NCBI RefSeq assembly: GCF_900774055.1
Contig: NZ_CAAGSW010000002.1
Location: 248,001-312,000 of the forward strand
Source of the DNA: Methanococcoides sp. AM1
GTDB taxonomy: Archaea > Halobacteriota > Methanosarcinia > Methanosarcinales > Methanosarcinaceae
Length of the DNA: 64,000 nt
Direction of reading: 5' to 3'
The position numbers and the translations under genes were made by a program. Below, in pieces: positions 1 through 64,000 of this stretch. The notes under the pieces were generated by a model. That model saw only the letters and a list, made by a program, of their open reading frames with translations, was not told where the DNA came from and did no database searches. Every line of letters starts with the position of its first letter. Positions within the stretch are counted from its first letter, which is position 1.

Positions 1-34
1 TCCCTCCTTTTCCGCTTGCTATTGCGATCTTCAT
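1..34 (-). CDS. MinD/Mrp-type P-loop ATPase, N-terminal fragment (cut by window edge)
   Basis: Only the first 11 codons lie in the window. They read MKIAIASGKGG, the start of a deviant Walker A motif (KGGxGK[ST]) typical of MinD/ParA/Mrp/NifH-like ATPases. The start ATG is at 34-32, just downstream of the NifX-like gene on the same strand, so the two probably form an operon. In methanogens, MinD-type ATPases with ferredoxin inserts often sit beside NifX/NifB-C-terminal-like proteins. The rest lies outside the window, so the subfamily cannot be decided. Confidence 0.6.
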   Translation of the reverse strand, partial: MKIAIASGKGG

Positions 35-42
35 GATATCAT

Positions 43-420
43 TCAGTGTTGGTGATCATGGTCGTGATCGTGTCCCTGACAGACGTTCTCACTGTTTGGA
101 CTTGCAAGGTTGCCTTCTTTCCAGTCGGATATGGCTTTTTCTATCGTTCCCTGTGCTCCAACGAATACCTCTATCCCATAGTTAGAGAACATGGTAACAG
201 CTTTTGTTCCAAGTCCGCCGCAAAGCATTACATTGACACCTGCTTTCGATAGTAGCTCAGGTGGCAGTCCAACGCCTCCGTTGTGCTCGCTCGTGTTCTC
301 TACGATCTGAACCTCATCAGTCTCTGTATCAAGTACAGTATAGACAGGAACCATTCCAAAGTGCTGTCCGACATTATCTTCTAATCCGCCATTTTTTGCA
401 GAAGGTACGCATACTTTCAT
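43..420 (-). CDS. NifX/NifB C-terminal-like (dinitrogenase Fe-Mo cofactor biosynthesis family) protein
   Basis: A 125-aa protein of the NifX/NifY/NifB-C-terminal fold. It shows the family N-terminus (KVCVPS), a HFG segment in which the His is typical, and the central LCGGLGTKA region. The C-terminus ends in a His/Asp-rich tail (GHDHDHDHQH), which suggests metal binding. I start it at the ATG at 420 because GAGAGGT lies a few bases upstream; a 15-codon longer frame exists but has no such signal. It precedes a MinD-type ATPase on the same strand. Family members bind or carry Fe-S or Mo clusters. No other nif genes are visible, so a direct role in nitrogen fixation is not shown; a general cluster carrier is equally possible. 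Confidence 0.75.
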   Translation of the reverse strand: MKVCVPSAKNGGLEDNVGQHFGMVPVYTVLDTETDEVQIVENTSEHNGGVGLPPELLSKAGVNVMLCGGLGTKAVTMFSNYGIEVFVGAQGTIEKAISDWKEGNLASPNSENVCQGHDHDHDHQH

Positions 421-797
421 CTTTTTACCTCTCGTATATCTTTGATTTTGATTTATTATGCTCATATACGATGAAGTATTTAAAGTTAATGGGAAACCTT
501 GATATATTTACTCTCGTTTGTGCATTTTAATCTTTGAGAGGTTCAATAGGAAGCCAACAAAATTTCCTTTGATCTGGCGCATTTAAGTTATTTGGATAAG
601 GTTGGATGCTGAAGATAGTCTTTTTTGATTTTGAATACTACAGATCAAAATTGAATGAATACTGGACAAGCTCAGGGTGAAGTTCTGAACTGAATAAAAT
701 CAGTACGGACTTGACTCCAATCAGAATAAGTTAGGACTGGATGAAGTTCAGATATTAAATGAATTAAAAAAAGAAATTAAAGAAAAAAGAATTGGAC
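421..797. other. Intergenic region between mtbA 3' end and NifX-like gene
   Basis: No convincing gene is seen in these 377 bp. The stretch is AT-rich. Its right end carries the T-rich tail of the mtbA terminator (read on the minus strand), and its left end must hold the promoter of the NifX-like gene. Short degenerate words such as GAAGTTC recur in the middle but form no clear repeat unit. Confidence 0.5.
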
Positions 798-808
798 TTA
801 GTAAGTCC
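762..808 (-). terminator. mtbA terminator overlapping the stop codon
   Basis: GGACTTA (794-800) and TAAGTCC (802-808) form an inverted repeat across the mtbA stop codon. On the minus strand it is followed by long T-rich runs (complement of the A-rich stretch 762-790), the usual archaeal U-tract termination signal. Confidence 0.55.
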
Positions 809-1829
809 AGTTCTTTGCTGCTTCGATCATTGCCTGGAGGTTCTCGGTTGGGGTCTGGCTTACAATACCACAGCCAGGTGAGAGAAGTCCCTTGCCATCG
901 AGCTCTTTGAGTACTCTTGCGGACTCTTCTTTGACGAAATCTACGCTCTGGTTCCAGAGGCAGTTGACTGGGTCGAGGTTACCGACGATGAGTGCTTTCT
1001 CTACCTTGCTGACTGCTGTTGCTGCGTTAACGTTCTGGTCGACACTGATTGCGTCTACACCGCAGGTCTCCATGAGTGCAAGACCTTCTGTTGTGTCACC
1101 ACAGATGTGGAGTACAGCTGGTACGCCCTTCTCGTGGAGTGCGTCAATAAGCTTCTGGTGGAATGGTACTACGAACTTTGCGTAGAAGTCTGCACCGATA
1201 AGTGAGTAGCTTGCGGTTGGGTCAATGATGGAGAATACACTTGCTCCGCTCTCTACCTGTGCGAGTGCGTATTTGATTGCAAAGTCGGTTGTGAACTCCA
1301 TGATCTCAAGACCGTATGCTTCTTTTGTCATGATGTCCATGAACCAGGAGTCACCGGTGATGTGCTGTGCAAGTGAGAAAGGACCGATCATACTTCCGAT
1401 GATTGGGACTTCTTCTCCATACTTGTCAGCGAGGATCTTGATTGATTCGAGGACAATGGAGGTTCTCTTGCTTGTGTCTGTAACATCGTATCCTTCGAAC
1501 TGCTTGAGGTCGTCGATGTTGTTTACAACGTGGCTGATGACGGATGGCTGCTGTACCTTTGTACCGTCCTTGATTCCACTGCCGAAGAACTCTGCTTCTG
1601 CGGTGATGTCGAATGGGACACGGATTGCTTCGAAACCGATCTCTGTGTGACCTGCTTCTGCGAGTGCAGCAAGCTGTGCAGCATCATAATTTGCTTCTGG
1701 CCAGAAAACGTTGATTGCTTCCATCTGGTCTACTGTTCCGGTCTGTGTGACACAGACAGCTGGCATCCTGTCAACTTTCTCACCATTCAGTACGCGAATT
1801 AATCTTTCCTTCTGTGTGTATTCGGACAT
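798..1829 (-). CDS. mtbA: Methylcobamide:CoM methyltransferase, MtbA type
   Basis: A 343-aa member of the uroporphyrinogen-decarboxylase-like MtaA/MtbA family. It moves the methyl group from a methylated corrinoid protein to coenzyme M, the last step of methyl entry into methylotrophic methanogenesis. The zinc/thiol site is visible as H241 and C243 (LHICGD) and C320 (SPGCGI). The N-terminal wording (TQTGTVDQMEA, WPEA, RVPFDITAEAEFFG) fits the methylamine-specific MtbA better than methanol-specific MtaA, from memory of both families. GGAG precedes the ATG. Position next to the pyl genes supports methylamine metabolism. It has its own promoter (TATA at about 1893-1903) with an operator-like palindrome. 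MtaA remains the alternative. Confidence 0.8.
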   Translation of the reverse strand: MSEYTQKERLIRVLNGEKVDRMPAVCVTQTGTVDQMEAINVFWPEANYDAAQLAALAEAGHTEIGFEAIRVPFDITAEAEFFGSGIKDGTKVQQPSVISHVVNNIDDLKQFEGYDVTDTSKRTSIVLESIKILADKYGEEVPIIGSMIGPFSLAQHITGDSWFMDIMTKEAYGLEIMEFTTDFAIKYALAQVESGASVFSIIDPTASYSLIGADFYAKFVVPFHQKLIDALHEKGVPAVLHICGDTTEGLALMETCGVDAISVDQNVNAATAVSKVEKALIVGNLDPVNCLWNQSVDFVKEESARVLKELDGKGLLSPGCGIVSQTPTENLQAMIEAAKNWTY

Positions 1830-1865
1830 TTACATTCTCCTTAATTTAAATCCTTTATAATCGCT

Positions 1866-1909
1866 AAAAAGGTACATACGCTATGTATTTGCCATATATA
1901 TACCTTTTT
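1866..1909 (-). promoter_or_regulatory. mtbA promoter with operator-like palindrome
   Basis: On the minus strand a BRE/TATA element (GGTATATATATG, 1892-1903) is followed by the perfect 6-3-6 palindrome TACATA-CGC-TATGTA (1873-1887), which lies between the TATA box and the expected transcription start near 1868. AAAAAGGTA (1866-1874) and TACCTTTTT (1901-1909) form a second, outer inverted repeat. The leader before the ATG would be about 40 nt. Confidence 0.6.
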
Positions 1910-2035
1910 GTTTGATGAAAATCAATTGCAATAGTCGCATTGGACAAGTATTATGGATTTATTTTAGTAATTTTTGGCATGTTTTTAGCAGGTATTTCTT
2001 TCTGCATAAACACAGTCTCTTTTTTTACTCTACTA

Positions 2036-2815
2036 TTAAAAAACTGAGTAAAGCATTGCTGCTACTCCAATAACCAGTGGTTCCATAACAAGGTCAATAT
2101 CGTACTTCTCGACAAGCTCATCTGGCAGGGCGCATGGGATGCCGGGCGTTGATACAAGACAACGTTCTGCGATCATTCCTTCTGAGATGGTATTTGCATT
2201 TGGTGTTGCCTCAAAGACCATCGAGAACTTCCTTTGTCTCTCAATATCAAAGGCCTTCACACCAAGTTCTTCTATTGCCTTGTTCATGAAATCGGTGTTC
2301 GGATCGCATGCATATACATTGAATCCTTTTTCTACAAGGTGTGATGCACCGGCATAACCTACACGTCCAAGACCTATGACCAGTACATCCTTTGAATCGG
2401 TGTGCTTATATCTTGAAGCTATCTCTGAATAGATCACACCGGTGCATACATGGTTGGTTGCTATCTTACCGTTCCTCAGGTTGTGGGCAATGAATATGTG
2501 GTCATCTGCCATCAGTATTATGTCCGCACCACCTGCCACTGCCTGATGGTATCCTGTTATGTCAGGATGCTCAGTAATAAAACCTTCAAGTCCGAAATAT
2601 TCGGTTATTGCAAGCAAGGATGCTGAGAAATTTCCGATTATGCCGTTGCCTGAAGTTATGGGTACGATACCTACCTTCTGGGAATCCGGGTTTGTGTCAT
2701 AGACGCCCTTACATATCTGTGCGATGTCCATCCCAGTAGCTTCTTTAATAATGTTATTGTTCATGTTGAGTTTGTTCAACAGGTCTTCCAGGTCTTCAGG
2801 TGTCAATAGTGCCAT
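2036..2815 (-). CDS. pylD: Pyrrolysine biosynthesis protein PylD
   Basis: A 259-aa Rossmann-fold dehydrogenase. PylD oxidises L-lysine-N-epsilon-3R-methyl-D-ornithine, and the product cyclises to pyrrolysine. The nucleotide-binding loop is visible as VIGLGRVG, followed by a strand ending in an acidic residue (NVYACDPN). Length is normal for the family. It is the last gene of pylTSBCD, 12 bp after pylC, and ends with TAA. The gene order and PylS, PylB and PylC upstream make the assignment nearly certain. Confidence 0.95.
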   Translation of the reverse strand: MALLTPEDLEDLLNKLNMNNNIIKEATGMDIAQICKGVYDTNPDSQKVGIVPITSGNGIIGNFSASLLAITEYFGLEGFITEHPDITGYHQAVAGGADIILMADDHIFIAHNLRNGKIATNHVCTGVIYSEIASRYKHTDSKDVLVIGLGRVGYAGASHLVEKGFNVYACDPNTDFMNKAIEELGVKAFDIERQRKFSMVFEATPNANTISEGMIAERCLVSTPGIPCALPDELVEKYDIDLVMEPLVIGVAAMLYSVF

Positions 2816-2827
2816 AGTGATTACCTC

Positions 2828-3910
2828 TTATAATCCATAATTATGTCCGATATATGCAATTCCTCTGTTACGTGCGATCTGTGCTGCATCTTCACTGATA
2901 CCCCTTGAGATGAAAGTGAACACAGTGTTCTTCCCATCAGACCTGAATATTTCAAGTCCGTTCTCCTCATGGAACCTGTCATAGCTGTCTCCCATGGAAA
3001 GGATGTGTTCTCCCACGGGCACAAGTTCTCCATCTTTCAGTAATAAGTGCTCAAAGATGCAGTATCCTTTTTCAGGTGCCTTATCAATCTCAGTTACACC
3101 ATCAGTGTAAGCCTGCATCAGCATCTCTACAAGGTTGATACCACTTGAATGGTATACTGCCGTTGGTGTCTGGCTTGGGAAACGGGCATCGATCTCAAGG
3201 ACCTTCAGGCCCCTGTCAGAAGCGATTGCTTCCACATCCATGATACCCTTCAGGTTGAGGTTCGCTGCAAGCTGGTATGATATCTGCCTGAATTCAGGGT
3301 CATGGTCGATAGGCGTTATCATATGACAATCGTATGTGTCATCGATATGTACCTTTGTTTCCTTCACCACTGCAAAATGGCTGCCATCACCGATGATCTC
3401 AAGTGATACGACATCACCTTCCAGATATTCCTCGATCATCATGGAAGGGTCGAGGCCTTCAAGCTCGCTGTTATCGTAGATTATCTTAGTTCCAATGCTG
3501 CTGCTTTCGCATGGCGGTTTTACAAAATATGGTGGCTGGGATGGTTTATCATCCGGAGTTGGTACTCCTATGGATACAAAATATTCCTTTGACCTGTTTT
3601 TGTTCATGCTGATGTGGTATGCATCAAAATCAAAAAGAACGGGACAATCCAGCTTGCTGCTGATATCCCTTATGAAGTTCAGTGTATTAAGGTTCTCATT
3701 GACCGGTATTATGGCATCGACATCCCTTGAAATGTCGATAAACCTTTCCGGTTCCTGAATTATGTCAAAACAGAAGAAATCGTCAACAACATTGCGGATA
3801 AGGGGTTTCTCGTTCCGGTCTATCAGAACAACATTCATCCCCGCTTTCCTGGCAAGATAGCTCACTTCGAATCCCTGAAGCTTGCCTCCTATTAGACAGA
3901 TCGTCGTCAT
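2828..3910 (-). CDS. pylC: Pyrrolysine biosynthesis ligase PylC
   Basis: A 360-aa ATP-grasp enzyme that joins 3R-methyl-D-ornithine to the epsilon amino group of L-lysine. The N-terminus has a Rossmann-like GGKLQGFE segment. The ATP-grasp core shows FVKPPCESSS, a MMIEEYLEGDVVSLE hinge region and a metal-binding VLEIDARFPSQTP motif. Its ATG begins one base after the amber stop of pylB, so translation of the two is tightly coupled. Its stop is TAA. Length and operon position agree with characterised pyl clusters. Confidence 0.95.
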   Translation of the reverse strand: MTTICLIGGKLQGFEVSYLARKAGMNVVLIDRNEKPLIRNVVDDFFCFDIIQEPERFIDISRDVDAIIPVNENLNTLNFIRDISSKLDCPVLFDFDAYHISMNKNRSKEYFVSIGVPTPDDKPSQPPYFVKPPCESSSIGTKIIYDNSELEGLDPSMMIEEYLEGDVVSLEIIGDGSHFAVVKETKVHIDDTYDCHMITPIDHDPEFRQISYQLAANLNLKGIMDVEAIASDRGLKVLEIDARFPSQTPTAVYHSSGINLVEMLMQAYTDGVTEIDKAPEKGYCIFEHLLLKDGELVPVGEHILSMGDSYDRFHEENGLEIFRSDGKNTVFTFISRGISEDAAQIARNRGIAYIGHNYGL

Positions 3911-3911
3911 C

Positions 3912-4964
3912 CTATCGCCCCAACAACTTCTCGAACTCGCTTTGTTCTGCGGGCTCCATACCCATTGTTTTCAGTCTGGCGATAACGCTCTTAACGTCCC
4001 TGTCCCTCTCGGCATGTTCCCTGTCGTAGTTAACGACACCTTCAAGGGATGAGTTAGAAGATATTATGGAAGTGACAACGTTTGCTCCTGCATTGAGCCT
4101 GTGGACCATTCCATCGATCCCTTCAAGGTCAAGTGATGCCGGAATAAGCTTGTCCGGGTAGAGGAGGCGGAGTATTGAGATGATCTTGAGCTCCGATGAA
4201 CTGTCCTTTATTTCCTTTCCTTCCAGTGGTGTTCCCTGCTGTGGGAGGAATGTCATCACACGTACCATATCCGGATTGGATGTTGCTAATCCTCTTAATG
4301 ATATGATCGTGGATTCAATATCCGGCTCGACTTCTGTCAGGATGCCATCTTCAACACAATAGCCGATCCTTTTAGCATGATTCCTTGAATTGATCCTGCC
4401 TTCAAATGATTGCTCGACCCTTAGTTGCTTGTACAGTTCCATGTCATAGGTTTCCTGATACAGGGCAAGGAAGTTGGCACCGTTGTCCCTGAGCATTTCA
4501 AGGGTATCGTTGTCAACAACTCCCGGGGAGACCATGATGGGTTTTCCCACCTCTTCCTTTACGGTCCTGACAAATTCTGCCAGTCGTTCAGGTTTGTTGT
4601 GGAAGTATGGGTCTTCTCCCATTGTGAGGTCGACCATGTGTACATCTTCGGTCTTGATCACCTGGCAGATCTTCCTGATGTCCTCCGTGCTAAGACGGTA
4701 CCTCTCAATATCATTTGCATTCCTATAGTAACAGAATGTGCATTTGTTCTTGCAGTATGTAGAAAAGTAGACAAAGCTGTACATGAACACCTTATTTCCG
4801 AAGAAATGGTCCCTGATGTGTCGTGCAACATAGTGCAGCTTTTCAATTTCACCAGGGCTTTCAGTTTCAAGAAGTCTCCTGATGTCGTCATCGGACAACT
4901 GTGACCCGTCTATGATCTGCTCTGCATAGTTGTCAAGGTCTTCATTATCCATGTTATTAAACAA
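3912..4964 (-). CDS. pylB: Methylornithine synthase PylB (radical SAM), ends in UAG
   Basis: PylB turns L-lysine into 3R-methyl-D-ornithine, the first step of pyrrolysine synthesis. The radical-SAM CX3CX2C motif is clear (CKNKCTFC), as are the family's MVDLTMGEDPY and LPQQGTPLEG segments. Two starts are possible: ATG at 4952, or an in-frame TTG at 4964. I prefer TTG because GAGGTGA ends six bases before it and includes the TGA stop of pylS; the same signal is 17-18 bases from the ATG. With TTG the protein has 350 aa, close to the family length. The stop is TAG, the pyrrolysine codon. Readthrough would add Pyl plus 42 residues, ending at a TGA at 3785-3783 inside pylC. Confidence 0.93.
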   Translation of the reverse strand: MFNNMDNEDLDNYAEQIIDGSQLSDDDIRRLLETESPGEIEKLHYVARHIRDHFFGNKVFMYSFVYFSTYCKNKCTFCYYRNANDIERYRLSTEDIRKICQVIKTEDVHMVDLTMGEDPYFHNKPERLAEFVRTVKEEVGKPIMVSPGVVDNDTLEMLRDNGANFLALYQETYDMELYKQLRVEQSFEGRINSRNHAKRIGYCVEDGILTEVEPDIESTIISLRGLATSNPDMVRVMTFLPQQGTPLEGKEIKDSSSELKIISILRLLYPDKLIPASLDLEGIDGMVHRLNAGANVVTSIISSNSSLEGVVNYDREHAERDRDVKSVIARLKTMGMEPAEQSEFEKLLGR

Positions 4965-4974
4965 GATGTTCACC

Positions 4975-6228
<1,254 letters not shown>

Positions 6229-6267
6229 CTATTGCGAAGTACTTCATATTATCATCATCCTTTACTT

Positions 6268-6293
6268 ACACCGATGCTTTTCACATCGAGGTG
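6268..6293 (-). other. Hairpin between pylT and pylS
   Basis: CGATG (72-76 of the 6200s) pairs with CATCG (6284-6288) around a 7-nt loop, and flanking CAC/GTG extends it with a two-base bulge. It sits in the 109-nt spacer between tRNA-Pyl and pylS. It could act in processing or attenuation. No U-tract follows, so it is not a standard terminator. Confidence 0.35.
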
Positions 6294-6325
6294 CTAATAT
6301 GTTTTAATGGAAAGCCATGTCCATC

Positions 6326-6397
6326 TGGCGGAAACTCCGGGAATCTAACCCGGCTGAACGGATTTAGAGTCCGTTCGATCTACATGATCAAGTCTCC
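6326..6397 (-). tRNA. pylT: tRNA-Pyl (anticodon CUA)
   Basis: A 72-nt gene including an encoded 3' CCA. It nearly matches known pylT: a 7-bp acceptor stem with one G-U pair, a very short D arm (GATC-ATGTA-GATC) without the usual GG, a CUA anticodon in loop CTCTAAA, a 3-nt variable loop and a T arm that lacks TpsiC (CCGGG-TTAGATT-CCCGG). These are the hallmark oddities of tRNA-Pyl. It heads the pyl operon. GGAAAGCC and GGCTTTCC flank it (6309-6316 and 6431-6438) and could pair in the precursor. Confidence 0.97.
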
Positions 6398-6722
6398 ATG
6401 TTGTGTATGACAAATGTTTATGGATACTCTGGCTTTCCTTACATATTCGTGGTGAACATCTGGTGGATATAATACCTAATGACACCACTGATACACTCTC
6501 ATTGCTGGGTTCCATATTTAACAATTTCGGATTAATTGTTTTTTCTGCAATTCATATCTGTGAATACTTGCAGTTGGTCAATTTTAGTAATGGTATGGTA
6601 TGTTTGCTATAGATGCCGTTTCTCTTCGGAAAATAAACTGCTCGAAAATACAAGGTCGAAGTTCCTAAAGAAAAGTTTACATAAATTAATATAGCTTTTG
6701 TTCCTATCATAGGACGATTAAC
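6398..6722. other. Divergent intergenic region pylT / cobD1
   Basis: These 325 bp hold the upstream region of pylT on the minus strand and the cobD1 promoter on the plus strand. The cobD1 TATA box TTAATATA is at 6686-6693. GGCTTTCC at 6431-6438 is complementary to a sequence beyond the other end of tRNA-Pyl. No credible gene is seen. Confidence 0.5.
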
Positions 6723-6725
6723 GTG
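6686..6725 (+). promoter_or_regulatory. cobD1 promoter and GTG start
   Basis: TTAATATA (6686-6693) lies exactly 37 bases before the GTG start, as in the second cobD copy (9033 to 9070). The sequences around both starts also match (CGATTAACGTG here, CGATAAGCGTG there), so the two promoters are probably related by the same duplication. The leader would be under about 10 nt. Confidence 0.6.
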
Positions 6726-8225
6726 ACGATGAATCTGGAAGATGAAAGAAGCTTGCCTCTCAAAAAACATATCGTAGGTCTTGTGCCCGCATCACATGGT
6801 GGTCTTGTGCGAAAAGCATCACAGGAATACGGGGTATCTGAGTCGGATATCATAGATATGAGCGCAAGCCTGAACCCTTTAGGCAGCCCATTCGATCATC
6901 CGGAATACGGTCTTGACCTGTCTTCTCTCTTTGCCGCTTCGAAGCCGGGAATGTATCACTATCCTGATAACCGTTATCTTAAGTACAAAGAAGCTGCCGC
7001 ATCTTTTTTGGATGGTGGGATATGTGCCGCGAACATAGTTCCCGGAAATGGTTCCTGCGAAACCATACGTCTTGTTGCAGAGTGTATGCTTGATACAGAT
7101 GATATTGTAGGCATACCACAGCCAACTTTTGATGAGTATGAGCAGCAGTGCAGGATAATGGGTGCGAACATCCGTTACTTTGAGCATGAAGGCCTGATGG
7201 ATATTTCAGATGAGGCATTGCATGAAGTAAAGATCCTCTTTGTCTGTAATCCTAACAATCCTACTGGTAAATTGATCTCTCGGGACGATATCCTTGACCT
7301 TGCTAAGCGTTGTGAGGCAAACGGTACTCTTCTGTTCGTCGACGAAGCTTTCATCGAACTTGCTGACCCTTCACAAAGCGTGGCGGATGTAGCTGCGACA
7401 AATGATCATATTTTTGTACTTCGTTCCCTGACCAAGAACTTTGCAATACCTGGCATCCGTCTGGGATTTGGTGTTGCATCTGAGAAGATGGCGCTTGCAT
7501 TGAATACTGCAAGACTTTCATGGAACCTTGGTTCAGTTCCTGATGTTGTGGGTACGGCCCTTCTGGAGATGGAAGGCGGATGTTACAGTAAATACCTTGA
7601 AAGATCTCGCAGTTTTATTGAACAGGAGAGGGACTACCTTGTAGAGCGTCTTTCGGGGATCTATGGTTTTAAACCCCTTCCAAGCACTGTGAACTATGTT
7701 CTTGTTGACATAAGTCAACTTTTGATGGACTCTGTTGAACTCACAGAACGGCTTGCATCCCATGGTATCCTTGTAAGGGATTGCAGTTCTTTCTATTTGC
7801 TGGACAATGATTTCATCAGGATCGCAGTTCGCTCCCGGGATGAGACCGATCGTCTGATCCGGGCTATTGGAGATGTTCTGACCGAGTCAGGAAAGGATTA
7901 TGCCGAGGAGAAATTAAAGCAGACTATAGAGTGTGCGGCATCCGGTGAACCTGCATCCCGAAATACCTGTGAGTATTATCCATGTCACTTCCAGGGGCAG
8001 GACTGCACTTTCTGCTTCTGTCCATTTTACCCTTGCGAGAATCTCCGCACAGGAGGGCGGTGGATAGACAGTACTACTGGTGGTAAGGTCTGGAGCTGTG
8101 AGGGTTGCACTATAATGCACCGGAAAGAAGTTGTGCAGGACGTTCTGAAGATTCTCATGCGTGATATTGAGACAGAGGATAACCTGAAAGTAGCCTGGGA
8201 AAAAGTAATGGTTCCCAATCTTTGA
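6723..8225 (+). CDS. cobD: L-threonine kinase / threonine-phosphate decarboxylase CobD, copy 1
   Basis: A 500-aa PLP enzyme that makes (R)-1-aminopropan-2-ol phosphate, the linker of the cobamide nucleotide loop. The fold-type I core has PNNPTG, FVDEAFIEL and the PLP lysine K238 (SLTKNF). A C-terminal extension of about 110 residues has a dense Cys cluster (CTFCFCPFYPC, CEGC). The Methanosarcina mazei homologue with the same extension (MM2060) was shown to be bifunctional, with both L-Thr kinase and decarboxylase activity; I infer the same here. It starts with GTG, with an in-frame ATG two codons on. More than half its residues match the second copy by eye. cobY1 follows at 63 bp. Confidence 0.88.
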   Translation: MTMNLEDERSLPLKKHIVGLVPASHGGLVRKASQEYGVSESDIIDMSASLNPLGSPFDHPEYGLDLSSLFAASKPGMYHYPDNRYLKYKEAAASFLDGGICAANIVPGNGSCETIRLVAECMLDTDDIVGIPQPTFDEYEQQCRIMGANIRYFEHEGLMDISDEALHEVKILFVCNPNNPTGKLISRDDILDLAKRCEANGTLLFVDEAFIELADPSQSVADVAATNDHIFVLRSLTKNFAIPGIRLGFGVASEKMALALNTARLSWNLGSVPDVVGTALLEMEGGCYSKYLERSRSFIEQERDYLVERLSGIYGFKPLPSTVNYVLVDISQLLMDSVELTERLASHGILVRDCSSFYLLDNDFIRIAVRSRDETDRLIRAIGDVLTESGKDYAEEKLKQTIECAASGEPASRNTCEYYPCHFQGQDCTFCFCPFYPCENLRTGGRWIDSTTGGKVWSCEGCTIMHRKEVVQDVLKILMRDIETEDNLKVAWEKVMVPNL

Positions 8226-8288
8226 TTGGTTGTTCATGCTCTCTTAAAAGAGCGTGTTTTCCGATCGCCTGTAATATGGAGAATTGAA

Positions 8289-8894
8289 ATGGATGCTATC
8301 ATTATGGCAGGTGGCCTGGCGCAGAGGTTAGGTATGGAGGAGAAAGCATGTGTCATGCTCATGGATAGGCCACTCATCAATTATCTTCTTGATTCCCTTC
8401 TTGGTGCAATGCATATTGACCGGGTATTCGTTCAGGTGTCTCCGTATTCTCCGGATACTGAACAATGTGTGAAAAATTCCTTCCAGGGCAGGGTTTCAAT
8501 TCTCAGGACCTCGGGAGACAATTATGTAGGTGATATGGTAAATGCCGTAAAGGATTCCGGGAGCACCGGTCCTGTGATGGTGTTGATGCCGGATCTCCCA
8601 CTGGTCACATCGGAGCATATAGATATGATGGTAAAAGCCTATGATGAATTTGGCTTCCCTGCCATGTCCGTCTACGCTCCCATTGGTCTGTATCGTGAAC
8701 TTGGGTTAAGGCCGGGTACCGTTTTCAACAAAAAAGGTGAAATGCTTGTTCCTGTGGGGATCAATATCCTTGATTCAGTAACTATAGATGTGGAACAGGA
8801 AGATACTGATTACCTTGTTGATATTCCTGAAATTGCGATCAGTGTCGATTCCGTGGAAAGTCTTCACAAATGTGAAGAAATGTTGTTGAGATGA
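8289..8894 (+). CDS. cobY: CobY-like nucleotidyltransferase, copy 1, with altered signature
   Basis: A 201-aa protein related to archaeal CobY, which transfers GMP from GTP to adenosylcobinamide phosphate. Start ATG is preceded by GGAGAATT. It aligns along its length with the second copy at 12965, sharing GDNYVGDM, DLPLVT and the N-terminal MAGG. The nucleotide-binding signature is changed: MAGGLAQRLGMEEKA here against MAGGQGLRLGMGEKP in copy 2. The third glycine of GGxG and the proline of EKP are lost. It may be impaired, have changed nucleotide or base preference, or act as a partner. It pairs with cobD1 as a two-gene unit. Confidence 0.75.
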   Translation: MDAIIMAGGLAQRLGMEEKACVMLMDRPLINYLLDSLLGAMHIDRVFVQVSPYSPDTEQCVKNSFQGRVSILRTSGDNYVGDMVNAVKDSGSTGPVMVLMPDLPLVTSEHIDMMVKAYDEFGFPAMSVYAPIGLYRELGLRPGTVFNKKGEMLVPVGINILDSVTIDVEQEDTDYLVDIPEIAISVDSVESLHKCEEMLLR

Positions 8895-9032
8895 ATGCTT
8901 GTTGTGGTTGAATCAAACCAAACTGATTAGCTTCTCTTTATTTTTCCCTTGTTTTACTTCCGAAATTTGTTGGTTACAGCATCGGTTTTAATTCAATCTC
9001 ATATTCCCTTAAAGAAACCTAAATTGAATAAC

Positions 9033-9072
9033 TTAATATATTTGCTGTTCTTTACATTATTCGATAAGCGTG
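9033..9072 (+). promoter_or_regulatory. cobD2 promoter and GTG start
   Basis: TTAATATA at 9033-9040 lies 37 bases before the GTG at 9070. This is the same spacing and core as at cobD1. The transcription start expected about 25 bases beyond the TATA centre leaves a leader of under about 10 nt and no Shine-Dalgarno sequence, so translation is probably near-leaderless. Confidence 0.6.
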
Positions 9073-10566
9073 TCGCACAAAAAACAAATCCCTCTTAAAG
9101 ATCATGTTGTAGAACTAGCCTGTCCTGCTCACGGTGGCCTTATTCGTGAGATGGCTGACCGTTATGGCATTCCTGAATCGGATATGCTGGACCTGAGCGC
9201 CAGCCTTAATCCTCTGGGGAGCCCTTTTGATCATCCTTCAGGCGGCCTTGACCTTGATGATGTCATGGAACGGGCAGCGCAAAGATTTACCCAGTATCCG
9301 GATAATCGCTATCTTGAATATCGTTCTGCAGCGGTTAATTTACTTGGAAACGGACTTTCTGCTGATAATATTGTTCCAGGCAATGGTTCCTGCGAGATCA
9401 TAAGGCTCGTAGCAGAAGCAGTGCTGGACCATGATGATATTGTTCTCATACCCCACCCCACTTTCGCAGAGTATGAGCAGCAATGCAAAGTTGCCGGGGC
9501 AGATGTACGCTACATAAAACAGGAAGACGTCATGGGGCTTTCGGATACTGTCCTTGAAAGTGCAAAGCTGCTTTTTGTATGCAACCCAAACAACCCGTCC
9601 GGTGAATTGCGCAATAGGGATGATCTTCTGGACCTTGCGAAAAGGTGCGAATTGAATCACACACTTCTGTTCGTCGACGAAGCTTTCATTGAACTTGCCG
9701 ATGATCCGTCCCAGAGCATTGCTGATATGGTTGAAAATAATGATCATCTGTTCATACTTCGCTCGCTGACCAAGGATTTTGCAATTCCAGGGGTACGTAT
9801 TGGTTTTGGTGTGGCTTCAAAAAGAATGGCAGAAGCATTTAATACTGCAAGACTTTCATGGAACCTTGGTTCTATCCCCGAGGAGATCGGTGTAGCATTG
9901 ATGAACATGGAAGGTGGATGTGACAGTCCTTATCTTGTTCAGTCCCGTGAAGCCATAAAGAAGGACAGGGAATATCTCATAGAACGTATCTCAAGGATAC
10001 GCAAGTTCGTCCCGATAGACACAAAGGTCAATTTCATTCTTGTAGACATACGCGATTCGGCATTTGATTCGACCGAACTGACCGAACGTCTTGCTTCACA
10101 TGGAGTGCTTATCAGGAACTGCAGTTCATTCCCTTTTATGGGAACTGATTATGTCAGGGTAGCTGTCAGACCTAAGGAGGAGACTGACCGGCTTTCACGT
10201 GCAATAGGAAAGGTTGTAGTTGAAAAAGCACGGGAGAATGCAAGATCTGATCTTATCTGTATGCTTGAGGGCGGAGATGCAAAACCACATGGTCCTAACA
10301 CCGATTGTTCATACTATCCGTGTCATCATTTCCCCGGACAGGACTGTACATTCTGTTTCTGTCCGTTCTATAAATGTGAGGATGAACGAACCGGTGGCAA
10401 ATGGGTGGACCGTTCAAGTGGTGGTAAGGTATGGAGCTGTGAGGACTGTGTAGTAGTACACCAGAAGGACGTGGTGGAACAGGTACTCAATGAGCTCTCA
10501 TACAAAGGCAATATGGATGACAAATTGAAAAAAGCATGGACTAAGGTCGTGGAGCCTCTCCTATGA
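9070..10566 (+). CDS. cobD: L-threonine kinase / threonine-phosphate decarboxylase CobD, copy 2
   Basis: A 498-aa paralogue of the 6723 gene with the same architecture: a PLP aminotransferase-like core (PNNPSG, FVDEAFIEL, K235 in SLTKDF) and a Cys-rich C-terminal tail (CTFCFCPFYKC, CEDC). It makes aminopropanol phosphate for the cobamide lower loop. This copy heads the longer operon: its TGA overlaps the cbiB ATG by four bases (ATGA). It is the more likely primary enzyme because it is linked to cbiB, which uses its product. The start is GTG with its own promoter. Confidence 0.9.
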   Translation: MSHKKQIPLKDHVVELACPAHGGLIREMADRYGIPESDMLDLSASLNPLGSPFDHPSGGLDLDDVMERAAQRFTQYPDNRYLEYRSAAVNLLGNGLSADNIVPGNGSCEIIRLVAEAVLDHDDIVLIPHPTFAEYEQQCKVAGADVRYIKQEDVMGLSDTVLESAKLLFVCNPNNPSGELRNRDDLLDLAKRCELNHTLLFVDEAFIELADDPSQSIADMVENNDHLFILRSLTKDFAIPGVRIGFGVASKRMAEAFNTARLSWNLGSIPEEIGVALMNMEGGCDSPYLVQSREAIKKDREYLIERISRIRKFVPIDTKVNFILVDIRDSAFDSTELTERLASHGVLIRNCSSFPFMGTDYVRVAVRPKEETDRLSRAIGKVVVEKARENARSDLICMLEGGDAKPHGPNTDCSYYPCHHFPGQDCTFCFCPFYKCEDERTGGKWVDRSSGGKVWSCEDCVVVHQKDVVEQVLNELSYKGNMDDKLKKAWTKVVEPLL

Positions 10567-11558
10567 TAGAACCGTTCCTTCCGGGTACTGACCATCTAAT
10601 ATCGGTACTTCTTCTTGCAACTGTATTTGACCTGTTGATAGGGGAACCTCCAACAGCTCTGCATCCGGTGGTCTGGATAGGCAATCTGATCGGCTTCTTC
10701 AAAAGATCAGCACCTGCTACACACAGAAAGCTCTATGGTGTGGTGTTCGCCCTTGTCGTTATACTCTTCGCATCATCTATCGGCTACGCTGTACTATTGG
10801 TTGCAAACCTCTCGATACTACCTGGTTTTGTGGTACTTCTTGTCGAAGCTTATTTCCTCAAGTCCACCTTTGCCATACGCCGCCTTATAGAGGCTGGCAT
10901 CGAGGTCAATACTGAACTGGTAAAAGGTGATCTGCCTTCTGCACGCAAGAAGTTGTCCATGTATGTAAGCAGAGATACTTCACAGTTAAGCGAAGGTCAG
11001 GTATCCTCATCTGTGATCGAGACCTGCTCTGAGAACTTTGTGGATGGTATCTTGAGTCCGCTGTTCTATTATGCAATCCTCGGCCCTTATGGACTAATAG
11101 GTGCATACGTGTTCAAGGCAGTGAGCACCCTCGATTCAATGGTGGGCTACATGGATGAGAAACACAGGGACCTTGGGTACTTCTCAGCAAAGACCGACGA
11201 TGTCCTCAACTGGATACCTGCACGTATTTGTGTTATTTACATTACTCTTGGATCTGTCCTTGCAGGAATGATCTCAAAAGAAAAGAAACTTGACCATGGC
11301 GGTGCGATCAGGTGTGCTACCAGCGACTGCCGCTCCTGCTCATCACCAAATTCAGGTTATCCCATGGCTTCTATGGCCGGTGTGCTTGGTGTGCGCCTGG
11401 AGAAACCGAATACCTATGTGATCGGCAAGGACTTCTCAATGCCTGTAGCAGAAGATATAAAACAAGCATCGGTGGTAATTGCTGCAGCCTCGATACTTGC
11501 AGTGATCTCGTTTGCAGTTTTAATCTATCTAATTTCAGTTATAATCAACTACATATAA
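10563..11558 (+). CDS. cbiB: Adenosylcobinamide-phosphate synthase CbiB
   Basis: A 331-aa integral membrane protein that attaches aminopropanol phosphate to adenosylcobyric acid. Diagnostic segments are DLLIGEPPTALHPVVWIG at the N-terminus, STFAIRRL, a YVSRDTSQL segment, ETCSENFVDG, and SPNSGYPMASMAG. Several hydrophobic segments occur at both ends (about 10-30, 55-100, 300-330). It overlaps cobD2 by four bases, which supports coupled translation. Confidence 0.93.
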   Translation: MIEPFLPGTDHLISVLLLATVFDLLIGEPPTALHPVVWIGNLIGFFKRSAPATHRKLYGVVFALVVILFASSIGYAVLLVANLSILPGFVVLLVEAYFLKSTFAIRRLIEAGIEVNTELVKGDLPSARKKLSMYVSRDTSQLSEGQVSSSVIETCSENFVDGILSPLFYYAILGPYGLIGAYVFKAVSTLDSMVGYMDEKHRDLGYFSAKTDDVLNWIPARICVIYITLGSVLAGMISKEKKLDHGGAIRCATSDCRSCSSPNSGYPMASMAGVLGVRLEKPNTYVIGKDFSMPVAEDIKQASVVIAAASILAVISFAVLIYLISVIINYI

Positions 11559-11580
11559 TCATACCATGTGAGTGATCATT

Positions 11581-12168
11581 ATGAAACTTTCAGATATAGA
11601 CTCTCAGGACCTGAAAAAGGACCAGCCAAAAGAACTGGATGGTGATATCAACTACGATATCATTGACATACTGGAGGAAGAAGGTATAACCGTGGATATG
11701 CTTGTGGATACTGCTCTTGAGCTTTATGCTCCGCATCCCGGTCTGGAGACCCGGGAGATTGCAGAAGAGCGTTTCAGGAAGGAGCTTGATATCGCTGTAT
11801 CTGATGCCAACCTTTGCCTTTTGATCTATTCCGGCATCCTTCTGGAAAGGGATGGCGAGAAAGGTAAGCTGCCAAATATCAGTAGAAGTTCTTATGAGAA
11901 AGATCTTACATTCATCATCGCTGATGAGGTCATCGGAATGAGCATTGCCAAGTATATCAGTGGTGATAAAGGCATGTTCGAGTTTGTGAGGTTCGATAAA
12001 CAAAAACCCGGTATCCTCTCTAAGTTAGGTCCATTCATGGACGATGTCATCGGTGGTCTTATCGGTGGGGTTTCAGCTAACATGTATACAAGGGGTATGG
12101 CTGAAGCTGCTGAAACTGAAAAAAAGTCACGTAAAAATAAAGATGTAAGTGGTGTGATAGCAGCATGA
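11581..12168 (+). CDS. cobZ: Alpha-ribazole-5'-phosphate phosphatase CobZ
   Basis: A 195-aa protein matching archaeal CobZ, the non-orthologous replacement for CobC that dephosphorylates alpha-ribazole phosphate or the cobamide phosphate. It resembles the phosphatidylglycerophosphatase-A-like family in its middle part (LYAPHPGLETREIAEERF) and ends in a glycine-rich membrane-like segment (DDVIGGLIGGVSANMY). I start it at the ATG at 11581 because GTGAGTGATC lies just before it. The ATGA overlap with cobS and the Methanosarcina-like gene order support the call. Confidence 0.85.
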   Translation: MKLSDIDSQDLKKDQPKELDGDINYDIIDILEEEGITVDMLVDTALELYAPHPGLETREIAEERFRKELDIAVSDANLCLLIYSGILLERDGEKGKLPNISRSSYEKDLTFIIADEVIGMSIAKYISGDKGMFEFVRFDKQKPGILSKLGPFMDDVIGGLIGGVSANMYTRGMAEAAETEKKSRKNKDVSGVIAA

Positions 12169-12980
12169 ACAATTTTTTGCTCGCTCTTAAGACAAGTTTT
12201 GGATTCCTTTCCACTATACCTGTGGGTATTACAATGGAAGGATTGGATGAGCTGGTAAAGCGTAGCTATCTACAGACAATTGCAGGTGTGGTCCTTGGTC
12301 TTATGATCGGGGCCTTTGCTTTTATTACTGAGACCGTGATGCCGGACCAGATCAGTGCAGTTCTTATTATGGTATTTATCTACTATCTTACAGGGCTGAA
12401 CCATCTCGATGGACTGGGTGATTTTGGTGATGGGGCTACTGCTCATGGTTCACTTGAAAAGAAGATAAAAGCGCTCAAGGATGTTGCCCTTGGTATCGGG
12501 GGGGTGGGTTATACAGTTCTTGCATTGCTTGCTCTGTATGCATCAATTTCTGCTCTTCAGGCTGAACTCATATTCTTCTCTGACAATGCTGCGTTAATGC
12601 TTGCAGTCTCACTGCTTGTCGCGGAGATCGGTGCCAAGCAGGCTATGCTTACGGTTGCTGCATTTGGGAAACCCATCCACGAAGGTCTTGGTTCCATGAT
12701 AATCAACAGTACGACCTTCCCGAGATATGTGGTGTCGTTCATACTTGGTCTTGTAGCAAGTGTACTGGCTTTCGGTTCTATCGGTGTTATTGGATACCTG
12801 GCGGCCATAATGACTGCATTTGTTATTATTAACATCTCAAACCGTCATTTCAAAGGTGTGAACGGGGATTGTATCGGAACTGCCAACGAGATCGCACGTG
12901 TCATTGTACTGATCGCAATAACTCTTATGGTGATCGCTATCAATAATGGAAATGGAGGATTGTTTTGGACGTTGTTATAA
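12165..12980 (+). CDS. cobS: Adenosylcobinamide-GDP ribazoletransferase CobS
   Basis: A 271-aa multi-span membrane enzyme that joins the lower ligand to adenosylcobinamide-GDP. Family motifs include FLSTIPVG, the acidic HLDGLGDFGDG site, AEIGAKQAML and the late GVNGDCIGTANE segment. It overlaps cobZ by four bases, and its last 16 bases overlap the start of cobY2. Confidence 0.93.
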   Translation: MNNFLLALKTSFGFLSTIPVGITMEGLDELVKRSYLQTIAGVVLGLMIGAFAFITETVMPDQISAVLIMVFIYYLTGLNHLDGLGDFGDGATAHGSLEKKIKALKDVALGIGGVGYTVLALLALYASISALQAELIFFSDNAALMLAVSLLVAEIGAKQAMLTVAAFGKPIHEGLGSMIINSTTFPRYVVSFILGLVASVLAFGSIGVIGYLAAIMTAFVIINISNRHFKGVNGDCIGTANEIARVIVLIAITLMVIAINNGNGGLFWTLL

Positions 12981-13573
12981 TGGCAGGTGGTCAGGGACTT
13001 CGACTTGGTATGGGTGAGAAACCATGCGTCGAACTTCTTGGCAAACCTCTCATAAGTTACGTGATCGATTCTCTGGAAAAGGCTTCGCACATCGAACGCA
13101 TATTCGTAGCAGTGTCTCCTTCAACGCCCGCTACTGAAGAGCTTGTAAGGGAGCAGTATGGTGACCCCATACAGGCTGTCAATACAGCAGGTGATAACTA
13201 TGTTGGGGATATGGTCTATGCTGTGGAGAGTTCCGGTATAGATGGCCCTGTGATGATCATAATGTCTGATCTTCCTCTTGTGACGCCGGAACTTCTGGAT
13301 TCTATCATTGATGCTTATGAATCGTGTGGAAAGGCTTCCATGTCGGTCTTCATCCCGCTTTCTCTTTGCAGTGAGGTTGGTATAAGACCCGACACAGTCT
13401 TCAATTGGAGCGGAAAACTAATTGTACCTGCTGGCATCAATATTCTTGATGGGAAGCACATCAATGAGGAGCAGGATTATCATAATTACATGCTTGAAGA
13501 CCCTGAGATAGCGTTGAACATAAATACAGCGGAAGATCTGAAACGCTGCAAAGACATCCTCGAAAAGAGATGA
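12965..13573 (+). CDS. cobY: Adenosylcobinamide-phosphate guanylyltransferase CobY, copy 2
   Basis: A 202-aa CobY-type nucleotidyltransferase, the archaeal replacement for CobU. It begins MDVVIMAGGQGLRLG with EKP following, close to the NTP-transferase signature, and has GDNYVGDM and SDLPLVTPE. The start is TTG: GGAGG ends six bases before it and no ATG fits. It overlaps the 3' end of cobS. Compared with the cobY at 8289 this copy keeps the signature glycine and proline, so it is the likelier active enzyme. Confidence 0.9.
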   Translation: MDVVIMAGGQGLRLGMGEKPCVELLGKPLISYVIDSLEKASHIERIFVAVSPSTPATEELVREQYGDPIQAVNTAGDNYVGDMVYAVESSGIDGPVMIIMSDLPLVTPELLDSIIDAYESCGKASMSVFIPLSLCSEVGIRPDTVFNWSGKLIVPAGINILDGKHINEEQDYHNYMLEDPEIALNINTAEDLKRCKDILEKR

Positions 13574-13600
13574 TACTTCTAATATTCAAGGAGCTTAAAT

Positions 13601-13969
13601 ATGGTTGAATTTGCAATTCTGGGTGATAAAAAATATTCCATGCAAACAGTAAGGATAGTTACGGGCGATAATGCTGCTGGTACTGACATTCATAATATTC
13701 CGGAAGAGCAGCTTCTTCTGTGTGAGGCAATAGATGATCCGTACCTTCTCCCTTTCCTTCTGGAGAAGTTCTATATGATGGAGATCAAGGATGCAGAGCA
13801 GTTCAGATTATGTCTTATAAGGGTGCAGGTCGATTCGGATATGCGCCTTAATGAGGATATCCAGAAACATCAGCATCGTGGATATGTTTCCCGAACGATA
13901 GAGAAGTTGATGTATCGTGATATTTTCCTTGAGGTCGTAAGGGAAGAGGATGTCAGTATTGAGGGCTGA
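13601..13969 (+). CDS. Conserved protein of unknown function in the cob operon
   Basis: A 122-aa soluble, acidic protein that I do not recognise. AAGGAGCT precedes the ATG. It follows cobY2 by 27 bp on the same strand with no terminator between, so it is probably co-transcribed with the cobamide genes. The sequence looks globular with mixed alpha/beta content. It has no Cys cluster, membrane segment or P-loop. A role in cobamide metabolism is only a guess from position. Confidence 0.65.
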   Translation: MVEFAILGDKKYSMQTVRIVTGDNAAGTDIHNIPEEQLLLCEAIDDPYLLPFLLEKFYMMEIKDAEQFRLCLIRVQVDSDMRLNEDIQKHQHRGYVSRTIEKLMYRDIFLEVVREEDVSIEG

Positions 13970-14196
13970 ATTGATGGGCGAAAGATGGTCGAATTGATAG
14001 TTTAATTCTGATCATCGGTGTGGAAAATAAATCATTTTTTATATCATAACAAGGCATACTGGTATAGATAACACAGATACCAATGGGTGCTTGTCTATAT
14101 GAGTAGTGGGAAGAAGTATTCATTATGTTCTGTCAGAATCTCAAGATTCTATTTTAAAAATATCTACATGATCTAACTATATTATCAGGTGTAAAG

Positions 14197-14928
14197 ATGG
14201 CTGATGAAGTAACTCAAGAAAGGGTTAGCACGGGAATTCGTGGATTGGATGAAATGTTACGTGGGGGCTTCTTCAAAGGGACTGCTAATGTTGTCTCAGG
14301 AAAGTCCGGTACCGGAAAAACTATCTTTGGAACCCAATTCCTGCTGGAAGGTATTGAAAAAGGCGAAACTGTGATGTGCATCATCACATCCGAGGAATCC
14401 AAGTCTCTTGTACGTGAAATGCAAGCATCATTCGGATGGGATCTCGATTCCATGGTCGCAGAAGGCAAGCTGGTATTTGTAGACATCACAGACCCAAGCC
14501 TTCGTCTCCAGAAGAGTGTGGAGATCGCTCCGACAGAGCTTATCAAGAGCTTCAAGAAACTGGTGGAAAGCAAGATCGAGGAAACAAAACCTGATCGTGT
14601 ATTCATCGATTCCATTGAAGCAATGTTCCTCGCAATTGAGTCCAACTACAAGCTGCGCACATTGATCGATGATATCTTTGGTATCTTCAGGAAACGTGAT
14701 GTTACAGCTCTCGTAACCGTTGGTGTTATGTTCGGACTGGATGAGATGGTGGAATATGGTGCAGATGCTGTTGTCAAACTGGGTCGCGAGATCATAGGAA
14801 GCAACCTTCAGCGTACCATCTATGTAATGAAGCTCAGAGGTTCAGGCACCATCAACGAGGTTAGGGTGCTCAATATTTCTGACAGTGGTATGGCTGTGCT
14901 TGCTCAGTCACCATATCTTGAAAAATAA
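14197..14928 (+). CDS. Single-domain KaiC-like RecA-superfamily ATPase
   Basis: A 243-aa KaiC/RadA-like ATPase. Walker A is GKSGTGKT (residues 35-42), Walker B is VFIDSIE, and TSEES contains the paired acidic residues typical of KaiC catalytic sites. It has one KaiC domain, unlike cyanobacterial KaiC with two. Archaeal proteins of this kind are often signal-transduction or motility-related ATPases (as with FlaH), but nothing nearby shows the partner. AGGTG precedes the ATG. It stands alone with a good terminator downstream. Confidence 0.8.
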   Translation: MADEVTQERVSTGIRGLDEMLRGGFFKGTANVVSGKSGTGKTIFGTQFLLEGIEKGETVMCIITSEESKSLVREMQASFGWDLDSMVAEGKLVFVDITDPSLRLQKSVEIAPTELIKSFKKLVESKIEETKPDRVFIDSIEAMFLAIESNYKLRTLIDDIFGIFRKRDVTALVTVGVMFGLDEMVEYGADAVVKLGREIIGSNLQRTIYVMKLRGSGTINEVRVLNISDSGMAVLAQSPYLEK

Positions 14929-14946
14929 TATTAACGTATAAATGAA

Positions 14947-14976
14947 AAGGTGCCTTTCAGGTACCTTCCTTTTTTA
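14947..14976 (+). terminator. Terminator after the KaiC-like gene
   Basis: AAGGTGCC (14947-14954) pairs with GGTACCTT (14960-14967) over 8 bp with one G-U pair and a 5-nt loop. A T-rich run (14969-14976) follows. Confidence 0.75.
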
Positions 14977-15074
14977 CTTTTAATTATACTTCGTTTGTTT
15001 TTTGTTCGCAGTCGCACTTATTCGATTTTTATTTAATTATCCAATATGTGATCTGCTCTATTTGTCAGAAGTAA

Positions 15075-15758
15075 TTACAAAAGATACCAGTCCATATCGT
15101 TAGTTGAGTGGTCATCATGAACTCCCACGGTACGTTCCGGAATATCCAGTGTATCTGTGATGGAGTCTGAAAAATCCTGAAGATACTGGCGCTGACTGAG
15201 ACTTCCGTACTTAAAACGCTTATTTGGGTTCGCGACCTCTTCCATAGTCTTCCTGTCAGGAACAATGACAACGTCAATGTTGGTAATTTCAACTGCTTTC
15301 TCCATGGCTGTCCTGAAATCGCCGATACAATATGCTATTCGGTGCTTGTAATTATCGCGTGTTCTTTCCAGATACTTTGCAAGCCTCTCGCTTTCCATTT
15401 TAATAAAGTCACGCTTTATTTTAGCGACATTGCACTTTCCCATCATGAACTTATAATCAGTAAAAGGGTACTCTGTGTCGATCTCGCGCGGTGTGATCCC
15501 ACAGGTGCCAAATACTACAACATGTGCATCCTCTTGTTCGAGTATGCCGAAGATAATGCGGTCATACATCTTGTGTGAGGGGCTGGTATGATATGGTTTC
15601 CTCATGGCACAGGGTACAAAGATACAAAAATCCCGTGTAGGGGGCTGGTATTCGGAAAGTACCCATTCATTTGCACGTATCATGTCTGGGTGGTATATCA
15701 GGCGTTCTGTGTCCAGCGGTTCACTTGAACGTTCATCTTCAGGAATTATAGTTGTCAA
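15075..15758 (-). CDS. Stand-alone DUF5591-like protein related to archaeosine synthase
   Basis: About 227 aa. The segment FVPCAMRKPYHTSPSHKMYD resembles the core of DUF5591, the domain found in archaeosine synthase ArcS and tRNA-guanine transglycosylase-like proteins (PCxxRKPY...S...H). Here it stands alone, without visible TGT or PUA parts. The longest frame starts at 15830, but its first 24 residues would be read through a strong TATA box (about 15778-15792). I prefer the TTG at 15758, close to the expected transcription start. It is divergent from a small HTH regulator. A role in tRNA modification is plausible but not shown; its substrate is unknown. Confidence 0.65.
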   Translation of the reverse strand: MTTIIPEDERSSEPLDTERLIYHPDMIRANEWVLSEYQPPTRDFCIFVPCAMRKPYHTSPSHKMYDRIIFGILEQEDAHVVVFGTCGITPREIDTEYPFTDYKFMMGKCNVAKIKRDFIKMESERLAKYLERTRDNYKHRIAYCIGDFRTAMEKAVEITNIDVVIVPDRKTMEEVANPNKRFKYGSLSQRQYLQDFSDSITDTLDIPERTVGVHDDHSTNDMDWYLL

Positions 15759-15870
15759 GATGTGAGGATTCTGATAAACTATATATATAATTAACGACGT
15801 GAATATTATGGTTTTGTATAAACTGTACAAGAGTGCTTTCTAAGTATCAGTAAATAATAAGTGGTGAATA

Positions 15871-16245
15871 ATGACAGCATCAATTCGGGAAATGTTAAGG
15901 GCTAACTGTGAATGTGACGATGTGGCAAAGTGTATCTTAGGTTTAAAGGCACTTGATATGGATGCATACAAATGCTTGCTTGCCAATGGACCCATGACCG
16001 CTGAAAGTCTGGGAGAACATCTTAACAGGGAGCGAAGTACTGCATACCGCTCATTACAGAACCTTATCTCATGCGGACTTGTCTATCGTGAGACCAAGAC
16101 CATCGATATTGGTGGCTACTTTTATGAATATGTGGCTGTTGATCCTAAGAGGGTCAAGGAAATGCTCAAGGAAAATGTCGAACAGTGGTATGAGAAGGTC
16201 AGCGGCCTGATCGAGAATATCGATGAAGAACTCCTTGGGAACTAA
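15871..16245 (+). CDS. TrmB-like winged-helix transcriptional regulator
   Basis: A 124-aa protein with an N-terminal helix-turn-helix resembling TrmB/MarR-type archaeal regulators (DAYKCLLANGPMTAESL, then RERSTAYRSLQNLISCGLV). It ends in a helical segment likely used for dimerisation. There is no ligand-binding domain and no Cys metal site beyond the N-terminal CECDD. GGTGA precedes the ATG. It is transcribed divergently from the DUF5591-like gene with only about 110 bp between, so it may regulate that gene. Confidence 0.75.
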   Translation: MTASIREMLRANCECDDVAKCILGLKALDMDAYKCLLANGPMTAESLGEHLNRERSTAYRSLQNLISCGLVYRETKTIDIGGYFYEYVAVDPKRVKEMLKENVEQWYEKVSGLIENIDEELLGN

Positions 16246-16320
16246 CCGGTTCTTACAAAAACTGATAATATTCGGTATTGTACTTGATATTTTAAAAAAA
16301 GAAGGATAATGAGTTTTTTC

Positions 16321-17496
16321 TCATAATCCGTCAACAAATGTACCTATCCTGTCAAGAGCTTCCTTGATATCTTCTCTTGATGCTGCATAAGCACAGCGAA
16401 GGAATCCTGCTCCTGTATCGCCGAAGATATCTCCCGGAATTGTGACAACGTTCTGCTCCTGAAGCAGCCTTTCTGCAAATTCGTCAGATGTCAGCCCTGT
16501 GCTCTTGATGGATGGGAATGCATAGAATGCACCTTTCGGATTAAAGCAATCCAGTCCGATATCGTTCAATCCGCCGACGATGAGCTTCCTGCGACGGTCG
16601 TATTCTCGCACCATCTTGCTAACTTCTTCCTCGCCATTGCGGAGTGCCTCGATGGCACCGACCTGGGCAGTTATCGGAGCGCAGAGCATGGAATACTGGT
16701 GGATGAGCATCATCGAATTAATTATCTCGGGGGCTGCTATTGCATATGCCATCCTGAATCCTGTCATTGCATATGCCTTTGAGAATCCGTTCAACATGAT
16801 GGTTCGATCACGCATTCCTTCAAGGGCTGAAAAACATGTGTGTTTCCCCTCATAGGTAAGCCTCTCATAAACATCATCGGATATCATCATGATGTCATGT
16901 TCTACGATGACGTCTGCAATTGCTTCCAGTTCATCTCTGTCCATTGTGGCGCCGGTAGGATTGTTGGGATAGTTTATGATGACCGCTTTTGTTTTTTTCG
17001 TGATGGCGGCCTCGATCTCTCCGGCTGTGATCCTGAAATCATTCTCTCCTTTTGCACCAATGGTAACAGGAACTCCGCCTGCGAATATTATGGAAGGTAC
17101 GTAGGCTACATATGAGGGCTGTACAACGATGATCTCGTCGCCGGGGTTCACTATGGCCCGTATTGCAAGGTCAAGTGCTTCACTGACGCCTGTGGTTACC
17201 AGTATCTCATCTGTTGGATCGTAGTAGACGTTGTGTCGTTTTGTGTATGACCTTGAGATCTCTTCACGAAGCTCCATGAGCCCATAGTTAGAGGTATATG
17301 ATGTTTCCCCGTGTTCAATTGAGTGTATGCACGCCTCCCGGATATGCCATGGTGTCACATAATCAGGCTCTCCAACTCCGAGGGAGATGACATCCTCACT
17401 GTCGGACGCCATATCAAAGAACTTCCGAATGCCTGATGGGGGTACTTTTTGCATACTGTTCGATATAAATCGGGAGGGGTTACATTGTGTTCTCAA
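16321..17496 (-). CDS. PLP-dependent class I/II aminotransferase
   Basis: A 391-aa fold-type I aminotransferase of the archaeal AspB-like group. Motifs include SLGVGEPDYVTPWH, NYPNNPTGATM, ISDDVYERL, the PLP lysine in NGFSKAYAMTGFR, and the late arginine segment RCAYA. The frame opens at an ATG at 17511, but GGAGG lies at an ideal 8-nt distance before an in-frame TTG at 17496, so I start there. It sits 50 bp downstream of an Lrp-family gene on the same strand. The substrate cannot be read from sequence; aspartate or aromatic amino acids are both possible. Confidence 0.85.
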   Translation of the reverse strand: MRTQCNPSRFISNSMQKVPPSGIRKFFDMASDSEDVISLGVGEPDYVTPWHIREACIHSIEHGETSYTSNYGLMELREEISRSYTKRHNVYYDPTDEILVTTGVSEALDLAIRAIVNPGDEIIVVQPSYVAYVPSIIFAGGVPVTIGAKGENDFRITAGEIEAAITKKTKAVIINYPNNPTGATMDRDELEAIADVIVEHDIMMISDDVYERLTYEGKHTCFSALEGMRDRTIMLNGFSKAYAMTGFRMAYAIAAPEIINSMMLIHQYSMLCAPITAQVGAIEALRNGEEEVSKMVREYDRRRKLIVGGLNDIGLDCFNPKGAFYAFPSIKSTGLTSDEFAERLLQEQNVVTIPGDIFGDTGAGFLRCAYAASREDIKEALDRIGTFVDGL

Positions 17497-17546
17497 GATA
17501 GATGCCTCCATTATGAATGGTGAAAGCAGATTAGAAGAAAAAGGTA

Positions 17547-18038
17547 TTATGGGGAGACTGCCAGTCTCTTGACCTGATCTGGCTCATCCAGGATCAGCCC
17601 ATTTTCCTTGTAGGTCTTCAGAACAAAGTGGGTTGCAGTGCTCTGGACCTGGTCCAGTGTCGCGATCTTCTCCGCTACGAAGAAGGCGACCTGTTTCATG
17701 GAATTGCCGCGCACCGTTATAGAAATATCATGCTCTCCGGAAAGTAACCTTACTGAGCGTACTTCCGGGAACTTGTAAAGCCTCTCGGCAATTGCCTGGT
17801 ATCCCAGTTTACGTTCTAGGTGAACCTTAAGTTCAATTATGGCATATACGTAGTTCTCGCCTGCCAGTTCCCAGTCGACGATGGTCTTGTATTTGCGAAT
17901 TATCTTCGCTTTCTCAAGATATTCGATCTTCTGGTTCACTTCCTCAACGGTCATGCCGGTGAGTGTTGCGATCTCTTCTGGTACGGTCCTTGCGTCTTCT
18001 TCAAGGATCTCCAGTATGTTGCGTGTTTGCTCATCCAT
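17547..18038 (-). CDS. Lrp/AsnC-family transcriptional regulator
   Basis: A 163-aa protein with an N-terminal HTH (NILEILEEDARTVPEEIA, TGMTVEEVNQKIEYLEKA, IRKYKTIVDW) and a C-terminal RAM/AsnC ligand-sensing domain (YVYAIIELKV, VRLLSGEHDISITVRG). It lies directly upstream of, and on the same strand as, the aminotransferase. Feedback control of that enzyme by an amino acid is a reasonable inference from the pairing. Confidence 0.88.
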   Translation of the reverse strand: MDEQTRNILEILEEDARTVPEEIATLTGMTVEEVNQKIEYLEKAKIIRKYKTIVDWELAGENYVYAIIELKVHLERKLGYQAIAERLYKFPEVRSVRLLSGEHDISITVRGNSMKQVAFFVAEKIATLDQVQSTATHFVLKTYKENGLILDEPDQVKRLAVSP

Positions 18039-18082
18039 ACCTGAAACATCCCGGGGTTAAAAAAAGATGATCAAGTAAATAT

Positions 18083-18460
18083 TTACTCGATCAATACTGC
18101 GTTGACCACGCCATCCTGTCCAGGGCGGCTTGTGACAATAGCATTGCCAGCTGCGGTCTTGATTACTGAGCCCTTTGTGATGGTGTTACGCCTGATGTAG
18201 TGCTCGTTTGCAGCATTGTCAACAACTGTTTCGATAGCTGAAACAACTGTCTTGCCGTCTGAAGGGTTTGTGACGTTTGCAATGTTAGCTTGTAGGAGCC
18301 TTACTTTCCTGTTTCCACCACGTGTTGAGATGTTCTTTCTCTTTGTATCAGCAACATGTGTTTCTGCAGGTTCACGTCCGAGTTCATATTTCCTCTTGCC
18401 GCGTGATGATTTGATCTTTGCTCCTGTGTATTTCCTTTTTGATCTTCCCTGAAATTGCAT
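18083..18460 (-). CDS. rps8e: Ribosomal protein eS8
   Basis: A 125-aa basic small-subunit protein. It starts [15 protein letters not shown] and contains [14 protein letters not shown] and NPSDGKT, all typical of archaeal S8e. GAGGAT precedes the ATG. It is probably transcribed from its own promoter, upstream of the Lrp gene on the same strand. Confidence 0.95.
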
Positions 18461-18643
18461 GAATTTATCCTCTTATTAATTAATAGTGATATGAATTTCT
18501 ATCATATATAATCGGTTAATGGACTTCCTTTACTAATAGGATTCTATATGAACTTTTCGAGCCGCTCAGATTTGCCGCAAGTATCCATTAATGAATGCAA
18601 ATGTGATAACAGATAAATAATTTTATCGCATAACAATTAGTAC

Positions 18644-19561
18644 ATGCTTCTTGTAACATTTTTAGGTACCGGTGGTTCTTTACCCACCAAGAACCGCAAT
18701 CCTTCCGCGATCATGGTCAACCGGGACGGGGAACTTATCATGTTCGACTGCGGAGAAGGTGCTCAGCAGCAGATGATGCGTGCAAAGACAGGGATGATGA
18801 ACCTCTCATCTATATTTGTCACGCATTTCCATGCAGATCATATTCTTGGCATACCCGGTCTTGTACAGACCATGTCCTTCCAGGGAAGGACCGACCCACT
18901 CACCATATATGGTCCTGAATGGGTAGAAGAATTCGTAAAATTACTTTCAGCCCTTGGCTACTACAAGTTGAAGTTCGAGATAAAGGCTGTCAAAATGGAG
19001 CGCGGTGACGTTGTAAAGCGGGATGGTTATTCGGTAGTTGCTTTACAGACAGATCACAATGTACGTAGCATTGGGTATGCTCTGGTAGAAGATCCGCGAC
19101 CGGGAAAGTTCGACCGGAAAAAAGCTATGGAATTTGGTGTTCCGATAGGTCCGCTCTTTTCAAAACTTCATAAAGGGGAGGATGTGGAAGTTGATGGCAG
19201 GGTTATAAGTTCTGAAGATGTGGTGGGAAAATCCCGTCCTGGACGGACTATTGTCTACAGCGGTGATACGAGACCATGCAGGGATATTCTGGAAGCGAGT
19301 GAGAATGCTGACCTTTTGATACATGACGGAACCCTTGCTGATGAAAAACTCGAATGGGCAAAGGAAGCAAAACATTCAACCGCAGGTGAAGCTGCAGCAC
19401 TTGCAAAGAAGGCGGGTGTTAAGAAATTAGTGCTGACGCATATCAGTTCAAGGTATTCGGATGATGTTTCTCCTTTGCTGAAAGATGCAACAGCAATATT
19501 CGGGGATGTTATAATTGCAGAAGACCTGATGTCTATTGAAGTCCCTTTAAGGGATGAATGA
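18644..19561 (+). CDS. rnz: Ribonuclease Z (tRNA 3' endonuclease)
   Basis: A 305-aa metallo-beta-lactamase-fold nuclease that removes 3' trailers from tRNA precursors. It has the FLGTGGSLPTKNRNPSA N-terminus, the zinc motif THFHADHILG, YSGDTRPC, and the late HSTAGEAA and LTHISSRY motifs. Length is normal for short-form RNase Z. An AT-rich promoter lies close upstream and no Shine-Dalgarno sequence is visible, so it may be leaderless. Confidence 0.95.
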   Translation: MLLVTFLGTGGSLPTKNRNPSAIMVNRDGELIMFDCGEGAQQQMMRAKTGMMNLSSIFVTHFHADHILGIPGLVQTMSFQGRTDPLTIYGPEWVEEFVKLLSALGYYKLKFEIKAVKMERGDVVKRDGYSVVALQTDHNVRSIGYALVEDPRPGKFDRKKAMEFGVPIGPLFSKLHKGEDVEVDGRVISSEDVVGKSRPGRTIVYSGDTRPCRDILEASENADLLIHDGTLADEKLEWAKEAKHSTAGEAAALAKKAGVKKLVLTHISSRYSDDVSPLLKDATAIFGDVIIAEDLMSIEVPLRDE

Positions 19562-19629
19562 ACTTTTAAGATGTCATTTTCTGCATCACGCAACTTTTTT
19601 AAGTTCAGGCACCTAAACTATTAATTGTA

Positions 19630-20391
19630 ATGGTTGGTGGTGCCATGTTGGATGGAAAACATACTTGCAAGTTTCATGATTCTAATGGAAAAGAAGTCAT
19701 TGATCCCTATCACATAAGTGAGTTCAATGATGTGATAGTGAAGATAGCTTCCCTGAAGGACAAGGATCTACAGATCTCCAGGGGCATCGATAAAATTACA
19801 ACAAAGGTCTGTAATACTGCAATACGGCTTGCACAGGATGATCATGAAATGCCCTTAAATCGTATTGATCAGGCCATAGCGCTGAATTTCGCAAGGTCAG
19901 AGCAAGTAGAGCATGATATTAACAGGATTATCTCTGAAAAGATGAACCTCGGTCAGATGTTCCGGTACCCTGAGACCTTTCGTTATGACCAGACTCGTAA
20001 AAAGGACTTTGTACCTCGTAAAGTTCCTGAGGGAAAGAAACTGGGCATCAATATCAATTATGCAATAGAAGCATTATATGCACAGGAGAATTCCGCAGAA
20101 CAGTGGAATATTATTATTAATCATGAATGGTTCGAGCTTAGTACTGAACCTCTCTTCGATCTGATGCCCGAGATGTTGCCTTCAAATTCGGAATATGGTA
20201 CAACAGTGGGGGTGGTCAATATAGTCCGCTTTTTTGATATGGATTCAATACGCAGGGAGTGGTCAGGTCCTGTCGATCTGTTTGACCAGAGGTGTGTGGA
20301 TCTATTAATAGGTCACAATGTTGCTGAAATTGAGATTCCTGGCGAAAAAGGTCTTAGTTACAGTTATAAGATCGAATGGATCGATGAATAA
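19630..20391 (+). CDS. Conserved protein of unknown function (253 aa)
   Basis: I do not recognise this protein. It is soluble and rather acidic. The N-terminal half (about 30-120) looks helical, and the C-terminal half mixed alpha/beta. There is no membrane segment, P-loop, Cys cluster or HTH motif. The first ATG at 19630 could be leaderless; an in-frame ATG at 19645 follows GGTGGTG and is an alternative. It is convergent with the small gene at 20507. Confidence 0.6.
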   Translation: MVGGAMLDGKHTCKFHDSNGKEVIDPYHISEFNDVIVKIASLKDKDLQISRGIDKITTKVCNTAIRLAQDDHEMPLNRIDQAIALNFARSEQVEHDINRIISEKMNLGQMFRYPETFRYDQTRKKDFVPRKVPEGKKLGININYAIEALYAQENSAEQWNIIINHEWFELSTEPLFDLMPEMLPSNSEYGTTVGVVNIVRFFDMDSIRREWSGPVDLFDQRCVDLLIGHNVAEIEIPGEKGLSYSYKIEWIDE

Positions 20392-20506
20392 TGGTTCATT
20401 AGGTGTATGAGAGTTCGTGGAAGGCGAATGAATTAAGCAACAGATTTAGCAATAAATTAAATTACAACTTAGTCAACAAATAAAAAAGTAGGGTGCTGGA
20501 GTATGA

Positions 20507-20776
20507 TCATATCATAGTCCAGTCAAGTTCATTATCATTTTCATCGTATAGGTGAACTTCCATGGACATCTCTTCTAATCCATAAGGTAGCTCCTTTACA
20601 CCTATGAAGAGTGAATCCCCGATGTTTACGTTGAAACCTTCTGCCCTGACCTTCGCAAAGTACACTCTGCCTCCGGAACTTACATCTTCGACGGTAACTC
20701 CTTTCCACTGCTTCAGGTTGTCAATAATGTTCACTACTTTGCATTCGAACCTGTCATTTTCTTTGATGGTGGTCAT
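20507..20776 (-). CDS. Small conserved protein, possible PilZ-like or OB-like fold
   Basis: An 89-aa beta-rich protein with alternating hydrophobic strands (VTVEDVSSGGRVYFAKVRA, NVNIGDSLFIG). The pattern resembles small PilZ-like or OB-like barrels but lacks a diagnostic motif, so no function is assigned. GTGAT lies just before the ATG. It is upstream of, and on the opposite side from, the AAA ATPase stop (39 bp), both on the minus strand. Confidence 0.6.
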   Translation of the reverse strand: MTTIKENDRFECKVVNIIDNLKQWKGVTVEDVSSGGRVYFAKVRAEGFNVNIGDSLFIGVKELPYGLEEMSMEVHLYDENDNELDWTMI

Positions 20777-20815
20777 AATATCACATTTAACTTATTAGGA
20801 TTAAGCTTCCATTTT

Positions 20816-21814
20816 TCATATATAAAGTCTATTCAAAGCACCTGTATCTTCTTTTTTTACCAGTTTGGAAATTGCATTCTCAAAAAGTTCCTGTCCGACC
20901 TCTTCACTGTCATCGATGATCGCCTGGTGCAATGCATTCTTGAGAACTTTTTCCACAATGTCCCTTCCTGAAAGCCCTGCTGTAAGCTTTGCGATCTTTT
21001 GCAGGTCAATGTCTCTGGCAGGGATGGGGAATGTGCTTATGTTCTGTTCGATTATAGTATGTCGGTCCTGCTCATCTGGCAATATGAACTCTATCTCTTC
21101 CTCGAATCTGCTCCTTACTGCAGAATCAAGGCTATCGACACGGTTAGTTGCACCGATGGTGCAGACTCCATTACGTTCTACAATTCCATCCATCTCGGTA
21201 AGAAGTGCGTTCACTATCTCTGCAACATCTCCTCTTAGTTCCTGGAATTTCCTGTCCAGTGCGATAGCATCCAGTTCGTCAATGAAGATTATGCATGGCT
21301 GCATCTCTTCAGCTTTATCATATAGCTGGTGTATCTGGCGGGCACCTTCTCCTACAAATTCCCCAATAAGCTGTGTAGCTTTTATAGGCAACAGTGGTAC
21401 TTCTGTTTTGTTGGCAAGGGCTTTTGCGAGCATTGTCTTGCCGGTTCCGGATGGGCCAAAGAACAGTACATTTCGGGGTGCCCATTTTCCAAATTTTTCC
21501 GGTTCTTCTAGGAAACGTTCGATAAGCTTACATTTCTGGCGGGCGGTTTTCTGTCCGATAACCTCTTCAAATGTTATCCTGGTGGCAAATTCCGGTATTA
21601 TTGGAATATTTTCTTCCTCATTGACGACGATGGTGGTTTCCATTCCGATGGCCGATTCGGGTGGTTCCACATCGAGTATCTTGTAAGCAAAGTCAGGGTA
21701 CATTCTGTGATCAAAAAGGTATTCTCCTTTACGTGCCACAAATCCATTCCACTGTTTTCTTGCGTAATGTTCGAAAACTTCAGGATCCTCTATTTCGGGA
21801 TATTCATCGAGCAT
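20816..21814 (-). CDS. Archaeal AAA-family ATPase
   Basis: An AAA protein of at least 332 aa. Walker A is GPSGTGKT, Walker B is [10 protein letters not shown], and the sensor/arginine-finger region is GATNRVDSLDSAVRSRFEEE. It has a C-terminal AAA lid but only one AAA domain, and an N-terminal part unlike PAN. The first canonical start is the ATG at 21814, but the frame stays open and coding-like for 48 more codons upstream (ADIVILKPRGYPLSS directly precedes the Met), back to an ATT at 21958 near a TAA at about 21967. No ATG, GTG or TTG exists in that extension. The true start is therefore uncertain. Its partner or substrate is unknown. Confidence 0.85.
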   Translation of the reverse strand: MLDEYPEIEDPEVFEHYARKQWNGFVARKGEYLFDHRMYPDFAYKILDVEPPESAIGMETTIVVNEEENIPIIPEFATRITFEEVIGQKTARQKCKLIERFLEEPEKFGKWAPRNVLFFGPSGTGKTMLAKALANKTEVPLLPIKATQLIGEFVGEGARQIHQLYDKAEEMQPCIIFIDELDAIALDRKFQELRGDVAEIVNALLTEMDGIVERNGVCTIGATNRVDSLDSAVRSRFEEEIEFILPDEQDRHTIIEQNISTFPIPARDIDLQKIAKLTAGLSGRDIVEKVLKNALHQAIIDDSEEVGQELFENAISKLVKKEDTGALNRLYI

Positions 21815-21958
21815 ACTGCTAAGCGGGTAACCCCGAGGCTTCAGTATTACTATGTCTGCAGTAGAATCAGATGGTTCGATGGTCTCTTCCCGATTCCTTT
21901 TTTGTGTTGTCTTCTGGGCAGATCTGACTATTTTATCAACTCTTTTTCGTCTTACAAT

Positions 21959-22297
21959 GGAGTATTAGTAAAAGATCGGATTTAATCTATTTCCTGACAG
22001 CTCCTCCTCGATATATTATCTGGAGCTCTAATAATAGATATAATACTAATCTTAGAATGAGTGAACTAATTACATTTCTGTATATGACCTTAACGGGATA
22101 ATTATTATATATTGACTTGTGATATATTATATAAAAAAATGATAGTTCTGTAAATATGTTTTGTCTTGTACCAGAATGTGTGCACTATCTCTGGCTTGTC
22201 AGTGTGCATTCCTTAGTATGATGGTACATAGGTCCGCCTGATTGACTTAAAATAAGATCTGTCAAATTTTAATAATGATCGTTCAAAAGTGATAATT
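21959..22297. other. Divergent intergenic region, AAA ATPase / response regulator
   Basis: An AT-rich 339-bp stretch. On the minus strand GATAATATATCG (22010-22020) looks like a TATA box for the AAA gene and is followed by GAGGAGG without a usable start. On the plus strand several TATA-like words (22100-22135) are candidates for the two-component operon. No gene is seen. Confidence 0.45.
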
Positions 22298-22669
22298 ATG
22301 GAGCAAATTTTGGTTGTGGAAGATAATCCCATGAATATGGAACTAACTGTGATTCTGCTGGAGTCATGGGGCTATAAGGTTGGGCAGGCAGAAGATGGTG
22401 CGCAAGCTCTTAATGAAGTTAAAGAGGGCAATTATAACCTTATTTTGCTGGATATGCAGCTTCCTCGCATGGATGGGCTTGAGGTACTTGAGCATCTTAA
22501 GAATGATTTGGAAACTGCGGGCATACCTGTGGTAGCCCTTACAGCCCATTCAATGACTGGGGATGGAAGCAAGTTCCTGAATGCCGGATGTACGGGGTAC
22601 ATTTCTAAACCCATTAATGTTCCTGAATTCAGGGACCAGATAGCTGCATACCTGAAAGGGTCTGCTTAA
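22298..22669 (+). CDS. Stand-alone response regulator receiver protein
   Basis: A 123-aa CheY-like receiver with no output domain. The acidic pocket (VVEDN), phospho-acceptor D52 (LLDMQLPRMDG), the switch Thr/Ala (ALTAHS) and lysine (SKPIN) are all present. I start it at the ATG at 22298. It is followed after 22 bp by a hybrid histidine kinase, which probably phosphorylates it. Confidence 0.88.
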   Translation: MEQILVVEDNPMNMELTVILLESWGYKVGQAEDGAQALNEVKEGNYNLILLDMQLPRMDGLEVLEHLKNDLETAGIPVVALTAHSMTGDGSKFLNAGCTGYISKPINVPEFRDQIAAYLKGSA

Positions 22670-22691
22670 TTGCCTTGTGTTTGGTGTAACA

Positions 22692-24170
22692 ATGAATGAC
22701 AGTTCTGTTCCAAAAATACTGGTCGTCGATGATGAGCCCTTGAATGTGGAGCTAATGGATGTCTATCTCTCCGGTGATTATCATGTGATACCTGCTTATA
22801 GTGGAGCAGAATGTCTTGAAAAGGTGAGGGCTGGAGGTATTGATCTTATCCTTCTCGATGTTATGATGCCGGAGCTAAGCGGTTTTGAGGTTTGCAGGAT
22901 CCTGAAGGAGGATCCTCTTTATCAGTTCCTGCCTGTTATTATGGTAACTGCTCTTTCAGGTAAAGATGATAAGATTAAAAGTATTGAGTCAGGTGCGGAC
23001 GATTTTCTTTCAAAACCAGTTGATAGGCTTGAGCTTGAAACAAGGGTAAGATCCCTCCTAAAGATCAGACAATTGCATACCAGTCTCATAGCTCAGCGTG
23101 ACCAGGCACAGAACTATCTTGATGTTGCAGGTGTTATTCTTCTGGCATTGGATAAAGACCAGAATATATCTCTGGTTAACAGGAAAGGTTGCGAGATCCT
23201 TGGGAGAAATGAAGATGAGATCCTCGGGAAGAATTGGTTCGATTCATTCATGCTACCTGAGAATGTCGAATACTCCAAAAAGATCTTTTCCAGCTTGCTT
23301 AATGGTGAAGTAAGTGAATTTGAATACGCTGAGAATTCCATAATCACTGCTGAAGGTGAAGAACGGTTAATACGCTGGCATAATTCAATTCTTACGGATG
23401 AAACTGGTAATGTTTCAGGTATCTTAAGTTCCGGTGAAGATATCACAGAAAGCACAAAAGCAGAAGCTGCATTGAAAGAGTATGCGAAGGAATTGGAGCA
23501 TTCCAACGAATTGAAGGACCTCTTTATAGACATCATCAGGCACGATATGATGAATCCTGCCGGTGCTGTAAAAGGCTTTACCGATCTCCTCCTTAAGAGG
23601 GGTAGGCTTGAAGACGGGGATCTGCGTATGCTTCAATCGATAAAGCGTACGAACAATAAACTGATCACAATGATCGAGAGTGCCGCTACTTTTGCAAAAG
23701 TCGATTCTGTTTCTGAAGTAAGGCTCAAGGTCATGAACCTTGGTGAGATCTTGGGCAATGTTATACAATCCCTTGAACCGCAACTGAATGAGAACAGGAT
23801 CGAGTTGAAGATGTTCTTTGAAGGGTCATATCCTGCACTTGTCAATCCGATGATCGAGCAGGTATTTGTGAATCTTCTTTCAAATGCAATAAAATACAGC
23901 CCTCAGGATACCTGTATTACTGTGGAAATTGAAGATGTTGGTATGGGGTGGAAGGTCAAGGTTATAGACCAGGGTTTTGGTATCCCCGATGAGGATAAGA
24001 AACTGGTCTTTGAACGTTTTAAGAGACTGGATAAAGGCAATATCAAAGGCACCGGACTAGGTCTTGCTATTGTGAGGAGGATAGTTGAGCTACATGGTGG
24101 TAATGTGGGTGTTGCTGATAATCCGAACGAAAAAGGAAGCATGTTCTGGGTTACTTTGAAAAAGCCATGA
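22692..24170 (+). CDS. Receiver-PAS-histidine kinase
   Basis: A 492-aa soluble sensor kinase that begins with a receiver domain (D56 in LLDVMMPELSG), followed by a PAS domain (about 135-265), the HisKA dimerisation helix with H284 (IRHDMMNPAG), and a HATPase domain with N box (NLLSNAIKYSP), G1 (DQGFGIP) and G2 (GTGLGLAIV). It has no membrane segment, so it senses an internal signal or responds through its own receiver. The ATG at 22692 is chosen over a GTG five codons earlier. It shares an operon with the receiver at 22298. Output is not visible because neither protein has a DNA-binding domain. Confidence 0.9.
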   Translation: MNDSSVPKILVVDDEPLNVELMDVYLSGDYHVIPAYSGAECLEKVRAGGIDLILLDVMMPELSGFEVCRILKEDPLYQFLPVIMVTALSGKDDKIKSIESGADDFLSKPVDRLELETRVRSLLKIRQLHTSLIAQRDQAQNYLDVAGVILLALDKDQNISLVNRKGCEILGRNEDEILGKNWFDSFMLPENVEYSKKIFSSLLNGEVSEFEYAENSIITAEGEERLIRWHNSILTDETGNVSGILSSGEDITESTKAEAALKEYAKELEHSNELKDLFIDIIRHDMMNPAGAVKGFTDLLLKRGRLEDGDLRMLQSIKRTNNKLITMIESAATFAKVDSVSEVRLKVMNLGEILGNVIQSLEPQLNENRIELKMFFEGSYPALVNPMIEQVFVNLLSNAIKYSPQDTCITVEIEDVGMGWKVKVIDQGFGIPDEDKKLVFERFKRLDKGNIKGTGLGLAIVRRIVELHGGNVGVADNPNEKGSMFWVTLKKP

Positions 24171-24309
24171 TCCTGTTCATCTACTCTTTTTAAATATTGA
24201 TGTTTCGTTAATTTTTGTCCCTTTTGTATAGCGTTACTAAGGGTTCCAACAACTTTAAGATATATGTATCCAATGACCATTTGGATTTTAATTATCATGA
24301 GGCAGTAAT

Positions 24310-25086
24310 ATGAAACTTGATGAGGTCACAATTTCAAGAGCGATTATAGACGAGTTCTCTAAAGTATTCCTTGATTATACAGAAGTTGATGTTGCACTTG
24401 TAGGTGGAGGTCCTGCAAATCTTGTAGCTGCAAAATATCTTGCAGAAGCAGGCCTAAAAACGGTGATCTATGAGAAGAAATTATCCGTTGGTGGCGGCAT
24501 GTGGGCTGGGGGAATGATGTTCCCACGTATCGTTGTTCAGGAGGATGCATGCCATATTCTGGACGATTTCGGTATTTCTTATCATGAATACGAGGAAGGT
24601 TATTACATTTCCAATTCAGTTGAGTCTGTTGGCAAGCTCATAAGCGGTGCAACGACTGCAGGTGCTGAGATCTTCAACCTTGTTAATGTTGAGGATGTCA
24701 TGATCCGGGACAATGACGAGGTATGTGGCCTTGTTATCAACTGGACTGCTGTGGAGATCGGAAGACTTCACGTTGACCCTCTGGCAATACGTGCCAGGGT
24801 CGTGGTCGATGGTACCGGTCATGAGGCAGCTGTTTGTAACACTGTACAGCGCAAGGTTCCTGGTGCAAAGCTGGGGGATCTTGGTGTCGTCGGTGAGAAG
24901 CCAATGTGGGCAGATGTTGGGGAGCGCATGCTTCTGGAGACAACAAAGGAGGTATATCCAAACCTTTATGTTGACGGAATGGCAGCTAATGCTGTAGCTG
25001 GTGCACCACGCATGGGTCCGGTGTTCGGTGGTATGCTTCTTTCCGGTAAACAAGTAGCTGAGCTTATTATTGAAAGGCTCAAATAA
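24310..25086 (+). CDS. thi4: Sulfide-dependent thiazole synthase Thi4
   Basis: A 258-aa FAD/NAD-fold enzyme that makes the thiamine thiazole precursor from NAD and glycine. It shows the GGGPANLVAAKYLAEAG dinucleotide loop, GGGMWAGGMMFP and the C-terminal GAPRMGPVFGGML. At the position of the sacrificial Cys of yeast Thi4 it has H154 (GRLHVDP), as in archaeal enzymes that use free sulfide catalytically. ATGAGG precedes the start. A hairpin follows downstream before tRNA-His. Confidence 0.92.
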   Translation: MKLDEVTISRAIIDEFSKVFLDYTEVDVALVGGGPANLVAAKYLAEAGLKTVIYEKKLSVGGGMWAGGMMFPRIVVQEDACHILDDFGISYHEYEEGYYISNSVESVGKLISGATTAGAEIFNLVNVEDVMIRDNDEVCGLVINWTAVEIGRLHVDPLAIRARVVVDGTGHEAAVCNTVQRKVPGAKLGDLGVVGEKPMWADVGERMLLETTKEVYPNLYVDGMAANAVAGAPRMGPVFGGMLLSGKQVAELIIERLK

Positions 25087-25140
25087 GACCTCGACCTTCA
25101 TTTTGAGGAAAAAGCTTATCTAACAAAAGTACTAGTATAA

Positions 25141-25161
25141 GGTGCTTCGCTGTGAAGCACC
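25141..25161 (+). other. Perfect hairpin between thi4 and tRNA-His
   Basis: GGTGCTTC (25141-25148) and GAAGCACC (25154-25161) form a perfect 8-bp stem with loop GCTGT, ending 10 bases before tRNA-His. No U-tract follows. It may serve as a thi4 3' end, or as a structured leader of the tRNA. Confidence 0.5.
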
Positions 25162-25171
25162 CTATTACCAT

Positions 25172-25246
<75 letters not shown>

Positions 25247-25561
25247 TTCCTTTTACTATTCTTAGAATTGTTATCTTTCAATTCGTCTTATGATCTATTT
25301 ATAAAATCCTTATAAATTATCATAAGTTATCCTAAAATCTATCCTATGATCGTCTCACAATTTATCTTGATCTTTGTTCATATAGATCAGTACCCTCTTC
25401 ATGCTAACATTTTAACTCTTGACTATTTATTGTAAATTTCTCAGTACAGTGCTTTAGCTACTTCTGTATTTTACAGTTTCAAAAGCGTACTGGAAATTGC
25501 CAATACTAATTATGTGAAAACAAATCTAAAAAAAGAAACAATGCGGCGGTGATGACCGCTA
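25247..25561. other. AT-rich intergenic region after tRNA-His
   Basis: No gene is seen in these 315 bp. Related short words recur (CTTATGATCTATT, CCTATGATCGTC, TTATCATAAGTTATCC) but do not form a regular array. The right end holds the terminator of the minus-strand gene at 25562. Confidence 0.4.
25527..25560 (-). terminator. Terminator of the DUF356-like gene
   Basis: On the minus strand GCGGT-CATC-ACCGC (25546-25559) is followed by a T-run (complement of 25527-25535). Confidence 0.65.
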
Positions 25562-25909
25562 TTATATTTCGAATGCCCTGTCAAATTCAGGGTAAAGCTC
25601 GGAATTATCTGCGAGTTCCTCAAAAGCATCATGTCTTGGACTAACGATAACAACATGTGCCGGAGGATGTATCTTCCTTAATTTGCTGATCGCAGCACCT
25701 GCATTGGTATCAAGTTCCACTAAAGCAGCAGAATTGCATTTTGCTTTTAGTGGTACCCCTGAAACGCTTACTAGAAGCTGATCTGCATATGATGGTTCGA
25801 TCCTTTTTGGATTTGATCCAAACTTCATACTCCCATAGTGTTCAAGATCGTGCAAAGCTATTTTAATTTTGTTCGGGTCCTCTGCCCGAATCACCGCAAA
25901 AGATTTCAT
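25562..25909 (-). CDS. DUF356-like conserved methanogen protein
   Basis: A 115-aa protein starting MKSFAVIRAEDPNKIKIAL, which fits my memory of DUF356, a small family found mostly in methanogens. The middle has PSYADQLLVSVSG and the end HVVIVSPRHDAFEEL. Function is unknown. I use the ATG at 25909 rather than a frame start five codons earlier. It is a single gene with its own terminator. Confidence 0.65.
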   Translation of the reverse strand: MKSFAVIRAEDPNKIKIALHDLEHYGSMKFGSNPKRIEPSYADQLLVSVSGVPLKAKCNSAALVELDTNAGAAISKLRKIHPPAHVVIVSPRHDAFEELADNSELYPEFDRAFEI

Positions 25910-26029
25910 TTTTTGTCCCCACATAAACTTTATTGAAGTTTAATAAAATATATAGAGTCATAAAGATATATCAATCTTTGGATATTGTTCTCTATTTTAT
26001 TATTTTATAACTTCAAAGAAAAGTAATCT

Positions 26030-26839
26030 TTACTTGCCTAGCTCCTTTGATCTTGTGGAGGATTCAATTACTGCATTCATGAAAGCAGCCCTGATCCCAC
26101 TCTCTTCGAGGGTGTGTATTCCTCGGATCGTGGTTCCTGCAGGGGATGTTACCATATCTTTAAGCTCTCCTGGGTGCATTCCTGTCTCAAGGACCATCTT
26201 TGCAGCACCAAGAACTGTCTGTGCGGCAAGTGTTATAGCGCTTGCACGGTCAAGCCCTTCATAGACTGCACCGTCTGCCATTGCTTCGATAACAGGGAAT
26301 ATGTATGCAGGCCCACTGCCTGAAAGTCCTGTGACGGCGTCCATGAGCTTTTCCGGGACTTCGATAGCACTTCCAAGGGATCTGAATACCTCGAGTGCGA
26401 TCTCTGCATCTTCTCTGGTTGCATTGCTTCCGGTGCATATGGCAGATGCAGCTTCAGCAACTGTTGCAGCGATATTTGGCATTACTCGTATGACCCTTGC
26501 ATCACTGTTCAACTCATCTTCAATAGCAGCAAGAGGGACACCTGCAGCAATTGATATTACGAGTTTGTCTGATGTGATGTCATCTTTTATCCGTGCAAGT
26601 ATGTCTTTAAGTATCTGTGGTTTAATTGCAAGAACAACAATATCGGAGTTCGCGATGGTGTGGGCGTTATCTGTGGAGACGCTGATGCCAAGTTCATTGT
26701 TAAGTTTTTTCAAGGCAGGTTCGTAGACATCACTTGCATAGATGCTGATATCACTGTGTGCTCCAAGGATACCTCTTATTAGGGATTCTCCCATTTTTCC
26801 TGTGCCTATGAATCCGATCTTCTTGTCTGTAAGGTGCAT
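26030..26839 (-). CDS. proC: Pyrroline-5-carboxylate reductase ProC
   Basis: A 269-aa NAD(P)H enzyme for the last step of proline synthesis. The N-terminal IGFIGTGKMGESLIRG dinucleotide loop, VLAIKPQ, VIRVMPN and the C-terminal GLSGSGPAYIF and MVTSPAGTT signature are all present. Length is normal. A purine-rich AAGGAA precedes the ATG. Confidence 0.95.
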   Translation of the reverse strand: MHLTDKKIGFIGTGKMGESLIRGILGAHSDISIYASDVYEPALKKLNNELGISVSTDNAHTIANSDIVVLAIKPQILKDILARIKDDITSDKLVISIAAGVPLAAIEDELNSDARVIRVMPNIAATVAEAASAICTGSNATREDAEIALEVFRSLGSAIEVPEKLMDAVTGLSGSGPAYIFPVIEAMADGAVYEGLDRASAITLAAQTVLGAAKMVLETGMHPGELKDMVTSPAGTTIRGIHTLEESGIRAAFMNAVIESSTRSKELGK

Positions 26840-26928
26840 ATTTTTTCCTTTTCCTGATTAGAAATATTTGATGCTTAGTCCGTTTATATAAAAAAAGGTC
26901 ATTTAATAAATGACCCTGATATGCTTTC

Positions 26929-27423
26929 TTATTTTTTCTTGATGGTCACAATATCGCCAAGTGTCGTACCTTTGTTAAGGCGATCAGCATTCCATTCCCC
27001 TTCGCCAAGGCGTTCTGTAAGGTGGAGATTGAGTGTTTTTTCGATCTTCTTCCTGACAGAATCTTCAGGTATGATCTCTGCTCGTTCTATCTTCTTGATA
27101 AGTGATGCCTTTTCCTTTACTTTTGTGGCAAGCACTTCCTGGCTCCATCCTCGTTTTTCACGGGCATCGCGTATGATCTTGTCATATTCATCAACAAGTT
27201 CATCGTTAAGTTCTGCAAAAGGATCGCGTCTTTGTCCGGTCTTTTTTGGGACATCTCTTCTTATTTGGGGAGATACTGGTGATATCTTCCTGGATACGGG
27301 TGAGCGGGCTTTTACTGCAGTTCCATACTGTGAGCATTTGCTGCACACTTTAAGCTGGCTTCCATCAATTGTAACTTCTACTGCCTGTCCTTTGATCTCT
27401 GTGCCACATATTTCGCATTGCAT
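26929..27423 (-). CDS. Archaeal multiprotein bridging factor aMBF1
   Basis: A 164-aa protein with an N-terminal zinc ribbon (CEICG and CSKC), a flexible Pro/Arg-rich middle and a C-terminal Cro-type HTH (KRGWSQEVLATKVKEKASL). This is the architecture of archaeal MBF1, a ribosome- and transcription-linked protein. It is transcribed divergently from PAN with about 80 bp between. Confidence 0.9.
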   Translation of the reverse strand: MQCEICGTEIKGQAVEVTIDGSQLKVCSKCSQYGTAVKARSPVSRKISPVSPQIRRDVPKKTGQRRDPFAELNDELVDEYDKIIRDAREKRGWSQEVLATKVKEKASLIKKIERAEIIPEDSVRKKIEKTLNLHLTERLGEGEWNADRLNKGTTLGDIVTIKKK

Positions 27424-27506
27424 CTGGTATCATCTCTTAAAGGCTCTTTGCATTGCTCTTTACGAAAGGGCTATATATCGTCTCTACTTAAATATTATTC
27501 GGGACT

Positions 27507-28790
27507 ATGAGTGAAACAATAGATGATGAACCAAGAAACGATAACTACGGCTTTCATAGTATTGGTAATAATGCCGGAGATTTCGTTTCCGGAAGCGACG
27601 AGGACTTTTCTAAATATCTGCTGGACCGAATGAAACAGCTGGAGTCTCGCAACACGCTTCTTAAAGACCAATGTGGGCAGATGGAGTCTGAAAAGCGCTT
27701 TATGGAATCCCAAAAGCTCAAGTATGAACGTGAATCTCACCGACTCCAGACGGAGCTGGATCAGTTGAAATCCGTGCCTCTGGTAGTTGCAAATGTGGTT
27801 GATGTTTTTGATGATGAAAAGGTTCTGATCAGAAGCAGTACCGGTCCGCAATTTCTTGTAAAGGCTTCTCTGGAACTTGATAAGGACGTTCTGGTTCCTG
27901 GTATCAGGGTAGCTTTGAACCAGCAGACATTAGCTGTTGTTGAGGTTATTCCCGAATCCGATGAACCTGTTGTATCTGCTATGGAAGTGATCGACTCTCA
28001 GGAAGTAGATTATTCTCAGATAGGTGGACTTGATGACCAGATAAGGGAGATCAGTGAATCGGTGGAGCTTCCTCTCACAAGGCCGGAATCCTTTGTGCGC
28101 ATAGGCATCTCCCCGCCTAAAGGGGTAATGCTTTATGGTCCTCCCGGAACCGGGAAAACGCTGCTTGCCAAAGCGGTGGCGCACAGGACGCATGCTACTT
28201 TCATAAGGGTGGTCGGTTCTGAACTTGTACAGAAATACATCGGTGATGGTGCAAAACTTGTACGTGACATCTTCGAGATGGCAAGAAAGAAAGCACCTGC
28301 GATCATATTTATCGATGAACTGGATGCCATTGCTGCTACACGTTTGAATGATACCAATGGTGCGGACCGCGAGGTGCAGCGAACTCTTATGCAACTGCTT
28401 GCTGAGATGGATGGCTTTGATAACAGGGGAGATGTTCGTATTATAGCTGCAACCAATCGTCCGGATGTGCTTGATCCGGCAATAGTCCGCCCGGGAAGGT
28501 TCGATCGTGTGATCGAAATTCCTCTTCCTGATCAGGTAGGGCGTGAGGCGATATTCCGCATTCATACTGACCGGCTTTCGATCGATGGAAATGTTGATCA
28601 TGCGAAACTGGCCAAACTTACCGAAGGTGCAAGTGGTGCGGATATAGGTGCTATTGTCATGGAGGGTGGCATGTTCGCGGTTCGCCAGAACAATGACAGT
28701 ATCAGTATGTCTAACCTGGTTGAAGCTGTGGAAAAGGTCATGTCATCACCTGATGTCATAACTGACCAGTCATTGCAGATGTTCTCATAA
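27507..28790 (+). CDS. psmR: Proteasome-activating nucleotidase PAN
   Basis: A 427-aa AAA ATPase that unfolds substrates for the 20S proteasome. It has an N-terminal coiled coil (about 35-85), an OB domain (about 90-155) and an AAA module with [18 protein letters not shown] and the pore loop KYIGDG. The C-terminus is MFS, where characterised PANs carry hydrophobic-Tyr-any (HbYX) for gate opening; here Phe takes the Tyr place. TATA-like CTTAAATATTA lies about 22 bases before the ATG, so the mRNA is probably leaderless. Confidence 0.93.
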
Positions 28791-28808
28791 CACTTTCAGA
28801 TCGGTCGT

Positions 28809-29399
28809 GTGAGCTTGGCTTTTCATATCAAACCGGAGATAAGGATACTCGGCATCGATGATTCTGCGCTGATACGTGACAACATACTGATAGTCGGGGC
28901 TTTTTTCCGGGGCGGGCAATGGCTGGACGGAGTGATGCGTTCCGAGGTCACCCGGGATGGTCTGGATGCTACCGACAGGATAGTGGAAATGGTCACTTCC
29001 AGCAAGCACTATGATCAGATAAGGATCATTATGCTGGACGGTGTAACCTACGGCGGTTTTAATCCGGTGGACATTGTAAAGTTGAACGAGAAAACTGGTA
29101 TTCCTGTTATTGTTCTTATGCGTGAGGTCCCGGATCTTGAAAAAATAAAAAGGGCACTGCATCATCTGCCGGATGCCGATAAGCGGTTACAGATGATGAT
29201 GCGCGCAGGTCGGGTCATCAGGACAATATCAAAGGAAACCTCAAATCCTGTCTTCATTCAGTGTGCAGGCATTGAACCCTGCCTGGCATGTGAGGTAGTC
29301 CGGCTGTCTTCTACTAGGGGTAACATTCCCGAACCACTGCGTATTGCTCACATGATCGCCACAGGCATTGTTTGTGGCGAGTCAAGGGGAAAGGCCTGA
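28809..29399 (+). CDS. DUF99 family protein (endonuclease dU-like)
   Basis: A 196-aa member of the archaeal DUF99/UPF0215 family, recognised by the N-terminal LGIDDSAL, the IIMLDGVTYGGFN core and a C-terminal part ending PEPLRIAHMIATG. The family is related to endonuclease V, and nuclease activity on deaminated DNA has been proposed. The frame starts with GTG. It follows PAN by 18 bp and is probably co-transcribed. It is convergent with glmM, with three bases between the stops. Confidence 0.85.
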   Translation: MSLAFHIKPEIRILGIDDSALIRDNILIVGAFFRGGQWLDGVMRSEVTRDGLDATDRIVEMVTSSKHYDQIRIIMLDGVTYGGFNPVDIVKLNEKTGIPVIVLMREVPDLEKIKRALHHLPDADKRLQMMMRAGRVIRTISKETSNPVFIQCAGIEPCLACEVVRLSSTRGNIPEPLRIAHMIATGIVCGESRGKA

Positions 29400-29402
29400 T
29401 CA

Positions 29403-30746
29403 TCAGGCCTTACATTTTTCTACCAGTTCCACACCTTCGTTCATGAGCTCTTCAGCTCTTTCCTTTGATTTTGCTTCCGCAAATATGCGAATGATCGGTT
29501 CGGTTCCGGATGGCCTGATAAGCAACCAGCCGTCCTCGTGCCAGACCTTTACACCATCGGTTGTATCAACTTCGTATTTTCCACCTATGACGTGTTCCTT
29601 TATGCTCTCCATGGCTGCCTGAAGTTCACTGCAGCGGATCTTTGTCTTGGAATTGAAGTATTCAGGAACGCTTTTCACAAGGGATGATAACGTTTTTCCG
29701 GATGCCATTATCTCAAGTAGCTTTGCAGCCGCCATGGCGCCGTCACGGCAATACTGGTGCTCCGGGAAGATAAGTCCGCCATTACCTTCTCCTCCAAAGA
29801 CCGCACCGGTTTCCATCATCTTTCTTGCCACATTGATGGAACCGACGGCTGTCCAGTGAAGCTCGACCTCTGCTTCTTCAGCAACGTCAAGCATACGCTG
29901 GGATGAGCTTACAGGTGTAACGATAGGGCCTTTGTTATTTTCCAGGATATATTTTGCCATCATGGAAAGGAGGATCTCCTCATCAATGAAATCCCCGTTC
30001 TCATCGAAGAAAACTGCTCTGTCAGCATCCCCATCCTGTGCGACACCCATGTCTGCACCTCTGCTCTTCACAATGTCTGCAAGCTCTGTCAGGACATCGG
30101 GTGTAGGTTCAGGGTTGCGCCATGGGAACGTCCCATCGATCTGCGCATTAAGCGTGATGACCTCACATCCAAGTCTCCTGAGCAGGAATGGTAGTGTGAG
30201 GGATCCTGCGCCGCAGCCGGTATCCACAACGATCTTGAACTTCTTTTCCCTTATATTTTCAGCATTCACTGAATTTATTATGCCGTTCATGTAGTATTCG
30301 TTGGCATTGTTGTCTATGTGAAAGTTGCCTGTCCTGTCCCAGTTTGCGGTGGAGAACTCCTTTGACATGTATATATTTTCGACAACTTTCTCCCCTTCGC
30401 GTGAGAATTCGCTTCCATCTCCTGCAACCAGCTTTATCCCATTGTATTCTCTGGGATTGTGGGATGCGGTAACTCCGATACCTGCATCAGCATGGTCCCT
30501 TACATAGTACTGTATTGCAGGTATTGGTGCGGTGCCTATGTCGATGACTGTCACTCCTGTGGAAAGTGCTCCTGCGATAGCTGCAGACTTAAGCATCTCT
30601 CCGGATATTCTTGTGTCACGTCCGACAGCGATAATTCCCTTTGAGCCCATATAGGTCCCAAGGCTTTTTGCAACATCTATTGCAAGCTGTGGTGTGATGT
30701 ATTCATTGGCAATGCCCCTTACTCCGTTTGTACCGAAAAATGCCAT
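29403..30746 (-). CDS. glmM: Phosphoglucosamine mutase / phosphohexomutase GlmM
   Basis: A 447-aa alpha-D-phosphohexomutase that interconverts glucosamine-6-P and glucosamine-1-P. FGTNGVRGIANE is the start, the phosphoserine loop is GVTASHNPREYNG, the metal loop is DGDADRAVF, the sugar loop contains GGEGNGG, and the phosphate site is RPSGTEPIIRI. GGAGAT lies before the ATG at 30746. Archaeal paralogues acting on mannose or glucose look alike, so substrate preference is inferred. Confidence 0.85.
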   Translation of the reverse strand: MAFFGTNGVRGIANEYITPQLAIDVAKSLGTYMGSKGIIAVGRDTRISGEMLKSAAIAGALSTGVTVIDIGTAPIPAIQYYVRDHADAGIGVTASHNPREYNGIKLVAGDGSEFSREGEKVVENIYMSKEFSTANWDRTGNFHIDNNANEYYMNGIINSVNAENIREKKFKIVVDTGCGAGSLTLPFLLRRLGCEVITLNAQIDGTFPWRNPEPTPDVLTELADIVKSRGADMGVAQDGDADRAVFFDENGDFIDEEILLSMMAKYILENNKGPIVTPVSSSQRMLDVAEEAEVELHWTAVGSINVARKMMETGAVFGGEGNGGLIFPEHQYCRDGAMAAAKLLEIMASGKTLSSLVKSVPEYFNSKTKIRCSELQAAMESIKEHVIGGKYEVDTTDGVKVWHEDGWLLIRPSGTEPIIRIFAEAKSKERAEELMNEGVELVEKCKA

Positions 30747-30856
30747 TTGATATCTCCTTTTTACAATTGCTTGCATATGGGTTCTGACACTATTTTATAT
30801 TTTTGAGGTGTGACATTTGACCAAGTTTAAATTATATGAGTTCTAATCTATGCCAC

Positions 30857-31150
30857 ATGATGATGCGTGACAAAGGGAAACTGGTTATCTGGCCGGCAAA
30901 CCTGGACAGGTCCAGGTCCAGAAAGGGTGGCAGGATCATCTCCAGGAAAAGCTCTGTGGAGAAACCCGATCTCAGGGAACTCTCTAAAGCTGCTGAGAAG
31001 TTGAACCTGAACCCTGAGGTAGAAGCTGATAAAAAATATCCTCGTTCATGGTGGGAAGGAAGCGGGCGTATCCTGGTTGATAATGAAGAACCAAAGACCA
31101 TGGTTGCGAGAAAGATCGCAAAAGCAATTAAAGAAGCACGTGGCGGCTGA
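30857..31150 (+). CDS. srp19: Signal recognition particle 19-kDa protein
   Basis: A 97-aa basic protein that binds 7S RNA and prepares it for SRP54. It has LVIWPANLDRSRSRKGGR near the N-terminus and KYPRSWWEGSGRI, typical of archaeal SRP19. TTTAAATTATAT (30826-30837) is a TATA box whose expected start falls at the ATG triplet 30857-30865, so I start there and treat it as leaderless. It is divergent from glmM. Confidence 0.93.
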   Translation: MMMRDKGKLVIWPANLDRSRSRKGGRIISRKSSVEKPDLRELSKAAEKLNLNPEVEADKKYPRSWWEGSGRILVDNEEPKTMVARKIAKAIKEARGG

Positions 31151-31151
31151 A

Positions 31152-31182
31152 GTCGGATCATCTTTATCCGACATTTATTTTA
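31152..31182 (+). terminator. srp19 terminator
   Basis: GTCGGAT (31152-31158) and ATCCGAC (31166-31172) form a 7-bp stem with a 7-nt loop. A T-rich tract follows. Confidence 0.7.
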
Positions 31183-31205
31183 TTAATTCTCAAATTAATT
31201 AGATC

Positions 31206-31235
31206 TAAACTAAGTGAACTTAAACTAAGTGAACT
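31206..31235 (+). repeat. Perfect 15-bp tandem duplication
   Basis: TAAACTAAGTGAACT occurs twice in direct succession (31206-31220 and 31221-31235) in the gap between convergent srp19 and the Sec61beta gene. Downstream, GACCA and TGGTC words could form a loose stem. Probably replication slippage; no function is claimed. Confidence 0.8.
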
Positions 31236-31325
31236 GTGAATGCTAAGACCAAGGGCAAGAAAGCTGTCATAGGGGCAGTCCTGGTCCGAAATGAAAAAAC
31301 TCAAACTAAAAAAGTATTAATTAGG

Positions 31326-31499
31326 TTATGGCCAGAGGCCAAAACCTGCACTTAATGCAAGAATAACAATTCCACAGACTGCTCCAAAGATCATAACTGA
31401 CTTTGGTTGCAGGTGAATTGCTCTTTTATCTGCATCATAATATCTCATGAGACCTGCGGATGACATAAGTCCATTTCCGCTAGATTTTTGTTTAGCCAT
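31326..31499 (-). CDS. secG: Preprotein translocase subunit Sec61beta (SecG type)
   Basis: A 57-aa single-span protein. A basic, Gly/Ser-rich N-terminus (AKQKSSGNGLMSSAG) leads to RYYDADKRAIHLQP and one C-terminal membrane segment (SVMIFGAVCGIVILALSAG). This is the standard archaeal Sec61beta layout. GGAGAG precedes the ATG. The mtnA-like gene lies 51 bp upstream on the same strand. Confidence 0.93.
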   Translation of the reverse strand: MAKQKSSGNGLMSSAGLMRYYDADKRAIHLQPKSVMIFGAVCGIVILALSAGFGLWP

Positions 31500-31550
31500 A
31501 ATCTCTCCGAATGTTTTTTAAATTTTTAAACTTTGTGGCTGTTATTTAGC

Positions 31551-32570
31551 TTACATTATTACTTCATCCAGCAGGAATGGTGGCTGAAATATCCCTTTTT
31601 CAGTAACTATCGCGGTGATGTTCTCCATTGGGGTTGCATCAAATGCAGGATTGTATACCCTGACGTTCGCAGGTGCTATCTGTTCACTGCCAATATAGCG
31701 AAGTTCATCAGCATCCCTCTCTTCGATCTTGACTGTCTCTTCCCATCCGTTCGGGTCGAATGTGGAGACTGGTGCGGCAACAAAGAATGGGATCTCATGC
31801 TCCCTTGCAAGCACTGAATGTGTGTAAGTCCCTATCTTGTTGAAAACAACGTCCTGTGTGATCCTGTCGGCACCCACGATGATCTTGTCAACCATGCCGT
31901 TCTTCATCACATGACCGGACATGGAGTCTGTGATAAGTGTGACCGGGATGTTGTCCTGCATAAGTTCCCATGTGGTGATACGGCTTCCCTGGTTCAAAGG
32001 CCGTGTCTCGCAGGCAATGACCTCTATCTCCTTTCCCTTTTCAACTGCAGATCGGATCACCCCAAGTGCTGTGCCCCAGTCCACACATGCCATCCTGCCG
32101 GCATTGCAGTGTGTCATCACTCTGTCACCATCTTCAAGCAGCTTGTGGCCGTGCTTGCCGATCGCCTTGTTGACCTTCACATCCTCATCTGCAATTCTGA
32201 TCGCCTCGGATATCACAATGTCCTGGATGCTGTCAAGGTCATAGGCATCTTCTGTTGCTTTCAGTACCCTGTTCACAGCCCATCCAAGGTTCACAGCGGT
32301 AGGTCGTGTTGCCTTGAGGGTGTCACCGGCGACCTTCAGGTCCTTGAGCAACATTTCCATGGATGTTGCACTGCTGAGAGTTACCGCAAGTGCCATTCCA
32401 AACCCGCCGGCTGCTGCGAGGGCAGGAGCACCCCTTACCCTTAGTGACCTGATAGCTTCACAAATTGAGGCAAGGTTATCGCATTCAATGATCTTGAGCT
32501 CTTTTGGCAGGTACGTCTGGTCTACCAGTGTGATATTTTTGGTTTCATCATTCCAGTCTATTGTTCTCAT
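31551..32570 (-). CDS. mtnA: S-methyl-5-thioribose-1-phosphate isomerase MtnA (aIF2B-like)
   Basis: A 339-aa protein of the eIF-2B alpha/MtnA family. It shows LRVRGAPALAAAGGFG near the N-terminus, THCNAGRMACVDWGTALG, ETRPLNQGSRITTWEL, GADRITQD and the C-terminal PVSTFD. It isomerises 5-methylthioribose-1-P, or a related 5-deoxyribose phosphate, for methylthioadenosine salvage. I start at the ATG at 32570 (GAAGTGGT before it), 25 codons inside the longest frame. Confidence 0.88.
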   Translation of the reverse strand: MRTIDWNDETKNITLVDQTYLPKELKIIECDNLASICEAIRSLRVRGAPALAAAGGFGMALAVTLSSATSMEMLLKDLKVAGDTLKATRPTAVNLGWAVNRVLKATEDAYDLDSIQDIVISEAIRIADEDVKVNKAIGKHGHKLLEDGDRVMTHCNAGRMACVDWGTALGVIRSAVEKGKEIEVIACETRPLNQGSRITTWELMQDNIPVTLITDSMSGHVMKNGMVDKIIVGADRITQDVVFNKIGTYTHSVLAREHEIPFFVAAPVSTFDPNGWEETVKIEERDADELRYIGSEQIAPANVRVYNPAFDATPMENITAIVTEKGIFQPPFLLDEVIM

Positions 32571-32716
32571 GTGGACCACTTCATGAACTCTAATGGCACT
32601 TCCGGATAAAAAAGTATTCAATCTGTTCTTCCGGTAACCTGCCAATTAATGTGGTCATATTTTGTGTCATCATCCTGTCATTCTTTTTATATATTGTCTT
32701 TCCATATTATTGTCTG

Positions 32717-34567
32717 ATGACAAAACCCAGGGTGGTCCATGACCCTGTTCACGGAACTATTATACTATCCGAACTTGAACAGCTTCTAATAGATACCCCA
32801 CAGTTCCAGAGGCTTCGCGGCATACAGCAACTAGGTCTTGTAGATGTCGTATTTCCCGGTGCAAATCATACACGCTTTGAACACAGCGTTGGTACTATGC
32901 ACACAGCATCTCTTTTAGGTAATTATCTTGAACTTGAGGATGAGTCTGTACTGAAACTAAGGATTGCAGGTCTTCTCCATGATGTTGGGCATTCTGCCTT
33001 TTCTCATGCGGTGGAAAGTATTCTCAAAAGAGACCCTGAGATAAGGCCGAAAGTGAACGGTAAAGGCTTACTTACACATGAGGCTTTCACAAAACACATT
33101 GTTTCAGAGGTTCTGCCTGGAATGTCTGTTATTTCCCGATGGGTAAGTGATGAGCTTGGTCAGGACCCGTATGACTTTTTTTCCGAGATATCAAAGATCG
33201 CCACTGGTGATATTTCCATTGAAAAACCGTACCTTTCACAATTGATGTCCGGTGATATCGATGCAGACCGGATCGACTTTTTGCTCAGGGATTCATATCA
33301 CACAGGTGTATCTCTGGGGCTCATTGATCTCGACCAGATCATACAATGTCTTTGCATCAGGGGTGATAATGTGGTCCTTGGTGACCCTGAGGCCGGAAGT
33401 TTCGGTGAGGAACTGACACTTGCAGCAGCAGAATCCATGCTTATTGCCCGCTCCCATCACTACACTGCTATCGTACACCATCCCCTTACCCAGTCTGTGA
33501 GGGTTATGCTCCTGAATGCACTGGAAAGCACTTTATTAAAACTGAGGGGTCAAATGGGTGACGAAGCAGTGTCTGAAATGGTGGCAGACTTCTTTACAAG
33601 TTATAATGATGCTGACCTGCTCAACCTCATCAGCATGAATGGCGATGAGGCCGCAAGGAAGCTGTTGGGTGATATTCGTGATGGCAGGATATATGTTCCT
33701 GTGGCAAGGTTCAATCAGAAGACGCTCTCCCCCGAGACAAGGATGGCACTTTCAACTATCGCACATCACGGTGTGGCAACAAAGATGCTGGAGAAGGGGC
33801 TTGAGAAGGAACTGGGTGATGTGCTTGTGGACCTGAGCATTGCAACAGGTATTCCAAAGAGTGCCATGGTGATCGCAGGTGGTCATGAGAATTTCTTCTA
33901 TGATGAATCTGCTCTTGCCAATGGTCTGGTGCGTGCTATATCCCGGCAAATATCCCTTACGGCTTTCACTCATCCGGATGCAGCAATAAATTCTGAACTG
34001 GCTTCTGCACACCAGAAGATGCGTGATCTTGTTGATGATCTTTCCCCGAGGCTGCTGAATTTTATAAGGGGTGACCAGTACCTTCCAGTTGAAGGTCTTA
34101 TTCTTCTTCTTTATGCTACACACAAGCTTTTCGAGGTTGAAAAGGATGGTTTCATCTCACTTCCGCGTATCAGGAACATTACCTGGCTATATCGGAATGT
34201 GGCGCTTTTCAGGGAGGACAGCAGGTTAAAATACCTGTTCGACTATGATTTCCACACAAGATACGGTTTCCCTTACAGCAACAAGGTCTATGAGGACATT
34301 CAGCTGCTGGTCGCCATGGGTATCGTGGACGAAGATCTGCGCTATTTTGAGAAAGACGGACGTTTCAGGCAGCGTTATGAGTATGCGTTCACAGATGCAG
34401 GTATTCAGTATGCTGCTTCAATTGTGGATTCCTATGGCCGTGAGTTCGGGATGATAACCGAGCATCTTACAATGAACAAACATTCAATACCTCGTGATAT
34501 TGTAACAATTCCTCTGGCAAGGTACCAAAGGGACAGGAAAAAAAGGACATCAGGTGCAAATAGATGA
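32717..34567 (+). CDS. HD-domain phosphohydrolase (dGTPase/SAMHD1-like)
   Basis: A 616-aa HD-superfamily hydrolase. The metal motifs are HTRFEHSVGT, LLHDVGHSAFSH and DADRIDFLLRDS. N-terminal DPVHGTI and FQRLRGIQQLG match the SAMHD1/dNTPase-like group, so a (deoxy)nucleotide triphosphohydrolase role is likely. The C-terminal half (about 400-616) has no domain I recognise. A TATA box at about 32690 lies roughly 25 bases before the ATG at 32717, so it is leaderless; the longer frame would run through the promoter. It overlaps trmI by four bases. Confidence 0.85.
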   Translation: MTKPRVVHDPVHGTIILSELEQLLIDTPQFQRLRGIQQLGLVDVVFPGANHTRFEHSVGTMHTASLLGNYLELEDESVLKLRIAGLLHDVGHSAFSHAVESILKRDPEIRPKVNGKGLLTHEAFTKHIVSEVLPGMSVISRWVSDELGQDPYDFFSEISKIATGDISIEKPYLSQLMSGDIDADRIDFLLRDSYHTGVSLGLIDLDQIIQCLCIRGDNVVLGDPEAGSFGEELTLAAAESMLIARSHHYTAIVHHPLTQSVRVMLLNALESTLLKLRGQMGDEAVSEMVADFFTSYNDADLLNLISMNGDEAARKLLGDIRDGRIYVPVARFNQKTLSPETRMALSTIAHHGVATKMLEKGLEKELGDVLVDLSIATGIPKSAMVIAGGHENFFYDESALANGLVRAISRQISLTAFTHPDAAINSELASAHQKMRDLVDDLSPRLLNFIRGDQYLPVEGLILLLYATHKLFEVEKDGFISLPRIRNITWLYRNVALFREDSRLKYLFDYDFHTRYGFPYSNKVYEDIQLLVAMGIVDEDLRYFEKDGRFRQRYEYAFTDAGIQYAASIVDSYGREFGMITEHLTMNKHSIPRDIVTIPLARYQRDRKKRTSGANR

Positions 34568-35316
34568 AGTTAGGTGAAGTAGTGCTGTTAAAGACCAGCC
34601 ACAGAGGAAAGACCAGGGAATTCATTACATCAGTATCTGATGACAGGTTCCACACGGACTTTGGTATGATCGAGATGTCAGAGCTTCTGGAAAAAGAGGC
34701 CGGAGACACCGTGGTATCCCATATGGGTCAGGAGTTCGTTATTCAGTTGCCAAGGATGCCGGATTTCTTCAGGCATGCAAAGCGCACCGGCGCACCTATA
34801 ATGCCCAAGGATATCGGTATGATACTGGGCTACACCGGCATCAACAAGAACGATGTTGTGCTTGATGCAGGGACCGGGTCAGGTATCCTTGCCATGTATC
34901 TGGGTTCTATTGCAAAGAGGGTCCTGAGCTTTGAGATACGGGAGGATTTCGTTGATGTGGCCCGTGAGAATATCCGTCGTGCAGGACTGGACAATGTGGA
35001 AGTTCGCTGTGGTAATATTGTTGATGAGGTGGGAGGCCTTGACGAGAAGTTCAATGCAGTGGTCCTTGATACCATTGATTCGGCAAGCGTTGTACCTCAC
35101 GTTCCTTCGATACTGGCTCCGGGTGGTTTCCTTGTTACTTATTCCCCATTCCTTGAGCAGACCGCGCAGATAAGAAAAGCGATAGATGAAGCTGATTTCT
35201 TTGAGGTAAGGACAATTGAATGTATTGAGCGTGCCATGTCCTTTTCAGACCGCGGCACACGTCCTTCTACTTCAAGGGTCGGACATACCGGTTACATTAC
35301 CATTGCCCGGATGTAA
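34564..35316 (+). CDS. trmI: tRNA (adenine-N1)-methyltransferase TrmI
   Basis: A 250-aa SAM methyltransferase that makes m1A in the tRNA T loop (positions 57/58 in archaea). The SAM site is DAGTGSGILAMYLG; GAPIMPKDIGMILGYTGI, the DTIDSASVVPH motif and a C-terminal RPSTSRVGHTGYITIAR are family markers. Its ATG overlaps the TGA of the HD gene. It is convergent with radB. Confidence 0.9.
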   Translation: MKLGEVVLLKTSHRGKTREFITSVSDDRFHTDFGMIEMSELLEKEAGDTVVSHMGQEFVIQLPRMPDFFRHAKRTGAPIMPKDIGMILGYTGINKNDVVLDAGTGSGILAMYLGSIAKRVLSFEIREDFVDVARENIRRAGLDNVEVRCGNIVDEVGGLDEKFNAVVLDTIDSASVVPHVPSILAPGGFLVTYSPFLEQTAQIRKAIDEADFFEVRTIECIERAMSFSDRGTRPSTSRVGHTGYITIARM

Positions 35317-35342
35317 CTGCGGTAGGGATTTTAAAAAAGAAT

Positions 35343-36011
35343 TTACCTGACACCATCTGCGGTTATTGTGAATTCGCAGGTGGATCCTTCGGGGCGTGAT
35401 CGATGTTTCCAGAGCTTGGCGCGGCGTGTGCCGGTGCCAGTTTTTTCAAGCTGGACGATCGTCTTGGAAATGTGTTCAAGACCACTGCCGCCTATGGGTT
35501 TGAGCGTATTGGTATTGATATCTGAGTATACCTGGTTGGTTATTAGGACTACAAGACCCCTTTTGCGCGCAAGGCTGTGAAGGAATCCGATCTGGTTCGA
35601 GAGCTCCCTTCTTGTCCTTATGCTTGAATCTTCATCGTCCAGTTCGAACCGGTAGTATGCGGTGGCAGAATCCACTATTATAAGACCGACATTCTCGGTG
35701 CTTATCTTTTCAGTTTCCCTTACTGCAGAATATTGCTCTTCAAAAGAATGGGGTTCGAAGATGATTATGTCCTGTGCGATCTCTTTGGCATTCTCTCCGG
35801 CTATTTGCCTGAACCTGTCGGCAGAGATCCCTTCGGTGTCAATGAAGATAGCCTTCTTACCGTTCTTAACACATTCAACAGCAAGCTGGAGGCATATGTT
35901 AGTTTTTCCACTACCCGCTTCTCCGAATATCTGGGTAACCACTCCTGCTTCGAATCCGCCTCCCAGAAGTTCATCTATGGGCTGGCAGCCTGATGCTAGC
36001 TGTTTGTTTAT
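35343..36011 (-). CDS. radB: DNA repair and recombination protein RadB (apparent AUA start)
   Basis: A RecA-family ATPase, the archaeal RadA paralogue. Walker A is GEAGSGKT (residues 30-37 with this start) and Walker B is LIIVDSATA. The first canonical start is the GTG at 35942, but that would cut off the usual RadB N-terminus. The frame reads on upstream as LASGCQPIDELLGGGFEAG, typical RadB, to an ATA codon at 36011-36009. GAGGTG (36023-36018) ends exactly six bases before that ATA. An in-frame TAA lies two codons further up and no ATG, GTG or TTG occurs between. I therefore propose initiation at AUA, giving 222 aa. The family call is firm; the start codon is inferred. Confidence 0.88.
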   Translation of the reverse strand: MNKQLASGCQPIDELLGGGFEAGVVTQIFGEAGSGKTNICLQLAVECVKNGKKAIFIDTEGISADRFRQIAGENAKEIAQDIIIFEPHSFEEQYSAVRETEKISTENVGLIIVDSATAYYRFELDDEDSSIRTRRELSNQIGFLHSLARKRGLVVLITNQVYSDINTNTLKPIGGSGLEHISKTIVQLEKTGTGTRRAKLWKHRSRPEGSTCEFTITADGVR

Positions 36012-36392
36012 TTTTTACACCTCTGCTTGTGGGATGTATCTGGTATTATGGAATTTATGATATACATCTTTTGGCAAAGGGGATCTTTCTGGTTGAACTT
36101 GTCTCATTGGTAATCATATTGGTAACAATCATGGTATTATTTATCTCATTATAATGATGATGGATTTGTGCATTTGTTACCATATCTGTTACCTTATATG
36201 CTACATTGTATTCAGTTGTAGGTGTGAAAAGCATTATTAACTGAGAACTCCATACTATTGGTTTACTCATGTAGAGGTCTTTCTCGCATTGTGCCGGGGT
36301 TACTGAATGCGATTATTGTCTTTCAGTTGCTGTGGGGGGTTTGTGTGATGGGTCTCTTGCTTATGTTTAAAGATCAAATGGATGGAAGAAAT

Positions 36393-36644
36393 ATGCCTGG
36401 TGTTATTATCTATACAACGGAAACATGCCCGAAATGTGTGCAGCTGAAGAAGGTATTAAAAGCGAACGACGTGGCTTTCACTGAGGCGGACATGTCAACT
36501 CCTGAATCATTGACAGAGTTGCGGGTCAACGGAGTATTCACTGTCACAGCTCCGGTACTACAGATAGATGATGATTTTCTAACATATGAAGAGCTCTTTA
36601 ACAGCGAAGGCGTGAATCTCGATTCACTAAAAGATATATTATGA
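36393..36644 (+). CDS. NrdH-like glutaredoxin for class III RNR
   Basis: An 83-aa thioredoxin-fold redoxin with the active site CPKC (IIYTTETCPKCVQLKK) and a TAPVLQIDDDF cis-proline segment. A longer frame to 36258 exists, but GGAAG precedes the ATG at 36393 and the fold starts there. It is 13 bp upstream of nrdD. In Methanosarcina barkeri a redoxin of this kind reduces the class III RNR, so it is the probable electron donor here. Confidence 0.88.
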   Translation: MPGVIIYTTETCPKCVQLKKVLKANDVAFTEADMSTPESLTELRVNGVFTVTAPVLQIDDDFLTYEELFNSEGVNLDSLKDIL

Positions 36645-36657
36645 GGGAAGTGATCAT

Positions 36658-39045
36658 TTGCTATCTAATACAAAGCTTATCGATGATCCCGAAGGGGAAA
36701 TAGAAGTGGGTACAAAGGAAAAGACACATGGTGCAGATAAGCAGGAAGCTGGGATGATGCCTCCCACTGAGCCGCAGTCCATGCAGCAGACACTTGACGG
36801 TCAGCTGATCTCAACAATGCCAAAGGTTCGAACAACCGATGGTCATATGGTGAACTGGGACCGCACTATTGTAGTGAACCAGTTACTGAAGGAAACTGCA
36901 CTGAGCGAGTGGTACCATGGGATCGATTCCATCACAAAAGAGGAAGCTCATGATATTGCCAGGGAGACAGAGAGTCGTATCCGCAGCATGAACATCAAAT
37001 TCCTCTCAGGTCCGCTTATCAGGGAACTTGTCAATATGATCCTTCTGGAGCGCGGACACCTTGAATGGCGTAATGTTTCAACAAGGGTAGGTTCTCCTGT
37101 TTTCGATGCATGTGAGATCGACCAGGGTTCAGGTTTTGAGGCCAATGAGAATGCCAACCTGCAGGAAAACGCTGAAACTTCCCACAAGAAGAAAGCTGAT
37201 AAGATATCAAAGGAACAGTACCTGCTGTTGCTTCCACCAAAGATAGCAGATCTTCACTTGAATGGTGACCTGCATATCCACGACCTTGAGTACTTTGGTA
37301 CTCGTGCTTTCTGTCAGGACTGGGATCTCAGGTATTTCTTCTACTATGGATTGATGCCCGATGGATCAGGTGCAAAGGCAAGCGTTGCAGGACCTTCCAT
37401 GAAAGCAGAAGTTGCTATGCTACATGCGGTCAAGGCTCTTGGAAGTGCCCAGACCAACTTTGCAGGCGGACAGGGATTCTACAATTTCCTTACCTTCTGT
37501 GCTCCATATTTCGAAGGCAAGTCATACAAAGAGATCGAGCAGCTCATGCAGATGTTCGTCTATGAGATGACACAGATGATGGTGGCACGTGGCGGTCAGC
37601 TCGTGTTCTCTTCAGTGCAGTTGTCCCCCGGTGTCCCGAAGATGTGGAAGGACAAACCTGTGGTTTACAAGGGACGTGTCTGGAATGGTAGCAATGATAC
37701 CGACAGGCGTGTCTATGGTGACTATGAGCGTGAGGTGAGGCTGGGATTCAAGGCACTTATGAACGTCATGCTGGAAGGCGACTACTGGGGCAAGCCGTTC
37801 AACTTCCCTAAGCCGGAGATATCCATCGAGCCTGATTTCATGGAAGAGGATGAGATGTTCAACCGTGCAAATCCGGACCTTCCAACCTATGATGAACTTT
37901 ACACCATGACCTTTGAACTGACCGCAAAATACGGAACACCATACTTTGACAACCAGCTTCCTGAATACAGGGGAGCCGGAGAGGGCATATCCTGTTACCA
38001 GTGCTGTGCATACCAGTTCTCAGCGACTCCGGAAGATGATGCTGAGTTCGAGGATAAGATGTACTTCAAGGAAGGAAAACATTTCTCAATGGGTTCCTGG
38101 CAGGTAGTTTCATTGAACTGCCCAAGAGCTGCATATGAGGCAGACGGTGATGACCAGAAGCTGTTCGCTCACCTGAAGCACCTTATGGATGAGGCAATGG
38201 AAGTGTTCCAGACCAAGGTCAAATGGGTGACACCTATCATCGATAATGGAAGAATGCCATTTGCAACGCAACAGCCAAAGGATCCGATAAACGGTAAGAA
38301 AGGCGCAATTGCTGTGGATATCGATTCCCTTGTGTTCACCATTGGTGTTGTAGGTCTTAATGAGATGGTCCAGTATCACACAGGTTCCCAGATGCATCAA
38401 TCAAAGGCAGCTTTCAAGGTTGCTATTCGTGCAATGACCGAGATGGAGATGTATGGAAGGGAACTTTCCGAGAAATATGGTATGGAGATCGCTCTTGCAA
38501 GGACTCCTGCAGAGACGACCGGCCAGAGGTTCGCAGTCTCTGATATGCTGCATGAGGAATACAGTGAAAAGGTACTTTCCGTTGCAAAAGGTGATGTAAA
38601 TGCAGCAGTAGAGGGTATAAAGAAAACTCACGACCTGCCTGTCTATTATACCAATGGTACTCACGTACCACCTGGGGCAGATATATCCCTGATAGAAAGG
38701 ATCAACATCGAACATGTGTTCTTCCCGATCGTTGACGGCGGAGATATCATGCACATCTGGATGGGTGAGGGTTCACCTGATGCAAAGGGCCTGAAGGAGT
38801 TTGCGATGAATATTGCAAGGAACACTCAGGTAGGGTATTTTGCATTCACAAAGGACATGACCGTCTGTATGGATGATTATCATACGATGGCTGGTCTCAA
38901 AGATGTCTGTGAGAACTGTGGTTCCGATCACGTTGAACAGCTTTCAAGGGTTACCGGATACATTCAGGCTGTCGGTGGCTGGAATGCTGCAAAGAAGCAG
39001 GAACTGGAAGACCGTAAGCGTTACGCTTCAGCTGATATGATTTGA
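36658..39045 (+). CDS. nrdD: Anaerobic ribonucleoside-triphosphate reductase, with ATP-cone
   Basis: A 795-aa glycyl-radical class III RNR. It has an N-terminal ATP-cone (about 50-150, beginning VRTTDGHMVNWDR), the catalytic barrel with CCAYQF, a C-terminal zinc site with CENC, and the radical loop RVTGYIQAVGGWNA. The start is TTG; GGAAGTGATC, a near-complete Shine-Dalgarno match, ends two bases before it, and the next in-frame ATG would lose over 30 residues. It lies between the glutaredoxin and the activase gene. The ATP-cone implies allosteric control of overall activity by ATP/dATP. Confidence 0.95.
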   Translation: MLSNTKLIDDPEGEIEVGTKEKTHGADKQEAGMMPPTEPQSMQQTLDGQLISTMPKVRTTDGHMVNWDRTIVVNQLLKETALSEWYHGIDSITKEEAHDIARETESRIRSMNIKFLSGPLIRELVNMILLERGHLEWRNVSTRVGSPVFDACEIDQGSGFEANENANLQENAETSHKKKADKISKEQYLLLLPPKIADLHLNGDLHIHDLEYFGTRAFCQDWDLRYFFYYGLMPDGSGAKASVAGPSMKAEVAMLHAVKALGSAQTNFAGGQGFYNFLTFCAPYFEGKSYKEIEQLMQMFVYEMTQMMVARGGQLVFSSVQLSPGVPKMWKDKPVVYKGRVWNGSNDTDRRVYGDYEREVRLGFKALMNVMLEGDYWGKPFNFPKPEISIEPDFMEEDEMFNRANPDLPTYDELYTMTFELTAKYGTPYFDNQLPEYRGAGEGISCYQCCAYQFSATPEDDAEFEDKMYFKEGKHFSMGSWQVVSLNCPRAAYEADGDDQKLFAHLKHLMDEAMEVFQTKVKWVTPIIDNGRMPFATQQPKDPINGKKGAIAVDIDSLVFTIGVVGLNEMVQYHTGSQMHQSKAAFKVAIRAMTEMEMYGRELSEKYGMEIALARTPAETTGQRFAVSDMLHEEYSEKVLSVAKGDVNAAVEGIKKTHDLPVYYTNGTHVPPGADISLIERINIEHVFFPIVDGGDIMHIWMGEGSPDAKGLKEFAMNIARNTQVGYFAFTKDMTVCMDDYHTMAGLKDVCENCGSDHVEQLSRVTGYIQAVGGWNAAKKQELEDRKRYASADMI

Positions 39046-39066
39046 TATCCGGATGTCTGGTATCTG

Positions 39067-39852
39067 ATGAAGGTGAATTTTGGGGAGATCATCCCCATTT
39101 CTACTGTTGACTGGCACGGTAAAGCGTCAGTCGTTCTTTTTTTACGTAACTGTCCTTACAGGTGTCCCTATTGCCAGAACTATGAGATCCTTACAGGTTC
39201 TGATATGCTGGATGCAAAGGAACTTGAGAAAAAGATCGATTCTTCCTCGCTTTTTGTGAGCAGTGTTGTGTTCTCAGGCGGTGAGCCGCTGGTGCAGAGA
39301 AAAGCTGTAATGCACCTCGCTGCTTATGCGAAGAAAAAGGGCTTACTTGTGGGGATCCATACGAACGGCTACTATCCGGAAGTAGTGGAAGAGCTGATCG
39401 ATGGCGGTCTTGTGGACAAGTTCTTCATTGACGTCAAGGCTTCTCTGGACGATCCTGTGATGTATGGCAAGGCCATCGGATATGGTGATGATCCAATTGT
39501 TCCTGAACCTGAAGGTGTCGTGGAGAATGTAAAACGGACAATATCTATTGTTACGGACAGGGAAGTGGAATATGAGCTGCGTACCACTGCAATACGTGGT
39601 TTTGTAGGGGATCCTGATGACATTGCAGCGATCGCAAGGTCTATTGTCCCGTATATTTCTGTCTCAAATGCTCCTTATGTTATCCAGCAGGGTCAGCCTG
39701 CTCATTCCATGAGGGAAGACCTGCGAGATATTTCGCCTTTCTCTCGTGATGAGATGCTTGAACTTGCTAAACGTGCTCATGAATTTGTTGAGGATGTATG
39801 GATCAGGACAAAAGAAGGTGGCAACGAGCAGGTTAACTTCGAATCAATTTGA
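39067..39852 (+). CDS. nrdG: Anaerobic RNR activating enzyme NrdG (radical SAM)
   Basis: A 261-aa radical-SAM activase that installs the glycyl radical on NrdD. The cluster motif is CPYRCPYC, followed by FSGGEPLVQ for SAM binding. It follows nrdD by 21 bp in one operon. Length is slightly greater than bacterial NrdG, as is common for methanogen activases. It is the only activase gene seen and would also have to serve the second NrdD at 50162 if that enzyme uses the glycyl radical. Confidence 0.92.
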   Translation: MKVNFGEIIPISTVDWHGKASVVLFLRNCPYRCPYCQNYEILTGSDMLDAKELEKKIDSSSLFVSSVVFSGGEPLVQRKAVMHLAAYAKKKGLLVGIHTNGYYPEVVEELIDGGLVDKFFIDVKASLDDPVMYGKAIGYGDDPIVPEPEGVVENVKRTISIVTDREVEYELRTTAIRGFVGDPDDIAAIARSIVPYISVSNAPYVIQQGQPAHSMREDLRDISPFSRDEMLELAKRAHEFVEDVWIRTKEGGNEQVNFESI

Positions 39853-39918
39853 AGTTTAAGTAAAAACTTTATATGTTCGCGGTGTAACTCTTCTTATACT
39901 TATAAGGGGCGTATCAAC

Positions 39919-40794
39919 ATGAAGCGAACATATCCATTACTATTTATTTTTCTGCTTACTTGTGTTATTGCAGCAGGATGCCTGTCAACGGAAAATGGTC
40001 AGTCCTATGCGCCGCAGGAAGAAAGCTTTTCTTTTGGGAACAAGATGGCCGATATGGCCTTTGATGAAGACCGGGATTTTCTGTATGATGCCCCTTCCAA
40101 TGTGGCTGATAGTGGCGAAGCCACAGGAAGCAGTATAACACGCAAGGTGATAACCACTTCTGATGTTTCCCTTGAGGTAAAGAATGCTCCGGAAGCCGTT
40201 GATTCAATTGGTGCTATAGCATCTGAATACGATGGTTATGTTTCTTCATCCTCTGTGTATGATACTTACTATGGTGACAGTGAGAGCATGTCCGGATACA
40301 TCTCCATACGTGTTCCGGCTGCTGAACATGATACCGTAATTGACAGGATCGAAGCTCTCGGGAAAGTGACCTCTAAGAGCACCAGCGGTGTCGATGTGAC
40401 CGAGGAATATATCGATGTGGAGGCACGCCTTTCGAACCTGGAAAAGCAGGAACAGCGTCTTCAGGAGATCCTGGAAATGGCAACCACTGTGGAAGATGTC
40501 CTTGAAGTTGAAAAGGAACTTAGTCGTGTTCGCGGTGAGGTCGAAAGCCTCACAGGAAGGCTCAATTACCTTAATGACAGGATCGACTTTTCCACTATCA
40601 CAGTCAGTGTCTCTGAACCCCGCAACATAACCCATTCATGGGGACTTCGAGACGCTTTGTCTGATTCAGTGCGTGGTTTCATAGCCAGCGTCAATGGAAT
40701 TATCGTATTCATCGGAGTTGCCCTTCCAATAGTGATATTCCTGACAGTTGTTGGAAGTGTGGTTATATTCGTTAAGAGAAGGGTATGGAGATAA
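39919..40794 (+). CDS. DUF4349 lipoprotein with C-terminal membrane segment
   Basis: A 291-aa exported protein. The signal peptide ends in a lipobox with Cys21 (VIAAGC). A DUF4349 region follows (SDVSLEVKNAPEAV to RLNYLNDRIDFSTITV), including a helical coiled-coil stretch (about 170-220), then a C-terminal membrane span (about 255-285) and a basic tail. A TATA-like CTTATACTTATAAGG lies just upstream. Family function is unknown; bacterial relatives are cell-envelope proteins. Confidence 0.82.
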   Translation: MKRTYPLLFIFLLTCVIAAGCLSTENGQSYAPQEESFSFGNKMADMAFDEDRDFLYDAPSNVADSGEATGSSITRKVITTSDVSLEVKNAPEAVDSIGAIASEYDGYVSSSSVYDTYYGDSESMSGYISIRVPAAEHDTVIDRIEALGKVTSKSTSGVDVTEEYIDVEARLSNLEKQEQRLQEILEMATTVEDVLEVEKELSRVRGEVESLTGRLNYLNDRIDFSTITVSVSEPRNITHSWGLRDALSDSVRGFIASVNGIIVFIGVALPIVIFLTVVGSVVIFVKRRVWR

Positions 40795-40845
40795 CCCTTC
40801 TTTTTAACCACACTGCTAATAAATATTAAAACTATAAGGTATTCC

Positions 40846-41841
40846 ATGGATAGGTCTGATCTTATTTCCGGCATAGCTGAACGCGAACTTGTTTCCAGAC
40901 TATGTGGTATTTTCAGGCATCAGGAAGATGAATCCATAATGGCGGGTGCAGGCAAGGATGACTGTGCTGTTCTGGATGTGTCTGATGAGGATTGCATGGT
41001 CATTACCACGGACATGCTGCACCGGAAAACCGATTTTCCTGCTGTTATGACCCCCTGGCAGATCGGTTGGATGTCTGCTGCTGTAAACCTGAGCGATGTG
41101 GCATCCATGGGAGCAAAACCGGTGGGTTTTCTTTCCGCTCTGGGGGTCACGGAAGATATGCAGTTGGGAGATGCCGAGGATATTTCCCGTGGCATGGATG
41201 CCTGTGCAAAGTTCTGTGACACCTCGGTCATCGGTGGTGACATCGATCTTCACGATGAGCTGACCATAACAGGAACTGCTCTTGGGATTGTGAAAAAGGA
41301 GCATCTTTTAAGAAGGACCGGGGCAAAGCCGGGTGATCTTGTCTGTGTGACAGGCAATGCCGGTTCTGCAGGTGCTGCACTACTGGCGATCCAGCACGAT
41401 CTGGACGTCAGCGATTATCTGCTGAATACATTACTTGAGCCGATTCCCCGGACGGATGAGGGGCAAAAGCTTGCAAAGACCGGTGCGGTAACTTCTATGA
41501 TGGATACTAGCGATGGACTTGCAATGTCCCTTTATGATCTAATGGATGCCAATGGCACCGGCTTCAGGATATATGAGGATCAGTTGCCGATATCTGATGA
41601 GGTCCGTTCTCTTGTCGGCGAAGATGATGCCCTTGAACTTGCTCTTTACACCGGCGGAGATTTCGAGTTGCTTTTCACGGTATCACCTTCGATGCTGGAA
41701 GACGCGAAATCCGTTTGTTATTTAAATGTTGTAGGCGAAGTTACTGATGATACTTTAATAACTATGATAAACAGAGGGGATGCAGAAGTTTCGATATATC
41801 GAAAAGGTTATGTGCATTTAGGAAGATTTGATAACATATAA
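40846..41841 (+). CDS. thiL: Thiamine-monophosphate kinase ThiL
   Basis: A 331-aa PurM/SelD-fold kinase that makes thiamine diphosphate from thiamine phosphate. The N-terminal KDDCAVLDV, TTDMLHRKTDF and VNLSDVASMGAKP motifs and the later GGDIDLHDELTITGTALG, MMDTSDGLA and YTGGDFELLFT are all diagnostic. AAGGTATT precedes the ATG. The thiazole gene thi4 is 16 kb away, so thiamine genes are scattered here. Confidence 0.93.
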   Translation: MDRSDLISGIAERELVSRLCGIFRHQEDESIMAGAGKDDCAVLDVSDEDCMVITTDMLHRKTDFPAVMTPWQIGWMSAAVNLSDVASMGAKPVGFLSALGVTEDMQLGDAEDISRGMDACAKFCDTSVIGGDIDLHDELTITGTALGIVKKEHLLRRTGAKPGDLVCVTGNAGSAGAALLAIQHDLDVSDYLLNTLLEPIPRTDEGQKLAKTGAVTSMMDTSDGLAMSLYDLMDANGTGFRIYEDQLPISDEVRSLVGEDDALELALYTGGDFELLFTVSPSMLEDAKSVCYLNVVGEVTDDTLITMINRGDAEVSIYRKGYVHLGRFDNI

Positions 41842-41866
41842 TCATATAATATTCGGAGAACTAACT

Positions 41867-44800
41867 ATGAATAAAGGTTTAAAATTATTACTAATGAGTT
41901 TGCTCATTGTTGGGATGAGCTGTGGGGTGGCGATGGCTGCTACGCCTGATAGTGTGACAGACCTTGATGGAACGGCTGGAGAAGATTGGATTTTATGGAG
42001 CTGGACTAATCCATCAGCTGATTTTGATCATGTTGAGATTTATATCAATGACACCTTTGAGTTAAATACAACTGCTGACTCTTACAATGACACTGGTTTA
42101 ACTCCAAGTACTTCTTATAATATCAGCACCCGAGTCTCCGATGGTTTAGGAAATGTCTCCACTTGGGAGAATCTGACTGTTTCTACAAATAGTCCGCCTG
42201 ATACAACTCCACCTGCAAGCGTTACTGGTCTTAGTGATACTTCAGTTGATGAGCATTCCATCCAATGGGAGTGGACCAACCCTTCGGATAGTGATTTTGA
42301 CTATGTGAAAGTATATATTAATGGTACTTTTAAGGAAGATGTAAGTGGCACTTCTTATCTGGCTTCAGGTCTTGATCCCGACACCCCCTATGAAATTGGA
42401 ACCCGTACGGTAGATACATCTGGTAATGAGAACAGTACTTTGATTACTGATATTGTAACAACTGATACAGATACTACAGATCCCGGCAGTGTAACTTCTT
42501 TAGAGGCTTCTGACATCGGGTCAACATCGATCAAATGGACCTGGGATAATCCTTCAGATTCAGACTTTAATCATACGCTTATCTATCTGGATGATGCATA
42601 TGTCGAACTATTGGATAAAGACACAAGCTCATATACTGCTACAGATCTAAGTCCCAATACTGAGTATGAAATCACAGTAAAAACAGTTGATACCAGTGAC
42701 AATGAGGGTACTAATGTAAGCGATACTGCAACGACAGTCTCATTAACATATTTCTTAGGCGACCGTATATGGGAAGAAGATATCCAGTCTGATGATGAGT
42801 ATACATGGAATTATCTGAGCTATTCCGGTTTCTATTACGATCTTGATACTGGTGATGGTTCTGAATCAATGACCATGAAGGACATTGGCAGAAAGATTGA
42901 CGATGGCGATCTCACATATGAAACAAGTGCTTTCGAAACAGAATTTGAGAGTAACAGATGGAATAAATATGAGGTCATCGGTTTTATGGCAGAGAAGTAT
43001 TTCGCCGGTTATCCTGACGAAGCCTTTGGAGTTGGGTTTGATGAAGTTAACCTGATGTCTGAGGGAATGCTTTCAAAGGTCCTGATCGATGATGATGACA
43101 AGAAATCAGTCTTTACAGGTGCAGGGCTTGTACTTGAAGATGGATATGTACTGAATATTGTAGAAGTCGACATAAACGGTGATAGGGTATACGTCAAGTT
43201 ATCAAAGGATGGCGATGAGATCGATGAGGGTATCCTTTCTTCAGGTTCCACATACCTCTATGAGAAAGATCTTGGTGATGTTGATGATGTCCCTATAATT
43301 GCTGTTTATTTCAAGGAGATCTTCAGTGGTATTGAAACCAATGCTGTTTTTGTTGAAGGTATCTTCCAGATCTCCGATGAATATCTGGAGGTCGATGAAG
43401 GCGATGATTTTGGAGATATGACAATAGATGACATTGGACCTAATTCTATTACAATGGAGAATGATAGGGACATTTCCCTTGGTAAAGGTGACACTGTTGA
43501 CATTATGGGTAAATTGAAGTTCATTGTTGCAGATAGTGGTACTTTGAGATTTGCACCATTTGTGGACATGTCTGAACCTGGAACCTATGAACTCAGGGGT
43601 ACTGTTGTAGAGGAAGACGTTTTCAAATGGACTCCTATGAACTTTGAAGGTTTCTACTACAATATCGATGAAGGTATAGGCACCGAATCACTTGAAGTGC
43701 TTGGTCTTAACGGAAACGATATTGAGGAAGGCAACCTGACCTATACAACAAGACCGGACAATGTTTCATTTGAATATGGTTCATGGGGTGAATATGAGGT
43801 AATTGGTTTCATGGCAGAGAAATACTTTGCCGGTTATCCTGATGATGCCTTTGAATCTGGCTTTGATGAAGTTAGCCTGATGGAAGAAGGTATGCTTTCC
43901 AAGGTCCTGATCGATGACGATGATAAAAAATCCGTGTATGGTGGATCATCTTTAATTCTTGATGAGGGTTATTCACTGGACATTCTTGAGGTCGATATAA
44001 ACGGCGAAAAGGTCTTTGTAGAACTCAATAAGGATGGTGACCGTGTAGACTCCACGATTCTATCTTCCGGAACTCCTTACATTTATGACAAGGATCTGGG
44101 AGATGCCGAAGATGTGCCTATACTTGTCATCAATTTCGATGAGATCTTCAGTGGCCGTGAGTCAACAGCTGTCTTTGTCGAAGGTATCTTCCAGATCTCC
44201 GAAGATTATCTTGAGATCGAAGAGGGTGATGACTTTGGTGAAATGGAAGTTTCTAAGATTGAGGATGATATCATCGAAATGGAAAACGAAGATGAAATCA
44301 CACTTTCTGATGGTGATGAGATCGAAATTATGGGTGATATTCAGTTCAAGGTTGCAGACTCCAGTACTCTTCGTTACTATCCTTTCGTCGAAGTAACCGT
44401 TGAACCGGACGAAGCTCTTGATGTTGAACTTGATCCTAAAATAGTCGTAGAAGGCGATGAGGTAGTTGTAACCGTAACATCACGTGGTTCCCTGATCAAC
44501 GACGCAACAGTCAAAGCAGGCAGTCTCATCCTTGGTACCACAGATAATGAAGGTGTAGTAGAATACAAGTTCTCCTCTGATGGCACCTACGATATAACTG
44601 CTGAGAAAGATGGTTATGCTACCGGAACTGCTGAACTCGAGGTTATTTCTCCTGATGACTTGAGCAGAAAGATGAGCATCGAAGTTTCTCCTGAGGTCAT
44701 TCATGAGGGCAACCTTGTGACATTCACCATTGTGAAAGCAATCGGTGGCGATCCAATGGATGATGTGAGACTTTCCCTTGATGGTAAGACCATCGGGCAA

Positions 44801-45364
44801 ACCGGCAGTGATGGTATTGTGACAGATGTCCTTACAGAGACCGGAATGCACAAGCTGATCGCTGAAAAGGATGGTTTCCTGAATGCTGAACTGAACATCG
44901 AGGTCAAGGAAATGCAGGCAAAGTTCGAGTTCAGTGATCTTGTACTTGATCCGATCGAGGTCAGGTCCGGCAAGGATGTTGAGATCACATTGAATGCTGT
45001 GAACAATGGTAATGCTGAAGGCACTTACTCACTTGAACTGATGGTTAACGACAATGTGTCAGATTTCCAGGAAATATCACTTGGTATCAACGAAACCACA
45101 GAGGTAACTTTCGAATACACTTCAGGAGAGCCGGGTAGCTATCTTGTCAAAGTTGGAGGAATGACTGCAACCCTCGAAGTAGTTGAAGGTGTGAGTACAA
45201 TAGTTTACCTGCTTGGAGGTTTGGCGGTAGCAGTTCTTGGTGGCGCAGCATACCTTTTCACAGCCGGTGGCTGGACAGTTGAGACTGCAGGCCCAAAGGC
45301 AAGTGAGGCAATGGCTGCACTTTCTGAGAAGATATCCAATATGCTTTCAAGAGGTAAGGAATAA
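41867..45364 (+). CDS. S-layer-type surface protein with FN3 repeats
   Basis: A 1165-aa exported protein. After a signal peptide (KLLLMSLLIVGMSCGVAMA) come three fibronectin type III-like repeats (about 20-280, each with WxWTNPSxxDFDxVxxYI). Two tandem copies of the Methanosarcinales S-layer domain (DUF1608-like) follow (about 290-560 and 570-840), sharing GFMAEKYFAGYPD and EGMLSKVLIDDDDKKSV. Two Ig-like repeats, a CARDB-like domain, one membrane span (about 1110-1130) and a 35-residue inner tail complete it. GGAGAAC precedes the ATG at 41867. The known Methanosarcina S-layer tile protein has the tandem DUF1608 pair; the FN3 and Ig-like additions suggest a specialised layer or adhesive protein. 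Very acidic, as expected for a marine or salt-tolerant host. Confidence 0.88.
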   Translation: MNKGLKLLLMSLLIVGMSCGVAMAATPDSVTDLDGTAGEDWILWSWTNPSADFDHVEIYINDTFELNTTADSYNDTGLTPSTSYNISTRVSDGLGNVSTWENLTVSTNSPPDTTPPASVTGLSDTSVDEHSIQWEWTNPSDSDFDYVKVYINGTFKEDVSGTSYLASGLDPDTPYEIGTRTVDTSGNENSTLITDIVTTDTDTTDPGSVTSLEASDIGSTSIKWTWDNPSDSDFNHTLIYLDDAYVELLDKDTSSYTATDLSPNTEYEITVKTVDTSDNEGTNVSDTATTVSLTYFLGDRIWEEDIQSDDEYTWNYLSYSGFYYDLDTGDGSESMTMKDIGRKIDDGDLTYETSAFETEFESNRWNKYEVIGFMAEKYFAGYPDEAFGVGFDEVNLMSEGMLSKVLIDDDDKKSVFTGAGLVLEDGYVLNIVEVDINGDRVYVKLSKDGDEIDEGILSSGSTYLYEKDLGDVDDVPIIAVYFKEIFSGIETNAVFVEGIFQISDEYLEVDEGDDFGDMTIDDIGPNSITMENDRDISLGKGDTVDIMGKLKFIVADSGTLRFAPFVDMSEPGTYELRGTVVEEDVFKWTPMNFEGFYYNIDEGIGTESLEVLGLNGNDIEEGNLTYTTRPDNVSFEYGSWGEYEVIGFMAEKYFAGYPDDAFESGFDEVSLMEEGMLSKVLIDDDDKKSVYGGSSLILDEGYSLDILEVDINGEKVFVELNKDGDRVDSTILSSGTPYIYDKDLGDAEDVPILVINFDEIFSGRESTAVFVEGIFQISEDYLEIEEGDDFGEMEVSKIEDDIIEMENEDEITLSDGDEIEIMGDIQFKVADSSTLRYYPFVEVTVEPDEALDVELDPKIVVEGDEVVVTVTSRGSLINDATVKAGSLILGTTDNEGVVEYKFSSDGTYDITAEKDGYATGTAELEVISPDDLSRKMSIEVSPEVIHEGNLVTFTIVKAIGGDPMDDVRLSLDGKTIGQTGSDGIVTDVLTETGMHKLIAEKDGFLNAELNIEVKEMQAKFEFSDLVLDPIEVRSGKDVEITLNAVNNGNAEGTYSLELMVNDNVSDFQEISLGINETTEVTFEYTSGEPGSYLVKVGGMTATLEVVEGVSTIVYLLGGLAVAVLGGAAYLFTAGGWTVETAGPKASEAMAALSEKISNMLSRGKE
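42760..44400 (+). repeat. Internal tandem duplication of the S-layer domain
   Basis: Two units about 830 bp apart encode homologous S-layer domains. Local DNA identity is high, for example around 42977-43030 and 43801-43854, and the EGMLSKVLIDDDD segments are identical in protein. It could recombine or slip. Confidence 0.75.
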
Positions 45365-45389
45365 TTGAATCTGGACCGGCTGGTCCGGT

Positions 45390-45431
45390 AAGCTGCCAGC
45401 AGTATGTCGGCTGGCAGCTTCTTTTTTCTTT
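45390..45431 (+). terminator. Strong terminator after the S-layer gene
   Basis: AAGCTGCCAGC (45390-45400) and GCTGGCAGCTT (45410-45420) form a perfect 11-bp stem with a 9-nt loop, followed by CTTTTTTCTTTT. A smaller GGACC/GGTCC hairpin lies just upstream (about 45373-45386). Confidence 0.85.
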
Positions 45432-45546
45432 TACTATCGTTTCACTATGCATGTGCTGTATTTATTCTATATTTACAAACCTATGGTTGGTCGCATGGTA
45501 AAATTCTCGAGAATCTGTAATTAAAATATAAATAGTGAAAGACCGA

Positions 45547-46068
45547 TCATTCGATCTTACGTGCTACTGTTTCAATAGCCTCTACAAGACTGTTCTTTGG
45601 CATAATGGTTGCAACAGGTATGCGAATTATCTTTTCTACGGTGGAGCTGACAATTGGTGCACACACAAGCGCTTTGGCACCTTCCCTCTCGGCACGCACG
45701 GCAGCGATGATGGCCTCTTCCATCGATGTGGCGGAGTACTCCCTGATCGTGCAAAGGGTGCCTGAGATCTTTCTCTTTGTTTCATTTATGTTGTCCAGAA
45801 CAGGGCGTGCAGCTATGACTGCAATGAAATCACCTTTTTCGGAACCCTCGATCGTCCGGATGGTCTTCACTATCTGGCGAAGTGTCCTCATGTTCGGTTC
45901 CCTGTTCCCTGACATCAGCTTATATAGAGTGCTTGGGGGAATATTTGCATATTCTGAGAACTCTATTGCTGTGAGCTCAAGATCTTCTTTTATGACTTTC
46001 AAAAGTGTGTTCTGAAATGCCTCGTCCGATTCAAAAGCAGCATCAATAACCTTATTCGCAACGCTAAT
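45547..46068 (-). CDS. HTH transcriptional regulator (apparent AUU start)
   Basis: A probable regulator of 173 aa. An XRE-like HTH (TAIEFSEYANIPPSTLYKLM, then SGNREPNMRTLRQIV) is followed by a domain I do not recognise (about 75-173) with REYSATSMEEA and ALVCAPIVSS. The first usual start is a TTG at 46002, but the frame extends upstream as ANKVIDAAFESDEAFQNTL, clearly coding, to an ATT at 46068-46066. GGAGGAG (46080-46074) sits five bases before it. A TATA element lies at about 46103-46113. No ATG, GTG or TTG precedes it in frame. It is divergent from the ABC transporter operon and is the likely regulator of that operon. Confidence 0.78.
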   Translation of the reverse strand: MSVANKVIDAAFESDEAFQNTLLKVIKEDLELTAIEFSEYANIPPSTLYKLMSGNREPNMRTLRQIVKTIRTIEGSEKGDFIAVIAARPVLDNINETKRKISGTLCTIREYSATSMEEAIIAAVRAEREGAKALVCAPIVSSTVEKIIRIPVATIMPKNSLVEAIETVARKIE

Positions 46069-46102
46069 ATTAACTCCTCCACTACACTCCTATTTCCATA
46101 AA

Positions 46103-46168
46103 GGATATATTTCGCTTCGTATTAATACTTTTAGGACATAATGAGGGCATATGTGGTAAGATATAAAT
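46103..46168. promoter_or_regulatory. Divergent promoters, regulator / ABC transporter
   Basis: Minus-strand TATA GCGAAATATATCC (about 46102-46114) serves the regulator. A perfect 10-bp palindrome GTATTAATAC (46119-46128) lies just upstream of its BRE. The plus-strand TATA AAGATATAAATAG (about 46157-46169) serves the transporter and leaves a leader of about 40 nt. GACGAA and TTCGTC flank the leader and may form another operator or stem. Confidence 0.5.
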
Positions 46169-46232
46169 AGAACATTTAGACGAAATACAATGTTAATAAG
46201 ATTAATATTATAATTCGTCAGGAGGTTTTTAT

Positions 46233-47228
46233 GTGAAAATCACAACAATTGCATTCATTTCTATTATACTGGTTGCAGCAGTATTCCTCTCAGGATGTAC
46301 TTCTGCACCTGAAGAAGATGCCGCGATCACAGAGATCAACATCGGCTATCAGCCAAGCACACACCAGATCTCTTACATGACAGCTATGGAGAAGGGCTGG
46401 TGGGCTGAAGACCTTGCACCATTCGGAATTGAGACCGTGAACGAATTCGAGTTCCCAACCGGTGCTCCTGAGATGCAGGCAATGCTTTCAGGTGACCTTG
46501 ACGTAGCTTACGTAGGTGCTGCTCCTGTTATCTCTGCACTGGCTGCAGGCCTCGATGCTAAGATCATTGCAGCTGTAAACACACAGGGATCCGATCTTGT
46601 GTTGAGACCTGAAGTGCCTTATGAAAGTCCTGAAGACCTCAAAGGACTGAAGATCGCAACATTCCCTCCGGGAACCATTCAGGACACACTTTTCAGGAAC
46701 TGGCTTATTGAGAATGGTATTGATCCTGAAAACGATCTGGATATAAAAGCCATGGGTCCTGGGGATGCCAAAGCAGCTATTGCAGCAGGTCAGGTCGATG
46801 GTGTATTCCTTCCACATCCTTCTCCAACTTTCATTGAAGCAGAAGGAAATGGGCGTACTGTCCTTGCATCAGGTGCGATCATGGCAGATCACCCATGCTG
46901 TGTATTGGTGGTAAGTGGTGACCTTATCAGGAACAACCCGGAAATGGTCGAACAGATCGTAAGAACACACATAAAGGCTGTTGACTATGATTCTGCAAAC
47001 ATCGAAGAGGCTGCTGAAACATATGGTGTCAAGCTTACTGCTGATTCGGCAATCGTCCTTGAGTCTCTTGAGGGATGGGATGGTGTATGGTCTGCTGATC
47101 CACGTCCGCTTGTGAATTCAACAGTAGAATATGCAAATATACAGTACGAGCTTGGATTCATTAATACGGAGCTTACAGCAGAAGACATGTTTGATGTGAG
47201 CTTCTATGAAGCTGTGTCTGAAGAATAA
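46233..47228 (+). CDS. NitT/TauT-type ABC transporter substrate-binding lipoprotein
   Basis: A 331-aa periplasmic-binding-fold lipoprotein. The signal peptide ends in a lipobox with Cys22 (AVFLSGC). It has the INIGYQPSTHQ opening, VAYVGAAPVISALAAG, FPPGTIQDT and GVFLPHPSPTF, typical of the SsuA/TauA/NMT1 group for nitrate, sulfonates, taurine or pyrimidines. AGGAGG precedes a GTG start. It is the first gene of a three-gene operon. The ligand cannot be fixed from sequence. Confidence 0.88.
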   Translation: MKITTIAFISIILVAAVFLSGCTSAPEEDAAITEINIGYQPSTHQISYMTAMEKGWWAEDLAPFGIETVNEFEFPTGAPEMQAMLSGDLDVAYVGAAPVISALAAGLDAKIIAAVNTQGSDLVLRPEVPYESPEDLKGLKIATFPPGTIQDTLFRNWLIENGIDPENDLDIKAMGPGDAKAAIAAGQVDGVFLPHPSPTFIEAEGNGRTVLASGAIMADHPCCVLVVSGDLIRNNPEMVEQIVRTHIKAVDYDSANIEEAAETYGVKLTADSAIVLESLEGWDGVWSADPRPLVNSTVEYANIQYELGFINTELTAEDMFDVSFYEAVSEE

Positions 47229-47263
47229 ATAGAAACATACATTAATGAACAGAATATATATTG

Positions 47264-47300
47264 CCGGACCTGAGGGATAATTCCCTCAATTGTCCGGAGG
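47264..47300 (+). promoter_or_regulatory. Nested hairpin covering the permease ribosome-binding site
   Basis: Outer arms CCGGAC (47264-47269) and GTCCGG (47292-47297) and inner arms TGAGGGA (47271-47277) and TCCCTCA (47282-47288) form a long interrupted stem. The last two bases of the outer arm belong to the Shine-Dalgarno GGAGG (47296-47300) of the permease gene. Confidence 0.65.
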
Positions 47301-47304
47301 CAAC

Positions 47305-48093
47305 ATGAGCAAAGACAGCACAAAAGGAATTTCAGGTAGGGGTATTGAAATAATTTCCCTTACTACTGCTATCATTGTCTGGCAATTAGTAGCGGATTAC
47401 ATAGTTGCTGATAAATTCAAGCTGCCAAGCTTTACTGATGTTCTGTTCGCTTTTTTTAAGATCATTGAGAATGGGGCACTATTTACTGATCTTTCTATAA
47501 GCCTGTTGCATTTCGGGATCGGTATCATTTCAGGTTTAGTGATAGGAATTCCAATTGGCATATCAATGGGCTGGTTTCAGACCGCGAATCGTGCTTTAGA
47601 TCCCATCATTGAAATAATAAGGCCTATTCCACCTCTTGCATGGATACCGTTTGCTATCATATGGTTCGGGCTTACACATGCCTCTGCAGGATTTGTGGTA
47701 TTTGTAGGTGCTGTTTTCCCGATAATCATCAATACATTTGATGGTTTCAAAAGCGTTCCAAAGGTCTATGTAGAAGCTGCAAAAGTCCTTGGCTGTATGA
47801 AAAGCGGATCTCTTATCCGACATGTCGCTTTCCCATCAGCATTGCCTTCAATTGCAGCCGGTATTCGCATAGCAATGGGAGTTGGATGGATGTGTCTTGT
47901 AGCTGCGGAAATGTTCGGAGTTAGCAGCAGTGGTCTCGGTTACAAGATCTGGTGGCACTATTATCTGCACCAGATGGACTTTGTACTCGTTTACATGCTG
48001 ATCCTCGGTTTCCTTGGTCTTCTGATCGACAGGATATTCAGGTGGTATGTGGATGGCCGTCTGCTTAAATGGCGCGAAGGGGTCGTGGTATAA
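47305..48093 (+). CDS. NitT/TauT-type ABC transporter permease
   Basis: A 262-aa membrane protein with about six spans. It has the permease EAA-like loop (VEAAKVLGCMKSGSLIRHVAFPSALPSI) and PIPPLAWIPFAIIWFG, characteristic of SsuC/TauC-type permeases. GGAGG precedes the ATG at 47305. Its TAA overlaps the ATP-binding gene start (TAATG). Confidence 0.9.
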   Translation: MSKDSTKGISGRGIEIISLTTAIIVWQLVADYIVADKFKLPSFTDVLFAFFKIIENGALFTDLSISLLHFGIGIISGLVIGIPIGISMGWFQTANRALDPIIEIIRPIPPLAWIPFAIIWFGLTHASAGFVVFVGAVFPIIINTFDGFKSVPKVYVEAAKVLGCMKSGSLIRHVAFPSALPSIAAGIRIAMGVGWMCLVAAEMFGVSSSGLGYKIWWHYYLHQMDFVLVYMLILGFLGLLIDRIFRWYVDGRLLKWREGVVV

Positions 48094-48851
48094 TGGGTGA
48101 GGTTAAAGTATCGGATGTTTCACTGGCATTTGAAAAGGAAAATGGCGAATCCACTCTTGCACTGGATAATATTAATCTTGAGATCAAGGACAAGGAATTC
48201 ATTTGTTTCATCGGTCCCTCTGGTTGTGGAAAGACAACACTTCTGAGGTCTATTGCAGGACTTGAAATGCCGGATTCCGGTGAGATAACCCTTGATGGTG
48301 AAAGGATCACAGTCCCCGATTCCAAGAGGGGCATGGTATTTCAGGAGTATTCATTGTTCCCATGGAACACTGTTATCCAGAACATCACATTCGGTCCCCA
48401 GATGCAGGGGATGAGCAAAGGTGAATCTCTTGAGAGGGCGGAGAAATACCTGAAACTTGTTGGTCTTGAGCAGTTTAGGAACAGTTATCCGTATGAACTC
48501 TCGGGTGGAATGCGTCAGAGAGTTGCAATTGCACGTGCTCTTGCAAATGAGCCCAAGGTACTTCTCATGGACGAGCCGTTCGGTGCACTGGATGCACAGA
48601 CCAGGAATACCCTGCAGAACGAACTTCTCGATGTATGGGCCAAAAATCAGATCACCATTGTGTTTGTTACTCACAGTGTGGATGAGGCCGTCTTCCTTGC
48701 AGACAAGATCGTTGTTATGACCGCAAGGCCGGGTAAGATCAAAAAGGTCATAAATGTGGAGCTTCCACGACCTCGTGACAGGACAAGTTCTGAAGCAAAC
48801 GAATTGCGCCATAGCCTTCTCCGGATGCTGGCAGAAGAAAGACGTGATTAA
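48093..48851 (+). CDS. NitT/TauT-type ABC transporter ATP-binding protein
   Basis: A 252-aa ABC ATPase of the SsuB/TauB group. Walker A is GPSGCGKTT, the signature LSGGMRQR, Walker B VLLMDEPFGALD and the H-loop VTHSVDEA. The SEYSLFPWNT-like Q-loop region is normal. It starts at an ATG sharing one base with the permease stop. It completes a substrate-binding, permease and ATPase operon. Confidence 0.92.
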   Translation: MGEVKVSDVSLAFEKENGESTLALDNINLEIKDKEFICFIGPSGCGKTTLLRSIAGLEMPDSGEITLDGERITVPDSKRGMVFQEYSLFPWNTVIQNITFGPQMQGMSKGESLERAEKYLKLVGLEQFRNSYPYELSGGMRQRVAIARALANEPKVLLMDEPFGALDAQTRNTLQNELLDVWAKNQITIVFVTHSVDEAVFLADKIVVMTARPGKIKKVINVELPRPRDRTSSEANELRHSLLRMLAEERRD

Positions 48852-48874
48852 TGCTGAAAATACACATTACGAAT

Positions 48875-48900
48875 ATAAGGTCTTGCTGATAAGACCTTAT
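48875..48900. terminator. Bidirectional hairpin between convergent genes
   Basis: ATAAGGTCTT (48875-48884) and AAGACCTTAT (48891-48900) form a perfect 10-bp stem with a 6-nt loop between the ABC operon and the minus-strand bactofilin-like gene. No long T-run follows on either side. Confidence 0.6.
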
Positions 48901-48904
48901 TATC

Positions 48905-49354
48905 TTACATGTCGGAACGAACAATAAGCTTTGTTGCCGACTCTATCTCTTTTATGTTTACTTTTCCGATAAGTTCAAGGGCAGTATCTGCTTTTGCAAA
49001 AGTGATCTCACACCCCGGTCGGATGGACATCTCATTACCACATATTGCATGACCTGCTACCTTTACATTATCGAGCATTGTGAGGTTGTAGGTAACATCA
49101 ATATTTCCTCCTATCTCGCAGCGTGTGCTTATCAGTGCATCAGATGCTTTGACATTTCCTTTAACAAGGGATGCCTTGCCAAGTTCAAGTGAACCACTTG
49201 CCTCAAGATCTTTCCAGAAGTTCGCGCCTGAACCGATGATCACATTTCCATCGAGCCTGACACTATCTTCGAAAAATGCTTTCCTGCGAATAATGTAAGT
49301 ATTTGTATCTGCGTGGTATTTGAGAAATTTATCCATTTTATGTTCCACATCCAT
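48905..49354 (-). CDS. Bactofilin-like (polymer-forming) beta-helical protein
   Basis: A 149-aa protein with successive short strand repeats (VRLDGNVIIGSGANF, LELGKASLVKGNVKASDA, CEIGGNIDVTYNLTM, NVKVAGHAICGNEM). This pattern is that of bactofilins or related beta-helix proteins, which polymerise into scaffolds. The ATG at 49354 is used; one at 49336 fits a nearby TATA-like word and is an alternative. Archaeal members have no firm role that I know of. Confidence 0.65.
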   Translation of the reverse strand: MDVEHKMDKFLKYHADTNTYIIRRKAFFEDSVRLDGNVIIGSGANFWKDLEASGSLELGKASLVKGNVKASDALISTRCEIGGNIDVTYNLTMLDNVKVAGHAICGNEMSIRPGCEITFAKADTALELIGKVNIKEIESATKLIVRSDM

Positions 49355-49425
49355 GATCTTAAAGGCGTATCGGTCCTGTCCTGCAACATATGTAATATCA
49401 GCTGCTTTATTAATCTGTCTTTTTG

Positions 49426-50178
49426 TTAATATATTCTATTGGTCTTCAAAATTCCCAGTGTGATAAGTGAAAGTGCAGTTGCTGTAACGTCTCCTTCACC
49501 TTTACCCCATGATCCATTGAGATTTTGTCTGGAACGTAGCCACTTTTCTGACACATCCAGTTCTTCCTTGGATCCTGCAATAGAAAGTGCCTGAATGACG
49601 AGATTGCTTGTGGAAATGAATCTCCAGCCACCGTCTTCGTTCCTCTCTGATAATATCCATCCGGAACGTTCTTTGATGAGGTCGGCAAAAGGATCTTCTT
49701 CAATGAGATGGCCCTGCTTGATCAGGGCAGTAATGATAAGTGAGGTCGTCCCTACGTGTTCCCATTTCTCACCATAGTTCTCAACGAGCCAACTGCAGCC
49801 TTTAGGGTCATGAATGCCCATGTCTGCCAGAGCTATCAATGCATAAGTGGTGTCATAAACATCGTTTTCCCATGAGCCGTTGCTTTCCTGCCTGGCGGCC
49901 AGCCACCGTGAGCTATCTTCAAGATCAATGTCCGATGATGCAAGTGCGGAATAGGCTCTTGCTGTTTCCCTGACTGAATCGTTCCAGTTGTCCTCATTCC
50001 TGAGCTGTATCAGTCGGGAAGAATGGTCATTTTCAACATTCCAGAGTTCACATGCAGTTATAAGGCGTGCCAGTTCCTTTGCAGTCGATGCATTCTGCTG
50101 GTTTATCCATGTAAATGCTCTTTCGATCGCATCTTCCATGAGATAGATGATACCGACATCGTTATTTAGTGTTTTCAC
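49426..50178 (-). CDS. Alpha/alpha-toroid protein, prenyltransferase/squalene-cyclase-like repeats
   Basis: A 250-aa soluble protein with repeated helical units containing QW-like motifs (WLAARQESNGSW with YDTTYALIAL, SERNEDGGWRF, WLRSRQNLNGSWGKGEG with TATALSLITLG). These resemble the barrel repeats of protein prenyltransferase beta subunits and terpene cyclases. The cyclase DXDD catalytic motif is not evident, so enzymatic activity is uncertain. The GTG at 50178 overlaps the nrdD-like gene end; an ATG at 50139 is an alternative. It follows that gene in an apparent operon. Confidence 0.6.
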   Translation of the reverse strand: MKTLNNDVGIIYLMEDAIERAFTWINQQNASTAKELARLITACELWNVENDHSSRLIQLRNEDNWNDSVRETARAYSALASSDIDLEDSSRWLAARQESNGSWENDVYDTTYALIALADMGIHDPKGCSWLVENYGEKWEHVGTTSLIITALIKQGHLIEEDPFADLIKERSGWILSERNEDGGWRFISTSNLVIQALSIAGSKEELDVSEKWLRSRQNLNGSWGKGEGDVTATALSLITLGILKTNRIY

Positions 50179-52012
50179 TCTGAAGGTTGTATCGATGTCT
50201 TTCTTCGTACTCTTTCTGTTTTCCCGGATTCCATTGTTTCACGTGTCCAAAATAACCTGTGACCCTTGATACATGATCGATCGCAGGTTTATTGCAAATG
50301 GGGCATTCAAGGTTCATTCCACGTGAAACATGCCTGTTCTCACATACGGAGAAGTCAGGCGAGAAGCAGAAGTATGCAAGGTCCGTTTCGGTGAGCTTCT
50401 GTATCAGTTCGCTCATGCCTTCCGGGTCCGGGAAGCTTTCTCCCATCCATATGTGACTGATGGTCCCTCCAGTAAAATATGGATGGAATTCTGATTCAAT
50501 CTTTATCTTGTCTGCAAGGGATATCTTTGAGCTGTAAGGTACATGTGTGGAATTAGTGTAATATGCATCGTGACTGGTCCCCTGCACGTGTGCTTTTTCA
50601 CCAAATGAAGACCTGTCAAGCATGGCAAGCCTGTGCGCTGTGCTCTCTGCAGGGGCCTGTTCGAACGTATATTCAATTCCGTCTTCTCTTGAATATGTCT
50701 CTATCTTTGCAAGCATATGGCGTATTATCTTCATTCCCAGCTCATGCTGCTCTATCAGACCTTCTCCTGTAAGGTTCAGCAGGCATTCATTAAGTCCGAC
50801 TACTCCAAAGGTCAGGTGTCGCGAATCAAGATCAAAATACGGCAGGTCATTTTCAGTTCTCTGCAAAAGCCAGGGCAGTATCTTCCATTCATACAATGAT
50901 CTCCTGACGATCTCCTGACCTTCGAGCAGGGCTTTCCTTGTTATTTCCAGTACTTCATCCAGCCGTTCAAAGAACCGATCGATATTTTCTATCCTTTCGA
51001 TCCCATCTGTTCTTTCCGTCCTGTCTGAATCAAGTGCAACTCCGGGCAGGTTCACAGTTACTATCTTGTTGGAACCGCTTCCCATCCCTCCAGCTGTCCA
51101 CACGCCTCCGGAATGCCTTGCAAGAAGACGGCAACACATTGCCTGCACGGTGTTTTCTTCAAGATAATCTGTGGTCAGGTTCAGGAAGTATGGGGCCCCG
51201 GTGGAAGAAGTGGCATACATCGTTTTTTTCCATAAAGGATCTTCAATATCAATGTCCTTTGTTATGGCAGTAGTGATAAGTGGGAATGTGAATGGAAGTC
51301 CGTCAGCATCACCCTTTGCTGCTATCTCCATAAAAGCACCGTAGATAGCACGTGCTTCTTTTTCAAATTGTGAGTATTTCCTGCCAATGAACTTTCCTCC
51401 ATAGACCGCAGGTTCATTTGCAAGGGAGGAAGGGCAATTGATACGGAGTCCGATGTTGGTGAATGCACTTTGTGCACCTATGCGGTTGGACTGGTTCATC
51501 TGGAACATGAATCCCTGTACTATCTGGAGAAGTTGCTCTTCATCTATGTCCGAATAGTGAAGGTGCGGTGCAAGTAGCCAGTTGAACATATCGATTGCCT
51601 GTGCTCCTGCAAAGAACTGCTGGGAATGAAGCATAAAGGACATCGCATGGAATATGGCAGCATTGAACTGTTTTGCAGGAGCACTTCTGGAATCCGTAAA
51701 TTTCAGTCCATCCATGAGGAATATCCTGCCATCTATTCCATTGCAGTATGGCTTGAAAGGATCGCTCAGGTCGTGTATGTGTATGGTGCCTTTTATGTGT
51801 GCATTGGCAACATCTTTCGAGTACAGTTTTTCAAGTGCGTATCTTTTCTTGAGCTGGGATGAAATATGCATGTCAATGACAGAAGGGCTAAGTCGAGTGT
51901 TTGCGTTCTCCCTGATCAGCCAGTTCTTGTCATACAGGACATCATCTATCAGGTCATCAGTATCCTTAAAATCAAGACGATCGATTTCATCTTTACCTGT
52001 ACTCCCACTCAT
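50162..52012 (-). CDS. Second class III RNR-like protein, no ATP-cone
   Basis: A 616-aa glycyl-radical ribonucleotide-reductase-like protein. It has the NrdD core (GTIHIHDLSDPF, GGVWTAGGMG, TFGVVGLNE, YYTNSTHVP), a CPIC zinc half-site and the radical loop RVTGYFGHVKQWNPGK. Unlike the nrdD at 36658 it starts directly with the barrel and has no N-terminal ATP-cone. The ATG at 52012 lies 27 bases from a TATA box (52034-52044), so it is leaderless. No activase gene is adjacent. It may work under dATP levels that stop the main enzyme, or on another nucleotide. Confidence 0.88.
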   Translation of the reverse strand: MSGSTGKDEIDRLDFKDTDDLIDDVLYDKNWLIRENANTRLSPSVIDMHISSQLKKRYALEKLYSKDVANAHIKGTIHIHDLSDPFKPYCNGIDGRIFLMDGLKFTDSRSAPAKQFNAAIFHAMSFMLHSQQFFAGAQAIDMFNWLLAPHLHYSDIDEEQLLQIVQGFMFQMNQSNRIGAQSAFTNIGLRINCPSSLANEPAVYGGKFIGRKYSQFEKEARAIYGAFMEIAAKGDADGLPFTFPLITTAITKDIDIEDPLWKKTMYATSSTGAPYFLNLTTDYLEENTVQAMCCRLLARHSGGVWTAGGMGSGSNKIVTVNLPGVALDSDRTERTDGIERIENIDRFFERLDEVLEITRKALLEGQEIVRRSLYEWKILPWLLQRTENDLPYFDLDSRHLTFGVVGLNECLLNLTGEGLIEQHELGMKIIRHMLAKIETYSREDGIEYTFEQAPAESTAHRLAMLDRSSFGEKAHVQGTSHDAYYTNSTHVPYSSKISLADKIKIESEFHPYFTGGTISHIWMGESFPDPEGMSELIQKLTETDLAYFCFSPDFSVCENRHVSRGMNLECPICNKPAIDHVSRVTGYFGHVKQWNPGKQKEYEERHRYNLQSENTK

Positions 52013-52033
52013 GACTAAATGTTTGAATGTCAA

Positions 52034-52044
52034 GATTTAAATAT
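52034..52044 (-). promoter_or_regulatory. TATA box of the second nrdD-like gene
   Basis: GATATTTAAATCT on the minus strand (about 52033-52045) is centred about 27 bases upstream of the ATG at 52012, the distance expected for leaderless transcription in archaea. Confidence 0.6.
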
Positions 52045-52211
52045 CTATTCAGAAGGGTTGAAGAAAAGTAGGTTAAAATACAAAGGTAGAATCGGATCTG
52101 ATGATAAGGTCGAATCAGATGTGATAAGGTACTATACTATGTAAAAAAAGTGTATAAAGGCATGTTCGGGACGGCAAAGGACCCCCCTCATAAATACCTT
52201 CTCTCGGGTTA

Positions 52212-53048
52212 TTATTTTACGAATTCTTCGACAGCATCAACGATCTTATTGAAGGTCTTGTACCACTCGGAATTGCCTTTGATGTCCTCGTGTACCTTTC
52301 CATTGTCACTTGTAGCTGCAACGTCTGTTTCTATGGGCAATGTGCCAAGCACTTTCACTCCAAAGTCCTCTGCTGCTTTTGATACTCCGCCTGATCCGAA
52401 CACGTGAATCATCTCATCACAGTGTGGGCAGACAATGCCGCTCATGTTCTCCACCATTCCAATGACAGGAACTTCTATCATCTTTGCGAAGTTGAGTGAC
52501 TTCCTGACACTTGTAAGTGCAACGTCCTGTGGTGTTGTGACCACAACAGTACCATCAAGGTTTCCAATGAGTTGTGCAATGCTCAGTGGTTCATCTCCTG
52601 TTCCAGGTGGCAGGTCGATGATCAGATAGTCCAGCACACCCCAGTCAACTTCTTCCAGGAATTGCTTGATAGCTCCCATCTTTGCAGGACCACGCCAGAT
52701 CACCGGGGAATCATCGCTATCAAGGAGAAGTCCTACGGACATCACTTTCAGGTTATCGTTGACCTTTACAGGAACAATACCCTTTTCTCCTACAATTGGT
52801 CTCTGACCTTCCACTCCGAACATAGTTGGGATTGTGGGGCCGTGTATATCGCTGTCAAGAAGACCTATTTTGTATCCACGGTCTGCAAGTGTGGCAGCAA
52901 GGTTGGCGGAGACTGTGCTTTTTCCCACGCCACCTTTTCCGCTCATGACCATGATCTTCTTTTTTATACCTCTAAGATTGGTTACGAGCTTTGGTTCTTC
53001 TGGCTTTGCGTTAAGCAGACTTTCCGGTGATTGGATATTGGATGCCAT
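52212..53048 (-). CDS. Mrp/NBP35-family iron-sulfur cluster carrier ATPase
   Basis: A 278-aa P-loop ATPase of the ApbC/Mrp/NBP35 family. The deviant Walker A is MSGKGGVGKST, with IDLPPGTGDEPL and the conserved cluster-binding CPHC (NMSGIVCPHC). It starts after AGGAGAT. There is no N-terminal ferredoxin insert. It carries and delivers [4Fe-4S] clusters. DUF134 lies 37 bp upstream in the same orientation. Confidence 0.9.
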   Translation of the reverse strand: MASNIQSPESLLNAKPEEPKLVTNLRGIKKKIMVMSGKGGVGKSTVSANLAATLADRGYKIGLLDSDIHGPTIPTMFGVEGQRPIVGEKGIVPVKVNDNLKVMSVGLLLDSDDSPVIWRGPAKMGAIKQFLEEVDWGVLDYLIIDLPPGTGDEPLSIAQLIGNLDGTVVVTTPQDVALTSVRKSLNFAKMIEVPVIGMVENMSGIVCPHCDEMIHVFGSGGVSKAAEDFGVKVLGTLPIETDVAATSDNGKVHEDIKGNSEWYKTFNKIVDAVEEFVK

Positions 53049-53085
53049 TTTAGATCTCCTGTGATTATTTTTGAGTTACCAGAGG

Positions 53086-53409
53086 TCAGTTCTCTTCGTT
53101 CTGGTCTTTGATGCTGACATAGTTTCCGCCCTTGATCTCTATTGCTTTGCCTGTGGTCAATGCAAAGGCTATCTTCTTTCTTGCACTCTTAAGATCTTCC
53201 CAGAATGCACGCCTTGAGATCCCCATTTGCGTGGCTGCTTCCTGCTGCTGGAGCCCTTCGTAATCCACAAGTCTTAATGCTTCCAGTTCTTCCACTGCAA
53301 CGGAGACTACCTCAAGCTCCGAAAGCGCAACTCCCCGTGGCTTAAAATAGAATTCTTCCGGGTTGCATTTCACCCTTCTGGGGCTTTTTGGTCTTCCTCT
53401 GCATGTCAT
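53086..53409 (-). CDS. DUF134 HTH protein
   Basis: A 107-aa predicted DNA-binding protein of DUF134: [36 protein letters not shown] and [18 protein letters not shown]. This is the usual arrangement of a sigma-70 region-4-like HTH. GAGGAGAT precedes the ATG at 53409. DUF134 genes often sit beside Mrp/NifX-type genes, as here, so a link to metal-cluster homeostasis is plausible. Confidence 0.85.
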
Positions 53410-53616
53410 AACATCGTATCTCCTCATATGTTAGCTTATATATAAGCAATTCCCACAATGCTTTTATATTTATTCTCATGTGTTCAAAATCGCTTTTTTA
53501 ATTACATATCCGGCTCCACTTTTTTCTAAAAAGATAACAATGTAGGTCCCATAAGCAAAAGGCTATTATGTATTTTCACAATTATTGTATTAGAATTTAT
53601 TGAGGAGATGCTGTAT

Positions 53617-54729
53617 ATGAATAAGGATATGCTGATGTGGGACGAGACCCTGTTCAGGGATGGTAGTGTTCTTGAACTGGATCATCTTCCTGATCATTTC
53701 TCGCACCGTGAAACACAGATGCAATCCCTTATGTACAGTTTACGCCCTGCTCTTCGGGGAATGCGTCCTCTCAACAGCCTCATCAGTGGTCCGCCCGGTA
53801 CCGGAAAGACAACTACGGTCATGAAGGTTTTCGGGGAGATGAAAAAACACTCGGAAAATGTTGTTTTCGTAAAGGTGAACTGCCAGATGGACTCCACGAA
53901 GTTCGCTGTCATTGCAAGGATCTACAAGGCACTTTTCAAAGTATCTCCTCCTGCATCAGGAGTTGCATTCAGGAAACTCTTTGAAAAGGTAATGAACTTC
54001 CTTGTGGAAAATGAGAAGACACTGGTTGTCTGCCTTGATGATATCAATTATCTTTACCATGAAGGAAATGCTGACGATGTCATGTATTCCATGCTCAGGG
54101 CCCATGAACAGTTCCCGGGAGCAAAGGTGGGTGTGATCGCTATTGTGAGTGATACCGGAAAGCTTTACCAGTTCGACCCGAAGGTGAACTCGGTGTTCCT
54201 GCCGGAAGAGGTCGCTTTCCCAAGGTATGCGTATGATGAACTCCAGGATATCCTTGGCAGAAGGATCGATCTTGCATTCTTTCCGAATGTCGTATCCGAT
54301 GAAGTAAAGGATGCTATTGTGGAATATGTTGATATGACTGGTGACCTCCGAGTGGGTATCGATCTTCTGAAACGCTCGGGCCTGAATGCCGAAAGACGAG
54401 CCAGTAAGACAATATCTGTTGAAGATGTGGAAAGTGCATATGAAAGCTCCCGTTTACTGCATCTTGGAAGGAGTATTATGTCCCTCACACCCGATGAGCG
54501 AACACTTTTGGAGCTTATCGCTAAGCAAAGGGAGTGTCAGACTGGGGATCTCTACAAGCTTTTCCATGAACAGACAGGTCTTGGATACACTCGTTTCTAT
54601 GATATGCTCAAAAAACTCAATGATGCACGCTATGTTAGCACTGATTTTTCCGGCAAAGGAACTCGTGGTCGTACTCGTATCGTGAAACCAAGATACCAGC
54701 CGGAAGATATTCTCAAATGCCTTGAATGA
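53617..54729 (+). CDS. cdc6: Orc1/Cdc6-type replication initiator
   Basis: A 370-aa AAA+ protein of the archaeal Orc1/Cdc6 family. Walker A is [13 protein letters not shown], Walker B is VVCLDDINYL, with a GDLRVGIDLLKRSG sensor-2 region and a C-terminal winged helix (about 290-370). GAGGAG precedes the ATG at 53617. The 207-bp upstream region shows no obvious origin recognition box, so this may be a second, non-origin copy. It overlaps nothing but is followed by the ModE-like gene after 13 bp. Confidence 0.85.
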   Translation: MNKDMLMWDETLFRDGSVLELDHLPDHFSHRETQMQSLMYSLRPALRGMRPLNSLISGPPGTGKTTTVMKVFGEMKKHSENVVFVKVNCQMDSTKFAVIARIYKALFKVSPPASGVAFRKLFEKVMNFLVENEKTLVVCLDDINYLYHEGNADDVMYSMLRAHEQFPGAKVGVIAIVSDTGKLYQFDPKVNSVFLPEEVAFPRYAYDELQDILGRRIDLAFFPNVVSDEVKDAIVEYVDMTGDLRVGIDLLKRSGLNAERRASKTISVEDVESAYESSRLLHLGRSIMSLTPDERTLLELIAKQRECQTGDLYKLFHEQTGLGYTRFYDMLKKLNDARYVSTDFSGKGTRGRTRIVKPRYQPEDILKCLE

Positions 54730-54742
54730 AGGGGGTAGGAAG

Positions 54743-55306
54743 TTGGAGACAAGGACCAAAGTATGGCTGACAGAGGACGGAAAACATATAATCGGTGCTG
54801 GTAAGGTCAATTTGCTCAAAGCCATTGATGAAGAGCGTTCTTTAAGTAAAGCATGCAAAAAACTCGGAATGTCTTACAAACATGCCTGGCTTATCCTGAA
54901 GAAAATGAATGAGCGGGGAAACCAGGAGATCGTGTACACTGTCAGGGGTGGAAAGGATCAGGGTACTTTCCTGACCGAGTATGGTAAACAACTGATCGAT
55001 GAATACGAGGCAAGTCGCACCTACATTGATGAAACGGTTGGTGATGACACCTCCTGGGAGAACATTGCCTTCAAACTGTCTGCCCGGAACAAATTGATCG
55101 GACGGGTGGTGGAAGTTGAGAAAGGTGACATTGTGTCCAAGGTAAAGATCGAAGTGGATCCTGCGATCCTGACGTCCATCGTAACATCAGAAGCAGTGGA
55201 CAGGCTCGATGTAAAGGAAGGGGACGAATTGTTTGCCATCATCAAATCCACTGAGGTAATGCTGGCAAAACCTTCCCGGGTACCGCCTGAAAGTGAGGAC
55301 TATTAA
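54743..55306 (+). CDS. ModE-like molybdate-responsive regulator
   Basis: A 187-aa protein with an N-terminal LysR-like winged helix (LLKAIDEERSLSKACKKLGM) and a C-terminal molybdate-pterin (TOBE/Mop) domain (SARNKLIGRVVEV to DELFAIIKSTEVM). This is the ModE layout with a single Mop domain. The start is TTG; GGGGGTAGG lies just before it and no ATG fits. It follows cdc6 with 13 bp between and is followed directly by xth. No molybdate transporter is visible, so targets are elsewhere. Confidence 0.82.
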   Translation: METRTKVWLTEDGKHIIGAGKVNLLKAIDEERSLSKACKKLGMSYKHAWLILKKMNERGNQEIVYTVRGGKDQGTFLTEYGKQLIDEYEASRTYIDETVGDDTSWENIAFKLSARNKLIGRVVEVEKGDIVSKVKIEVDPAILTSIVTSEAVDRLDVKEGDELFAIIKSTEVMLAKPSRVPPESEDY

Positions 55307-56086
55307 ATGACTTCTATCAATATTATGTCATGGAATGTGAATGGTTTAAGGTCCATGGTGAAGAAAGGTTTTCTGGAATGGGTGGCTGAAGCCCAGCCTG
55401 ATATCCTCTGTCTTCAGGAAACAAAAGCACAGGAAAGACAGCTTCCCACAAATCTGCGACATATCGATAGTTACATGCCCCATTTCTTTTCAGCAGAACG
55501 CAAAGGTTACAGCGGTGTTGCGGTCTATACGAAACTTCCTCCGGTAAATGTTGAATATGGTCTCGGAGAGAAGCGCTTTGATGCGGAAGGCAGGACTTTG
55601 ATCGCAGAATTTGAGGATTTCGTTCTTTTCAACATATATTTCCCTAACGGGAAAGCTTCTGATGAAAGGCTCCAGTACAAGATGGACTTCTATGATGCAT
55701 TTATGGAACGTGCAGACGGATTCAAGGATGAAGGCAGGAATGTTGTTGTCTGTGGTGATGTGAACACCGCTCACAAAGAGATCGATCTTGCACGACCCAA
55801 ACAGAATGAGAAGTCATCAGGTTTCCTTCCTCAGGAGAGGGAATGGATAGATACTTTCCTTGACCACGGTTATCTTGATACTTTCAGGCTGTTCAATCAG
55901 GATACAGGACAATATAGCTGGTGGGACCAGAAGACGCGTGCAAGGGACCGTAATGTTGGCTGGCGAATAGATTACTTCTTTGCAAGCGAAAGCTTGAAAG
56001 ATCGGATAACTTCAGCTTACATATTGCCGGATGTTATGGGTTCTGACCACTGTCCTATCGGGATTGAGCTGGATCTCGGTCAGTAA
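55307..56086 (+). CDS. xth: Exodeoxyribonuclease III / AP endonuclease
   Basis: A 259-aa Mg-dependent base-excision nuclease. The motifs are [39 protein letters not shown] and the C-terminal GSDHCPI. Length is normal. GAGGAC precedes the ATG. It lies immediately after the ModE-like stop, with no gap, so the two are probably co-transcribed. Confidence 0.93.
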
Positions 56087-56211
56087 TTTTTTGATATATT
56101 TGGTGACAATCAGGTCTGTATAGCTTCTGCTATCCAAAAGTATGTAAGAACTTATGTTGAGAGAAATAGTATGTGAAAAAGTCAGTTAGAAAGTAAGTGA
56201 TCAATTATAAT

Positions 56212-56245
56212 TATTAAAAAGAATTGTCGGGCGCATAATGCGCCC
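56212..56245 (-). terminator. Thermosome terminator
   Basis: On the minus strand GGGCGCA-TTA-TGCGCCC (56229-56245) is a perfect 7-bp stem followed by a T-rich tail (complement of 56212-56225). Confidence 0.75.
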
Positions 56246-56267
56246 TTATGTTTGTTATTTTTTGAAT

Positions 56268-57908
56268 TTACATCATTGGAGGCATTCCGCCGCCCATTCC
56301 GCCCATGCCACCTTCTGGCATTGGTGGTGCTCTGGTTGATGCAATGATGTCGTCGATCCTGAGGATCATGACTGATGCTTCAGCTGCTGAGTTGATTGCC
56401 TGGGTCTTTACCCTGAGTGGCTCAACAACGCCGTTCTCCCACATGTCGATGACAGTGCCGGTGTAGACGTTAAGACCAGCGGTCTTTATGCCTTTCTCGT
56501 GGTGTGAGCGCAGTTCAACAAGCATGTCTATTGGGTCAAGACCTGCGTTCTCTGCAAGTGTCCTTGGGATGATCTCGAGTGCTTCTGCGAATGCTTTGAC
56601 TGCAAGCTGTTCCCTTCCGCTGAGTGTTGCTGCATACTCGTTGAGTCTGAGTGCAACCTCTACTTCAGGTGCTCCGCCACCAGCGACGAGCTCTTCATCT
56701 TCGATAGCTACAGCGACTACACGGAGTGCATCTTCGAGTGCTCTCTCGATGTTGTCGATAACGTGCTCTGTACCGCCACGGAGAAGGATTGAAACTGATT
56801 TTGGATTGACACAGCCGGTAATGAATACCATGTTGTCGCCACCGATCTTTCTCTCTTCGACAAGTTCTGCCTGTCCAAGATCGTCTGCGTTCATCTCTTC
56901 AATGTTGGTAACAAGCTTTGCACCTGTGGAGCGGACAAGTTTTTCCATGTCGCTCTTCTTGACACGCCTGACTGCAAAGAGACCTGCCTTTGCAAGGAAG
57001 TGCTGTGCCATGTCATCGATACCTTTCTGGCAGAATACGACGTTTGCGCCACTGTCGGTAATGCTGGTCACAAGGTTTCTGAGCATTGCCTCTTCCTGGT
57101 CAAGGAATGACTGGAGCTGGTCAGGGGATGTGATGGAGATCTCTGCATCGACTTCTGTTTCCTTAAGTTCGATAGCAGTGTTGAGGAGTGCGATCTTTGC
57201 GCCTTCTACCTTCTTTGGCATGTTAGCGTGTACCCTTTCCTTATCAAGGATCATACCTTCAATGAGCTCGGAGTCGTCGATACGTCCGCCGACCTTCTTC
57301 TCGATCTTTACGTTCTCGATCTCGACCTTGTTTCCGCCGTCCTGGTCGACGATGCTTGTGATTGCGTCTACAGCGATCTTGGAAAGTACTTCCTTTGATG
57401 CTTCTGCGCCTTTACCGGTCATTGCTGTGTCAGAGATCTTGGTAAGCATTTCCTTGTTGTCGCATGTGACATGCTTTGAAAGTGTTTTGAGGATCTCTCC
57501 TGCTTTTGTGGAGGCCATCCTGTAACCTGCTGCGATGATTGTTGGGTGGACATCCTGCTCGATCATTTCTTCTGCTTTCTTGAGGAGTTCGCCTGCAACG
57601 ACAGCTGCAGATGTTGTACCATCTCCAACTTCATCGTCCTGTGTCTTTGCGACCTCGACGATCATTTTTGCAGCTGGGTGCTCAATGTCCATCTCTTTGA
57701 GGATGGTTGCACCATCGTTGGTGATAACTACATCTCCAAGGGAGTCTACAAGCATCTTGTCCATACCTTTTGGACCAAGTGTTGTTCTTACTGCTTCAGC
57801 AACTGCCTTTGCTGCCATGATGTTGTTGCTCTGGGCATCCCTGCCTCTAGTTCTCTGGCTACCTTCTCTTAAAATGAAGATAGGCTGTCCTGACATCTGT
57901 CCTGCCAT
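56268..57908 (-). CDS. thsA: Thermosome subunit (group II chaperonin)
   Basis: A 546-aa chaperonin subunit. [30 protein letters not shown] and [16 protein letters not shown] at the N-terminus and [13 protein letters not shown] are diagnostic. The C-terminus is the Gly-Met-rich tail [21 protein letters not shown] precedes the ATG. Whether it is alpha or beta cannot be told here. It is a single gene with its own promoter. Confidence 0.95.
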
Positions 57909-57983
57909 ATATTTTAACCTCCTATATTAAACATAGATCAATGTAACTACCTGTGTCTCAGGTCGTTTTTACATGTTTGTAGT

Positions 57984-57996
57984 TCTATATATAAGT
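57984..57996 (-). promoter_or_regulatory. Thermosome promoter
   Basis: CTTATATATAGA on the minus strand (about 57984-57996) is a good TATA box. The expected leader is about 55 nt and contains a small ACCTG-AGACA-CAGGT palindrome just after the likely transcription start. No further element can be read with confidence. Confidence 0.5.
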
Positions 57997-58118
57997 TACT
58001 GATAACTGATTTTTCCTGACCTAATTTCCAGGCGATTCTAATTAAGCTTGTGACCTAATTCTTTCCATCTACAAAAAGCATCAGCTATCCGGTTAACGTG
58101 ATGATGCTTCATTCGATC

Positions 58119-58152
58119 CAAAAAAAGATAGTCGGTCCCTTTCAAAGAGACC
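58119..58152 (-). terminator. Terminator of the small basic protein gene
   Basis: On the minus strand GGTCTCTTTGAAAGGGACC (58134-58152) folds with one G-U pair and is followed by a T7 run (complement of 58121-58127). It lies about 45 bp downstream of the gene ending at 58197. Confidence 0.6.
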
Positions 58153-58196
58153 ATTGTTAATAAAGGACTGCTCTTACAGCCCTGAAAAAGAGATAC

Positions 58197-58370
58197 TTAG
58201 TTGACAATAGCCTTTGGTGATCTCTTAAGGAAACGCCTCTTTGCGCCGCCTGAGGTGAATCTCTGTGCAGGTCCTGGGTGTGCCTTAGCTCCAAAAGCTT
58301 TCTGCACTTTGATGACCCTTCCCTTTCTTCCTTTGACCTTTACCCATTCAATGCTGCCTGTTTTACCCAT
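58197..58370 (-). CDS. Small basic conserved protein, DUF5350-like
   Basis: A 57-aa, Lys/Arg-rich protein: [19 protein letters not shown], then [16 protein letters not shown] and SGGAKRRF. It fits my memory of DUF5350, a small methanogen family. Charge and size suggest RNA or ribosome binding, but function is unknown. GAGGATTGAT precedes the ATG. Its terminator is well formed, which supports an expressed gene. Confidence 0.7.
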
Positions 58371-58644
58371 TATCAATCCTCGTTATGATTTTATGTTAAT
58401 ATTAATTTTAAGGCCCTGATGGCCTCTGATATCTATTATATTTGTAATTGGCACAAATGTGGATATTTGTGACCTGATAAATACAATGTTATAGGTTCCC
58501 TTTAGATGTAATGTTTATAGTTAAAGTTTACGGAACTTATGGGAACTTATGATGTGTGAAGAATGATTATTTCAGGTTCGCAAATTAAGCAATTGGATAT
58601 AAAAAATAAACAAATATATCTATGTTCCTGTACATTTGTTTCAC

Positions 58645-59907
58645 ATGACCCTTGAGCCGGTTCACATTAAAGCCATTTCCAGTATGGTATCCCGCATAGA
58701 TAGTTTATCGGAGGACGATGATCCGGAAAAGGCACCTGAACTTTTTGAACTTCTCAGTGAGCTGGAATATGACGGTAAGGTCGTTCTCAAGGCACTCGGA
58801 AAACTATTCCGTGCAAAAGTGGACATCGACTGCATGTCTCTTGCAAAAGACCCTTTTGAGAAGACATATTCCTGTGATAGTGGAAGTACCAATCCGATAT
58901 CTTTCAACAGCGGTCTGTATGTGGACCTTTGCCATTGCAGTATTGCTTCAACACCTACGGATATCGATCTTCATTCAAAGTGGACCATGGTAATGTCAAC
59001 GTACTCTCCCGGGACGGGCATGTTCATCGATACAACAGGGGGCTGGGATTACTTTGATGAAAATGAGGGTCGTGCATCCATCGTAAAGATAAGGCCCGGA
59101 CTTCTTAAGAAAAGGGTTGATCGGATGGTGCACAATATTGCATTGTACCTGTCAGAATCAGAACATATTCTCTGGCTCATGGAAAAGTTCGATAAAGATG
59201 GATTTTTCATAATGGATGGCCCTATTTATCCGAAACAGTTGATGTACTGGATGGTAGTGGAATCCGATGAAGTGCAGATAAGGGATGATGACAATGCAAA
59301 ACGGATCCTGCAGAATTATGTGGACATAATGGACCATCACATTGCTAACAGAAGACCTCTAATTGGCTTTGTGAAGAATCCGGAGGACATGCAGACAATG
59401 ATAACTCTCCGGAAAAAATATTCTATGGGTGATCTTCCCTGGCTGAGGGATTCGCAGTTCTTCAAGAACGTGCTCTCACCGGGAAAGGACGAAGGAAAAG
59501 GTAGCAGGTGGATAACCTACACCAACTGGTTCCTGCAGCCCAATCAGTTCTATGAGAATATCATGGATAGCACTTCCCTTGTGCTGGATCCGGATCTAAA
59601 TCATGAGTTTCCCAAAGAGGACTATGCTATCACATTTTTTATGATCTTTGTTCCTTCCATTGATGTTCTTTTCAAGATCGAATCCCCTTACGGGATAACA
59701 AAGGATGAGCAAATGCGGGACCTTATCACAAGGAAAGTTCTGCATGATATTGCTGTGAACGGCATCCCTATAACACTTTCAAAAGCAGATTCCCTTGCGA
59801 AGATAAGGATCCCGGAAAAAAAGCTGATCAAAGGCATGTTCAAAGGGCAGAAGATCGATACTATTTACAATGATGTGAGATGGGGTGAATCAATAGATGA
59901 TCAATGA
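58645..59907 (+). CDS. nurA: NurA 5'-3' nuclease
   Basis: A 420-aa NurA-domain protein. Acidic metal-binding positions appear in CSIASTPTD-type and VESDE surroundings, and the C-terminal ITLSKADSLAKI segment is typical. It acts with HerA in end resection of double-strand breaks. A TATA-like ACAAATATATCT lies about 30 bases before the ATG at 58645, so it is nearly leaderless. Its end overlaps herA by 11 bases, which confirms the pair. Confidence 0.85.
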   Translation: MTLEPVHIKAISSMVSRIDSLSEDDDPEKAPELFELLSELEYDGKVVLKALGKLFRAKVDIDCMSLAKDPFEKTYSCDSGSTNPISFNSGLYVDLCHCSIASTPTDIDLHSKWTMVMSTYSPGTGMFIDTTGGWDYFDENEGRASIVKIRPGLLKKRVDRMVHNIALYLSESEHILWLMEKFDKDGFFIMDGPIYPKQLMYWMVVESDEVQIRDDDNAKRILQNYVDIMDHHIANRRPLIGFVKNPEDMQTMITLRKKYSMGDLPWLRDSQFFKNVLSPGKDEGKGSRWITYTNWFLQPNQFYENIMDSTSLVLDPDLNHEFPKEDYAITFFMIFVPSIDVLFKIESPYGITKDEQMRDLITRKVLHDIAVNGIPITLSKADSLAKIRIPEKKLIKGMFKGQKIDTIYNDVRWGESIDDQ

Positions 59908-61738
59908 TACAGACTTATTGGCTTATGCTTCAGACAGCGATTTCAGTGACGATACAAATGATACGAAGGGAATTTCGGAAAGCAGGCCTAATGCAAAAGG
60001 TTCTGAATTCGAGGAGTACGATGTTGGAGATCCTGTTGGCCTGAATGCCGAAGGTGCAGAGAATGCCTTTGGTATCATTACAACCGGCTTTGATCCCCTT
60101 GAGGTCACCGAATCCGGCTCAAGGATCGCAGGCTACATAACTACGGATCACAGGTCACAGGTGCGGCTGGGCACATATGTTATAGTACCTTATGAGAACG
60201 AACACCTCTTTGCACGTATCTGGAAACTCCAGTACCAGCAGCAGTTCGAAGTGGATGATGCTACCGAAATACATTCACGCAGGATGCTCAGGAGCAACAC
60301 CACCGCAGAGCTGGATTACAAGTTCCTTGCCTACCTTGATCCTATATGCATTTTATACGAGCATGTGCCCGGGGACGTATCATCCCTTATGCGTCGCATG
60401 GCTGACCGGATTCCTCGACCTAACACTCCGATATTACCGGTAACTGAGAAACTGAAGATCCAGACCGGCCTGAACATTCCTCGTGAAGGTATCTTCCTCG
60501 GTCATCTGAGCGTAGGTGGCGAACTGGTGAGGACACATGCATCACCACCGACCGTGCCTTACTATCTGAGGAACGATTACTCTATGGGCGATCCGTTGAT
60601 ATTCAGGCACATGCTGGTCTGTGGAAGTACCGGTACCGGTAAGACCTTCCTCACAAAGAACATCCTGCGCCAGTTCATGAGCGAGGACAACAGGTATCAG
60701 GTGCGCGACAATGGTGATGGTGTAAAAAAGAACAAGAACCCGTGTCTTGTGATAATGGACCCTCAGGACGAGTATTCCCAGCTTCTGGAGGATAATCCTG
60801 AGCTTGTCTCTTCTGATGAACATAATATGAACTCAGAGAACGTGAGGTTTGGCGGTGTTCCTTCCACAAAGACCTTTGTGGCAAAGGTAGATGGGCAAAA
60901 CTACAATGGCAGATCACGTGCCGAGCAGGCTGAATTCACAATACCTTTCGAGATGGTCAGGAGCAATTTCTGGTTGATCGCTGCAGCAGGACTTACTGAA
61001 CTTCAGGGTATTGCTCTTGAACTTCTGCTTGAGGACTACTTCAAAAGACCCGGCACACATACGTATAACGGCTTTATCGAGCACATCGATGATGCAGGCG
61101 TGAGAGGGACCTATGTTGATAATGGCAAGGTCCACGAAGCATCCTATGATGGGATCGTAAGGAAAGTAAGGAATCAGGCTTTCAGAAGGGTCTTCGACCA
61201 GCCTGCAATTCCCATTACCGAAATGCTTGCTGATATCTTCAAAGCAGGGCAGATCTGTGTGTTCCCTACTGAGTACATCTCAAATACCAGAATACGTGAT
61301 CTTATCACACTGACTCTGATGACCGTTGTTGTGGACAACAAATTGAACACTTCAGGCGATGCACTTGTCAAGGAAACACCTATCATCCTTGTGCTGGATG
61401 AAGCACACAGGTATCTTTCAAAGGGTGCCGGAGAACACTCTAAGCGCATAATCTCCAAGTTTGCAGATGCAGCCCGTCAGGGGCGTAAGGAAGGCCTGGG
61501 CCTGTTCCTTATCACGCAGGATCCTCAGGATATAGATGAAACTGTGTTCAAGCAGGTCAACAGCCGTGTGATCCTTAATCTTTCCAATGATGCCGCAATA
61601 AGTGCAATGAAGGTCAAAAAGGAATATGAAAAGCGTATCCCATATCTCAAGAAGGGACAAATGATAATTCAAAGTCCTGATAACAGCGATGTTGTAGAGG
61701 TCATAGGGCTTTCAAAGTGTGTTGTAAAGCATGTCTGA
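59897..61738 (+). CDS. herA: HerA-type DNA translocase/helicase
   Basis: A 613-aa FtsK-HerA superfamily ATPase. A HAS-barrel-like N-terminus (about 40-180) precedes the core with Walker A GSTGTGKTFLTKN and Walker B IILVLDEAHRYL, plus a FADAARQGRKEGLG arginine region. It forms a hexameric translocase with NurA. No mre11 or rad50 lies beside it, so these are elsewhere in the genome. Confidence 0.9.
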   Translation: MINDTDLLAYASDSDFSDDTNDTKGISESRPNAKGSEFEEYDVGDPVGLNAEGAENAFGIITTGFDPLEVTESGSRIAGYITTDHRSQVRLGTYVIVPYENEHLFARIWKLQYQQQFEVDDATEIHSRRMLRSNTTAELDYKFLAYLDPICILYEHVPGDVSSLMRRMADRIPRPNTPILPVTEKLKIQTGLNIPREGIFLGHLSVGGELVRTHASPPTVPYYLRNDYSMGDPLIFRHMLVCGSTGTGKTFLTKNILRQFMSEDNRYQVRDNGDGVKKNKNPCLVIMDPQDEYSQLLEDNPELVSSDEHNMNSENVRFGGVPSTKTFVAKVDGQNYNGRSRAEQAEFTIPFEMVRSNFWLIAAAGLTELQGIALELLLEDYFKRPGTHTYNGFIEHIDDAGVRGTYVDNGKVHEASYDGIVRKVRNQAFRRVFDQPAIPITEMLADIFKAGQICVFPTEYISNTRIRDLITLTLMTVVVDNKLNTSGDALVKETPIILVLDEAHRYLSKGAGEHSKRIISKFADAARQGRKEGLGLFLITQDPQDIDETVFKQVNSRVILNLSNDAAISAMKVKKEYEKRIPYLKKGQMIIQSPDNSDVVEVIGLSKCVVKHV

Positions 61739-61824
61739 AAAAGGGATTTGAGGACTGGTTCTCTCTCTTCCGATACGTATATATATGGGTACTACGTATG
61801 GGAGGAACTACTCACACATGCGTT

Positions 61825-61898
61825 GGGCCGGTAGCTTAGTCAGGCAGAGCGATGGACTCTTAATCCATCGGCCGAGGGTTCAAATCCCTTCCGGCCCG
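61825..61898 (+). tRNA. tRNA-Lys (anticodon CUU)
   Basis: A 74-nt cloverleaf: acceptor GGGCCGG/CCGGCCC, D arm with AGCTTAGTCAGGCAGAGC, anticodon stem ATGGA/TCCAT around CTCTTAA (anticodon CUU), and T arm GAGGG-TTCAAAT-CCCTT with one G-U pair. Discriminator G; CCA is not encoded. A TATA run (CGTATATATATGG, about 61775-61788) lies upstream. Confidence 0.95.
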
Positions 61899-62037
61899 CT
61901 TTCAATTCATGTGATCTTTTCTGTATCTTTAATTTCTGTGAATCTATAACTTTTATGTACCTGTATGGGTTATGTATCGTTCATACTGATACTATTGTAA
62001 AATGTTGCATATTATCTATCATCTTAAGGTGAGAACA

Positions 62038-62217
62038 ATGCCAAAAGTAAGTGTTGATATTCCACAGGAATTACTTGACGATCTTAACAAACATGTGGGG
62101 AACGATAAGAAGTTCGTCAGCCAGTCTGATGCTATCAGAACGGCCATTCGCAAAATGCTTGATATGATGGACGATATAGACAGGCGTCATGGAAGGCTCG
62201 AACAGGATAGACCCTGA
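62038..62217 (+). CDS. Ribbon-helix-helix (CopG-like) DNA-binding protein
   Basis: A 59-aa RHH protein: VSVDIPQELLDDLNK is the beta strand and first helix, and SQSDAIRTAIRKML the second helix. GGTGAG precedes the ATG at 62038. No ligand domain is attached. It stands alone, so its targets are unknown; no toxin partner follows. Confidence 0.85.
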   Translation: MPKVSVDIPQELLDDLNKHVGNDKKFVSQSDAIRTAIRKMLDMMDDIDRRHGRLEQDRP

Positions 62218-62307
62218 TGTATTTTCATATGGGTTTGTTCAGGTCGAAATAATTGAGGGTCAAAAATAGTAACTAACTAACTAAATAAATAAAAGCTAGG
62301 TTCCGGA

Positions 62308-63081
62308 TCAAAGCCCTTTAAGGAACTCAAGGCTTTCTCTTCCTTCTTCCGGATTGCTCATCTCTGTGACGAGCCTGCCTTTGTAATTTGACAATCCTTT
62401 TTTCACAGCTTTCCAGTTGACGGTACCCCTTCCTGCCGGGAGATGTTCGTCCCTTTTTCCCATGTTGTCATGCAGATGTACATGTATTATTCTGTCACTG
62501 CATTTTTCAAGGAAACTTTCTACGAATCCGGTTGTGTTCGCGTGTCCTATATCCAGCGTCATACCGACGTTGTCGCGGTCAACATCATCCAGCATCCTTA
62601 ATATTTCATCAGGTTCCCTGCCAAATATCATCGGGAAATCGGGCATGTTCTCCACAGCAATGGAGATGCCATATTCTTCAGCAGTATCACATAGTTCCTG
62701 GATGGAACGGACGTTCGTATCCCATGCACGTTCAGGTAACTTCTTTCCGTATGGTGAAAGGTATCCGGGGTGTACGACTGCAACTTCCACAAGTCCGGAT
62801 GCCAGTGAGAGGCAGTTCTTCATTTGCCTGACCACTTCTCCGTGTATGCCGGGGTTGAGGCCTGCCAAGTTCATGTCAGAGAATGGCATGTGCATAGTAA
62901 GCACAAGATTGGTGGTATCAAGTACTTCCCTTATCTTTGGCAGATTTTCTTCGCTGAGACTCTGGGTACCTTCCTGTACCATCTCCCAACCTGTGAATCC
63001 GATGTCCTCAAGTTCATAGACCCATGGAAAGGGTTCCTCAAGGACCGCATTTGATGAGAAACTTGATCTGCTGACGTCCAT
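62308..63081 (-). CDS. Sugar phosphate isomerase/epimerase-like TIM barrel protein
   Basis: A 257-aa protein of the AP-endonuclease-2/xylose-isomerase-like superfamily. Metal-binding positions are seen in AVVHPGYLSPYG, IAVENMPDFP, TLDIGHANTTG and IHVHLHDN. It fits endonuclease IV-like or sugar isomerase roles; the substrate is not clear. GGAAGTGAG precedes the ATG. It shares orientation with the two small archaeal genes upstream. Confidence 0.78.
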   Translation of the reverse strand: MDVSRSSFSSNAVLEEPFPWVYELEDIGFTGWEMVQEGTQSLSEENLPKIREVLDTTNLVLTMHMPFSDMNLAGLNPGIHGEVVRQMKNCLSLASGLVEVAVVHPGYLSPYGKKLPERAWDTNVRSIQELCDTAEEYGISIAVENMPDFPMIFGREPDEILRMLDDVDRDNVGMTLDIGHANTTGFVESFLEKCSDRIIHVHLHDNMGKRDEHLPAGRGTVNWKAVKKGLSNYKGRLVTEMSNPEEGRESLEFLKGL

Positions 63082-63102
63082 GCTGTCTCACTTCCGGATG
63101 TT

Positions 63103-63543
63103 TTAGAGCTTTGGCATTTCAGGTTCAAAGAGTGGAATTCCTTCCTCTGTTGGTGGTGTTAACCACTCGATGAGGATCTCCATATCTTCTGCGGTATCCG
63201 TTGTTATATCAACGTGTATGGAACCAAGAGGTTCTTCGATAGCAGGAAAGTTCAGTTTTCCGATCGTTGCTACCTGTTTGTTAATAAGGAACCTGGTTCT
63301 TGTCGGGTTCCTGTAACTGCCTGCTTCCAGTCTGGTGCGGGCAGTATCAATGATCAGTTCTCTCCTGAACAGGTCATGGATGTTCCTGAGGCTCTCGATA
63401 TCGCCGGTACCTTCGAGGAAATCACCTTCGTCGGTAGTTACCGTTCCTATATCTATTAGTGGGAACATGTTCATGACCGCCATCTCCACTCGTTCCTTAT
63501 CTTCTGTGGGATTGACGGCAGTGCTGACTTTTACTTCGATCAT
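63103..63543 (-). CDS. UPF0201-family RNA-binding-like protein
   Basis: A 146-aa protein of the archaeal UPF0201 family, with VEVKVSTAVNPTEDKERVE-type start, LRRELIIDTAR-like middle (here RRELIIDTARTRLEAG) and INKQVATIGKLNF. An RNA-binding or exosome-linked role has been suggested for the family; no catalytic motif is seen. Its ATG overlaps the stop of the upstream UPF0200 gene. Confidence 0.85.
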   Translation of the reverse strand: MIEVKVSTAVNPTEDKERVEMAVMNMFPLIDIGTVTTDEGDFLEGTGDIESLRNIHDLFRRELIIDTARTRLEAGSYRNPTRTRFLINKQVATIGKLNFPAIEEPLGSIHVDITTDTAEDMEILIEWLTPPTEEGIPLFEPEMPKL

Positions 63544-64000
63544 GCGTTCTCCAGTATTCCGTTGATCGTATTCCTGAATGCATCGATGCTGTCGGTGTTA
63601 TCGACAGTTATGTCTGCCACTTTGATGGCTTCTGCAAGTCCCCATCCAAGTTCTCGTTCATCTCTTACCTTCAGTGCCTTGATATCGGTCATATCATCGC
63701 TTCTGCCACGGTTCGTTACTCTTTCAAAACGTATCTCCAGAGGTGCATCGATGAAGACCAGTGTAAAATCTTCTCCGAAATGTTCCTTGAAAAATGTGAC
63801 CTCTGCTATTCCGCGTACTCCGTCCACAACGACAAGGTCTTTTTCTAAAGCCTCTATCTTTGGAACACAACGCTTTGCAACAGCATCCATTCCTTCCTTA
63901 TCTCGCAGGTCGTTTGCCACGCCGCCGGTGTTGGCATCTGTGGGTTCGAGTCCCCTTGCTTTGACCTCGTCGCGTATAACATCTCCCATGTTTACAACAT
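63540..64000 (-). CDS. UPF0200-family P-loop nucleotide kinase-like protein, 5' end cut by window
   Basis: A dephospho-CoA-kinase-like P-loop protein (UPF0200). The N-terminal Walker A lies outside the window: the frame is open to base 64000 with VNMGDVIRDEV. DGVRGIAEVTFFKEHFG and FIDAPLEIRFERV match the family, as does the NRGRSDD substrate-binding region. It overlaps UPF0201 by four bases, so the two form an operon that is conserved in many archaea. Confidence 0.85.
   Translation of the reverse strand, partial: VVNMGDVIRDEVKARGLEPTDANTGGVANDLRDKEGMDAVAKRCVPKIEALEKDLVVVDGVRGIAEVTFFKEHFGEDFTLVFIDAPLEIRFERVTNRGRSDDMTDIKALKVRDERELGWGLAEAIKVADITVDNTDSIDAFRNTINGILENA

Follow-up and report, generated by a model that had tools for sequence, protein, structure and literature searches.

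The gene for release factor 2 (prfB) is autoregulated by a frameshift at an in-gene UGA, and the protein itself is the sensor. Selenophosphate synthetase (SPS2/SelD) contains selenocysteine inside the enzyme, at the active site. For pyrrolysine (Pyl), the literature describes UAG as ambiguous in a Pyl archaeon, and the fate of the codon is decided by competition between the release factor and Pyl-tRNA, with no cis signal needed (PMC9499178). For M. acetivorans, a review cites 20-30% readthrough of a UAG reporter (PMC2933860). No cis signal or regulator has been agreed upon for balancing the Pyl supply in archaea with dual use of UAG (PMC9499178; PMC8211752). In the passages of the same review that deal with pylB, Rother and Krzycki (2010) report TAG as the last codon of the gene in M. 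mazei, M. acetivorans, and M. burtonii and TAA in M. barkeri, take the UAG as serving as a stop, and note that M. acetivorans pylB supports Pyl synthesis in E. coli once its TAG has been replaced by TAA (PMC2933860). At its core, the pylB TAG is already published for a few species. The codon studied here is the same, at the same place in the first three of those species, and M. barkeri again has TAA; the 2010 passages treat it as a plain stop in few genomes, with no genus-wide count, comparison with other genes, or regulatory reading. A search largely confined to open-access literature yielded no statement on wider conservation or regulation of the pylB TAG, and pylB is not mentioned in the published Pyl-gene predictions examined. 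The breadth of its conservation across genera appears to be new.

The window, a stretch of 64,000 nucleotides of the Methanococcoides sp. AM1 genome (G000:C2:248001-312000), holds tRNA-Pyl(CUA), PylS, PylB, PylC, PylD, and the pylB TAG within one cluster (Table 1). PylB belongs to its family by a TIGR03910 score of 569.9 bits (curated equivalog cut-off 348.2), and its alignment spans residues 8-349 of M. barkeri PylB (PDB 3T7V, 350 aa), which indicates that the family naturally ends at the TAG position. The longest pylB ORF begins at 5045, inside pylS; the start that fits the relatives is 4952 (346 aa). The first-pass annotation had ended pylB with TAG at 3914-3912 and had called it the only gene found in the window to end so. 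Both claims hold: the 61 ORFs comprise 34 with TAA, 26 with TGA, and one with TAG. Taken alone, one TAG per 61 ORFs is about chance level, since a 400-kb sample of this genome has 367 ORFs, 3.0% of which end in TAG. Which gene bears the TAG, and its retention, are far from chance, judging by the genome comparisons below. The pylC ATG lies at 3910-3908, which gives the junction TAG-G-ATG with one base separating stop and start. Translation with TAG as sense also bears out the proposed readthrough product, Pyl plus 42 residues up to a TGA (3785-3783) inside pylC; the frame runs ...FEKLLGR-TAG-DDDDLSNRRQASGIRSELSCQESGDECCSDRPERETPYPQCC-TGA. Predicted peptides diagnostic of the extension in this genome are SELSCQESGDECCSDRPER and ETPYPQCC, and LLGR-Pyl-DDDDLSNR would cross the codon.

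Table 1. Features of the pyl cluster, with positions numbered along the window
Feature	Position	Strand	Basis
pylT, tRNA-Pyl, anticodon CUA, reads UAG	6326..6397	-	ARAGORN
pylS, pyrrolysine--tRNA(Pyl) ligase	4975..6216	-	NCBIfam NF007083
pylB, methylornithine synthase, 346 aa, TAG included	3912..4952	-	NCBIfam TIGR03910 equivalog; PDB 3T7V alignment
pylB-terminal TAG, at the natural C-terminus of the family	3912..3914	-	invariant in 24-genome alignment; 52/90 genomes
GGGGCGA, possible pylC ribosome-binding site within the last pylB codons	3915..3921	-	anti-SD duplex
Readthrough extension, 42 codons + TGA, -1 frame of pylC	3783..3911	-	translation with TAG as sense
pylC, 3-methylornithine--L-lysine ligase	2828..3910	-	NCBIfam TIGR03909, 546.3 bits
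pylD, 3-methylornithyl-N6-L-lysine dehydrogenase	2036..2815	-	NCBIfam TIGR03911

The comparison of pylB ends covered 90 usable Methanosarcinaceae genomes; searching the whole class for PylB brought in only G131 and two distant copies, which lie outside the stop-codon counts. TAG ends the gene in 52 genomes, TGA in 28, and TAA in 10. It was found in all 11 Methanococcoides, all 8 Methanohalophilus, and 23 of 24 Methanosarcina genomes, and further in genera g3 (1/1), g4 (2/2), g5 (4/4), and g12 (1/2), with single cases in g10 and g11. The first-pass annotation had named TAA or TGA in most close relatives as the outcome that would speak against a role for the codon; Methanococcoides, Methanohalophilus, and all but one Methanosarcina have TAG instead. 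The main junction class is TAG-N-NTG, where pylC starts with ATG, GTG, TTG, or CTG. Among the genomes with this spacing, 50 of 52 have TAG. The remaining two have TAA and are Methanosalsum G071 and G078, a Methanosarcina, like the M. barkeri of the 2010 pylB passages (PMC2933860). In a 24-genome alignment the triplet is invariant, and the preceding codon and following base are variable. The conserved element at the pylB/pylC junction is TAG-N-NTG. Nearly all Methanolobus, Methanomethylovorans, and allied genomes differ because pylB extends 1-13 residues further, to a TGA lying across the pylC start (ATGA), and this overlap fixes TGA in them. On the PylB tree, the TAG distribution needs six changes. 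No row departs from TAG in the clade formed by Methanococcoides, Methanohalophilus, and G003 (20 rows), and one does in the clade that unites Methanosarcina with g4 and g5 (30 rows). An independent pylB TAG occurs in the Methanomethylovorans-like genome G065 (L099, g11), where a tandem TAGGA duplication causes a frameshift ahead of the customary ATGA junction.

Stop controls from the same operon gave TAG in 0 of 89 pylC, 0 of 46 pylS, and 1 of 44 pylD genes, the pylS and pylD sets being drawn from 47 named loci. Background frequencies were taken from six 400-kb samples. Among ORFs of at least 80 aa, TAG ends 3.0% in G000, 3.8% in G017, 1.6% in G031, and 7.1% in G083, and many of these TAG-ended ORFs are spurious or carry in-frame Pyl codons. 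The conserved genes of all six samples (n=1439) include 8 plain-looking TAG stops besides pylB (about 0.6%), none of them in G000; there, TAG occurs in four of 315 conserved genes, namely mtbB (sense), an FrhB-like gene, one further gene, and pylB. Six of 225 orthologue pairs between G000 and Methanococcoides G017 have TAG in either genome, and only pylB has it in both. Among 184 pairs between G000 and Methanohalophilus G031, pylB is the sole gene with TAG in either genome, and in 400 kb of G031 it is the sole TAG-ended ORF of at least 450 nt. TAG is common to G000 and G020 (298 pairs) at pylB, mtbB, and the FrhB-like gene with its in-frame TAG, and to G083 and G074 (123 pairs) at pylB and mtmB. 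Since the shared TAGs outside pylB lie only in mtbB, mtmB, and the FrhB-like gene, every one of them is probably a sense codon. No other plain TAG stop was common to species in these orthologue sets (59-298 pairs).

A stop-codon model with three states, fitted on the orthologues of G000 and G017 and using one clock for all genes, predicts about 12.8 losses over the two clades at 3% TAG against one seen (P ~4e-5). The P value changes with the assumed TAG frequency, being 2e-12 at 1.5%, 0.012 at 5%, and 0.08 at 7%; the frequency in conserved genes (<2%) favours the strong end of this range. For the Methanococcoides-Methanohalophilus clade, 6-14 losses are expected at 3-1.5% TAG, and none was seen. 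The weaker part of the case is Methanosarcina, with its higher overall TAG rate. The distance to the next stop was also compared. The 8 other TAG-ended conserved genes, a small sample, reach TAA or TGA after 0-20 codons (median 4.5), and pylB does so only after 14-42. Retention of the pylB TAG by selection is well supported. In G017, the ordinary TAG-ended conserved genes 76, 208, 220, and 242 mostly have TAA or TGA within 0-5 codons, as if guarding against readthrough, unlike pylB, which has no close back-up stop.

At junctions with 0-6 bases from stop to start in four genomes (n=68), TAG occurs four times, always at pylB-pylC. Where stop and start are exactly one base apart, the counts are 11 for TAA, 3 for TGA, and 4 for TAG (all pylB). 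TAG is limited to pylB-pylC at short junctions, and the idea that one-base spacing favours it was therefore rejected. No conserved RNA structure was found at the junction: nothing exceeded shuffled sequences and no covariation was seen, the RNAalifold consensus (-1.58 kcal/mol) has no compensatory pair, and single-sequence z-scores were 1.04, -0.52, and -0.21. A search beside the pylB UAG likewise gave no PYLIS-like or other conserved hairpin. With what we take to be the anti-SD sequence, GGGGCGA would form a duplex of about -8 kcal/mol in Methanococcoides, against a genome gene median of -5.1. This plausible ribosome-binding site of its own may allow pylC independent starts, so coupling to pylB may be weak. 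In Methanosarcina, pylC starts with TTG or CTG in 19 of 24 genomes; such starts fit a dependence on coupling and would suit re-initiation. Five of these (L105, L107, L116, L119, and L120) apparently begin with CTG right after pylB TAG-C, and the 14 others with TTG. Methanococcoides and Methanohalophilus have a single full aRF1, and Methanosarcina has two.

The extension behind the TAG is 42 codons long in Methanococcoides (11/11) and G003, 39 in Methanohalophilus (8/8), and 14-23 in Methanosarcina and g4/g5. Genera lacking the TAG mostly have a stop in this frame after 9-14 codons (30 in g14 and g2). Random synonymous recoding of pylC keeps the frame open that long in about 2-5% of cases; pairwise simulations give 8-17%. 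Between G000 and G017, synonymous change in pylC codons 11-43 is 0.148, versus 0.424 in the rest of the gene, and equally low values occur in two of 148 genes, pylC itself counted. The last pylB codons also show reduced synonymous change. In Methanosarcina, the extension region gave no sign of synonymous constraint. In the AlphaFold2 model a helix reaches residue 345, and the remainder is predicted to be disordered (pLDDT 22-27). No homologue of the extension peptide was found, its length is not conserved, and no homologous protein was found to continue in frame past the pylB TAG in the manner of an internal sense UAG. The peptide is probably, at best, weakly constrained. In Methanococcoides and Methanohalophilus, its open frame and the synonymous constraint hint at a function, yet a functional extension is not claimed because low variation in Methanococcoides reaches about pylC codon 100, far past the extension, and the within-gene window ranks are moderate.

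The pylB TAG is kept over several genera and almost no other gene ends so; thus, the end product may control its own production. We consider it quite possible, if short of probable, that selection has kept this TAG as a two-way codon, where the choice between Pyl-tRNA and termination at the pylC start acts as product feedback on pylC and/or PylB. More tentatively, it may be a one-codon amino-acid sensor: with plentiful Pyl-tRNA the pylB stop would be read as Pyl and ribosomes would pass the pylC start, so that pyrrolysine controls its own synthesis. Re-initiation classically occurs from a position one base before a start codon. With little charged Pyl-tRNA present, the release factor would win and PylB would end at residue 346; the terminating ribosome would stand one base before the pylC start and could re-initiate. 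When Pyl-tRNA is plentiful, some ribosomes would insert Pyl, read on in the -1 frame across the pylC start, and reach a stop 42 codons later, yielding PylB with a disordered Pyl-containing tail and leaving fewer ribosomes for pylC. Because termination would place the ribosome at the pylC start and Pyl insertion would carry it past, high Pyl-tRNA would lower coupled pylC translation and low Pyl-tRNA would do the reverse. The end product would in this way damp translation of its own pathway. We infer the readthrough at the pylB TAG, the dependence of pylC on termination there, and feedback as the net effect.

The UAG is not needed for a working pathway because TAA takes its place in G078, G071, and, by the pylB passages of the 2010 review, M. 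barkeri, and mostly TGA in Methanolobus and Methanomethylovorans. The first-pass annotation had suggested feedback on either PylB activity or pylC translation. An action on pylC translation fits better, than one via a conserved PylB tail, because TAG-N-NTG is conserved and the tail (14-42 residues, predicted disordered) is not. On this evidence, feedback that would act mainly through pylC is the best-supported mechanism.

Several other genes in these genomes carry TAG. The FrhB-like/YHS-domain gene of G000 (L156:13945-14979, plus strand; G000:C2:381945-382979) has an in-frame TAG after 344 codons, followed by 45 more codons. The TAG residue is Tyr in the G017 orthologue (SSVGYEIF vs SSIGOEIL), and TAG also occurs in G020; the protein is a candidate new Pyl protein outside the methyltransferases. 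A 161-codon ORF of G000 (L155:17753-18238, plus strand; G000:C2:365753-366238) is followed by TAG and 270 open codons and is possibly a large Pyl protein. Another locus (L144:12379-13023, minus strand; G000:C2:140379-141023) has 214 codons, TAG, and 28 more codons that resemble the end of a DNA-binding domain. In Methanohalophilus G031, a Trm5-like tRNA methyltransferase gene (L194:13284-13589, minus strand) has an in-frame TAG after 101 codons, with 171 homologous-looking codons beyond.

The main rival to feedback holds that Methanococcoides and Methanohalophilus read TAG as plain sense, practically always, in which case the 389-residue PylB-Pyl is the ordinary product, its tail is tolerated or useful, and the junction is no sensor. 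Archaea in which all TAG codons stand for Pyl were reportedly described in 2025. The rarity of TAG among the 315 conserved G000 genes (four cases in 400 kb, with mtbB sense) points the same way, as do the Tyr of G017 aligned with the FrhB-like TAG, an extension open for 39-42 codons in 20/20 clade genomes (random synonymous chance ~2-5%), and a synonymous change over pylC codons 11-43 that ranks near the bottom of 148 genes. We nevertheless regard this reading as somewhat unlikely. The low synonymous change in Methanococcoides runs well past the tail and its window ranks are only moderate, the tail is predicted to be disordered, and Methanosarcina keeps the TAG though its tails are only 14-23 codons. 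Moreover, TAG closes four ordinary conserved genes of G017, most of them with a closely following TAA or TGA.

The first-pass annotation had also left room for a neutral TAG, that is, an inherited ordinary stop that is tolerated since PylB is needed in small amounts and the tail is harmless. Conservation across Methanococcoides, Methanohalophilus, and Methanosarcina makes this unlikely. Other TAG stops turn over, with five of the six TAG genes among the G000-G017 orthologues lacking TAG in the other genome; TAG is almost absent from the ends of pylC, pylS, and pylD in the same operon; and none of the 6-14 expected losses is seen in the Methanococcoides-Methanohalophilus clade. A neutral leftover would agree with the losses to TAA or TGA that do exist (G071, G078), with the tail's want of a homologue, and with the 2010 passages, which take the UAG as a stop and report the TAA version to be functional in E. 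coli (PMC2933860). It is distinctly improbable that the three bases are retained for the sake of the mRNA near the pylC start, through ribosome binding or local folding, and not for decoding. The triplet does sit between a possible ribosome-binding site and the start codon, and the last pylB codons are also low in synonymous change; however, the adjoining codon upstream and base downstream are free to vary around an invariant triplet, other one-base-gap junctions use TAA (11) or TGA (3) and TAG only at pylB, and no conserved fold is present, with z-scores near 0.

If feedback is true, a conserved UAG set between two genes of Pyl biosynthesis, where it tests the Pyl-tRNA level, would amount to a minimal feedback device. 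The pylB TAG allows a single-base genetic test in M. acetivorans, and the exact peptides can be searched in existing proteomes. Expression of pylBCD for genetic code expansion would be affected, as the native TAG would be read through.

In comparison with known systems, the proposed pylB feedback resembles prfB in that a stop codon lies in a gene of the decoding machinery and its fate is set by the level of the gene's own product. prfB works by a frameshift with a protein sensor, whereas a small-molecule product would act at pylB via a tRNA at the gene end. As in SPS2/SelD, a biosynthetic gene for a rare amino acid bears that amino acid's own codon; the residue of SPS2/SelD is at the active site, and that of pylB would lie past the folded domain. 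The UAG codons of mtmB, mtbB, and mttB are read by tRNA-Pyl and, like that of pylB, conserved in position, but conserved protein sequence follows them, whereas pylB has a -1 overlap with pylC and no homologue. Finally, thg1 of M. acetivorans also has a UAG outside the methyltransferases; as cited in the review, its Pyl codon lies within the protein, is found in a single species, and was judged non-essential (PMC2933860), whereas the pylB TAG is kept over several genera.
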